45,333 nt of DNA from Prolixibacteraceae bacterium (GTDB lineage: Bacteria > Bacteroidota > Bacteroidia > Bacteroidales > Prolixibacteraceae). The notes under the pieces are model-generated. The model ran no database searches and was not told where the DNA came from. It saw nothing but the letters and a program-made list of their open reading frames with translations. The stretch is from NCBI GenBank assembly GCA_016649735.1, contig JAENXA010000002.1, forward strand, positions 1 through 45,333, given 5' to 3'. The translations under genes were made by a program, and so were the position numbers. Each line of letters begins with the position of its first letter. The stretch's first letter is position 1. Below, one piece after another: positions 1 through 45,333 of this stretch.

Positions 1-795
1 CCTGCTATTGAATGTAATGATCCTGTTAACAGAATAGATGACAAACTAAACGAAATTATTCCGGATAATCCAAACAAACCTTATGACATAAAAGAAGTGA
101 TTAACTCAATCACAGATAATGGTGATTTTTTGGAAGTTCATGAAAACTATGCAAAAAATATAGTTGTAGGATTTGCACGCATGAACGGAAAATCAATTGG
201 TATTGTAGCCAACCAACCCAATGTTATGGCAGGAGTACTGGATATAGGTGCATCCAGAAAAGGAGCCCGCTTTGTACGTTTCTGCGATGCGTTTAATATT
301 CCACTGGTAACATTGGTTGACGTTCCGGGATTTTTACCTGGTACAGGACAAGAATACGGAGCCATAATTGATCATGGAGCCACACTACTTTTTGCCTTTG
401 GTGAAGCTACAGTTCCTAAAGTAACTGTAATTCTACGTAAAGCCTACGGAGGTGCATATATTGTAATGAGTTCAAAACATCTGGGAGCTGACCTGAATTA
501 TGCATGGCCATCAGCAGAAATTGCAGTTATGGGGCCTAGTGGGGCAATCGAAATTCTTCAGGGCAAAAAGTTAAAAACAATGACTGATGAAAAAGAAAAA
601 GCCAAATTTCTTAGCGACGAAGAACAAGCATATAAAGACGCTTTCGCAAATCCGTACAAAGCTGCTGAATACGGATATATTGATGATATAATTGAACCAA
701 GAAATACAAGATTCAGAATAATTCGTGCTCTGGAAGGTCTTTCTAATAAGAAGGATACTATGCCACCAAAAAAACATAACAATCTTCCATTATAA
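1..795 (+). CDS. mmdA: Methylmalonyl-CoA decarboxylase alpha subunit (carboxyltransferase), 5' end outside the window
   Basis: C-terminal 264 residues of a biotin-dependent carboxyltransferase. The frame is open from base 1, so the GTG at 97 is internal and the gene is cut by the window edge. Visible landmarks are the ECNDPVNR stretch near base 13, [13 protein letters not shown] (CoA and oxyanion region), [17 protein letters not shown] and [12 protein letters not shown], all typical of the acyl-CoA carboxylase beta / MmdA family. The family moves the carboxyl group from methylmalonyl-CoA to biotin, giving propionyl-CoA. The next three genes encode the OadG-like, biotin carrier and OadB-like subunits, so this is inferred to be the decarboxylase alpha subunit rather than a stand-alone propionyl-CoA carboxylase. 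It lies 3 nt from the next gene and is probably co-transcribed. Confidence 0.93.
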
Positions 796-798
796 ATT

Positions 799-1686
799 AT
801 GATGATACAAAAAAAATCAAAAAAAATCATTTTTATTTTAGTTTTAGTTATGTCTCTATATGCAAACATAGTGCATGCAAAAGAGATAACGAATATCAGA
901 ATAAATGAAATTTTAACAAATAATACCAGTAGTTATATTGACGAATATGGGAATCATTCCCCCTGGATTGAAATAGTAAATACAGATTATCATGCTCTAA
1001 ATATAGGAGGATATTATCTTACAAATAACATAAACAATCCTAAAAAATACTGGATTCCCACAGGAGATCCCAGGACTGTCATTGCAATCAGAAATTATAT
1101 TTTAATTTATGGTAATGGAAATTCAGATGAAGGTATTTTCCATACAAATTTCAATCTGAATGAAACAAATTTTCTGGCTTTATTCAGTTCAGACGGGAAA
1201 ACACTTATAGACAGTATTACCTTTCCAAAGGGATTAAATAAAAATATTTCTTACGCCAGAATAAATGCAGATAGTGACTCATGGAAAACGGGTAAAGCTA
1301 CTCCATTATTTAAAAATGAGCTAAATTATAAAAAATCCACGGGAGAAAAATTTAAAGAACTTGATCCATATGGCGCAGGAATGACTGTTATAGCAACGAC
1401 TGTCGTATTCCTTGCTTTAATTCTTCTATATGTTTTCTTCAAAATATCTGGAAATATATTCAAAAAAGGAAACGAAAATCCAGACAAAAACGCGGATATA
1501 AAAAACACCATATCTTTTAATGGGAAAAATTCTGATAAAAATGAAATAAATGCAGCCATAGCTATATCAATTCATTTATTTGAAAATGAAGCACACGTTA
1601 AAGAATCAAATATTCTAACCATTAGTCAGAATAAAAATTCTGCATGGAAAACTAAAAATTATACTACTTTCTTCAGAAAGAAATAA
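799..1686 (+). CDS. OadG-family decarboxylase membrane subunit with N-terminal lamin-tail domain
   Basis: 295 residues. An N-terminal hydrophobic segment (about 9-25, ending near VHA) looks like a signal peptide. Residues about 28-165 resemble a lamin-tail domain (IRINEILTNN, SPWIEIVN, IGGYYLTN). DPYGAGMT then leads into a single transmembrane helix at about 195-217, the hallmark of the OadG/MmdD small subunit. The C-terminal tail has the EINAAIAISIHLFENE stretch found in Bacteroidota OadG proteins. The family's small subunit anchors and stabilises the Na+-pumping decarboxylase; the lamin-tail part would lie in the periplasm, and its role is unknown to me. ATG codons at 799 and 802 are both possible starts. 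It lies between the alpha subunit and the biotin carrier. Confidence 0.85.
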   Translation: MMIQKKSKKIIFILVLVMSLYANIVHAKEITNIRINEILTNNTSSYIDEYGNHSPWIEIVNTDYHALNIGGYYLTNNINNPKKYWIPTGDPRTVIAIRNYILIYGNGNSDEGIFHTNFNLNETNFLALFSSDGKTLIDSITFPKGLNKNISYARINADSDSWKTGKATPLFKNELNYKKSTGEKFKELDPYGAGMTVIATTVVFLALILLYVFFKISGNIFKKGNENPDKNADIKNTISFNGKNSDKNEINAAIAISIHLFENEAHVKESNILTISQNKNSAWKTKNYTTFFRKK

Positions 1687-1710
1687 AAGAATAGATTAAA
1701 CAAACAGAAA

Positions 1711-2148
1711 ATGAAAGAATTTAAGTTCACCATAAATGGTAATAAATACAATACCGAAATTGACAGCAATGACGGAAAAATGTATGAGGTACTGGTAAAC
1801 GGCACTTCATATCATGTTGAATTAGAAGAAACCAAAACCCTTAATATCATTCCTTCTAAAGCTCCGGCTGCACCAATTTCTTCAACTACAAAAGTTACAA
1901 GAAAACCTGAGGCCAAAAATCAATCCGGGAAAGGAACAAAAATTAAAGCTCCCCTACCCGGCACTGTTATTAAAATTCTGGTAAAAGTAGGAGATACCGT
2001 TACCGCAGGGCAAGATATTCTTATTTTAGAAGCAATGAAAATGGAAAACAATATAACTTCACACACAAATGGCAAGGTAGTCTCTATACTAAAAAACAGA
2101 GGAGATTCTACTCTGGAGGGAGAAGATTTAATTATAATAGGAGATTAA
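1711..2148 (+). CDS. mmdC: Biotin carrier subunit of methylmalonyl-CoA decarboxylase
   Basis: 145 residues. An N-terminal part of about 65 residues (MKEFKFTINGNKY, YEVLVNGTSYHVE) is followed by a short Pro/Ala/Lys-rich linker and a C-terminal biotinyl/lipoyl domain beginning at IKAPLPGTV. The biotin attachment lysine is in EAMKMENN (about residue 110). Length and plan match biotin carrier subunits of Na+-translocating decarboxylases. The carboxyl-biotin arm shuttles between the alpha carboxyltransferase and the membrane beta subunit. The gene ends 4 nt before the beta subunit gene, so translation of the two is probably coupled. Confidence 0.93.
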   Translation: MKEFKFTINGNKYNTEIDSNDGKMYEVLVNGTSYHVELEETKTLNIIPSKAPAAPISSTTKVTRKPEAKNQSGKGTKIKAPLPGTVIKILVKVGDTVTAGQDILILEAMKMENNITSHTNGKVVSILKNRGDSTLEGEDLIIIGD

Positions 2149-2152
2149 TTTT

Positions 2153-3307
2153 ATGGCAGCATTTGCAGATTTTATATTAACACATATTATTGAATTTTTT
2201 CATTTCACAGCATTCTACAATTTTACTTTCGGTCATATAGTCATGATCGTTTTCGGTCTGATTTGTATTTATCTGGGAATTGAAAAAAAATTCGAACCAT
2301 TACTTCTTATTCCTATCGGTGTTGGTGTTTTAATAGGAAATATTCCTTTTGCACCTGGTTATCAGATAGGAGTATATGAAACAGGAAGTACCTTAAATTA
2401 CCTTTACTTTGGAGTAATTAAAGGTATTTATCCTCCATTAATTTTTCTTGGAATTGGTGCAATAACTGATTTCTCGGCACTTATTTCCAATCCTAAGCTG
2501 ATTCTAATCGGAGCTGCAGCACAATTCGGAATATTTGCGACTTATTGTATTGCATTGTCCCTGGGCTTTTCAGCAACAGAAGCCGGAGCTATCGGAATCA
2601 TAGGAGGTGCTGACGGACCAACTGCCATATTTCTTTCGTCAAAGCTTGCACCTGAATTAATGGGAGCCATAGCCATTTCAGCATATTCTTATATGGCTCT
2701 TGTTCCGGTGATTCAGCCACCCGTTATGAGAATGCTGACTACAAAAAAAGAACGTGTTATACACATGCCTGCACCCCGTAAAGTTTCTAAAAAAGAAAAA
2801 GTATATTTCGCTCTTGCCGGATTATTACTTACAACATTTATAGTACCAACAGGTATTCCATTACTGGGAATGCTATTCTTCGGCAATCTGCTTAAAGAAA
2901 GCGGAGAAACAGACCGTCTTGCAAAAACAGCAGGAGGTCCGCTAATTGATATCGTAACTATTCTATTAGGATTAACAGTAGGTGCCTCCACGCAGGCTAC
3001 AACGTTCCTTACAATAAAGTCTGTAGGTATATTCGTAATTGGTGCATTATCTTTCTTTATAGCTACTTCTGCAGGTATTATTTTTGTTAAATTTCTGAAT
3101 ATATTTCTAAAAGAAGGCAATAAAATTAATCCTCTTATAGGAAATTCAGGCGTTTCTGCTGTACCAGACAGTGCCCGTGTTTCACAAAAACTCGGTCTGC
3201 AATATGATAGTACCAATCATCTGCTAATGCATGCTATGGGACCAAATGTAGCAGGTGTAATCGGCTCAGCAACAGCAGCCGGAATCATTTTAAGCTTTCT
3301 TATGTAA
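2153..3307 (+). CDS. mmdB: Na+-translocating decarboxylase beta subunit (OadB family)
   Basis: 384 residues, strongly hydrophobic with about ten membrane segments. The conserved GIIGGADGPTAIFLSSKLAP region and GNSGVSAVPDSARV near the C terminus are family signatures; the first lies in the Asp-containing segment linked to Na+ and proton handling, and HAMGPNVAGVIGSA closes the protein. This subunit decarboxylates carboxy-biotin and couples that to Na+ export across the inner membrane. It is the last gene of the four-gene operon and is followed by a strong hairpin terminator. In Bacteroidota the complex acts at the end of the succinate-propionate route and conserves energy as a sodium gradient. 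Confidence 0.95.
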   Translation: MAAFADFILTHIIEFFHFTAFYNFTFGHIVMIVFGLICIYLGIEKKFEPLLLIPIGVGVLIGNIPFAPGYQIGVYETGSTLNYLYFGVIKGIYPPLIFLGIGAITDFSALISNPKLILIGAAAQFGIFATYCIALSLGFSATEAGAIGIIGGADGPTAIFLSSKLAPELMGAIAISAYSYMALVPVIQPPVMRMLTTKKERVIHMPAPRKVSKKEKVYFALAGLLLTTFIVPTGIPLLGMLFFGNLLKESGETDRLAKTAGGPLIDIVTILLGLTVGASTQATTFLTIKSVGIFVIGALSFFIATSAGIIFVKFLNIFLKEGNKINPLIGNSGVSAVPDSARVSQKLGLQYDSTNHLLMHAMGPNVAGVIGSATAAGIILSFLM

Positions 3308-3369
3308 ATTCTATTTAATCCTTTATAAAGGCTAAGGATTAGATACAAAAGAAAAAAAATTACCTAATA

Positions 3370-3403
3370 AAAAAGGGAATACAAATTAATGTATTCCCTT
3401 TTT
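3370..3403. terminator. Bidirectional intrinsic terminator between mmdB and the rpoC-DUF3467 operon
   Basis: Perfect 13-bp inverted repeat, AAAAAGGGAATAC / GTATTCCCTTTTT, with an 8-nt loop. The A-run on one side and T-run on the other make it work on both strands. It sits between the convergent mmdB (+) and DUF3467 (-) genes and probably ends both transcripts. Confidence 0.9.
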
Positions 3404-3421
3404 ATATTATCATCAGGATTT

Positions 3422-3745
3422 TTATGCCTCGCCTACAGGCCCTCTTCCAAAATTCATTGGTGGCATGGAACTGTCTCCAACATTATTGATATTTACAGTA
3501 CCAAAAATACTTTCATATTTTCTAAGATTATCCTCCAGTGCCATTAATAAACGTTTTGCATGTTCCGGAGCAAGAATAATCCGAGACTTAACATTAGCTT
3601 TTGGTGTTCCCGGCATAATTCTTATAAAATCAAGTACGAATTCAGAACTGGAATGAGAAATCACAGCAAGATTTGAATAAATTCCCTGTGCAATATCCTC
3701 CTTCAATTCAATATTTATCTGATTTTTCTTTTTATCCTGATCCAT
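3422..3745 (-). CDS. DUF3467 family protein, unknown function
   Basis: 107 residues, soluble, no signal peptide. Features typical of DUF3467 are INIELKEDIAQGIYSNLAVISHSSSEFVLDF (shown here as one family segment, residues about 10-40), RIMPGTPKANVKSRIILAPEHAKRLL in the middle, and a Gly/Pro-rich C terminus. The gene starts 4 nt after the rpoC stop, so it is the last gene of the rpoB-rpoC transcript, an arrangement I recall as common in Bacteroidota. The function of the family is not known to me; the linkage suggests, but does not show, a role near RNA polymerase or the ribosome. Confidence 0.85.
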   Translation of the reverse strand: MDQDKKKNQINIELKEDIAQGIYSNLAVISHSSSEFVLDFIRIMPGTPKANVKSRIILAPEHAKRLLMALEDNLRKYESIFGTVNINNVGDSSMPPMNFGRGPVGEA

Positions 3746-3749
3746 TTTT

Positions 3750-6700
3750 TTAATCTTCTATTATATCTGTATCATTACTGCTTTTTGCAGACAACTTATC
3801 ATATTCATCTTTAGATCCTACAACAAGATTTTTATATTCTTTCAATCCTGTACCTGCAGGAATAAGATGACCACAAATAACATTCTCCTTAAGACCGTCA
3901 AGATAATCAACTTTACCACGAATAGCGGCTTCATTTAACACCTTTGTTGTTTCCTGGAAAGATGCTGCAGATAACCAGCTTTTGGTCTGTAAAGAAGCTC
4001 TGGTAATTCCCTGTAATATCTGACTCGAAGTAGCTGATACAGCATCACGAACTACAATCAGTTTATTATCACGACGACGCAATGTAGATTGTTCATCACG
4101 AAAACGACGGGCTGTAATAATCATTCCTGCCTTCAATTCTGAATCTCCCGGATCAACAACAACTTTTTTATTATAAATCCAATCATTCTCACGAAGGAAT
4201 TCATTTTTATCTACCAGTTGCTTTTCAAGAAAACGGGTATCACCTCCATCAGCAATCTGTACCTTACGCATCATCTGACGAATAATAACCTCGAAATGTT
4301 TATCATTAATTTTCACTCCCTGCATACGATATACATCCTGAACTTCATTCAAAATATATTCCTGAACAGCTGTCGGCCCTTTAATAGCTAAAATATCAGC
4401 AGGGGTTGTTGCTCCGTCAGAAAGAGGTATGCCTGCTTTAACGTAATCATTCTCCTGTACCAATATCTGTTTAGATAAGGAAACAAGATATTTTTTTACA
4501 TCACCGCGTTTGGATGTTACAATAATCTCACGATTACCTCTTTTAATTTTACCAAAAGAAATTTCTCCGTCAATTTCAGAAACAACCGCAGGATTAGATG
4601 GGTTCCGTGCTTCAAATAACTCAGTAACACGAGGAAGACCACCGGTGATATCACCAGCCTTTCCTGCAGCACGGGGAATTTTTACAAGTACCTGCCCTGC
4701 ATGTACTTTATCACCTTCATTTACAGAAACGTGACCTCCTACAGGAAGATTATAAGTACGAAGGATTTCTCCTTTATTACCAACAATCAACAATGAAGGA
4801 TTTTTTGTTTTATCTCTTGTTTCAATGATAACCTTTTCAGCAAATCCGGTCTGTTCATCAGACTCTTCACGATATGTTATGCTGTCAATCAAATTCTCAA
4901 AAACAACTTTTCCTTCAAATTCATCAATAATAACACCATTATATGGATCCCACTCACATAATTTATCACCCTTCTTAACCTCAGCACCATTATCAATGAA
5001 CAATGTTGCTCCATAAGGGATACTATGTCTGGAAAGTACTATATGAGTATTTTTATCTACTATTTTCAACTCAGCAAGACGTCCTACTACTATTGCTGAT
5101 TTATTACCTTCTTTATCTTTTGAATCAACAGTACGAAGTTCATCAATTTCAACCATTCCATTATAATGTGAATATACTTCAGACTGGGAAGATATATTTC
5201 CCGCAATACCTCCCACATGGAATGTACGCAAAGTAAGCTGCGTACCAGGCTCTCCAATTGACTGTGCCGCAATAACTCCTACTGCTTCGCCTCTTCTTAC
5301 ATTTTGATTATTAGCAAGATTCCTGCCGTAACATTTAGCACATACACCGGTTTTTGATTCACAGGTAAGTACCGAACGAATTTCCACACTTTCGATTGGA
5401 GAATCTTCTATTTCCTGTGCAATTTCCTCATTAATCATTTCACCTGAACGAATAATAAGATCTCCGGTCAGAGGATGATAAACATCATGAACTGTAGTAC
5501 GCCCTAAAATTCTGTCATACAATGAAGAAACTATTTCCTCTTCATTTTTAATTGCAGTTGCTACAATACCACGCAAAGTACCACAATCTTCTTCAGTTAT
5601 AATTACATCCTGCGCAACATCTACCAGACGACGTGTAAGATAACCAGCATCAGCAGTTTTCAAAGCTGTATCAGCAAGTCCTTTACGGGCACCATGGGTA
5701 GAAATAAAATATTCCAAAACTGACAATCCCTCTTTAAAATTAGCAAGAATAGGATTCTCAATAATCTGAGGCCCTGCAGAACCTGATTTTTGTGGTTTTG
5801 CCATCAGTCCACGCATTCCACAAAGCTGACGAATCTGCTCTTTAGATCCACGTGCTCCTGAATCAAGCATCATATAAACTGAATTAAAACCATCCTGATC
5901 AGAACTTAAAGTCTTCATAACTGATTCTGTCAATTTCACATTGGCATGAGTCCATATATCAATTACCTGATTATACCTTTCATTGTTAGTGATAAAGCCC
6001 ATATTATAGTTATTTACCACTTCTTCAACTGCAGCATATCCGGCATCTACAATCTCTTTTTTATCTTTTGGAATAATAACATCACCTAAATTAAAGGATA
6101 ATCCTCCAAGGTAAGCCATTCTGTATCCAAGATCCTTAACATCATCAAGAAACTTAACTGTAGTAGAATTATTTGTTTTCTTAAATACATCAGCAATAAT
6201 ATCCCTTAATGATTTTTTAGTAATCAGTTTATTTATATAGCCCATTTTACGGGGAACAACCTGATTAAATAGAACACGTCCAACAGTTGTTTCTATAATA
6301 TGTTGTATAGGTTCACCATTTTCATCTACATCTTCTACCTTAACTTTCACCATTGCATGAAGATCTACTTCCTTTGCATTATGGGCAATAATAACTTCCT
6401 CCGCTGAATAAAAAGTCATTCCCTCTCCTTTTACCCCTTTTCTTTGTTTCGTAATATAATACAAACCAAGAACCATATCCTGTGAAGGAACAGTTATAGG
6501 AGCGCCATTAGCGGGATTAAGTAAATTTTGTGTGGAAAGCATCAGTAACTGGCATTCCAAAATAGCTTCATTTCCAAGAGGAACATGAACAGCCATCTGG
6601 TCACCATCAAAGTCTGCATTAAAACCTGCACAAGCCAGAGGATGTAACTGAATAGCTTTACCTTCTATCATAATTGGCTGAAATGCCTGAATTGACAAAC

Positions 6701-8027
6701 GATGCAGCGTCGGTGCACGGTTCAGCATAACAGGATGTCCCTTTAATACATTTTCAAGAATATCCCATATCACAGGATCTTTACGATCAACAATTTTCTT
6801 AGCAGACTTAACTGTTTTTACTATACCCCTTTCAATAAGTTTACGTATAATAAACGGTTTGAAAAGTTCAGCAGCCATATCTTTAGGAAGACCACATTGA
6901 TAAAGTTTAAGTTTAGGTCCCACCACAATTACAGAACGGGCTGAATAGTCTACACGTTTACCTAAAAGGTTTTGACGAAAACGTCCCTGTTTTCCTTTCA
7001 GACTGTCTGAAAGTGATTTTAAAGGACGATTATTTTCCGTTTTTACGGCATTTGATTTTCTTGAATTATCAAATAATGAATCAACTGATTCCTGAAGCAT
7101 TCTCTTTTCATTACGAAGAATAACTTCCGGAGCCTTGATTTCTATAAGTCTCTTCAAACGGTTATTTCTGATAATAACCCTTCTGTATAAATCATTAAGA
7201 TCAGAAGTCGCAAAACGCCCACCATCCAATGGAACAAGAGGTCTTAAATCAGGAGGAATAACAGGGACAACCTTTACGATCATCCATTCCGGTTTATTTA
7301 TATTTTTACTTTCAATAAAAGAGCCAACCACCTGAAGCCTTTTCAGAGCTTCATTTTTTCTTTGCTGTGAAGTTTCCGTATTAGCCTTATTACGAAGATC
7401 ATATGCTAAATTATCAAGATCAATTCTCTGTAATAACATATAAAGAGCTTCAGCACCCATCTTTGCAATAAATTTATTAGGATCATCATCATCAAGCAAC
7501 TGATTATCCTTAGGCAGTGTTTCCAGAATATCAAGATATTCTTCCTCTATCAGGAAATCAAGTTTATTCACTCCATCTGCTTCCTTAATTCCCGGCTGAA
7601 CAACAACATATCTTTCATAATAAATGATCATGTCGAGTTTCTTAGTCGGAAGCCCCAGTAAATAACCGATTTTATTAGGCAATGATCTGAAATACCATAT
7701 ATGAACAACAGGTACAACCAAAGAAATATGGCCCATACGCTCTCTACGAACTTTTTTCTCTGTTACTTCTACACCGCAACGATCACAAACAATACCCTTA
7801 TAACGGATACGTTTGTATTTTCCGCAATGACATTCATAATCCTTTACCGGTCCGAAAATACGTTCACAGAATAATCCGTTACGTTCCGGTTTATAAGTTC
7901 TATAATTAATGGTTTCCGGTTTTAAAACTTCACCATGTGATTGCTCCAGGATTTGTTCAGGAGAGGCCAGGGAAATACCTATTTTTGTAAAACCGCCTTT
8001 AACTTTATTATCTCTTCTAAAAGCCAT
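3750..8027 (-). CDS. rpoC: DNA-directed RNA polymerase subunit beta'
   Basis: 1425 residues, the usual Bacteroidota length. The N-terminal zinc-binding motif is [20 protein letters not shown] (about residues 66-85). The catalytic Mg2+ loop NADFDGDQM is at about residues 469-477, followed by the bridge helix and trigger loop regions. The second zinc motif [17 protein letters not shown] lies near residues 880-900. The subunit carries the polymerase active site and works with RpoB, alpha and omega. It is separated from rpoB by 108 bp that contain a long stem-loop, and is followed within 4 nt by DUF3467. No frameshift or unusual insertion is evident. Confidence 0.99.
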
Positions 8028-8097
8028 ATAGCTGTGTGTTTTATTATCAATTAATAGAAAATGTGATGTACAGTTTCACTTTTAAAATAACATTTAG

Positions 8098-8129
8098 TCT
8101 ATTCCCTGAATATTGATTCAGGAAATAGA
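8098..8129 (-). other. Stem-loop in the rpoB-rpoC spacer
   Basis: Inverted repeat with 14-nt arms and a 4-nt loop in the only sizeable gap between rpoB and rpoC. In the transcript one position is a G-U wobble and the rest are Watson-Crick pairs. No T-run follows on the transcribed strand, so it is not a classic intrinsic terminator. It could be an RNA processing or mRNA stability element; that is inference. Confidence 0.55.
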
Positions 8130-8135
8130 TTTTAT

Positions 8136-11100
8136 TTATTCAAGAGTGATACTTAATCCAAGTCCCCTGAGTTCATGAAGTAAAACATTCAATGATTCAG
8201 GGATGCCTGGTGTTGGCATTGGTTCTCCTTTTACAATAGCCTCATACTCTTTAGCACGTCCAAGCACATCATCTGATTTCACAGTTAAAACTTCCTGAAG
8301 AACATGTGATGCTCCGTAAGCTTCAAGAGCCCAAACTTCCATTTCACCAAAACGCTGACCTCCAAACTGAGCCTTACCTCCAAGAGGTTGCTGTGTAATA
8401 AGCGAATAAGGACCAATGGATCTAGCGTGCATCTTGTCATCTACCATATGACCTAATTTCAACATATAGATTATACCTACAGTAGCAGGCTGATCAAATG
8501 GATCTCCGGTTGCACCGTCATAAAGCTGAGTTTTACCAAAATCAGGAATTCCTGCTTTTCTTGTATATTCTGTCACCTGATCCAAACTTGCACCATCAAA
8601 AATAGGAGTAGCAAATTTCAATCCCAATTCTTTACCTGCCCATCCAAGAACAGTTTCATATATCTGTCCCAAATTCATACGGGAAGGTACACCCAGAGGG
8701 TTCAAAACAATATCGACAGGAGTACCATCAGCAAGGAAAGGCATATCTTCGTCACGAACAATACGCGAAACAATACCCTTATTACCATGACGACCTGACA
8801 TCTTATCTCCAATTTGTAATTTACGCTTCTTAGCTACATAAACCTTTGCAAGCTGAATAATACCTACAGGAAGTTCATCTCCAATAGTTACGTTATAACG
8901 CTGACGACGGGCTGTAGCTTCATAAACTTTATGTTTTGAAATATAATTCAGTATTAACTGACCAATCATATCATTTTTCTTCTGATCAGTAGTCCATTTA
9001 GCAGAATTTACAGTAAGATAATCTATTTCCTGAAGCTGTTTCAGAGTAAATTTTACTCCTTTGGCAATTACATCACCACCATAATAATCTTTAACACCCT
9101 GACTTGTTTTCCCAGATACCAGAATAAACAATTTTGTTTCCAGCTTAGTTCTTAATTCCAGTTCTTTCTGCTTAAGCTCTTCATCAATCTGAGCAATAAT
9201 TACCTTTGTCTTTTGCTTTCCCTTCTTATCTGTTACTACCCGTGAGAATAATTTCTTATCAATTACAACTCCGTTAAGAGAAGGAGACGCTTTAAGAGAT
9301 GCATCTTTTACATCTCCTGCCTTATCACCAAATATTGCACGCAACAATTTTTCCTCAGGTGAAGGATCTGATTCTCCCTTAGGAGTGATCTTTCCAATAA
9401 GAATATCTCCGGGTTTAACAACAGCTCCTACCCTAATCAATCCGTTTTCATCAAGATCTGTTGTGGCTTCTTCACTAACATTTGGAATATCTGATGTAAA
9501 TTCTTCAACTCCACGTTTTGTATCTCTTACCTGAAGATCAAATTCATCAACATGAACTGAAGTATATATATCTTCACGAACAACACGTTCTGAAATAACG
9601 ATTGCATCCTCATAATTATAACCCTGCCATGGCATAAAAGCCACTTTCATGTTACGTCCCAGAGCAAGTTCTCCATCTTCCGTCGCATAACCTTCAGTAA
9701 GTATTTGCCCTTTCTTCACAGAATCTCCCTTCATAACGATAGGTCTAAGATCAAATACAGTTCCCTGATTGGTTCTCTGATATTTAGGCATACGATAATG
9801 TTTCAGATCTGAATCAAGAGTAACAAATTTCTCATCTTCAGTCATATCGTATTTAAGAACAATCTCATTTGCATCTACAAATTCTACAACACCCTCTCTT
9901 TCAGCTACAATCATGGTATTGGAATCTCTTGCAACAGGACCTTCAAGTCCGGTTCCTACTATAGGAGCCTCAGGATGAAGTAATGGTACAGCCTGACGCA
10001 TCATATTTGATCCCATCAAAGCACGGTTAGCATCATCATGTTCAAGGAAAGTGATTAACGAAGCAGCAACAGAAGTTATCTGATTTGGAGCTACATCCAT
10101 CAAATGTACTTTATCCTTTTCAACTATAGGATAATCACCTTCAAGACGAGCCTTTACCTTATCATTAACAAAATATCCATCATCTCCGACAACAGCATTT
10201 GCCTGTGCAATAATTTTTCCTTCTTCTTCCTCAGCAGTCAGATAAACAACATCATTATTGTCCAAGTCAACCTTTCCACCGGAAACTTTCCTGTAAGGAG
10301 TGGCTATAAACCCTAAATCGTTCACCTTGGCAAAAACACAAAGAGAAGAAATCAAACCAATATTTGGTCCTTCGGGTGTCTCAATAGGACAAAGACGACC
10401 ATAATGAGTATAATGAACATCCCTAACCTCAAATCCGGCACGTTCACGTGATAATCCACCAGGCCCTAAGGCTGACATCCTCCTTTTATGAGTAATTTCT
10501 GCAAGAGGATTTGTCTGATCCATAAATTGAGACAAAGGATTTGTACCAAAAAATGAATTAATAACAGAAGACAATGTCTTTGAATTAATCAAATCAATAG
10601 GTACAAATACTTCATTATCACGAACATTCATTCGTTCTCTGATTGTTCGCGCCATTCTGGCAAGACCTACACCAAACTGATTACTCATTTGTTCTCCGAT
10701 AGTTCTGACACGACGATTACTTAAATGGTCAATATCATCAACATCAGTCTTTGAATTAATCAGCTGTATTAAATATTTTATAATTTCAATTATATCTTCT
10801 TTAGTAAGTACCCGAGTATCCATGTCAATATTCAGGCCCAACTTTTTATTGATACGATAACGTCCTACTTCACCCAGATCATAACGTTTGTCTGAGAAAA
10901 ATAATTTATCTATCACATCACGTGCAGTAGATTCATCAGGCGGTTCTGCATTACGCAGCTGTCTGTATATATGGAAAACAGCTTCTTTTTCAGAATTACA
11001 GGGATCTTTCTGCAAAGTATTGTAAATAATAGCATAATCCTGAAGATTCTGATCCTCTTTATGAAGAAGAATAGTTTTAACTCCGGATTCAATAATTTGT

Positions 11101-11948
11101 TCAAAATGTTCTTCCTCTAAAATTGTTTCCCTTTCAAGAATAATTTCATTCCTTTCAATAGAAACAACTTCGCCTGTATCTTCATCTACAAAATCTTCAT
11201 TCCATGTCTTCAGAACTCTGGCTGCCAGTTTACGACCAATTAATTTTTTTAATCCGGTTTTTGTTACTTTAACTTCATCAGCGAGCCCGAAAATTTCAAG
11301 AATATCCTTATCACTTTCAAAACCTATAGCTCTTAATAAAGTAGTAAGAGGTAATTTTTTCTTACGATCAATATATGCAAACATGACATTATTAATGTCT
11401 GTTGCAAATTCGATCCATGATCCTCTAAAAGGAATAACACGGGCTGAATAAAGTTTTGTTCCATTAGCATGGAGACTTTGTCCAAAAAAAACACCCGGAG
11501 AACGGTGCAACTGAGATACTACAACTCTTTCTGCACCATTAATAATAAAAGTACCCTGATTCGTCATATAAGGAACTGTTCCAAGATAGACATCCTGAAC
11601 TACAGTATCAAAATCTTCATGTTCAGGATCAGTACAGTACAATTTCAATTTTGCCTTCATAGGAGCACTATAGGTAAGGCCCCTTTCAATACATTCTTGT
11701 ATCGTATAACGGGAAGGATCAATCTCGTAATCGATAAATTCAAGGACAAAATTATTTCTGGTATCAGTAATGGGAAAATTTTCTTCAAAAAGCTTATATA
11801 ATTTTTCTTTTTTCCTGGTTTCAGGAGTTGTTCCCAACTGGAAAAACTCTCTGAAAGATTTTAATTGAATTTCCAGAAAATCAGGATAATTATAAACTGT
11901 TTTTTGTGAAGAAAAGTTAATCCTCTTGTTTTCAATATTTGACGACAT
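8136..11948 (-). CDS. rpoB: DNA-directed RNA polymerase subunit beta
   Basis: 1270 residues, full length for Bacteroidota. It starts [16 protein letters not shown] and runs through the protrusion and lobe to the rifampicin region ([19 protein letters not shown], then [20 protein letters not shown]). Downstream are [14 protein letters not shown], the [17 protein letters not shown] switch-region motif and the C-terminal clamp segment ([18 protein letters not shown]). In the rifampicin pocket the usual Q, D, H, R and S residues look wild type. It forms the catalytic cleft with RpoC. It is preceded by rplL and a hairpin with a T-rich tract, a likely partial terminator that would set polymerase output against ribosomal stalk protein. 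Confidence 0.99.
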
Positions 11949-11992
11949 GTATCAAAGAATTAATTGAACTTAAAAATAATAAAATACAAAAA

Positions 11993-12026
11993 GGTTTAGA
12001 GTCCTAATTTAATAGGATTCTAAACC
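11993..12026 (-). terminator. Hairpin with T-rich tail between rplL and rpoB (probable attenuator)
   Basis: Arms GGTTTAGA-TCCTA and TAGGA-TCTAAACC, one A-C mismatch, 6-nt loop. On the transcribed strand it is followed by TTTTTGTATTTTATT. The interrupted T-tract suggests partial termination, in the same position as the known E. coli rplL-rpoB attenuator. The sequence is direct evidence; the partial read-through is inferred because rpoB has no other clear promoter. Confidence 0.7.
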
Positions 12027-12057
12027 GTATAAACCTGATTATAAAGTCATTTCATTT

Positions 12058-12438
12058 CTATTTAAGTTCAACTTCAGCTCCAGCTTCAACTAATTGAGTT
12101 TTTAATGATTCTGCTTCTTCTTTTGAAACTTTTTCTTTGATTGCCTTAGGAGCGCTATCAACTAATCCTTTTGCGTCTTTTAAACCAAGACCTGTTAACT
12201 CTTTAACTAACTTGACAACTGCCAGTTTTGAACTACCAGCTGCTTTCAGAATAACATCAAACTCGGTTTGTTCAGCAGCAGCATCAGCTACATCACCTTC
12301 GGCAGCTGGTCCTGCAACAGCAACAGCTGCAGCAGCGGGTTCAATACCATATTCTGATTTTAAAATGTCAGCTAATTCTTTAACTTCTTTTACAGATAAG
12401 TTAACCAACTGTTCTGCAAGTGCTTTTAAATCTGCCAT
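12058..12438 (-). CDS. rplL: Ribosomal protein bL12 (L7/L12)
   Basis: 126 residues. An N-terminal dimerisation helix region ([21 protein letters not shown]) leads to an Ala/Gly-rich hinge (about residues 35-55) and the C-terminal domain, with the conserved [36 protein letters not shown] region (residues about 59-95) that contacts translation factors. It forms the mobile GTPase-activating stalk of the 50S subunit together with L10, encoded 72 bp upstream. The high-copy stalk protein is separated from rpoB by a probable attenuator. Confidence 0.98.
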
Positions 12439-12510
12439 TTTCTTAATTTTTTATGCGATAAATGTAAATAAATAAATTTCTTTTCTAACTAACGAAAATA
12501 TATGTATACT

Positions 12511-13038
12511 TTACTTTTCGTCCTTTTTTTCTGAAAGTGTCTGAAGAACGCCATGAATAGTATTACCGGCTGACTGCAACTGACCCAAAACTGTCTGTAT
12601 TGGTAATTGCAATGATCCAATAATATCGGCAATCATTTCATTCTTAGATTTGATTGAAACCAACGTATCCAGCTGATCAGCTCCTTTATATATAGATTCC
12701 TCTACAAAAGCAGCTTTCAAAACCGGTTTACCAAATTTTTTGGCACATGTTTTAATCAATTTTGCGGGAGCATTACCTTCATTACTTAACAAAATGGAAG
12801 TATTCCCCTTTAGTACATCATAAAGCTCTTTAACATCTTTATCTGATTCATCAAAAGCTCTACGTAAAAGTGTATTCTTAACTACAATCAGTTTTATCTG
12901 TTTGCCAAAGCAAAGACGACGTAAACTACTTGTATCCAACGCATTTAAATCAGCTGTATCAGCCAAATAAAAATGGTTGTAAGAATTGATCTGTTCTTTA
13001 AGATAATTAATAATCTCTAATTTCTGCGATCTTTTCAT
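12511..13038 (-). CDS. rplJ: Ribosomal protein uL10
   Basis: 175 residues. The N terminus (MKRSQKLEIINYLKEQI) is followed by the rRNA-binding domain (KQIKLIVVKNTLLRRAF) and a C-terminal helix that should bind L7/L12 dimers. It is the base of the 50S stalk. The gap to rplA is only 15 bp, too short for the structured L10-leader seen in many bacteria, so autoregulation at that spot is not evident. Charged C terminus (LSEKKDEK). Confidence 0.97.
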   Translation of the reverse strand: MKRSQKLEIINYLKEQINSYNHFYLADTADLNALDTSSLRRLCFGKQIKLIVVKNTLLRRAFDESDKDVKELYDVLKGNTSILLSNEGNAPAKLIKTCAKKFGKPVLKAAFVEESIYKGADQLDTLVSIKSKNEMIADIIGSLQLPIQTVLGQLQSAGNTIHGVLQTLSEKKDEK

Positions 13039-13053
13039 TTCAACTTTCTTTTA

Positions 13054-13749
13054 TTAGGCAGTTATTGATTTAATTTCAATTGGAATGCCCGGACTCATCG
13101 TACTAGACATGGAAATACTTTTAATATATATTCCCTTTGCAGAAGAAGGCTTTAATTTGACGATTGCATCAACAAATAACTGAGCATTTACTGCAATTTT
13201 TTCAGCTTCAAATGAAACTTTACCAATTGAAGAATGAACAATTCCAAATTTGTCAACTTTAAAGTCAATCTTACCCTGTTTAACTTCTTTAATAGCCTTT
13301 CCGACTTCCATTGTTACAGTACCACTCTTAGGGTTAGGCATTAATCCTCTGGGACCTAAAATTCTTCCCAAAGCACCAATTTTCCCCATAATCATCGGTT
13401 GTGTTATAACCACATCAAAATCGACCCAACCATCTTTTATCTTATCGATATAATTAGTCAGACCAACATAATCAGCACCGGCCTCTTTAGCTTCGTCTTC
13501 TTTATCAGAATCCACAAGAGCAAGGACACGAACTTTTTTTCCTGTTCCATTAGGAAGAGATACAACACCTCTCACCATCTGGTTGGCTTTACGTGGATCA
13601 ACTCCCAGGCGAACATCAATATCTACAGAAGCATCAAATTTAGTATAAGAAGTTTCCTTTACCAATTTAGCTGCTTCAGAGATTGTATATTCTTTGCCCG
13701 CTTCAAGTTTAACCTCTACAAGCTTTCTATTTTTTGTAATTCTGCTCAT
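13054..13749 (-). CDS. rplA: Ribosomal protein uL1
   Basis: 231 residues from the ATG at 13747-13749 ([13 protein letters not shown]). A longer open frame reaches 13824, but its first 25 residues overlap rplK and do not look like L1, so the inner start is chosen. Motifs include the [23 protein letters not shown] region and the signature [15 protein letters not shown]1 binds 23S rRNA at the L1 stalk and often represses its own operon. It lies 10 bp after rplK. Confidence 0.97.
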
Positions 13750-13759
13750 TTTTTGATAT

Positions 13760-14206
13760 TTAATTAGTCTTGGCAGGGAATTCTCCGTTAACAACAATTC
13801 CCATACTTCTGGCAGTACCAGCAACCATTTTCATAGCAGATTCTACAGTAAAACAATTAAGATCAGCCATTTTTTCTTCAGCAATCTTTTTTACCTGATC
13901 CCAGGTAATTTTAGCTACTTTTTTAGTATCCGGTTCACCTGAACCAGATTTTAATTTTGCAGCCTCTAATAGTTGAACCGCAACAGGGGGACATTTAACA
14001 ACAAAATCAAATGATTTATCACTGTAAACTGTAATAATTACCGGAAGCACTTTTCCTGCCTGTGCCTGTGTCCTAGCATTAAACAATTTACAAAATTGCA
14101 TAATATTAACCCCTTTGCTACCTAATGCTGGCCCTACAGGAGGTGAAGGATTAGCTGCACCACCTTTAATCTGTAATTTAATTAACCCAGCAACTTCTTT
14201 TGCCAT
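13760..14206 (-). CDS. rplK: Ribosomal protein uL11
   Basis: 148 residues. The N-terminal domain has the Pro-rich loop [20 protein letters not shown], and the C-terminal rRNA-binding domain has [20 protein letters not shown] and the typical end [12 protein letters not shown]11 helps form the GTPase-associated centre and is needed for stringent-response sensing in many bacteria. Normal length. It lies between nusG (21 bp upstream) and rplA. Confidence 0.98.
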
Positions 14207-14227
14207 AATAATAATTAATAAGAGTTA

Positions 14228-14776
14228 TTACTCCCTTTCAACCTGCATAAAGCTAAGTTCCAAAGGCGTTTTTCTACCGAAAATCTTAACCATCACTTTT
14301 AACTTCTTCTTTTCTTCATTAATTTCCTCAACTGCACCATTGAATCCGTTAAAAGGACCATCAACTACTTTCACATTTTCCCCTACTACATAAGGAATAC
14401 CAGTCTCTTCGTTTTCCTCTGCCATCTGATCAACCCTTCCTAAAATATGATCAATTTCAGACTGACGCATCGGAACAGCATCTCCCCCTTTAGTGTCACC
14501 TAGGAAACCCATCACATTCGTAACATTTTTTATAACATGTGGGACCTCGCCAATAAGAGCAACTTCTAATAATAAATAACCTGGAAAAAAATTTTTTTCT
14601 TTACTGATTTTTTTACCATTACGAATCTGATATACCTTTTCAGTTGGAATTAAAATTTGTGAAAGATAATCCTGGAGCCCAGCATTCGCTACTTCTTTCT
14701 CGATATAATCCTTGAGTTGAGCTTCTTTTCCTCCTACAACCCTAAGAACATACCATTTCTTTTCTATTTCGCTCAT
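14228..14776 (-). CDS. nusG: Transcription elongation factor NusG
   Basis: 182 residues. The NGN domain begins KKWYVLRVVGGKE and includes FFPGYLLLE and the NVMGFLGD segment. The C-terminal KOW motif is YVVGENVKVVDGPFNGFNGAVEEIN (residues about 125-150). It links RNA polymerase to Rho or the ribosome. It lies 15 bp after secE in the standard secE-nusG-rplK order. Confidence 0.98.
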   Translation of the reverse strand: MSEIEKKWYVLRVVGGKEAQLKDYIEKEVANAGLQDYLSQILIPTEKVYQIRNGKKISKEKNFFPGYLLLEVALIGEVPHVIKNVTNVMGFLGDTKGGDAVPMRQSEIDHILGRVDQMAEENEETGIPYVVGENVKVVDGPFNGFNGAVEEINEEKKKLKVMVKIFGRKTPLELSFMQVERE

Positions 14777-14791
14777 GTTGATCTCCCGTTT

Positions 14792-14983
14792 TTAATAAAA
14801 CAAACTATACACAAAATCCATAATGTGCTCAAAAGAGATATCCATTACGAATACTACAAGTGCTATAATAAAAGAAGCAACCATTACAACTAAAGCACTA
14901 TTTTGTAATTCTTTCCAAGTTGGCCATGATACTTTATGTACCAACTCATTATAGGCCTCCTCAAAATAAAGTTTTATTTTCAT
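14792..14983 (-). CDS. secE: Preprotein translocase subunit SecE
   Basis: 63 residues from the ATG at 14981-14983 (MKIKLYFEEAYNELVHKVSW); an ATG two codons upstream (14989) is also possible. The motif YNELVHKVSWPTWKELQNSA is the conserved amphipathic helix, and one transmembrane helix follows (about residues 30-50), as in short single-span SecE proteins. It stabilises SecY in the translocon. The remnant of a tRNA-Trp gene lies immediately upstream. Confidence 0.95.
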   Translation of the reverse strand: MKIKLYFEEAYNELVHKVSWPTWKELQNSALVVMVASFIIALVVFVMDISFEHIMDFVYSLFY

Positions 14984-14998
14984 TATCAAGTGATTTGA

Positions 14999-15051
14999 AG
15001 GATGGCAAGAATCGAACTTACAATAGAATCCAATCTATCACCATTCATCCT
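14999..15051 (-). pseudogene. Decayed tRNA-Trp remnant (no anticodon arm recognisable)
   Basis: On the minus strand this 53-nt segment has a 6-bp acceptor-like stem AGGATG/CATCCT, keeping the A1-U72 pair usual for tRNA-Trp, and an intact T-arm: stem GTAAG/CTTGC around loop TTCGATT. The middle is about 20 nt too short, holds one hairpin (ATAGA/TCTAT) with loop TTGGAT, and has no CCA anticodon. It lies between tuf and secE, where tRNA-Trp sits in many bacteria. It cannot make a normal tRNA, so it is read as a remnant; that it was tRNA-Trp is inferred from position and acceptor end. Confidence 0.7.
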
Positions 15052-15087
15052 ATAAGAGTCCCAAATCAATAGATTTGGGACTCTTAT
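15052..15087 (-). terminator. Terminator-like hairpin downstream of tuf
   Basis: Perfect 16-bp inverted repeat, ATAAGAGTCCCAAATC / GATTTGGGACTCTTAT, with a 4-nt loop, starting 13 nt after the tuf stop. No long T-run follows; instead it abuts the tRNA-Trp remnant. It is probably a 3'-end stabilising or termination structure that separates tuf from secE-nusG. Confidence 0.7.
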
Positions 15088-15100
15088 TATAAATTTAAAA

Positions 15101-16288
15101 TCATTCTAAAATTTCAGTTACCTGACCAGCACCAACTGTACGCCCACCTTCACGAATAGCGAAACGAAGACCTACATTAATAGCTACCGGATAAATCAAA
15201 TTAACTTCAAAAGAAACATTATCACCAGGCATTACCATTTCACGACCTTCAAGTAATTTTATTTCACCAGTTACATCCAATGTACGGATATAGAACTGAG
15301 GACGATAATTATCATGAAATGGTGTATGACGTCCACCTTCTTCTTTCTTCAAAATATATACAGAAGCTTTAAATTTCTGATGAGGAGTCACAGTTCCGGG
15401 AGCTGCAAGAATCATACCCCTTTTTATTTCTTTCTTATCAATACCACGTAATAAAATACCTACATTATCTCCGGCCTGACCGTCATCTAAAATTTTACGG
15501 AACATTTCAACACCAGTACATGTAGTTTTCTTACCATCAGCACCAAGACCAATAATTTCAAGGTTTTCTCCAACATGAATTTTACCTGTCTCAATACGAC
15601 CTGTAGCAACTGTTCCACGACCAGTAATAGAGAAAATATCTTCAACTGGCAACAAAAAAGGTTTATCAACATCTCTTTTAGGGAGTGGAATCCAAGAATC
15701 ACAAGCATCCATCAAATCCATAATCTTAGCTTCAGCTTTTGGATCACCATTTAAAGCAGCCAAAGCAGAACCAGTAATAATAGGAGTATTCTCACCATCA
15801 AATTGATAAAAATCCAATAATTCGCGAATTTCCATTTCTACAAGTTCAATCAACTCAGGATCATCAACCAAATCAACTTTATTCAAAAAAACGACAAGTC
15901 TTGGAACATTAACCTGACGAGCAAGAAGAACATGTTCACGAGTCTGAGGCATCGGTCCGTCTGTTGCAGCTACAACCAGAATAGCACCGTCCATCTGGGC
16001 AGCACCGGTAACCATATTTTTAACGTAATCAGCATGTCCCGGACAATCTACATGTGCGTAATGACGAGTAGCTGTCTGATATTCAACATGAGCCGTATTA
16101 ATGGTAATACCACGTTCTTTTTCTTCAGGAGCACTATCAATTGAATCAAAACTATGAAGTTCACAAAGTCCCTTTTCTGATAAAACTTTTGTAATAGCAG
16201 CAGTAAGAGTAGTCTTACCGTGATCAACGTGTCCAATGGTACCAATATTCACATGGTCCTTATCTCTTTTAAAATGTTCTTTAGCCAT
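15101..16288 (-). CDS. tuf: Elongation factor Tu
   Basis: 395 residues, normal length. G1 is GHVDHGKT (residues 19-26), switch II is DCPGHADY, G4 is NKVD, and domains 2 and 3 are complete through [13 protein letters not shown]. It delivers aminoacyl-tRNA to the ribosome. It closes a transcription unit with four upstream tRNA genes in the order Thr-Tyr-Gly-Thr-tuf, the same order as the E. coli thrU-tyrU-glyT-thrT-tufB operon. Confidence 0.99.
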
Positions 16289-16330
16289 AGCAATTTTTAT
16301 TTATAATTTTTAATTCATCTTTAATCTTTG

Positions 16331-16402
<72 letters not shown>

Positions 16403-16459
16403 CTTTCTGAGGCCAATAATTATTTTTTTAAAGCGTCTACACTCCTTAAAAAAAAATTG

Positions 16460-16532
16460 AGCGGGAAACGGGACTCAAACCCGCGACCCTTAGCTTGGAG
16501 GGCTAATGCTCTATCAACTGAGCTATTCCCGC
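16460..16532 (-). tRNA. tRNA-Gly (anticodon TCC) with unusual conserved positions
   Basis: A 73-nt cloverleaf: acceptor GCGGGAA/TTCCCGC, anticodon stem TTAGC/GCTAA, T-stem GCGGG/CCCGT, no encoded CCA. Stems are sound, but three near-invariant loop positions differ: the D-loop reads AGTTGATA (A19 in place of G19), the anticodon loop is CCTCCAA (C33 in place of U33), and the T-loop is TTTGAGT (U56 in place of C56). Positions 19 and 56 normally form a G-C tertiary pair; here they would form A-U. The other three tRNAs of this cluster are standard at all three positions. Confidence 0.93.
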
Positions 16533-16573
16533 AATTATTCAACATCCTATCCATAAAATCAGAATATATGTTG

Positions 16574-16656
16574 TGGGAAGAGCAGGATTCGAACCTACGA
16601 AGGCGTAAGCCAGCAGATTTACAGTCTGCCCCAGTTGGCCACTTTGGTATCTTCCC
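16574..16656 (-). tRNA. tRNA-Tyr (anticodon GTA)
   Basis: Class II tRNA of 83 nt with a long variable arm, acceptor GGGAAG/CTTCCC, anticodon arm CAGAC TGTAAA TCTG, and standard T-loop TTCGAAT. No encoded CCA. Confidence 0.96.
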
Positions 16657-16694
16657 ATACAATATTTATTAGAACTTACAACTGTTTCCATCTG

Positions 16695-16768
16695 AGCCGA
16701 ATCTCAGATTCGAACTGAGGACCCCGAGATTACAAATCACGTGCTCTGACCAACTGAGCTAATCCGGC
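16695..16768 (-). tRNA. tRNA-Thr (anticodon TGT)
   Basis: 74-nt cloverleaf, acceptor GCCGGAT/ATTCGGC, anticodon loop TTTGTAA, T-loop TTCGAAT. The anticodon stem CGTGA/TCTCG has one T-T mismatch at 29-41. First gene of the tRNA-tuf transcript, about 90 nt after its promoter. Confidence 0.95.
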
Positions 16769-16864
16769 AAACTATTTAACTATTATCCCCTCTCAAAATC
16801 TTAATTTTTAAACAAACAAATATCTATTCATCTGTCTTTATAAATAACTTCCCTAAAAGGTTTG

Positions 16865-16894
16865 CAAATGTACAACTTTTTTTAAATAAACAAT
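16865..16894 (-). promoter_or_regulatory. Bacteroidota-type promoter of the tRNA-tuf operon
   Basis: On the minus strand a -33 ATTG (16891-16894) and a -7 TACATTTG (16865-16872) are separated by 18 bp. The -7 is a full match to TAnnTTTG. It points into tRNA-Thr, Tyr, Gly, Thr and tuf. Confidence 0.75.
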
Positions 16895-16918
16895 AACTTG
16901 TAATATAATTTTTTTAAT

Positions 16919-17221
16919 TTATTTGTCCTGTATTTTTTCCTTATACTTTAGCAACTGTTTTTTCAACGCATCAGTGGTTAAATCCACAGCCTCTTCAAAA
17001 GTATCAGCCTGTTTACTGGCAAATAGATAATCCTTCGCAGGAATTGATAGTTTTATCTCCGCTATTTTATTTTTTGTAGTTTCTGGTTTAGAAACTTTTA
17101 AAATCACTTCTGCAGAAATGATACCATCATAAAATGTATCCAATTTGCTGGTTTTTTTTGTAGCAAAATCAACCAATTTCTGATTAGCTGTAAAATGAAT
17201 AGCTTTTACTTCTATCTTCAT
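16919..17221 (-). CDS. hpf: Ribosome hibernation-promoting factor (HPF/RaiA family, short form)
   Basis: 100 residues, one S30AE/HPF domain: MKIEVKAIHFTANQKLVDFATKK at the N terminus, then FYDGIISAEVILKVSK and a C-terminal DTFEEAVDLTTDALKKQL helix. The short form lacks the dimerising C-terminal domain of long HPF. The family binds the A and P sites of the 30S subunit in stationary phase. It is 75 bp downstream of xerC and likely the last gene of rpsU-xerC-hpf. Confidence 0.93.
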   Translation of the reverse strand: MKIEVKAIHFTANQKLVDFATKKTSKLDTFYDGIISAEVILKVSKPETTKNKIAEIKLSIPAKDYLFASKQADTFEEAVDLTTDALKKQLLKYKEKIQDK

Positions 17222-17296
17222 ATTTTTAAATATTAAATTAAAAGTTTAAAAAATCCTTCCCCTCTATACCATCCTCTATTTTTATATCTTTATAAC

Positions 17297-18187
17297 TTAT
17301 TCTTCTCCCCATGGATGAGATTGTTTATAAACATGCTGTATTTTTTCCATGGAAGTATGCGTATAAATTTGTGTTGCCACAAGATTACTGTGTCCCAGTA
17401 ATTCTTTTACTGCATTCAAATCAGCACCTCTGTTCAATAAATGAGTTGCAAAAGTATGTCTTAATACATGAGGACTCTTCTTCTCAAGAGTAGTCACTAA
17501 TGACAGATACTTTTCCACAACACGGTAAATTAATTTATCGTATAAAGGTTTCCCCTTTAAAGTAACAAATAAAACCGGAAAATTCCCTGATTTTTCTTTA
17601 TTTCTTATCAACAAATACTCAGAAACTAAATTTCCCATACTTCTGGGATAAGGAATAATTCTTTCTTTATTATTTTTTCCCAAAACGCGAATAGAAAATT
17701 CATTTTCACGAATATCACTATCCTTAAGATTCTTCAATTCAGAAAGCCGTATCCCTGTATCATAAAACAAACTAATAATTAGTTTATCTCTTATACCTTC
17801 AAAATCCTTTTTAAAATATCCGTTATCTAAAAGAGAATTAATGCTTTTTTCATCCAGGAAATAAGGAAGTTTTTTAGACATTTTAGGAACAATCACTGCA
17901 TCTGTCGGTGTTTTGTCTACCACTCCGCGTCTCATTAAAAATTTATAAAAAGACTTTAGTGAAGTTACCTTTCTACTTATCGTTTTAGATAAATATCCCT
18001 TTTCTGAAAGGGATACAACCCAATCCCGCACATCTCTCCTCCCTATATCATGAACATCAAAAAATCCCTTATTCACAGTTATAAAAGCTGCAAATTGAAA
18101 AAGATCCTCTTTATATGCCGTAATGGTATGATCGGAACACCTTTTCTCGAATTTTAAATATTTTAAAAATGATTCCTGACAGGACAT
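17297..18187 (-). CDS. xerC: Tyrosine recombinase XerC/XerD family
   Basis: 296 residues. The N-terminal SAM-like core-binding domain is followed by the catalytic domain with the full set of residues: R in [12 protein letters not shown], HxxR in [17 protein letters not shown] in [11 protein letters not shown] and nucleophile Tyr in [10 protein letters not shown]. Family role: resolution of chromosome dimers at dif. It lies in the rpsU-xerC-hpf cluster rather than near phage or transposon genes, so a housekeeping Xer role is likelier than an integrase role. XerC and XerD cannot be separated with certainty from this sequence alone. Confidence 0.92.
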
Positions 18188-18233
18188 GTTTTTTAAATTT
18201 CAAAGAACAGGGATCTTAACGTACAAAAAAGAA

Positions 18234-18425
18234 CTATTCTTCTTCGCGCTGTAATCCCTCTACATAGATAGCTTTATTAATTTCAAATCTTCTTTCTACA
18301 GAAGGCTTTGTAAAAGCTTCTCTATCACGTAATTCTTTAATCACACCCGTCTTTTCAAATTTTCTTTTGAATCTCTTCAAAGCCCTCTCAATATTTTCAC
18401 CGTCTTTAACAGGAATAACTATCAT
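18234..18425 (-). CDS. rpsU: Ribosomal protein bS21
   Basis: 63 residues: MIVIPVKDGENIERALKRFKRKFEKTGV, then ELRDREAFTKPSVERR. In Bacteroidia bS21 helps hide the anti-Shine-Dalgarno tail of 16S rRNA (established for Flavobacterium johnsoniae ribosomes). In some relatives rpsU is itself preceded by a strong Shine-Dalgarno sequence as a feedback device; no AGGAGG-like stretch is seen here, only A/T-rich sequence before the ATG. The leader is short, about 22 nt from the predicted start of transcription. Confidence 0.97.
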   Translation of the reverse strand: MIVIPVKDGENIERALKRFKRKFEKTGVIKELRDREAFTKPSVERRFEINKAIYVEGLQREEE

Positions 18426-18453
18426 AATCTTATTTTTAATTTTATTTGAGCCG

Positions 18454-18484
18454 CAAATTTAGACATTCTATTCTTCAAACCAAA
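18454..18484 (-). promoter_or_regulatory. Strong Bacteroidota promoter of rpsU-xerC-hpf
   Basis: On the minus strand TTTG (18481-18484), a 19-bp spacer and TAAATTTG (18454-18461) match the Bacteroidota sigma-ABfr consensus in both boxes and spacing. It lies about 30 bp before the rpsU start codon. Confidence 0.85.
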
Positions 18485-18655
18485 TATATTACCATTTTTT
18501 TAGATCCCAAATCAAATATTTTCACAAATAATATATTCATGGGATATTTAACTTTACGAAATTATAACAATTTACAAAAAACAATAACAAAAATCTTAAA
18601 AAAATAGATTTAATTCTAATTTCTATAATCAATAGACATACTAATAAGTATTCCT

Positions 18656-19585
18656 CTAAGGGTCTGCTTTATTAACATGGTTACTTTCAGGAGTTTTTAC
18701 CTCAAGATAATGGGAAATTTTACTATACACAGAATCTTCCAAAACCGAAAACTCTAATAATTGCCTCTTATCTTTTATAAATCCAACAGAATCACGATAA
18801 TTAATTATTCTTTTAACGTCTTCTTTTTTCAGATATGGATTAAAAATGAGTTCCCTGAATCCTGAAAAATTAACATTAATATGCACAATTTTAGTTGTAT
18901 CAACTACAAGATATTTTTCTATGTTCTTAAACGTTTCATCAGACAATCCGTAAACCTCAAGCAATTGCTTTTTAGAATAAAATCCTCCAAGTAAATTACG
19001 ATACTTGACTATTCTTACAGACAAAACATCTCCTATACCCCATAGCTTTTTGTAATCTTCAGCACTGGCACTATTAATTTCAACAAGTTTTCTTTTTTCA
19101 TCAACTATTGTTACATTTTCCCCTTCCCCTTTATGAACTCCGGGGAAAACTGGTTTTATATTTTTTACAATTATAGGTTTATCAGAAAGTACTATATATT
19201 CTTTCACCCTGCTATATATAGAATCATTCATTCCGTAAATTTTTAATAAATCATCTTTATATTTTAATACCCCGTTATGCCTTCGGTAGCTAAGTAAATT
19301 TTTCTTAACATAAAAAGGCAAATTTAGACTATCAAGTTTCAAGGAATCAATCAGATTAGGATTAAAAAGGAAAAGAGAGCGATTTGACTTAGCTTTATTC
19401 TCCGTAAAATTTTTGTAACCGTCTTGCTTTAATAATAAAACATTAATACCTTCTCTTTTCTCAAAAGAAAAAATAAAGGAATTAGCAAGAAAAATAAGTA
19501 CAATGAAAACAAGTAGAAGTAATATTCCTTTCTGTTCTCCTCTGGAGAAATAAAAATATTTTCTAATAATCTGACGTATCCTCAT
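18656..19585 (-). CDS. Helix-hairpin-helix (ComEA-like) membrane-anchored protein
   Basis: 309 residues. One N-terminal transmembrane segment (about 20-38, GILLLLVFIVLIFLANSF) leads to an outside domain with three repeated helix-hairpin-helix modules, each ending in a pattern of the type LL..YG(L/M).(D/E)..(Y/F)..(I/V)..Y. The first starts near DSLKLDSLNLPFYVKKNLL, the second is VEINSASAEDYKKLWGIGDVL, and the third is less regular. ComEA-like HhH domains bind DNA, but this Bacteroidota family is widespread outside competent species and its role is unknown. It stands alone, with gene-free stretches on both sides. Confidence 0.8.
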   Translation of the reverse strand: MRIRQIIRKYFYFSRGEQKGILLLLVFIVLIFLANSFIFSFEKREGINVLLLKQDGYKNFTENKAKSNRSLFLFNPNLIDSLKLDSLNLPFYVKKNLLSYRRHNGVLKYKDDLLKIYGMNDSIYSRVKEYIVLSDKPIIVKNIKPVFPGVHKGEGENVTIVDEKRKLVEINSASAEDYKKLWGIGDVLSVRIVKYRNLLGGFYSKKQLLEVYGLSDETFKNIEKYLVVDTTKIVHINVNFSGFRELIFNPYLKKEDVKRIINYRDSVGFIKDKRQLLEFSVLEDSVYSKISHYLEVKTPESNHVNKADP

Positions 19586-20093
19586 TTAAATAATACTTTT
19601 ACAGGAAGATAATAAATCTACTGTATAAAGTCAAATATAAAAGAAGATTTTGTTTACCATATTACATCTGCCGGTTTTACTTTCCTTGACTCATACAAAT
19701 TTTATTTTATCTAAAAGTATCGTTAAAATTTAACAGAAATCTGAGCATCTGTATAATTTATATTTTAATCACTCAGAACCTCAAAATAAAATTTAGCCCA
19801 GGTATATAAGTTAGGAGTATTAGGTCTTATATATGAGCTAAGAAAAATCAAGGAAATAAGATTCCGAGTTTATTCTTTTTAAGGGTCCTAATTTTCTTAA
19901 AACCAATAGTTGTTTTGTTCTGCATTAATAATCTGTTAACTATTTTTTAATAAAAAATTCATTCCCTGTTAAATATGGCTAACACATCCATGAAATAAAT
20001 AATTATTATTATAATTGTAAGATTTAAAAAGAATCAGGTGATAAACTCTCAAAAACCATTTTTGAAATTTCTTTAATTTAATATTTAAATATT
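19586..20093. other. 508-bp gene-free region upstream of fba with two predicted stem-loops
   Basis: No convincing ORF is seen. Two inverted repeats stand out: TCTGAG/CTCAGA at 19740-19777, and a two-part stem at 19793-19841 (TTAGC/GCTAA outside, TATATAAG/CTTATATA inside, 15-nt loop). A weak -7 box CATTTTTG (20057-20064) may be the fba promoter. The region could hold a small RNA or a decayed gene; neither is shown. Confidence 0.4.
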
Positions 20094-21092
20094 ATGGCAG
20101 TTAGTTATAAAAAATTAGGCCTAGTGAACACTGTAGAAATGTTCAAAAAAGCCGTAAAAGGTGGATATGCAATTCCAGCATTCAACTTCAATAACATGGA
20201 ACAATTGCAGGCCATTGTTTCTGCATGTGCCGAAAAAAGATCTCCTGTTATTCTGCAGGTATCTGCAGGTGCCCGTAAATATGCAAACCAAACGTTGCTT
20301 CGTTACATGGCAGAAGGTGCAGTAGCTTATGCTAAAGAACTGGGCTGGGAAAAACCTCAGATTTGTTTACATCTTGATCACGGAGCTGATTTTGAAATTT
20401 GCAAATCATGTTGCGATATGGGATTTTCTTCAGTAATGATTGACGGATCGTCTCTTTCATTTGACGAGAATATTGCTCTTACTAAAAAAGTAGTAGAATA
20501 TGCTCATAAATTTGATGTTACAGTAGAAGGTGAACTTGGTGTCCTTGCAGGTGTTGAAGATGATGTTGCTGCAGAAACATCACATTATACACAACCTAAA
20601 GATGTAATCGAATTCGTATCACGTACAGGAGTTGATTCTCTTGCTATTTCAATTGGTACTTCTCATGGTGCTAATAAATTCACACCGGAACAATGTACCC
20701 GTGACAAGAACGGTATTTTAATTCCACCACCACTTCGTTTTGACATTCTGGAAGAAATCGAAGTTAAACTTCCCGGATTCCCAATAGTATTACACGGATC
20801 TTCTTCAGTTCCTCAGGAATATGTTGCTCAGATTAATCATTACGGAGGCGCTTTGAAGGATGCAGTAGGTATTCCTGAAGAACAATTACGTAAAGCAACA
20901 AAATCTGCAGTTTGTAAAATCAATATCGACTCTGACGGACGTCTGGCTATGACAGCTGCTATTCGTAAAGTTCTGGTTGAAAAACCAGCAGAATTTGATC
21001 CTCGTAAATATCTTGGACCTGCTCGTGATGAACTGAAAAAAATGTACATGCACAAATGTGAAGATGTACTCGGTTCCGCCGGTAAAGCCTGA
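20094..21092 (+). CDS. fba: Class II fructose-1,6-bisphosphate aldolase
   Basis: 332 residues. Class II aldolase features: the N-terminal AIPAFNFNNMEQLQAIV segment, the zinc-binding LHLDHGADFE (His), VEGELGVLAG (Glu), SIGTSHGANKF and the second zinc His in PIVLHGSSSVPQE, then NIDSDGRLAMTAAIR near the C terminus. It cleaves or forms fructose-1,6-bisphosphate in glycolysis and gluconeogenesis and needs a divalent metal. Single-gene unit with its own terminator, convergent to tamL. Confidence 0.97.
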   Translation: MAVSYKKLGLVNTVEMFKKAVKGGYAIPAFNFNNMEQLQAIVSACAEKRSPVILQVSAGARKYANQTLLRYMAEGAVAYAKELGWEKPQICLHLDHGADFEICKSCCDMGFSSVMIDGSSLSFDENIALTKKVVEYAHKFDVTVEGELGVLAGVEDDVAAETSHYTQPKDVIEFVSRTGVDSLAISIGTSHGANKFTPEQCTRDKNGILIPPPLRFDILEEIEVKLPGFPIVLHGSSSVPQEYVAQINHYGGALKDAVGIPEEQLRKATKSAVCKINIDSDGRLAMTAAIRKVLVEKPAEFDPRKYLGPARDELKKMYMHKCEDVLGSAGKA

Positions 21093-21108
21093 TAAAATAT
21101 TTTTTTGT

Positions 21109-21142
21109 AAAAAAGACCATGTTTTCCGACATGGTCTTTTTT
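21109..21142. terminator. Bidirectional terminator between fba and tamL
   Basis: Perfect 13-bp stem AAAAAAGACCATG / CATGGTCTTTTTT with an 8-nt loop. T-runs follow on either strand. It lies between the convergent fba (+) and tamL (-) genes. Confidence 0.92.
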
Positions 21143-21189
21143 TTATCATAAATTATGAATAAAATCACTTATTAAAAAAAAATTAAAAC

Positions 21190-23532
21190 CTAAAAAGGAT
21201 ATCCAATAGCGAAAGACAAATTGAACTGATCAGAATTCAGAGAATGATTACCAATAATAAATCGGTCACCGGGATCAAAAGCAGGATCTCTCACCTTCAT
21301 TCCCAAATCCAGACGAAACACAAAATAAGTAAAATCAAAACGTAATCCAACTCCGGTGCCAATTGCAATCTGCTTATAAAAATTCATTATATTAAATTCA
21401 GATCCATCTCTGTTATCATCCCTAACAGCCCAGATATTCCCAGCATCTACAAAAAAAGCTCCCTCCAATTGTTTTATAAGATTAAACCTGTATTCCAGAT
21501 TCCCTTCTATCTTCATATCTGCAGACTGATTTGGATATTCACTGTCTGATGAATTATAAGAACCCGGACCCAGAGTTCTTACCTGCCAGGCCCTTATTCC
21601 ATTGGCACCTCCTGTAAAATATTTCTTTTCAAATGGTAAGGTTTTATTATTGCTATATGGAAGACCTATACCAAAAAAAGCACGGCCCACAACAGAGCTA
21701 TAATCGTTAAGAACATAACCATATCTGTATTCAAAATCGGCCTTCAGATACTGAGAAAAACGGGTACCGAAAATTTCATAATAATCTATAGGCTGATCTG
21801 TAATAGTATCTGTACCTAATGTTTTATTTCGGTTAAAAATTACTGACAATCCATCCAGTAAATTTCCAGCTGATTCAAAAGACCATTTAAAATATTTGTA
21901 ATTACCACGTTTATTAAGATCCTGAGTGTTATTTATCATGGAATAGTTCATATCAAAAATTAAATGGTCTGTATAACTGCTTTTAATATATAAATCCTCA
22001 ATCGAATTAAGGAAATCTTCGTCAAATGCTGACAAATTCACATAATTAATGTCCACTAAAGAAAGGCGGTGTGTTCTAAATGCTGAACTTTTCCAATCAT
22101 ATCCGAATTTAAAATTAGTAATGGTTCTGGTATAATCAGGTCTCTTCTGATAATTATATCCCATTGTAAAACTGGTCTTTGGAACCTGATAACTAAAAAA
22201 ACTTTTCTTATAAACAGGACTAAGAAACTTTGGCACAGTTAAGGAAGCTTCAACTCCAAATTCCCTGGTATTAAAATTGCTGCTATTTTCATTTACAACT
22301 GTTTGCTCCCTTTCAAAAGCTGTCTTGAATGTTACATCAAGAATTTCAGCACCACGGAATAAATTACGGTGCTGATAATTAAAATTGCCGGCAACTCCCA
22401 TATTCCCTGAAGAATTAGTTCCTTCTAAATCTACCGAAAATCCCTGACGTTCAAGAGGCCTTAATTGAAAATTACAGTTTAACATTCCTACAGAATCTGT
22501 TTTTAAAGAATCTTCTATATCAAAATTCAAATTTACTACCTTAAACTGTTGAAGCTGATTAAGAGACCTGTATGTTTTTCTTACATTTGCTAAAGAATAA
22601 TACAAACTGTCAGGTATTCTGTTAAGAGATCGTATCATTTCAGCACGGTACGGCATTTTATCCCTATATATGTATACATATGGAAATCTATTTAATGTAT
22701 CAATTTCATCCATGGTTCCATTTTTTAATCGGAAAAATAAATCAGAATAATCAGTATGAATGAAATATTTATCTACTTTAAATTTCTTATGAGGATGTAT
22801 TTCTGCATATTTATTATAAGCACCATCTGAAATTTCCACTGATAAATTTACCTGATAATTATTTACTGTACTGTCCGCAAGAAATTTTATATTATCCTCT
22901 GTAAATAAATAATATCCATGATTATTCATCACAGTTACCAATCTTTCACGTTCCTTTTTCAACAAATCTATATCAAAAATTTTCCCTTTTTTCAGATACC
23001 GATTGAGACTGTCTGAAGACAATAATGGCAATATACTTTTATCTCTGCTATGATAAATGCAATTTTTGATATGATAAGACATACCTAATTCAATATTATA
23101 ATATATATTTACTTTTGGCTTTCTTTTAAGATATAAAATACGATTTGTAACAACAGAACCATAATAACCTTTATTTTCAAGATAGAGTTTTATCTGTTTT
23201 TCAGAACGTTCTACTGCATTTTTTTTAAAAATCACCGGAGGTTCCCCTACTCTTTTTAACCAACAGTTTTCTTTATTTTTAGAAGAGAGGTCATATAAAC
23301 CAAGATGAAACTTCCAGAAGCCTAATATTTTCTGATTTTCTCTTTGTTGTATCTGCTTTACAATATTTGTTTTATTTATCCTGACATCATTCTGCTTGAT
23401 CTTTACCTTAACCTTATTTAAAAGATATTGTTTCTCAGGAACAAATTTTGTTGTCGAACAGGAGTAAAACAGAAAAAAAAACATTGCTATATTTACTCTT
23501 AAAAAAAAAGATATCTTTAATTTTATATGCAT
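21190..23532 (-). CDS. tamL: TamL: outer membrane BamA/TamA-family lipoprotein
   Basis: 780 residues. A hydrophobic N terminus ends in a lipobox (FLFYSC, Cys about residue 25), so the mature protein is a lipoprotein. POTRA-like repeats come next (for example KQIKLYLENKGYYGSVV), and the C-terminal half is an Omp85 beta-barrel ending in SFAIGYPF with terminal Phe. The KYFTGGANGIRAWQVRTLGPG stretch (about 660-680) matches the (V/I)RG(F/Y)-type L6 loop, here as GIRAW. TamL is the Bacteroidota counterpart of TamA and, with TamB, helps outer membrane biogenesis; no tamB is visible in this window. Confidence 0.88.
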   Translation of the reverse strand: MHIKLKISFFLRVNIAMFFFLFYSCSTTKFVPEKQYLLNKVKVKIKQNDVRINKTNIVKQIQQRENQKILGFWKFHLGLYDLSSKNKENCWLKRVGEPPVIFKKNAVERSEKQIKLYLENKGYYGSVVTNRILYLKRKPKVNIYYNIELGMSYHIKNCIYHSRDKSILPLLSSDSLNRYLKKGKIFDIDLLKKERERLVTVMNNHGYYLFTEDNIKFLADSTVNNYQVNLSVEISDGAYNKYAEIHPHKKFKVDKYFIHTDYSDLFFRLKNGTMDEIDTLNRFPYVYIYRDKMPYRAEMIRSLNRIPDSLYYSLANVRKTYRSLNQLQQFKVVNLNFDIEDSLKTDSVGMLNCNFQLRPLERQGFSVDLEGTNSSGNMGVAGNFNYQHRNLFRGAEILDVTFKTAFEREQTVVNENSSNFNTREFGVEASLTVPKFLSPVYKKSFFSYQVPKTSFTMGYNYQKRPDYTRTITNFKFGYDWKSSAFRTHRLSLVDINYVNLSAFDEDFLNSIEDLYIKSSYTDHLIFDMNYSMINNTQDLNKRGNYKYFKWSFESAGNLLDGLSVIFNRNKTLGTDTITDQPIDYYEIFGTRFSQYLKADFEYRYGYVLNDYSSVVGRAFFGIGLPYSNNKTLPFEKKYFTGGANGIRAWQVRTLGPGSYNSSDSEYPNQSADMKIEGNLEYRFNLIKQLEGAFFVDAGNIWAVRDDNRDGSEFNIMNFYKQIAIGTGVGLRFDFTYFVFRLDLGMKVRDPAFDPGDRFIIGNHSLNSDQFNLSFAIGYPF

Positions 23533-23585
23533 AAAAAATAATATTTACCCAATAAAACACAATGGGTCCTTTTATATAAATTATA

Positions 23586-23593
23586 CAAAAATA
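23586..23593 (-). promoter_or_regulatory. Possible -7 element of tamL
   Basis: TATTTTTG on the minus strand matches TAnnTTTG and lies about 54 bp before the tamL start. No clear TTTG is found at the proper distance upstream, so support is limited. Confidence 0.35.
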
Positions 23594-23658
23594 ACCACAT
23601 ATATGAGAAAATTATCCGGTCTTTTTTATTTTTACATAATAATTATACAAATCAGCAT

Positions 23659-24423
23659 ATGTTAAGTAAAAATAAACTAAAACTAATTCAATCCCTGAAT
23701 CATAAAAAAGGAAGAGAAAAAGAAAATTGTTTTTTAGCAGAAGGAGATAAAATAGTAACTGAAGCCTTAAAATCAAACTTTCATGTAGACTATCTCATTG
23801 CCACATCAGAATTCATTGATTCTCATTCGCTGCTTTGTTCCCCGCCCAGTAATACCATCGAAGTTACAAAAAAAGAAATACAAACTGCAAGCCTGCTCCA
23901 GTCTCCTCAGAATGTAATTGCTGTTATTCATCTTCCTGAAAAATCATTTTCTGTTTCATCTTTAAATAATCAATTCACACTTGCCCTTGATTCTATTCAG
24001 GATCCCGGTAATCTGGGAACCATAATACGTATAGCCGACTGGTTTGGCATACGTCATATTCTGTGTTCAGAAGACACTGTAGATTGTTTCAGTCCTAAAG
24101 TGATTCAGGCCAGCATGGGTGCCATATTCAGAGTAAAAGTTCATTTTACTGATATGGAATCCACCATGAAAAAAATTAAAGAATTAAAAATTCCGGTATT
24201 TGGAACTTTTTTAGACGGAAATAATATTTTCAAAGAATCACTCCCGTCAACAGGAATTCTTGTAATGGGGAATGAAGGGAACGGCATCTCTGAAAAAATA
24301 AGTCATTATATTGACAAAAGAATTACAATTCCTTCCTTCGGAAAATCCGGAACAGAATCATTAAATGTAGGTACAGCTACAGCTATTTGTTGCGCCGAAT
24401 TTAAAAGAAGAACAATCATTTAA
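23659..24423 (+). CDS. TrmH/SpoU-family RNA 2'-O-methyltransferase
   Basis: 254 residues. An N-terminal substrate-binding domain (NCFLAEGDKIVTEAL) is followed by the SPOUT catalytic domain with the three family motifs: DSIQDPGNLGTIIRIADWFG, ILVMGNEGNGIS and IPSFGKSGTESLNVGTATAICC. These form the trefoil knot that binds SAM. The family methylates ribose in rRNA or tRNA; the target here cannot be named from sequence. It is divergent from tamL, a pairing I recall in other Bacteroidales. Confidence 0.9.
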   Translation: MLSKNKLKLIQSLNHKKGREKENCFLAEGDKIVTEALKSNFHVDYLIATSEFIDSHSLLCSPPSNTIEVTKKEIQTASLLQSPQNVIAVIHLPEKSFSVSSLNNQFTLALDSIQDPGNLGTIIRIADWFGIRHILCSEDTVDCFSPKVIQASMGAIFRVKVHFTDMESTMKKIKELKIPVFGTFLDGNNIFKESLPSTGILVMGNEGNGISEKISHYIDKRITIPSFGKSGTESLNVGTATAICCAEFKRRTII

Positions 24424-24511
24424 AGTTTAAAATAAACAATAAAAGAAAATTTATTTTGCCTTTGCAAATAAAATATTACAAAAGCCTTTCTAAAAAACAA
24501 TACTGTTTTTT

Positions 24512-24577
24512 TATTAGAAAAGAGTATTCTATTTTTCTAATACCTAAATTCCTTGCAGATTTTAGGTATTAGAAAAA
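24512..24577. repeat. Two mutually exclusive hairpins upstream of the TPP riboswitch
   Basis: Three copies of one arm occur in alternating orientation: TATTAGAAAA (24512-24521), TTTTCTAATA (24533-24542) and TATTAGAAAA (24567-24576). The middle arm can pair with the first (10 bp) or, extended, with the third as a perfect 17-bp stem (24532-24548 with 24561-24577, 12-nt loop). Ts precede and As follow the long stem, so it is not an intrinsic terminator for either strand. Confidence 0.75.
24543..24571. repeat. Short palindromic repeat, copy 1 (left of the thiamin operon)
   Basis: A 29-bp unit with core CTAAATTCCTTGC. It is 26/29 identical to the copy at 26223-26251. This copy forms the apical part of the 17-bp hairpin at 24532-24577. 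Confidence 0.8.
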
Positions 24578-24608
24578 AATTTATATAACTTTACAATTAT
24601 AATTTAAT

Positions 24609-24684
24609 ACGGGGGTGCCTTAATAACGGCTGAGATCATACCCTTTTAACCTGACCGGGATAATGCCCGCGTAGGGAGTAAAAG
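24609..24684 (+). promoter_or_regulatory. TPP riboswitch (THI element)
   Basis: Contains the hallmark conserved blocks in order: GGGGGTGCC, GGCTGAGA, ACCCTTTTAACCTGA, CGGGATAATGCCCGCGTAGGGA. It lies about 57 bp before thi4. No intrinsic terminator follows. A CTCCC at 24704-24708 can pair with GGGAG at 24674-24678 inside the conserved 3' end, giving a possible switch between ligand-bound and unbound forms (inference). It should repress thi4-thiE when thiamin diphosphate is plentiful. Confidence 0.96.
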
Positions 24685-24741
24685 TTTATCTCCATTATTT
24701 AAGCTCCCCTCTTATAACAATAATTAATTAATATATTAATA

Positions 24742-25512
24742 ATGGAACATATTGTATCAGAGGGAATTGTAGATTCCTATTTTAAAAAATTAAAAGAAAA
24801 TCTTAGTGTAGATGTCGCTATTGCCGGCGGTGGTCCATCAGGACTTATAGCTGCTTACTATCTTGCAAAAGCCGGATTAAAAGTTGCAATATACGAACGT
24901 CGTTTAGCACCAGGAGGTGGTATGTGGGGAGGAGCCATGCTCTTCAATCAGATTATTGTTCAAAGTAATGCTCTTCCTGTTTTAGAAGAACTGGGAATAC
25001 AATACAGTGAATTCAAAGATGGATATTACGTAATGGATTCGACTCATACAACATCTGCTCTGATTTATCAGGCAACAAAAGCAGGTGCAAAAATCTTTAA
25101 CAGCACTACAATCGAAGATGTAATTTTTCATGATAACCGTGTAAGCGGAATCGTACTTAACTGGGCAGGAATTCGTCGTGAACAATTACCTGTAGATCCA
25201 TTATCAATATCCGCAAAAGCTGTCATAGACGGTACCGGACATGACTGTGACATAACAAGAACCGTAGCACAAAAAAATAATGTAAAGCTAAATACAAAAA
25301 CCGGAGGCGTTATAGGTGAACGTTCAATGTCAGCAGACGAAGCAGAAAGAACAACTATAGACAACACAAAAGAAGTATTTCCAGGACTTTACGTAACAGG
25401 AATGGCAGCCAACGCCGTTAGCGGTGGATACCGAATGGGACCAATATTCGGAGGAATGATTCTTTCAGGTAAAAAAGTCGCCGAACTTATTATCAAACAA
25501 ATTAAAGGTTAA
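24742..25512 (+). CDS. thi4: Thi4-type thiazole synthase (ADP-thiazole, from NAD, glycine and sulfide)
   Basis: 256 residues, the size of archaeal/bacterial Thi4. Rossmann start DVAIAGGGPSGLIAAYYLAKAG, then YERRLAPGGGMWGGAMLFNQI, AVIDGTGHDCD and the C-terminal VSGGYRMGPIFGGMILSGKK. The family makes the adenylated thiazole of thiamin. In yeast a Cys just before MDP gives up its sulfur; archaeal sulfide-using enzymes have His there. Here the site reads EQLPVDPLS, so the residue is Pro150 (my recollection of the archaeal LHVDP motif). With no Cys, sulfide dependence is expected. It is the first gene after the TPP riboswitch and 6 bp before thiE. Confidence 0.9.
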   Translation: MEHIVSEGIVDSYFKKLKENLSVDVAIAGGGPSGLIAAYYLAKAGLKVAIYERRLAPGGGMWGGAMLFNQIIVQSNALPVLEELGIQYSEFKDGYYVMDSTHTTSALIYQATKAGAKIFNSTTIEDVIFHDNRVSGIVLNWAGIRREQLPVDPLSISAKAVIDGTGHDCDITRTVAQKNNVKLNTKTGGVIGERSMSADEAERTTIDNTKEVFPGLYVTGMAANAVSGGYRMGPIFGGMILSGKKVAELIIKQIKG

Positions 25513-25518
25513 TCTGTA

Positions 25519-26121
25519 ATGGAAGACTCAGGTATTTATATAATAATTACCCATCCCGCTCTTCCGTACAGGACTATAGCCGAAGATTGCGTTTCCATGG
25601 GAATAAAAATGTTACAACTCCGTGAAAAGGATATACCAGACGGTGAACTATTAAGAATAGCAAAAGAACTGCGAGAAATTACCCGTGGAACTCAAACATC
25701 GCTGGTTATAGACGATCGTCCGGATATAGCAGCATTGTGTCAGGCTGATTATCTTCATATAGGACAGTCTGATCTTCCCATAGAAGAAGCCCGAAAAATA
25801 GTCGGGAACATGAAAATTGGATTATCTACACACTCTATAGTACAGGTAAAAGAATCACTTAAAAAAAACCCTGACTATATTGGATTTGGTCCTGTTTTTC
25901 CAACGCCTACCAAAGCTATTGCTGATCCGGCAGTCGGAACAGAACTTATAAAAGAAGTTATGTCAATTTCCAATATCCCGGTTGTAGTATTGGGAGGACT
26001 TTTCCCTGAGAATATTTCTTCCGTCATAAAAGCCGGAGCAAAAAATGTAGCTCTCGTTCGTTATTTTATGGAAACCAAAGATTTTAAAGGAAGGGTTCAG
26101 ATAATAAAAGATAAATTTTAA
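25519..26121 (+). CDS. thiE: Thiamin phosphate synthase
   Basis: 200 residues, a TIM barrel of the TenI/ThiE family. Visible motifs are MLQLREKDIPDGELL, VIDDRPDIAALCQADYLHIG (residue range about 60-80), IGLSTHS, GFGPVFPTPTKA and VVVLGGLFPENI. ThiE joins HMP pyrophosphate to thiazole phosphate. TenI, the near relative, usually lacks some of these substrate motifs, so ThiE is preferred. Pairing with thi4 under one TPP riboswitch supports the role. thiC and thiD are not in the window. Confidence 0.88.
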   Translation: MEDSGIYIIITHPALPYRTIAEDCVSMGIKMLQLREKDIPDGELLRIAKELREITRGTQTSLVIDDRPDIAALCQADYLHIGQSDLPIEEARKIVGNMKIGLSTHSIVQVKESLKKNPDYIGFGPVFPTPTKAIADPAVGTELIKEVMSISNIPVVVLGGLFPENISSVIKAGAKNVALVRYFMETKDFKGRVQIIKDKF

Positions 26122-26180
26122 AAAGCTGCATTTAATATAAAAATAGTATTATAACCTGTAACAACAATAGAAAAATTTGA

Positions 26181-26216
26181 AGGACATCTGTTTATATATG
26201 CAGATGTCCTTTTTTA
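26181..26216 (+). terminator. Intrinsic terminator of thi4-thiE
   Basis: Perfect 10-bp stem AGGACATCTG / CAGATGTCCT, 10-nt loop, followed by TTTTTT. It lies 60 bp after the thiE stop. Confidence 0.92.
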
Positions 26217-26222
26217 TTACCG

Positions 26223-26251
26223 CCTAAATTCCTTGCGGATTTTAGATACTA
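26223..26251. repeat. Short palindromic repeat, copy 2 (right of the thiamin operon)
   Basis: 26/29 identical to the copy at 24543-24571. It starts 7 bp after the T-run of the thiE terminator. The outer stem is degenerate here, but CCGC (from 26220) can pair with GCGG inside it. Confidence 0.75.
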
Positions 26252-26328
26252 TATAAATAATATAAAAAGAATAGAACCTTACAAAGAATTGGAATATAAA
26301 AAATATTATTATTTTCGTATTATAAACC

Positions 26329-27081
26329 ATGATAAATATGGAAAAAGACTTAGTAATCATTCCGACATATAATGAGAAAGAGAATGTAGAAAAAATGATC
26401 CGTAAAGTTTTTTCTCTGAAAACTCCTTTCGAAATACTAATTATTGATGATAATTCTCCTGATAAAACAGCGGAAATAGTCAAAAAATTACAGAAAGAAT
26501 TTCCTGATAAACTGCATATTATGGAGAGATCCGGCAAATTAGGACTGGGAACAGCATATTTGTCCGGTTTTAAATGGGCACTGGATCATGGTGCAGATTA
26601 TATCTATGAAATGGACTGCGATTTTTCACATAATCCAAAAGATCTTGAGAAATTACATAATGCCTGCGCAAAAAACAATGCCGATGCTGCTATAGGGTCA
26701 CGTTATATAAAAGGTATAAACGTAGTATACTGGCCTCTTGGAAGAGTTCTTATGTCTTATTTTGCATCTGTTTATGTTCGTCTGGTTACAGGCATGAAAA
26801 TAATGGATACAACAGCCGGATTCGTCTGTTACAGAAGAAAAATACTGGAAACTATTGATTTTAAAAAAATTAAAATGAAAGGATACGGTTTTCAGATAGA
26901 GATGAAATTCACTGCATGGAAACATGGATTTAATATTGTTGAAATACCTATAATATTTATGGACAGACAGCAAGGCACGTCAAAAATGAGCGGAGGCATT
27001 TTCACAGAAGCATTCACCGAAATTCCCGGACTAAAAATAAGAAGTTGGTTCAGAAAATACAAACAGCCGAATAAAAAATAA
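26329..27081 (+). CDS. Polyprenol monophosphomannose synthase (GT2, DPM1-like)
   Basis: 250 residues; an ATG at 26338 is an alternative start. GT2 fold: VIIPTYNEKENVEKMIR, ILIIDDNSPDKTAE, the DxD-region EMDCDFSHNPKDL, and GSRYIKG; the C-terminal part has GYGFQIEMKFTAWKHGF and RQQGTSKMSGGI. There is no C-terminal membrane helix, so it is the soluble DPM1 type. It would move mannose (or another hexose) from GDP to polyprenyl phosphate for later use in glycans or glycoproteins. It precedes pyrC by 3 bp and is co-transcribed. Confidence 0.85.
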   Translation: MINMEKDLVIIPTYNEKENVEKMIRKVFSLKTPFEILIIDDNSPDKTAEIVKKLQKEFPDKLHIMERSGKLGLGTAYLSGFKWALDHGADYIYEMDCDFSHNPKDLEKLHNACAKNNADAAIGSRYIKGINVVYWPLGRVLMSYFASVYVRLVTGMKIMDTTAGFVCYRRKILETIDFKKIKMKGYGFQIEMKFTAWKHGFNIVEIPIIFMDRQQGTSKMSGGIFTEAFTEIPGLKIRSWFRKYKQPNKK

Positions 27082-27084
27082 ATT

Positions 27085-28425
27085 ATGCAAACACTTATTC
27101 ATCAGGCAACTATAATTAATGGAGGAAAATCATTTATCGGCAGTGTATTAATAGAGGGAGAACGGATAAAAAAAATTTTCACAAAAGAAATTCCCTACTC
27201 ACAATTAAAGGGAATAAAAATTATAGAAGCAAAAAATAAATATCTTATACCCGGAGGAATTGACGAACATGTTCATTTCCGTGACCCAGGATTATCTTAC
27301 AAAGCTGATATTCCCAGTGAATCTAAAGCTGCTCTAGCCGGAGGTATTACATCTTATATGGATATGCCAAATACTAATCCGCAAACTATTACACAATCCC
27401 TCCTTGAAAAAAAATATGAGTATGCTGCACAACGATCAGCCGTAAACTATTCTTTTTATATAGGAGCAACAAACGAGAACATTGAAGAAATTATAAAAAC
27501 AAATCCGTCAAACGTTTGCGGCATAAAAGTTTTTATGGGATCATCAACAGGAAATATGCTGGTAGATAATGATGAAACTTTGTCTAAAATATTCAGAATG
27601 GCCCCTATGATTGTAGTTCTGCATTGTGAAGATGAAGACATAATTCGTAGAAATACGGAGATTTATCGTCAAAAATACGGAGAGAATGTTCCTATTTCAT
27701 GTCATCCATTTATCCGCAGCAGAGAAGCATGTTATAAATCTACCTTAAAAGCCGTTAATCTGGCTACTAAATATAATACCAAGTTACATATTCTTCATCT
27801 TACAACAGCCGAGGAGATGAATCTTTTTTCATCAGGGCCTGTAAAAGACAAAAAAATAACGGCAGAAGTCTGCATACAACATTTGTATTTCGACGATCGC
27901 GACTATCAAAAATACGGTACACGCATTAAATGTAATCCTGCCATAAAATCAGAAAAAGACAAACAAGCATTATGGCAATCATTATTATCTGATAAAATAG
28001 ATACAATTGCCACAGATCATGCACCGCATCTTCTTAGTGAAAAAAGCAATAGCTATTTTAAGGCACCTTCAGGAGGACCTTCAATTCAACATTCACTTAT
28101 AGCAATGTTCGAATTTGTAAAAAAGGGCAAAATAACTGCAGAAAAAGTAGTGGAAAAAATGTGTCATGCTCCGGCCGATCTTTTTAATATCGATAACCGC
28201 GGATATATAAGAGAAGGTTATTATGCCGATTTGGTTCTTATTGATCCAAATAAAAAATGGACAGTAACTCCCGAAAATATTTTGTACAAATGCGGATGGT
28301 CACCTTTTGAAGGGATCACTTTCAGTAATAAAATCGAAAAAACATTTATAAACGGGAAACTAGGATATGACAACGGAATTATTATTCCCGACATACTGGG
28401 CAAAAGACTAAAATTCAACAGATAA
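27085..28425 (+). CDS. pyrC: Dihydroorotase
   Basis: 446 residues, amidohydrolase fold. Metal ligands: HxH in DEHVHFRDPG, the Lys expected to be carboxylated in CGIKVFMGSSTGNML, His in VVLHCEDED, His in KLHILHLTTAEEM, and Asp in IATDHAPH. It closes carbamoyl aspartate to dihydroorotate in pyrimidine synthesis. Length and motifs fit the long class I-type enzymes usual in Bacteroidota. It is the last gene of the two-gene unit before the terminator shared with eno. Confidence 0.94.
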   Translation: MQTLIHQATIINGGKSFIGSVLIEGERIKKIFTKEIPYSQLKGIKIIEAKNKYLIPGGIDEHVHFRDPGLSYKADIPSESKAALAGGITSYMDMPNTNPQTITQSLLEKKYEYAAQRSAVNYSFYIGATNENIEEIIKTNPSNVCGIKVFMGSSTGNMLVDNDETLSKIFRMAPMIVVLHCEDEDIIRRNTEIYRQKYGENVPISCHPFIRSREACYKSTLKAVNLATKYNTKLHILHLTTAEEMNLFSSGPVKDKKITAEVCIQHLYFDDRDYQKYGTRIKCNPAIKSEKDKQALWQSLLSDKIDTIATDHAPHLLSEKSNSYFKAPSGGPSIQHSLIAMFEFVKKGKITAEKVVEKMCHAPADLFNIDNRGYIREGYYADLVLIDPNKKWTVTPENILYKCGWSPFEGITFSNKIEKTFINGKLGYDNGIIIPDILGKRLKFNR

Positions 28426-28443
28426 AAAATAAAGTACAACCAT

Positions 28444-28479
28444 AAAAAAAGCCGCTATTTTTAAATAGCGGCTTTTTTT
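28444..28479. terminator. Bidirectional terminator between pyrC and eno
   Basis: 17-bp perfect stem AAAAAAAGCCGCTATTT / AAATAGCGGCTTTTTTT with a 2-nt gap as drawn (loop effectively larger). It lies between the convergent pyrC (+) and eno (-) genes. Confidence 0.94.
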
Positions 28480-28494
28480 ATGAATTAGATAAAT

Positions 28495-29799
<1,305 letters not shown>

Positions 29800-29885
29800 T
29801 TATGGTTTTGATTTAAACTTAATAATTTATCTTCTTATTTAAAAAACTATCTAACAAAAATATTTATGACTATTTTTATTTAGCG

Positions 29886-29893
29886 CAAATATA
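29886..29893 (-). promoter_or_regulatory. Probable -7 element of eno
   Basis: TATATTTG on the minus strand matches TAnnTTTG and is 90 bp before the eno start. The -33 box is not clear. Confidence 0.45.
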
Positions 29894-29952
29894 ATCATTC
29901 ACCATCATAAATGAGAGATTCTAACTTCATAATTAATAAATTTTTTACTTTA

Positions 29953-30315
29953 TTAATTCTTTGATAAGCCCGTTTTCTTTCCGGCACGATAATCAATGAC
30001 CTCAGTACGTTGAATAGTAATGAGAACTCCCTTATGTGCAGGAGAGATCATCTCCTGCACATAGGATGTAAATTTCCTGATTTTTTCTTCTTCATCAACA
30101 ATTTCCAGAATAACAGGAAGATGACCGGATAAAGCAAATATTTTCATAGTATGAATTGAATGACTGGCACCGTAAGACAATATACCCCTGTATACAGTAG
30201 CACCGGCAATTCCTCTTTTCTGAGCTTCTTTTACTATCTCCTCATAAAGCAGAGAAGAACCTAACTTATCGGTCTCCGCCATATAAATTTTTAATATACA
30301 TGCATTACCTATCAT
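29953..30315 (-). CDS. DUF190 family protein (PII-like fold)
   Basis: 120 residues. Typical DUF190 features are LKIYMAETDKLGSSLLYEEIV at the N terminus, KRGIAGATVYRGILSYGASHSIHT in the middle (residues about 33-57) and LPVILEIVDEEEKI. The family has a PII-like ferredoxin fold and is often found beside, or fused to, CrcB fluoride channels; crcB is 1.7 kb away with dacB between. Direct function is unknown. It stands between eno and dacB on the same strand. Confidence 0.87.
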   Translation of the reverse strand: MIGNACILKIYMAETDKLGSSLLYEEIVKEAQKRGIAGATVYRGILSYGASHSIHTMKIFALSGHLPVILEIVDEEEKIRKFTSYVQEMISPAHKGVLITIQRTEVIDYRAGKKTGLSKN

Positions 30316-30449
30316 ATTGTTACATTTTCTTTACACTAAAGATACAAAACAATTTTATAAAAAAAGCTGTAAGAGATTCTATTCCTCTTCCTTATTTAAA
30401 AATTCAACAAACAAATAACATTTAAAATACTTTACTTATAAAAGGTATA

Positions 30450-31910
30450 CTATAAACTCATTCTAATTTCTTTAAGCAAATCCTCAACCTGATGACATAC
30501 AAAATACTGGTTACACAAAAATTGATTAATCATAACAGAAAAAAAGATATCCTTTCCTGACACTGTTTTAATACATCCGGCAAAACAACGAACATGTGTC
30601 ATACTTCCACTCTTTGCTTTCAATGATTTATACGGAAAATTTTCCTTATGAAAATAATATAAAGTTCCCTCAGAAGCATCTGGAATAGATTTAAAAAACA
30701 AATCTCCGTACTGACTTTTATTCTTCATAAAAAGAAGAACTTTAACCATTTGTTTTGGAGTACATTGATTATATCGCGATAAACCACTTCCGTCGCACAT
30801 ATAAATACCGTCATCAGAAATCACATGATTCTTCCAGTAATCAATAACTATTTTAACACCACCCTTTGTAGTACCTTTCCCATTCTTTTCATAATCAAGC
30901 TGCTTTAGCAAATGTTCTGCAAATAAATTCACACTAAAATAATTAGTCTTCATTATTATTTCCATTAAAGAAGGAGAATAAATAGAACAAATATTAAATC
31001 TATTGTTATGATTCTGAATATATTTTTCCTTTTTTATAGTTCCTGAAAAAGAAATTCCATTTTGTTTTAATTTATTTTTTAATTCTGAAGCCATCAGATA
31101 TGCAGGATCAGGAATAGATGATTTTATAACAAAGTCTGTTTTCCCTTTAGGTATTGTACCACGAATAATTCTTTTTCCACCCCACGGACTTCCATATACA
31201 CAGGTTTTATCCTTATTAATATCAGAAGATAAAACAAGATTCTCAAAATTAACATCAGGAATATCAGGAGAAACAGAAATAATTTTAACAGGTTCCCCAG
31301 CAACAGAAGGAGACGAAAAATGTATTTTACACATATTATCATATAATGTAAGCCCACAGGGTCCTGCTCCATAATAATTTCCGAGATCTCCCCACACCCA
31401 TGTATCAGGTATTGTCTGATCCTCATAAATTGAAACATCAGTAACAATATCTCCATAAATAAATTTTATATTCCTGTTTCTCAGAGAGTCAACCATTATA
31501 TCCAAAAAATTACTTGACGAATAATTATTTTTAAAATACTCCGAACCCAAAGTAGGATCACCTCCTCCTTTCAATATTAAATCACCATATATAGTATCAT
31601 TTATAATTTCACCGTCATAAGATAATCTGGTAACAAATTTATAATCAGGTCCAAGAATCTGTAAAGCAGCAGCAGTTGTAAATATTTTCTGTGTAGAAGC
31701 AGGAATAAGACTTTTTTCATCATTATAAGACGCTATAGTTTCCCCCGTGTCTCCATCCTCCATATATATTCCAAGAGAAGCATGAGAAAAACATTCTTTA
31801 TTCACCCAATCATTAATAATATTATTTGGCAACTCTTTACTTTGGGCAAAAGCTGAATGATAAGTAATTGTAAAAAACAATATCACAAATCTACATACCT
31901 TCTCTATCAT
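30450..31910 (-). CDS. dacB: D-alanyl-D-alanine carboxypeptidase/endopeptidase (PBP4 family)
   Basis: 486 residues. A signal peptide (about 1-22, ending SAFA) is followed by the three active-site motifs of class C PBPs: SxxK as S72-T-Q-K in LIPASTQKIF, SxN in TNYFSVNLFAEHLL, and KSG in LKAKSGSMTHVRCFAG. The long insert between the first two is typical of PBP4. It trims D-Ala from, or cuts cross-links in, periplasmic peptidoglycan. It lies between DUF190 and crcB but is divergent from crcB; no functional link to fluoride is evident. Confidence 0.93.
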   Translation of the reverse strand: MIEKVCRFVILFFTITYHSAFAQSKELPNNIINDWVNKECFSHASLGIYMEDGDTGETIASYNDEKSLIPASTQKIFTTAAALQILGPDYKFVTRLSYDGEIINDTIYGDLILKGGGDPTLGSEYFKNNYSSSNFLDIMVDSLRNRNIKFIYGDIVTDVSIYEDQTIPDTWVWGDLGNYYGAGPCGLTLYDNMCKIHFSSPSVAGEPVKIISVSPDIPDVNFENLVLSSDINKDKTCVYGSPWGGKRIIRGTIPKGKTDFVIKSSIPDPAYLMASELKNKLKQNGISFSGTIKKEKYIQNHNNRFNICSIYSPSLMEIIMKTNYFSVNLFAEHLLKQLDYEKNGKGTTKGGVKIVIDYWKNHVISDDGIYMCDGSGLSRYNQCTPKQMVKVLLFMKNKSQYGDLFFKSIPDASEGTLYYFHKENFPYKSLKAKSGSMTHVRCFAGCIKTVSGKDIFFSVMINQFLCNQYFVCHQVEDLLKEIRMSL

Positions 31911-32041
31911 ACTACAAAATTTATATTTTTGAATTCGGATTATATTTTAATAAAACTTTAAAGATAGCATTAAAATAAATTCATAAACAAATACAATATG
32001 TCTTTCGCAGTGAAATTGTTTTTATACATAATTTAAAGAAT

Positions 32042-32425
32042 ATGCTAAAAACTGCTTTTATGGTTGGTATAGGAGGTGGAATCGGCAGTATATGCAGATA
32101 TCTTATTCAGCTTATGATGGAAAAATTTTCTCATGGCACTTTTCCGTGGGGAACATTCGTAGCCAATATAACCGGTTGCTTAATTATAGGTGTAATATAT
32201 GCATTTTCAGACAGAGGAGGAAACTTATCTCCTGAATGGCGTATTTTCTTCACAGTAGGTCTTTGCGGTGGTTTTACAACGTTCTCATCTTTTGCATACA
32301 ATAATTTAACTATGCTAAGTGAAGGAAATTTATTTCATTTATTTGGCAATATTTTATTAAATCTGATTTTGGGGATTTTTGCAGTATATATTGGCATTGT
32401 TCTTGTAAAACTTATTTTGCATTAA
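32042..32425 (+). CDS. crcB: Fluoride channel/exporter CrcB (Fluc)
   Basis: 127 residues with four membrane helices. Signature motifs: GGGIGSICRYLIQL, GTFPWGTFVANITGCLIIG and GLCGGFTTFSSFAYNN (the Phe-box/TM3 break region). It works as a dual-topology dimer that lets F- leave the cell. The 131 bp upstream do not hold a recognisable fluoride riboswitch. The nearby DUF190 and eno genes suggest a fluoride-linked neighbourhood. Confidence 0.95.
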   Translation: MLKTAFMVGIGGGIGSICRYLIQLMMEKFSHGTFPWGTFVANITGCLIIGVIYAFSDRGGNLSPEWRIFFTVGLCGGFTTFSSFAYNNLTMLSEGNLFHLFGNILLNLILGIFAVYIGIVLVKLILH

Positions 32426-32557
32426 AAAAAGGAATAACCAAGCATACTAAAACATAAGAATCAGATTTATTTAAGGCTTTTTAGTTTCATTTCATAACAA
32501 AAAATTCATTTTTAATGTTTTTTTATCAAAAGGGATCTCTCTTATAAATTAATTATT

Positions 32558-32565
32558 TATATTTG
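32558..32565 (+). promoter_or_regulatory. Probable -7 element of the ilv operon leader
   Basis: TATATTTG matches TAnnTTTG and is 27 bp before the leader-peptide ATG, giving a start site near 32572. No good -33 TTTG is seen. Confidence 0.5.
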
Positions 32566-32591
32566 AATTTAAATTAAGAGAAAATAAATAA

Positions 32592-32669
32592 ATGAGAAAT
32601 CAGATTTCTATAGTCAGCGTTATTAGTCTAGTCGTTATTAATCTAGTCATTCTAGTCATTCAACAATGA
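32592..32669 (+). CDS. ilvL: ilv leader peptide (25 residues, attenuation)
   Basis: A 25-codon ORF too short for usual gene finding. From residue 5 it reads ISIVSVISLVVINLVILVI: 6 Ile, 6 Val and 3 Leu, 15 of 25 residues. All Leu codons are CTA and four of six Val codons are GTC, both seemingly minority codons in the neighbouring AT-rich genes. The stop codon is 5 nt before the antiterminator arm, the spacing expected for ribosome-mediated attenuation. It is the first element of the transcript leading to ilvD 184 bp downstream. Confidence 0.88.
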   Translation: MRNQISIVSVISLVVINLVILVIQQ

Positions 32670-32673
32670 ATTA

Positions 32674-32735
32674 GGGAGAATATTACGTTGATCATTTACA
32701 TCATTCGCCATTCTCCCCCGGGAGGTGGTTTTTTT
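32674..32735 (+). promoter_or_regulatory. ilv attenuator: antiterminator and terminator hairpins
   Basis: Antiterminator: GGGAGAAT (32674-32681) with ATTCTCCC (32710-32717), 8 bp perfect. Terminator: 32708-32716 with 32721-32728 (CCA-TCTCC with GGAG-G-TGG, loop CCCG), then seven Ts. The two share 32710-32716, so only one can form. A ribosome stalled in the leader would leave the antiterminator free; one at the stop codon would cover its left arm and let the terminator form. Confidence 0.87.
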
Positions 32736-32853
32736 ATTTATAGGCCTGCCATTCTCATTGAAAATAATATAAAACAATACTCTTAACACAGTTAATAATT
32801 ACTGTATAAAGAATTTTATTATTAATATAAACAACATATAAAAACTAAAGAAT

Positions 32854-34683
32854 ATGCATCATAAATTAAGATCATCTGTTACAACAGAAAGCAAAAGAAT
32901 GGCAGGAGCCAGAAGTTTATGGAGAGCAGACGGCATGAAAGAGAGTCAATTTGGTAAACCTATAATTGCCATAGCTAATTCATTCACTCAATTCGTTCCG
33001 GGACATGTACATCTGCATGATATAGGACAAAAAATCAAAGCAGAAATTGAAAAACAGGGATGTTTTGCTGCAGAATTTAATACAATTGCCATTGATGACG
33101 GAATAGCAATGGGACACGACGGTATGTTATATTCACTTCCGTCACGTGATCTTATTGCCGACAGTGTAGAATATATGTGCAATGCACATAAAGCAGACGC
33201 ATTGATATGCATAACTAACTGTGACAAAATAACACCGGGAATGCTAATGGCCTCAATGAGACTTAATATTCCAACAATTATTGTTTCGGGCGGACCAATG
33301 GAAGCAGGGCAGATGAACGGCAAATATTATGATCTTGTAGATTCCATGGTAGTCTCTGCCGATCCAAATTCAGATGAAAAAGAAATTCTGGACATAGAAC
33401 GCATTGCTTGTCCAACATGCGGAAGCTGTTCGGGAATGTTTACTGCAAATTCTATGAATTGTCTTTCTGAAGCATTGGGTATGTCTCTTCCCGGAAACGG
33501 AACAATTGTAGCCACACATGCTAATCGCAGTAAATTATTTAAAAAAGCTGCCGGTCGCATTGTTAAAATGACTTATGACTATTACAAAAACGGCAACGAA
33601 GAGGTACTTCCACGAAATATCGCCACAAAAGCTGCTTTCTGCAATGCCATGAAACTTGATATTGCCATGGGCGGATCTACCAATACCGTATTACATATTC
33701 TGGCAATTGCACAAGAGGCCGGTGCTGATTTCACAATGAAAGATATAAACGAATTATCAAAAATTACACCTAATTTATGTAAAGTATCTCCAAGCAGTTC
33801 ATTTCATGTTCAGGACGTAAACCGTGCCGGAGGAATTTTAGGAATTGTAGCAGAACTTAACCGCGGAGGACTTATTGACACATCAGCAAAACGTGCAGAT
33901 GGTCTTACACTTGGCCAGGCTCTGGATAAATATGATATTATGAACAAAAATGCAAAGGCAGAGAACATTCATTTCTACCTTTCAGCACCCGGAGGAAAAA
34001 GAACCCAGACTATGGGAGTCCAGGAAAGCTATTATAAAGAATTTGACCGTGACAGAGAATCAGGAGTTATCCGTGATTTAGATCATGCCTATAGTAAAGA
34101 CGGTGGTTTGGCAGTACTATACGGCAATATTGCAAAAGACGGTTCAATTGTTAAAACTGCAGGAGTAGATCCTTCTCTTTATACATTTAAAGGAAAAGCC
34201 ATAATCTTCGAATCACAGGAAGCGGCAGTAGACGGCATTTTAGGAAACAAAGTAAAAGCCGGAAATGTTGTTATAATAAGATATGAAGGTCCTAAGGGTG
34301 GCCCGGGTATGCAGGAAATGCTATATCCCACCTCCTATCTAAAATCCATGAGACTCGACAAAAAATGTGCATTAATTACCGACGGACGTTTCTCAGGCGG
34401 CAGTTCAGGCCTTTCTATAGGCCATGTATCTCCTGAAGCCGCAGCAGGAGGAATAATTGCCCTTGTTAAAGATGGTGATGAAATTGAGATAGACATTCCA
34501 CAGAGAAAACTGAATGTTCTGATCAGTCCTGAAGACTTGAAAAAAAGAGAAGAGGAAGAAAAGAAGAAAGGGGAAAAAGCCTATCAGCCGATAAAAGGTT
34601 TCAGAAAAGTAAGCAAAGCATTAAGAGCTTATGCCAACTCAGTATCCTCAGCCGATAAAGGAGCTATCCGCATTATAGAATAA
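32854..34683 (+). CDS. ilvD: Dihydroxy-acid dehydratase
   Basis: 609 residues. Fe-S cluster cysteines lie in [10 protein letters not shown] and [19 protein letters not shown]; the Mg2+/substrate motifs are [13 protein letters not shown] and [20 protein letters not shown]. It dehydrates dihydroxy-isovalerate and dihydroxy-methylvalerate to the 2-keto acids of valine/leucine and isoleucine. It is the first structural gene after the attenuator and lies 19 bp before ilvB. The Lys/Glu-rich segment near 565-575 is an ordinary surface insert. Confidence 0.98.
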
Positions 34684-34702
34684 TTAAAATTTATTCCAGT
34701 TT

Positions 34703-36421
34703 ATGTTAAAAAATATAACAGGTTCAAAAGCCGTAATTCTTTCTTTGCTTGAAGAAGGAGTAGACACCATTTTTGGGTATCCGGGAGGAGCGATTATCCC
34801 TATTTATGATGCTCTTTACGATTTTAAAGAAAAAGTTAATCACATTTTAGCCCGTCATGAGCAGGGAGCAATCCATGCCGCCGAAGGCTACGCCAAAGTT
34901 ACCGGAAAAGCAGGAGTTTGTTTTGCTACTTCCGGTCCTGGAGCTACTAATTTAATAACAGGTATTGCTGATGCCATGATGGATTCAGTTCCTATGGTTT
35001 GTATAACAGGACAGGTTGCTTCTCCGTCACTGGGAACGGATGCTTTTCAGGAATCAGATGTAGTAGGTATTTCAATGCCTGTTACCAAATGGAATTATCA
35101 GATTACTAACGGAGACGAAATTCCCGGGATAATTGCCAAAGCATTTTACATTGCACAATCAGGACGTCCGGGACCGGTATTACTGGATATATCGAAAGAT
35201 GCCCAAACTCATATACTGAAGGAATTTGAATACAAAAAATGTCATCAGATAAGATCGTATCTTCCCGAACATCAAATAAACAATAAAAGAATTGATGATG
35301 CAGTAAAATTAATTAACGAAGCAAAAAGACCTCTTCTTCTCGTTGGACAGGGAGTAATTATTTCCCATGCTGAAAAAGAGTTAAAGGATTTTCTGGAAAA
35401 AACCGGAATTCCGGCCGCATGGACATTATTGGGCTTATCTGCACTTCCGTCTGATCATCCTTTAAATTTTGGTATGCTGGGAATGCACGGAAATTATGGT
35501 CCAAATATTCTGACAAATAAGACAGATCTTTTAATTGCAGTAGGAATGCGATTTGACGACCGTGTAACAGGACAGGTTTCTTCTTATGCACCTCAGGCAA
35601 AAAAAATTCATCTGGAAATTGACCCTTCTGAAATTAATAAAATAATTAAAGTTGATGTGCCCATTTTAGGGGATGCAAAAAAAAGTCTTTCTCTTCTTAC
35701 AGAAAAAGTAAAACCTAACAAACATACAAAATGGCTTGAAAAATTTCGTCAATGTGATAAGACTGAATATGATACTGTAATCTCAAAAGATATTCATCCT
35801 GAAAAAGGGAAAATAACAATGGGTGAAACCGTAAGAATTGTTTCTGAAAAAACACATCAGGAAGCTATAATGGTTACCGATGTAGGACAACAACAAATGA
35901 TTGCCGCCAGATATTCAAAATTCAATAATTCCCGAAGCTGTGTAACATCAGGAGGACTTGGAACCATGGGATACGGAATTCCGGCTGCTCTTGGAGCACA
36001 ACTTGCCGCTCCTGATCGTACTGTTGTAGCTTTTATCGGAGACGGAGGTTTCCAGATGACACTTCAGGAACTCGGAACAATAGTAGAACATAAACTTCCG
36101 GTAAAAATTATTCTGTTAAATAATGATTTTTTAGGAATGGTTCGCCAATGGCAGGAATTATTCTTCGAAAAAAGATATTCTTTCACAGAACTTCAAAACC
36201 CTGACTTTGTTATGATTTCAGAAGGATTTGGAATGAAATCAAGCAGAGTAAGCAAAAGAGAAAATCTGGAAAGCAGTATACAAAAAATGATTGATTATCC
36301 GGGCCCTTATATGCTGGAAGTTAAGGTAGAACAAGAAGAGGATGTATTCCCCATGGTTCCTTCAGGTGCCTGCGTTTCAGAAATAATGTTAACAAAAGAA
36401 AATAAAGACCTTAAAAATTGA
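34703..36421 (+). CDS. ilvB: Acetolactate synthase large subunit
   Basis: 572 residues. The catalytic Glu is in ILARHEQGAIHAAEGYA; FATSGPGATNLITGIADA, FQESDVVGISMPVTKWNYQ and the ThDP-binding motif GDGGFQMTLQELGTI...NN (about 445-475) are all present. With IlvN it joins two pyruvates, or pyruvate and 2-ketobutyrate. It is followed by ilvN after 11 bp; the biosynthetic operon setting supports an anabolic enzyme rather than a catabolic one. Confidence 0.97.
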   Translation: MLKNITGSKAVILSLLEEGVDTIFGYPGGAIIPIYDALYDFKEKVNHILARHEQGAIHAAEGYAKVTGKAGVCFATSGPGATNLITGIADAMMDSVPMVCITGQVASPSLGTDAFQESDVVGISMPVTKWNYQITNGDEIPGIIAKAFYIAQSGRPGPVLLDISKDAQTHILKEFEYKKCHQIRSYLPEHQINNKRIDDAVKLINEAKRPLLLVGQGVIISHAEKELKDFLEKTGIPAAWTLLGLSALPSDHPLNFGMLGMHGNYGPNILTNKTDLLIAVGMRFDDRVTGQVSSYAPQAKKIHLEIDPSEINKIIKVDVPILGDAKKSLSLLTEKVKPNKHTKWLEKFRQCDKTEYDTVISKDIHPEKGKITMGETVRIVSEKTHQEAIMVTDVGQQQMIAARYSKFNNSRSCVTSGGLGTMGYGIPAALGAQLAAPDRTVVAFIGDGGFQMTLQELGTIVEHKLPVKIILLNNDFLGMVRQWQELFFEKRYSFTELQNPDFVMISEGFGMKSSRVSKRENLESSIQKMIDYPGPYMLEVKVEQEEDVFPMVPSGACVSEIMLTKENKDLKN

Positions 36422-36432
36422 GGGAAAGAATC

Positions 36433-36975
36433 ATGAAGCAAGAATATATCATCACCATATTTTCCGAAAATAACATAGGACTGTTAAACCGGATTACGAT
36501 TAATTTTACAAGACGTAAAATCAATATAGAAAGTCTTACCGTTTCACAATCAGCTATATCCGGAATTTCAAAATTTATTATTGTTGTTAATGAAACAGAA
36601 GAACGGGTAAAAAGATTAGTAGCACAACTCGACAAAATAGTAGACGTATTAAAAACATTCTATCATACAAGTGAAAATATGATTTTCGCCGAAATAGCAA
36701 TGTATAAAATTTCTACAGAATTAATATACGGAAATGATGAGCTGGGAGAAATTGTTCGCAATTCAGGAGCTCAGATAGATGAAATCACAAAAGATTTCAT
36801 CATCATTGAAAAAAGCGGACTTAAAAAGGAAACTCAGGATTTATTTAACAAGCTCAACAAATTCGGAGTTATGCAATTTGTACGTTCAGGACGAGTTGCA
36901 GTTACAAGAGATCGTATTGAACGTCTTTCAGAATTTTTAAAAACACGGGATAACGAATTAGAGAAACTTAATTAA
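36433..36975 (+). CDS. ilvN: Acetolactate synthase small (regulatory) subunit
   Basis: 180 residues from the ATG at 36433 (MKQEYIITIFSENNIGLL). A TTG at 36418 overlapping the ilvB stop would add five residues and is less likely. An N-terminal ACT domain (NIGLLNRITINFTRRKINIESL) binds the feedback amino acid; the C-terminal domain (about 80-165, ending RSGRVAVTRDRIERL) is the ALS small-subunit type. Its length suits the full regulatory form rather than the short IlvM type. Confidence 0.95.
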   Translation: MKQEYIITIFSENNIGLLNRITINFTRRKINIESLTVSQSAISGISKFIIVVNETEERVKRLVAQLDKIVDVLKTFYHTSENMIFAEIAMYKISTELIYGNDELGEIVRNSGAQIDEITKDFIIIEKSGLKKETQDLFNKLNKFGVMQFVRSGRVAVTRDRIERLSEFLKTRDNELEKLN

Positions 36976-37118
36976 TTACGTATTTTAAATATTGTCTCTT
37001 TAAGAAAACATAAAGTTATACTTTAAACTAAAACACTTATTTAAATTAAAATATTATTTTGCATATTAGTAAGGTATAAACAGAATAATAAATATTTTCA
37101 ATCTAAAATAATAATAAA

Positions 37119-38594
37119 ATGGCAAATTATTTTAACGAACTTCCATTTGCTCAGAAAGTTCAACAAATCGGGAAATGTGAATTCATGGACAAATCAGAAT
37201 TCTCAGACGGAGTAAAAAAATTGATTGGTAAAAAAATAGTTATTGTTGGTTGCGGAGCACAAGGGCTCAACCAGGGATTAAACTTACGTGATTCAGGTCT
37301 TGACGTTTCATACGCTTTAAGAGATTCTGCCATTGCAGAAAAAAGACAATCATACAAAAATGCCACCAATAATGGATTTAAAGTAGGGAATTACAAAGAA
37401 ATGATACCTACAGCAGATCTGATTATAAACCTGACACCGGACAAACAACATACAAAAGTTGTTACAGCCCTTATGCCTCTTATAAAAAAAGGTGCAGCAC
37501 TTTCTTATTCTCATGGATTTAACATGGTTGAAGAAGGAATGCAGATACGTAAAGACATAACCGTTATTATGATGGCTCCTAAATCTCCGGGTAGTGAGGA
37601 GAGAGAAGAATACAAGAGAGGATTCGGAGTTCCTACATTAATTGCTGTACATCCTGCCAATGATCCTAAAGGAGAAGGAATGGATATTGCCAAAGCCTAC
37701 ACTGTAGCTTTTGGCGGAGACCGTGCCGGTGTTTTAAATTCTTCATTCGTAGCTGAAGTAAAATCAGATTTGATGGGTGAACAGACTATTCTTTGCGGAT
37801 TATTGCAAACCGGATCTCTTCTTTCTTTCGACAAAATGGTAGAAAAAGGTATAAACCCAGGATATGCCGCAAAACTTGTTCAATACGGATGGGAAGTTGT
37901 CACAGAAGCTTTGAAACACGGAGGAATAACAAACATGATGGATCGTTTGTCAAATCCTGCCAAAATCGAAGCATACCAATTGTCAAAAGAATTAAAAACT
38001 ATAATGGCTCCATTGTTCCGCAAACATATGGACGACATTATTAGCGGAGAATTCTCAAGTACAATGATGAAAGACTGGGCTAATGGTGATAAGAAATTAT
38101 TAACATGGCGTGAAGCTACAAAAAATACAGCCTTTGAAAATACAGATGCTTCTGATGCAAAAATTTCAGAACAGGAATATTTCGACAATGGCGTATTATT
38201 AATTGCCTTTGTAAAAGCCGGAGTAGAACTGGCATTTGAAACAATGACCTCATCAGGCATTAAACCTGAATCAGCCTATTACGAATCATTACATGAAGTT
38301 CCTTTAATTTCAAATCTGATTTCAAAGAAAAAACTTTATGAAATGAATCGTATCATTTCCGATACAGCAGAATATGGCTGTTATTTATTTGACAATGCAT
38401 GCAGACCATTACTTAAAGATTTCATGTCAAAAATTGATACAGATGTAATTGGTAAACCTTTCAACGAAGGTAAAGATAACAGTGTAAACAACCATCTGTT
38501 AATCTCTGTAAACAAAGCTATACGTAAACATCCTATAGAAATTATAGGTAAAAAATTACGTACAGCAATGACTGCAATGAAAGATTTGATCTAA
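37119..38594 (+). CDS. ilvC: Ketol-acid reductoisomerase, class II (long form)
   Basis: 491 residues, the long form with two knotted C-terminal repeats, closely like E. coli IlvC. NADPH site [20 protein letters not shown] with basic residues around [14 protein letters not shown]; Mg2+/active-site regions include [21 protein letters not shown] and, in the second repeat, [11 protein letters not shown]. It isomerises and reduces acetolactate and acetohydroxybutyrate. Bacteroides species, as I recall, have the short class I form of about 350 residues, so the long type may mark a different lineage or replacement. 143 bp separate it from ilvN; a separate promoter is possible. Confidence 0.97.
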
Positions 38595-38611
38595 TATCAT
38601 TTTAATGATAT

Positions 38612-38649
38612 AAAAAAGCAGCATCTCGATAAGGAAATGCTGCTTTTTT
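38612..38649 (+). terminator. Intrinsic terminator after ilvC
   Basis: Stem AAAAAAGCAGCAT / ATGCTGCTTTTTT, loop CTCGATAAGGAA, followed by more Ts. It separates the ilv and leu transcripts. Confidence 0.93.
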
Positions 38650-38823
38650 TGTTATTAATTTCCCTCATTAACATACACATAGTATATATATAAGATATAG
38701 GTCAAAAGCCAGTTTTAACTGTATATAAACTTTTAATGTTTTTTTAGCATATTCTTAAAAAAAGTACTGTTAAAAACTACCTTTTAATTTTTTTTCACCA
38801 CCTTTGTTTAAAACAAACAGAAA

Positions 38824-38895
38824 ATGAATTACGGAATTATATCTTATATTATTATTGATCTATTTCTACTTGGTATTCTAGGAATACAAGAATGA
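38824..38895 (+). CDS. leuL: leu leader peptide (23 residues, attenuation)
   Basis: A 23-codon ORF, too short for usual gene finding. Residues 4-21 read GIISYIIIDLFLLGILGI: 7 Ile and 4 Leu. Three of four Leu codons are CTA. The TGA stop (38893-38895) is itself part of the left arm of the antiterminator. A weak -7 box CACCTTTG (38799-38806) is 17 bp before the ATG, so the leader mRNA would be nearly leaderless. Placed before leuA it should sense Leu and perhaps Ile charging. Confidence 0.87.
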   Translation: MNYGIISYIIIDLFLLGILGIQE

Positions 38896-38957
38896 GAATG
38901 GTATATAATTTCCGAAAAAGATAACGAAAGCCATTCTCAAAACAGAATGGCTTTTTT
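38893..38957 (+). promoter_or_regulatory. leu attenuator: antiterminator and terminator hairpins
   Basis: Antiterminator TGAGAATGG (38893-38901) with CCATTCTCA (38931-38939), 9 bp perfect. Terminator AAAGCCATTCT (38927-38937) with AGAATGGCTTT (38944-38954), 11 bp perfect, loop CAAAAC, T-run to 38957. They share 38931-38937, so they exclude each other. Confidence 0.9.
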
Positions 38958-38988
38958 AATTGTATAAAATCAATAAACACAAATTATA

Positions 38989-40488
38989 ATGAGTGATAGA
39001 TTATACATTTTTGACACAACACTTAGAGACGGAGAACAGGTTCCGGGATGTCAGCTGAATACAGTTGAGAAAGTAGAATTAGCCAAAGTACTCGAAGAAC
39101 TGGGAGTTGATGTTATTGAAGCAGGATTTCCTATATCCAGTCCGGGAGACTTTAAATCAGTAGTTGAAATCTCAAAAGCCGTAACATGGCCAACAGTATG
39201 CGCTCTAACCCGTGCAGTAGAAAAAGATATTGACATGGCTGCCGAATCACTAAAATATGCAAAAAAAGGAAGAATTCATACAGGAATCGGAACTTCATAT
39301 TCTCATATTCATTATAAGCTGAATTCCACTCAGGATGAAATTCTTGAACGTGCCGTAAGAGCAGTGAAATACGCTAAAAAATATGTTGAAGATGTAGAAT
39401 TTTACGCTGAAGATGCAGGAAGAACTGACAACGAATATCTGGCAAAAGTTATAGAAGCTGTAATAAAAGCAGGAGCCACTGTTGTAAATATACCGGATAC
39501 AACAGGATATACATTACCCTACGAATACGGTGAAAAAATAAAATATCTTAAAGAACATGTTGATAACATAGATAAAGCCATTATATCTACTCATTGCCAT
39601 AACGATCTGGGAATGGCAACAGCCAATACTATGGCAGGAATAATGAATGGAGCCCGTCAGGCTGAAGTAACCATCAACGGAATTGGTGAACGTGCCGGGA
39701 ATACTGCACTCGAGGAAATTGCAATGATCTTAAAAAGCCGTTATAAACTACTGAATATTGACACAAATATAACAACTAAGAATTTATACAAAACAAGCCG
39801 CATGATTTCTAATATGATGAATATGCCGGTACAGCCAAATAAAGCAATAGTAGGGAGAAATGCATTTTCACATTCTTCCGGAATTCATCAGGATGGTGTT
39901 TTGAAAGAAAGAGAAACATACGAAATTATAGATCCTAAAGATGTTGGAGTTAATGATTCCTCAATTCTATTAACTGCCCGCAGCGGACATGCAGCACTTA
40001 AACATCATATGGAAGCAATGGGCTATGATCTGCCAAAAGAAAAGATGGATGAAATATACAAGAAATTTCTGGATCTTGCAGATAAGAAAAAAGATATTCA
40101 GGACGAAGATATATGTGCTCTTATAGGAGATACCCAAAAAAAAGATCACCGCATAAAACTTGAATATCTGCAGGTAGTAACAGGGAAAACACTTATTCCT
40201 GTTGCAACCGTAAAGCTTAATATAGGAGGAGAAAAATTTGATGCAACGTCTTCGGGTAACGGTCCAGTTGATGCAGCCATAAAAGCTGTAAAACAAATCA
40301 TACACCGCCATGTAACACTTGAAGAATTTTTGATTCAGGCTATAACTAAAGGAAGCGATGATGTTGGCAAGGTACATATGGAGCTCGACTATAAAGGAGT
40401 TAAATATTACGGTTTCAGTGCCAATACAGATATCATAACAGCCTCCGTTGAAGCATTTCTGGATGCTATTAATTCAATTAAGGCCTAA
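38989..40488 (+). CDS. leuA: 2-isopropylmalate synthase
   Basis: 499 residues. DRE-TIM motif [27 protein letters not shown], metal-binding HxH in [13 protein letters not shown] and [15 protein letters not shown] linker (about 330-390) leads to the C-terminal allosteric domain ([34 protein letters not shown]) that normally binds leucine. It condenses acetyl-CoA with 2-ketoisovalerate. It is first after the leu attenuator. Compared with the second paralogue downstream it is the better LeuA match. Confidence 0.95.
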
Positions 40489-40524
40489 AAAACATTTTTT
40501 TGATATTAAAATTCAGAAAAATTA

Positions 40525-40532
40525 TAATTTTG
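40525..40532 (+). promoter_or_regulatory. Possible internal promoter element before leuC
   Basis: TAATTTTG matches TAnnTTTG; a TTTTG lies 22 bp upstream. The 94-bp gap between leuA and leuC is the largest in the leu operon. The elements are A/T-rich and could be chance. Confidence 0.35.
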
Positions 40533-40582
40533 GAATTAAATAAAAAAGTCCGCTAAAGGCTATAAATATTAAAACACAATAA

Positions 40583-41983
40583 ATGGAAAAGAAAACATTA
40601 TTTGACAAAATATGGGATGCTCATGTTATTAAAAAAGTAGAAGGAGGACCTAATGTTTTATACATTGACCGCCATTATATTCATGAAGTTACAAGTCCTG
40701 TTGCTTTTTCAGGATTGAAAAACCGAGGATTAAAAGTATTCCGTCCATCACAAACTACCGCAGCACCTGATCATAATGTACCTACATTACATCAGGGAAG
40801 ACCAATTACCGATGTTCAGTCAAAAACTCAGGTAGAACAACTGGAAAAAAACTGTAAAGAATCAGGTATTACCCATTATGGTCTTGGTACCGAAGAACAT
40901 GGGATTATACATATTATCGGCCCGCAATTAGGCCTTACACAACCGGGGATGACAATTGTCTGCGGAGACAGTCATACTTCTACACATGGTGCATTAGGAT
41001 CAATTGCATTTGGAATTGGAACAAGTGAAGTAGAAATGGTACTGGCAAGTCAGTGCATAATGCAGGCAAAACCTAAAAAAATGAGAATTTCCATTGACGG
41101 AAATCTCTCCAATGGTGTTACCGCAAAAGACGTAGTTCTTTACGTTATTGCACAAATATCCACCAGCGGAGGTACAGGTCATTTTGTAGAATTTGCCGGA
41201 TCAACTATTCGTCAGATGAGTATGGACGGAAGAATGACCGTCTGCAACATGAGTATAGAATGTGGTGCACGCGGAGGAATGATTGCTCCCGATGAGACTA
41301 CTTTTGAATATATTAAAGGACGAAAATTTGCACCCAAAGGCGAGGACTGGAATAAATCAGTTGCTAAATGGAAAACTCTTCACACAGACGAAGATGCAGA
41401 ATTTGACAAAGAATATCATTTCAAAGCAGAAGATATTGAACCTATGATTACTTTTGGAACCAATCCGGGAATGGGAGTAGGAATTTCTCAAGATATTCCT
41501 ATGGGAGATAATCTGCAGGGCTCAGACAAAACATCTTTTATAAAAGCTCTCGACTATATGAATTTCAAACCAGGAGAAAAAATGGAAGGTAAAAAGATAG
41601 ACTATGTCTTTCTTGGAAGCTGTACCAATGGTCGTATAGAAGACTTCATAATGTTTGCTAAAATGATTGAAGGGAAAAAGAAAGCAGAAAATGTAACTGT
41701 ATGGCTTGTTCCCGGTTCAAAAGGAGTAGAAAAACAAATTAAAGCAGAAGGACTTGACAAAATTTTTGAAGAAGCCGGAATTCCATTGCGTGAACCAGGA
41801 TGTTCTGCATGTCTTGCTATGAACGATGATAAAATTCCTGCCGGAAAATACTCAGTTTCCACTTCAAACAGGAATTTTCAGGGTCGTCAGGGACCGGGAT
41901 CAAGAACTCTTCTTGCAAGCCCTCTTACAGCAGCCGCAGCTGCAATAACAGGTGTAGTTACCGATCCGCGTAAATTATTATAA
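40583..41983 (+). CDS. leuC: 3-isopropylmalate dehydratase large subunit
   Basis: 466 residues, bacterial LeuC size. Aconitase-type motifs are [24 protein letters not shown] (residues about 129-153), the [4Fe-4S] cysteines in [13 protein letters not shown] and in [14 protein letters not shown], and [17 protein letters not shown]. With LeuD it moves the hydroxyl of isopropylmalate; in several bacteria the same pair also acts on citramalate, which suits the nearby CimA-like gene. It lies 18 bp before leuD. Confidence 0.97.
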
Positions 41984-42001
41984 ACGAAAAAACTATATAA
42001 A

Positions 42002-42589
42002 ATGTCTTACGATAAATTTTCAAAAATAATATCCCCGGCAGTACCCCTGCCTCTTGAGAATGTAGATACCGACCAGATTATCCCTGCACGTTACTTAAAA
42101 GCTATTGAAAGAAAAGGATTTGGTGAAAATCTTTTTCATGACTGGAGGTATGACAAAAATAATAAGCCTGTTAAAGACTTTGTATTAAACAATAAAAAAT
42201 ATTCAGGAAAAATACTTGTCGGAGGAAAGAACTTCGGATCAGGTTCAAGCCGTGAACATGCAGCATGGGCATTATACGATTACGGTTTCAGAGTAGTGGT
42301 TTCAAGTTTTTTTGCCGATATTTTTAAAGGAAATTCTCTAAACAATGGGCTTTTACCTGTAGTTGTATCACCTGAATTTCTTCAAAAAATATTTGATAAA
42401 ATAGAAAAAAATCCTGAAACAAAATTCGAGGTAGACATAGAGAAACAAAAATTCACTATTCTTTCAACCGGAGAATCTACTACTTTTGAAATAAATAATT
42501 ACAAAAAGCATTGTCTTGAAAACGGGCTTGATGATATTGACTATCTTATCAATATGAAAAAAAGTATTGAGCAATTTGAAAACAAATAA
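42002..42589 (+). CDS. leuD: 3-isopropylmalate dehydratase small subunit
   Basis: 195 residues, the usual size of the swivel subunit. Motifs: [39 protein letters not shown], and a C-terminal KKSIEQFEN. It partners LeuC. 56 bp separate it from the next gene. Confidence 0.96.
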
Positions 42590-42645
42590 AATACAGTTTT
42601 TAAAAACGATAATAACTAAAATATTATCAAAAAATTACATACCCG

Positions 42646-44223
42646 ATGACTAAAAATTCTGATAATAAATCCGGCCAGATGATAAGCATCCTCGACACTA
42701 CATTAAGAGACGGGGAACAAACCACGGGAGTTTCTTTTTCAGAAACTGAGAAACTTACTATAGCTAAAATACTTCTTGGCGATGTAGGAGTGGACCGTAT
42801 TGAAATCACTTCGGCAAGAATGTCCGAAGGAGATTTTAATGCCTCGTCCCAGATCATGAAATGGGCAGAAAAAAAAGGTTATCTGGATCGCGTGGAAATT
42901 CTCGGTTTTGTAGACGGTAAAAGCTCAATCGACTGGATAAATCAAGTAGGAGGAAAAGTAATAAATCTTCTTTGCAAAGGATCATATAAACATGTCACCC
43001 AGCAATTAAAAAAGACTCCCGAAGAACATTTGTCTGACATAAGAGAATCTGTAAAGTATGCTAACAGTCTTGGTATTAAAGTAAATGTATATTTGGAAGA
43101 CTGGTCTAACGGTATGCGTAATTCAAAAGATTATGTCCATAAAATTCTTTCAGGCATGAAAGAAATGAACATAGAAAGAATCATGCTACCCGATACTCTT
43201 GGTATTTTAAATCCCAGCGAAACATATCAGTATTGCAGCGAAATGACTAAGAATTATCCAGACATGAAATTTGACTTTCATGCTCATAATGATTACGATC
43301 TGGCTATGGCCGATGTATACGCCGCAATAAAAGGTGGAATCAGATGCATTCATACCACCGTTAACGGTCTTGGCGAACGTGCAGGTAATGCACCACTGTC
43401 AAGTGTAGTTGCCGTCATTTCAGATCAGTTGAAAATGAAGACAGAAGTACGGGAAAACAGATTAACCAGAATCTCCAAAATAGTAGAAAATTTTTCCGGC
43501 ATACGAGTTTCCCCTACAAAACCATTGGTCGGAGATTTCGTTTTCACTCAATGCGCAGGTGTTCATGCTGACGGAGACGATAAAAACAAACTGTATTTTA
43601 ATGATCTGCTACCGGAAAGATTTGGAAGAACCCGAAGTTATGCACTTGGAAAAACATCGGGGAAAGCCAATATCAAAGCCAACTTAAAAGAAACAGGTAT
43701 TAGGCTGTCTCCCGAAAATCTAAGAAAAGTTACACAAAGAGTAACTCTTTTGGGAGATCATAAGGAATCAGTAACTATAGAAGATCTGCCATATATCGTA
43801 GCAGATATTTTGCAGGAAGATATCATACAAAAAATTAAAATAAATAATTATTCACTTTCTCATGCAATGGGGATGAAACCTTCGGCCTCATTAAGCATTG
43901 AAATAGAAGGAAAATCATACGAATCTTCAGAATCCGGAGATGGTCAGTATGATGCTTTTATGAATGCACTAAAAAATATTTATAAGAAACTGAATAAACC
44001 ATTCCCTGTATTACTTGATTATAATGTAACCATTCCTCCGGGTGGTAAAACAGATGCTCTTGTTTCTACCGTTATCACATGGGAAACAGACAAAAGATTT
44101 AAGACCCGCGGACTGGCACCTGACCAGACAGTAGCAGCCATTAATGCTACATTAAGAATGTTAAACCTCATCGAGGATAAACAGATAAAAGATAAAAATA
44201 TTTCTCTTTCAGACAATAAATAA
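42646..44223 (+). CDS. cimA: Second LeuA-family enzyme, probable (R)-citramalate synthase
   Basis: 525 residues, paralogue of leuA. DRE-TIM motif [29 protein letters not shown], HxH in [15 protein letters not shown] and [14 protein letters not shown]; a C-terminal allosteric-type domain follows (about 390-510). The substrate-pocket regions differ from LeuA: SARMSEGD in place of GFPISSPGD. That fits a keto-acid substrate other than ketoisovalerate, most likely pyruvate, giving citramalate and so 2-ketobutyrate for isoleucine. The position between leuD and leuB, and no ilvA in the window, support this. A second isopropylmalate synthase remains possible. Confidence 0.8.
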
Positions 44224-44261
44224 GGACAATTAACACAAACTATATATTTAAAAATTTATAT

Positions 44262-45326
44262 ATGAAAATTAAATTAGCCGTTTTACCGGGTGACGGAATC
44301 GGGCCTGAGATTGTAGAGCAGGCAATAAAAGCAATAAAAGCTGTATCAAAAAAATTCGGACATGATTTAAACTACGAATATGGAATAACAGGAGCAGGAG
44401 CCATAGACAAAGTTGGTAACCCCTACCCCGATGAAACTCACGAACTTTGTATGAACTCCGATGTAGTATTATTCGGAGCCGTCGGAGATCCACGTTTCGA
44501 CAATAATCCATCTGCAAAAGTACGTCCTGAACAGGGATTACTGCAAATGCGTAAAAAACTTGGTCTTTTTGCAAATATACGCCCGGTGGAAACCTTTAAA
44601 TCCCTCATAAACAAATCACCTCTAAAAAGAGAAATCGTAGAGGGTGTGAATTTTGTAACAATCAGAGAACTTACCAGCGGAATCTATTTTGGAGAAAGAG
44701 GACGCAAAGATAATGGGAACACCGCTTTTGACATTTGCCAGTACACAAAGGAAGAAATTAAAAGAATAATGAAGCTTGGTTTCGAATTTGCCATGAAAAG
44801 AAAGAAAAAACTTACCGTGGTAGATAAAGCCAATATTTTGGAAACTTCACGTATGTGGAGAGAAGTTGCCCAGGAAATGTCCAAGGATTATCCGGAAGTT
44901 AAAATGGACTATTTGTTTGTTGATAACGCAGCAATGCGTATTATACAATGGCCAAAAAGTTTTGATGTTATTGTTACCGAGAATATGTTCGGAGACATTT
45001 TAACCGATGAAGCCAGTGTAATTACAGGATCTCTTGGATTATCACCTTCTGCATCAATGGGTATTCATACCTCACTGTTTGAACCAATACACGGTTCATA
45101 TCCTCAGGCCGCAGGGAAAGACATAGCCAATCCTATTGCAACTATCCTATCAGCAGCAATGATGTTTGAATACGGACTATATCTGCAGAAAGAAAACGAA
45201 ATTATTCGCAAAGCAGTAACAGCATCTATGGAAGCAGGTATTGTTACCGAAGATATTGCTACAGGCAAAGCCTATAAAACATCCGAAGTTGGCGATTGGA
45301 TTGCCAAATGGATTGAAGAAAACTAG
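44262..45326 (+). CDS. leuB: 3-isopropylmalate dehydrogenase
   Basis: 354 residues. N-terminal [27 protein letters not shown], the Arg-rich substrate site [17 protein letters not shown], the IPMDH loop [15 protein letters not shown], the Lys/Asp active site [12 protein letters not shown] and [17 protein letters not shown], and the NAD-binding [18 protein letters not shown]. It oxidises isopropylmalate and could also act on methylmalate in the citramalate route. Last gene in the window; its stop is 5 bp before a sequence end region. Confidence 0.97.
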
Positions 45327-45333
45327 AAATAGA

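Follow-up and report, generated by a model that had tools for sequence, protein, structure and literature searches.

The leuA-leuC-leuD-cimA-leuB genes in this DNA from a Prolixibacteraceae bacterium are very probably controlled by a ribosome-mediated transcription attenuator that senses charged tRNA-Ile and tRNA-Leu. This reading is built on the sequence elements, their conservation, selection on the leader codons, covariation and the logic of the competing folds, in the window (the whole stretch analysed, 45,333 nt) and in related genomes. Gene order in the window is ilvD-ilvB-ilvN-ilvC, a terminator, then leuA-leuC-leuD-cimA-like-leuB, and the features of the leuA region are as follows.

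38612..38650, + strand: terminator of the ilvDBNC unit, upstream of the leader, from sequence and fold (GCAGCAT 38618-38624 with ATGCTGC 38637-38643, T run 38644-38650)
38799..38806, + strand: putative Bacteroidota -7 promoter element ahead of the leader ORF, CACCTTTG, a degenerate match to TAnnTTTG
38824..38895, + strand: leader ORF MNYGIISYIIIDLFLLGILGIQE, ATG at 38824, stop TGA at 38893-38895, with 7 Ile, 4 Leu and no Val
38893..38902, + strand: antiterminator left arm (segment 2), TGAGAATGGT, its first codon being the leader TGA stop
38902..38905, + strand: position of a conserved TATG (TATA in the window), just 3' of segment 2 and mostly outside both helices
38927..38957, + strand: intrinsic terminator, AAAGCCATTCT 38927-38937 with AGAATGGCTTT 38944-38954, T run 38952-38957
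38930..38939, + strand: antiterminator right arm (segment 3), GCCATTCTCA, doubling as part of the terminator 5' arm
38989..40488, + strand: leuA, 2-isopropylmalate synthase (TIGR00973 and NF002086, over cut-off)
40583-41983, + strand: leuC, downstream of leuA and presumed to lie in one operon with it (40583..45326)
42002-42589, + strand: leuD, presumed leuA operon
42646-44223, + strand: cimA-like gene, presumed leuA operon, best profile NF042433
44262-45326, + strand: leuB, presumed leuA operon

The leader ORF at 38824-38895 has 23 codons, with Leu codons in the order CTA, CTA, CTT, CTA, which bears out the earlier note's description of seven Ile and four Leu codons, three of the latter CTA. 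The antiterminator TGAGAATGG/CCATTCTCA spans 38893-38939 and consists of nine Watson-Crick pairs plus one G.U pair (-12.0 kcal/mol), and the terminator, located between the leader ORF and leuA, has 11 perfect pairs (-13.4 kcal/mol). Since the arm at 38930-38937 is common to both, the two structures are mutually exclusive, as had been claimed for a 9-bp antiterminator and an 11-bp terminator; the TGA (38893-38895) likewise proved to be the start of the left arm (38893-38902). When 38720-38988 was shuffled 1000 times with dinucleotides preserved, the combined terminator and antiterminator score of 49 was never reached (maximum 40.5), ruling out a chance origin of the element. The possibility that the terminator is ilvC's own was also ruled out, ilvC having a separate terminator at about 38612-38650, and the description of this second attenuator as independent therefore holds. 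In its sequence, the leuA element has the parts by which a ribosome-mediated attenuator would be defined.

From these elements we infer the following course of events, in which translation of the leader ORF, the promoter, the kinetics and the response to starvation are all predicted. RNA polymerase would start just upstream of the leader ORF, with the ribosome trailing. With Ile and Leu in good supply, the ribosome would reach the TGA, its footprint would cover the left arm, and the shared arm would form the terminator. When Ile- or Leu-tRNA is scarce, a scarcity that would be most telling for the tRNA reading the rare CTA codon, the ribosome would stall upstream and leave the left arm free; the antiterminator would then form while the last terminator arm is still to be transcribed, allowing transcription into leuA. 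Among relatives, an exact TAnnTTTG lies within 60 nt before the leader ATG in 16 of 53 leuA leaders and 33 of 44 ilvD leaders.

In a fold calculation scanning the ribosome along the window leader, the probability of the antiterminator was 0.98 on control codons up to the CTA at 38878, 0.54 on the last Ile codon (ATA 38884) and 0.00 at the stop, consistent with the suggestion that a terminating ribosome masks the left arm. Over 96 leaders, the same scan gave 0.96-0.97 with the ribosome at the median control codon, falling to 0.00-0.01 once it is at the stop. In these calculations the terminator was always the equilibrium structure, wherever the ribosome sat, and the switch must therefore be kinetic, decided during transcription; known attenuators likewise switch kinetically. 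That the terminator is favoured at equilibrium whatever the ribosome does would also fit a constitutive terminator, with the small ORF incidental and leuA controlled elsewhere, a reading to be set against the comparative data below. Folding with an untranslated leader gave a read-through of 0.97 in the window and an even split in relatives. Protector (1:2) pairing of the leader with segment 2 showed a weak excess in the family (0.77 vs 0.69, p = 1e-6) and no excess in the window (0.49 vs 0.55).

By nucleotide search, 69 of the 119 genomes covered had a match. In a comparison of leuA upstream regions, the check proposed in the earlier note, the same layout was found before leuA in 28 of the 30 best loci inspected (the window's own included), the exceptions being L023, which is without the element, and L030, which has a diverged version. 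Named genomes with the layout include Mangrovibacterium, Sunxiuqinia, Draconibacterium, Maribellus, Mariniphaga and others; Parabacteroides and Dysgonomonadaceae have diverged versions, and in the named Prevotella genomes the detector found no such layout. A covariance model built from 35 leuA leaders alone matched 131 of 393 genomes of the order. Among the best 88 matches, a few downstream genes are without a name, and those that can be named are mostly leuA or ilvD, with ilvB and gltB making up the rest, gltB in a single genus. Across the wider phylum, some of the sites matched by the model are plain terminators. We conclude that the predicted attenuator precedes leuA in most of the Prolixibacteraceae examined and that the control would be of a known kind, widespread in the order. 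Other model matches inspected in the window's own genome were rejected as further attenuator copies, being plain terminators.

Several other operons came to light in these searches. Upstream of gltB (glutamate synthase; L130, L159, L162 and L190, one genus) the same arm sequences occur, with leaders that have no Ile/Leu run and carry recurrent Lys-His codon pairs (AAA CAY) instead. Before hisG there are His-rich leader ORFs, accompanied by an antiterminator of the GGTAGGCC/GGCTTACC type, both in Prolixibacteraceae and in further families of the order (L242-L260); the window's own genome yielded no hisG. The leuA model also led, in other orders of the phylum, to leaders before ilvE (Ile/Val; L265, L266, L281) and thrA (Thr/Ile; L268, L269, L273, L276) and to a Trp leader before trpE (L291).

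The claim of two attenuators in one cluster is upheld, the first also being real and preceding ilvD:

32592..32735, + strand: first attenuator, before ilvD, with leader ORF 32592-32669, MRNQISIVSVISLVVINLVILVIQQ, rich in Ile/Val/Leu
32674-32681 and 32710-32717, + strand: ilvD antiterminator arms, GGGAGAAT with ATTCTCCC; terminator hairpin at about 32707-32729

Order-wide, leuA leaders consist of 24% Ile, 24% Leu and 2% Val, and ilvD leaders of 18% Ile, 20% Leu and 19% Val, the difference in Val content having p = 6e-16; these statistics come from ORFs picked partly by Ile/Leu/Val content and nearness to the arm. As read from these leaders, the Ile/Leu and Ile/Val/Leu make-ups are a lineage-wide property of the two operons. 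The earlier note had taken its two attenuators to sense separately: the difference in make-up is real (Val 2% vs 19%), but the notion of different sensors does not hold as put, since both leaders carry Ile and Leu and only Val differs. The leader of the ilv operon carries Ile, Val and Leu, the three amino acids to which that operon contributes; such a link between make-up and product would run through both operons. Overlap of the stop with the left arm of the antiterminator was counted in 44 of 54 leuA leaders and 41 of 47 ilvD leaders; the codon is TGA in 45 of 54 and 37 of 47, respectively (window genes end in TAA in 25 of 33 cases). These counts are somewhat favourable because the ORFs were picked near the arm. 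In the window's ilvD leader, the TGA lies 4 nt ahead of the arm, not inside it. A stop inside the predicted antiterminator is common in these leaders and not specific to leuA, being found also in ilvD leaders, some hisG leaders and Bacteroid-trp RNAs.

In L155, L156, L200 and L176, one ilvD gene is preceded by two attenuators in series, both with a leader ORF and a terminator of their own. Both serial leaders of L200 are rich in Ile/Leu/Val, and the protein downstream in L176 is 35% identical to the window's ilvD product. Such serial ilvD attenuators may possibly act as a steeper or two-input switch.

Covariation was assessed in the two leader sets. With leuA leaders alone, the antiterminator showed 0 two-sided changes, no better than shuffles; it is uninformative within this set because the arms hardly vary. 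The terminator of the leuA leaders has two pairs with changes on both sides. When leuA and ilvD leaders are compared, the middle base swaps in three arms together (A/T/T or T/A/A, some with G.U), with 0 broken cases among 76 scorable leaders; the antiterminator pairing thus survives the swap in all scorable cases, contrary to what an always-on terminator would lead one to expect. In some other Bacteroidales the arm sequence is wholly replaced and the stop codon is still within or beside the arm.

Single-base differences at the leader control codons (control region, 32 aligned leuA leaders) had a synonymous to nonsynonymous ratio of 1.88 vs 0.44 expected, the second codon position being the most constrained, indicating that the leader ORF is under purifying selection at the codon level. 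The control codons are also rare ones. Six of the seven Leu codons in the window's two leaders are CTA, vs 53 of 1089 in window genes (p = 9e-8), as are 70 of 274 in leuA leaders outside the window, vs 129 of 3712 in genes; GTC makes up 4 of 6 Val codons in the window leaders vs 39 of 884 in window genes, and 75 of 172 in ilvD leaders vs 320 of 3943 in genes. An incidental ORF before a constitutive terminator is thus opposed by the codon-level selection, by the rarity of the control codons and by leader amino acid content that follows the downstream operon across the order, and we regard it as highly improbable.

Besides leucine synthesis, leuCDB take part in forming isoleucine by the citramalate route. 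A CimA-like gene lies beside leuCDB in the window (NF042433, 663 bits, below the strict cut-off of 950), and a search of the own genome gave no convincing match to threonine deaminase, the best being partial, at 43 bits. The leuA operon therefore probably makes both leucine and, by the citramalate route, isoleucine, and its leader would sense both. Alternatively, attenuation is real and leucine alone is sensed, through CTA, the Ile codons being hydrophobic filler. CTA is indeed the strongly enriched Leu control codon, enteric leu leaders and attenuators rely on CUA codons (PMC1183508), and Ile in leuA leaders is mostly ATT, a common codon. Filler of this kind is nevertheless hard to reconcile with an Ile frequency equal to that of Leu, with the near absence of Val, which is just as hydrophobic, or with the CimA-like gene for a likely Ile route, and we consider sensing of leucine alone rather unlikely.

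The short TATG motif just 3' of segment 2 (2.0/1.16/1.71/1.12 bits over 40 leuA leaders) lies mostly outside both helices, which could suggest an uncatalogued RNA of T-box or riboswitch type that binds a small molecule or protein and works the terminator with no ribosome. This is scarcely credible, as the consensus fold has no further conserved structure, the conserved upstream element is the leader ORF, and no Rfam match was obtained at the window region or at leuA/ilvD loci of four relatives. Our best guess is that TATG is a candidate RNA polymerase pause, in a position like that of the pause in trp and his leaders; it matches the exact E. coli-type pause consensus only in part. A re-initiation start is a second candidate role: ATG, GTG and TTG all occur at this place, and judged by eye in the leader alignment, the short reading frames beyond it lack conservation.

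The likeliest source of an earlier prediction is Lopatovskaya et al. 2010 (Mol Biol 44:128). Rfam cmscan found no match at the attenuators in the window or at leuA/ilvD loci (L001, L003, L010 and L032 among others), neither the enterobacterial leucine leader nor the T-box giving a covariance-model match over gathering score there, and none of the leuA, ilvD, hisG and thrA leaders tested matched. The Bacteroid-trp leader RNA (RF01692), catalogued in Bacteroidota (PMC2864571), gave no match over gathering score in the window or its own genome. It comes from the same bacterial order and resembles the leuA element in having a control-codon ORF (Trp there), a terminator before a biosynthetic operon and an antiterminator that includes the TGA stop (GTCGTGAG/CTCACGAC in L213-L217). 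However, amino acid, operon and sequence differ, and its left arm seems to pair with the 3' side of the terminator, whereas that of the leuA element pairs with the 5' arm. In several hisG leaders, as in Bacteroid-trp RNAs, the stop is in or beside the arm, like that of leuA and ilvD leaders.

The logic, with control codons matched to the operon product, is that of the his, thr, trp and ilv attenuators of the Gollnick/Yanofsky type, from which the leuA element differs in its lineage-specific sequence, compact layout and stop inside the antiterminator. The Salmonella/E. coli leu attenuator (leuL) shares CUA Leu codons and an exclusive antiterminator and terminator before leuA (PMC1183508). Unlike leuL, the window leader has as many Ile codons or more, it shows no evident protector (1:2) hairpin, and its stop sits within an antiterminator arm; the two were not found to be related in sequence. 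Leader-peptide attenuation has long been reported mainly from Proteobacteria and Actinobacteria (PMC2965389); amino acid operons of Flavobacterium psychrophilum, also of the Bacteroidota, have been inferred to use it, in a passage that names no operon (PMC9723704). It is conceivable, though we put it forward only tentatively, that throughout Bacteroidota a single compact attenuator design serves the ilv, leu, thr, his, trp and even glt operons: the leader stop would be part of the antiterminator, no strong protector hairpin would be needed, sensing would fall to rare CTA/GTC codons, and the conserved TATG behind the arm would make RNA polymerase pause so that it stays level with the ribosome.

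The leuA and ilvD attenuators, absent from Rfam, are now traced through a large part of the order, and their leader codons reflect what each operon probably makes, citramalate-route isoleucine included; bulk annotation is straightforward with the covariance model and the leader set. Theory holds UUA/UUG to be the worst Leu choice in enteric leu leaders, and CTA enrichment together with TTA/TTG scarcity in a distant phylum allows the selective-charging idea developed for E. coli (PMC1183508) to be tested independently, by comparison. Elsewhere in the window, a TPP riboswitch was found at 24601-24694 (71 bits), followed 48 nt further on by an ORF starting at 24742.
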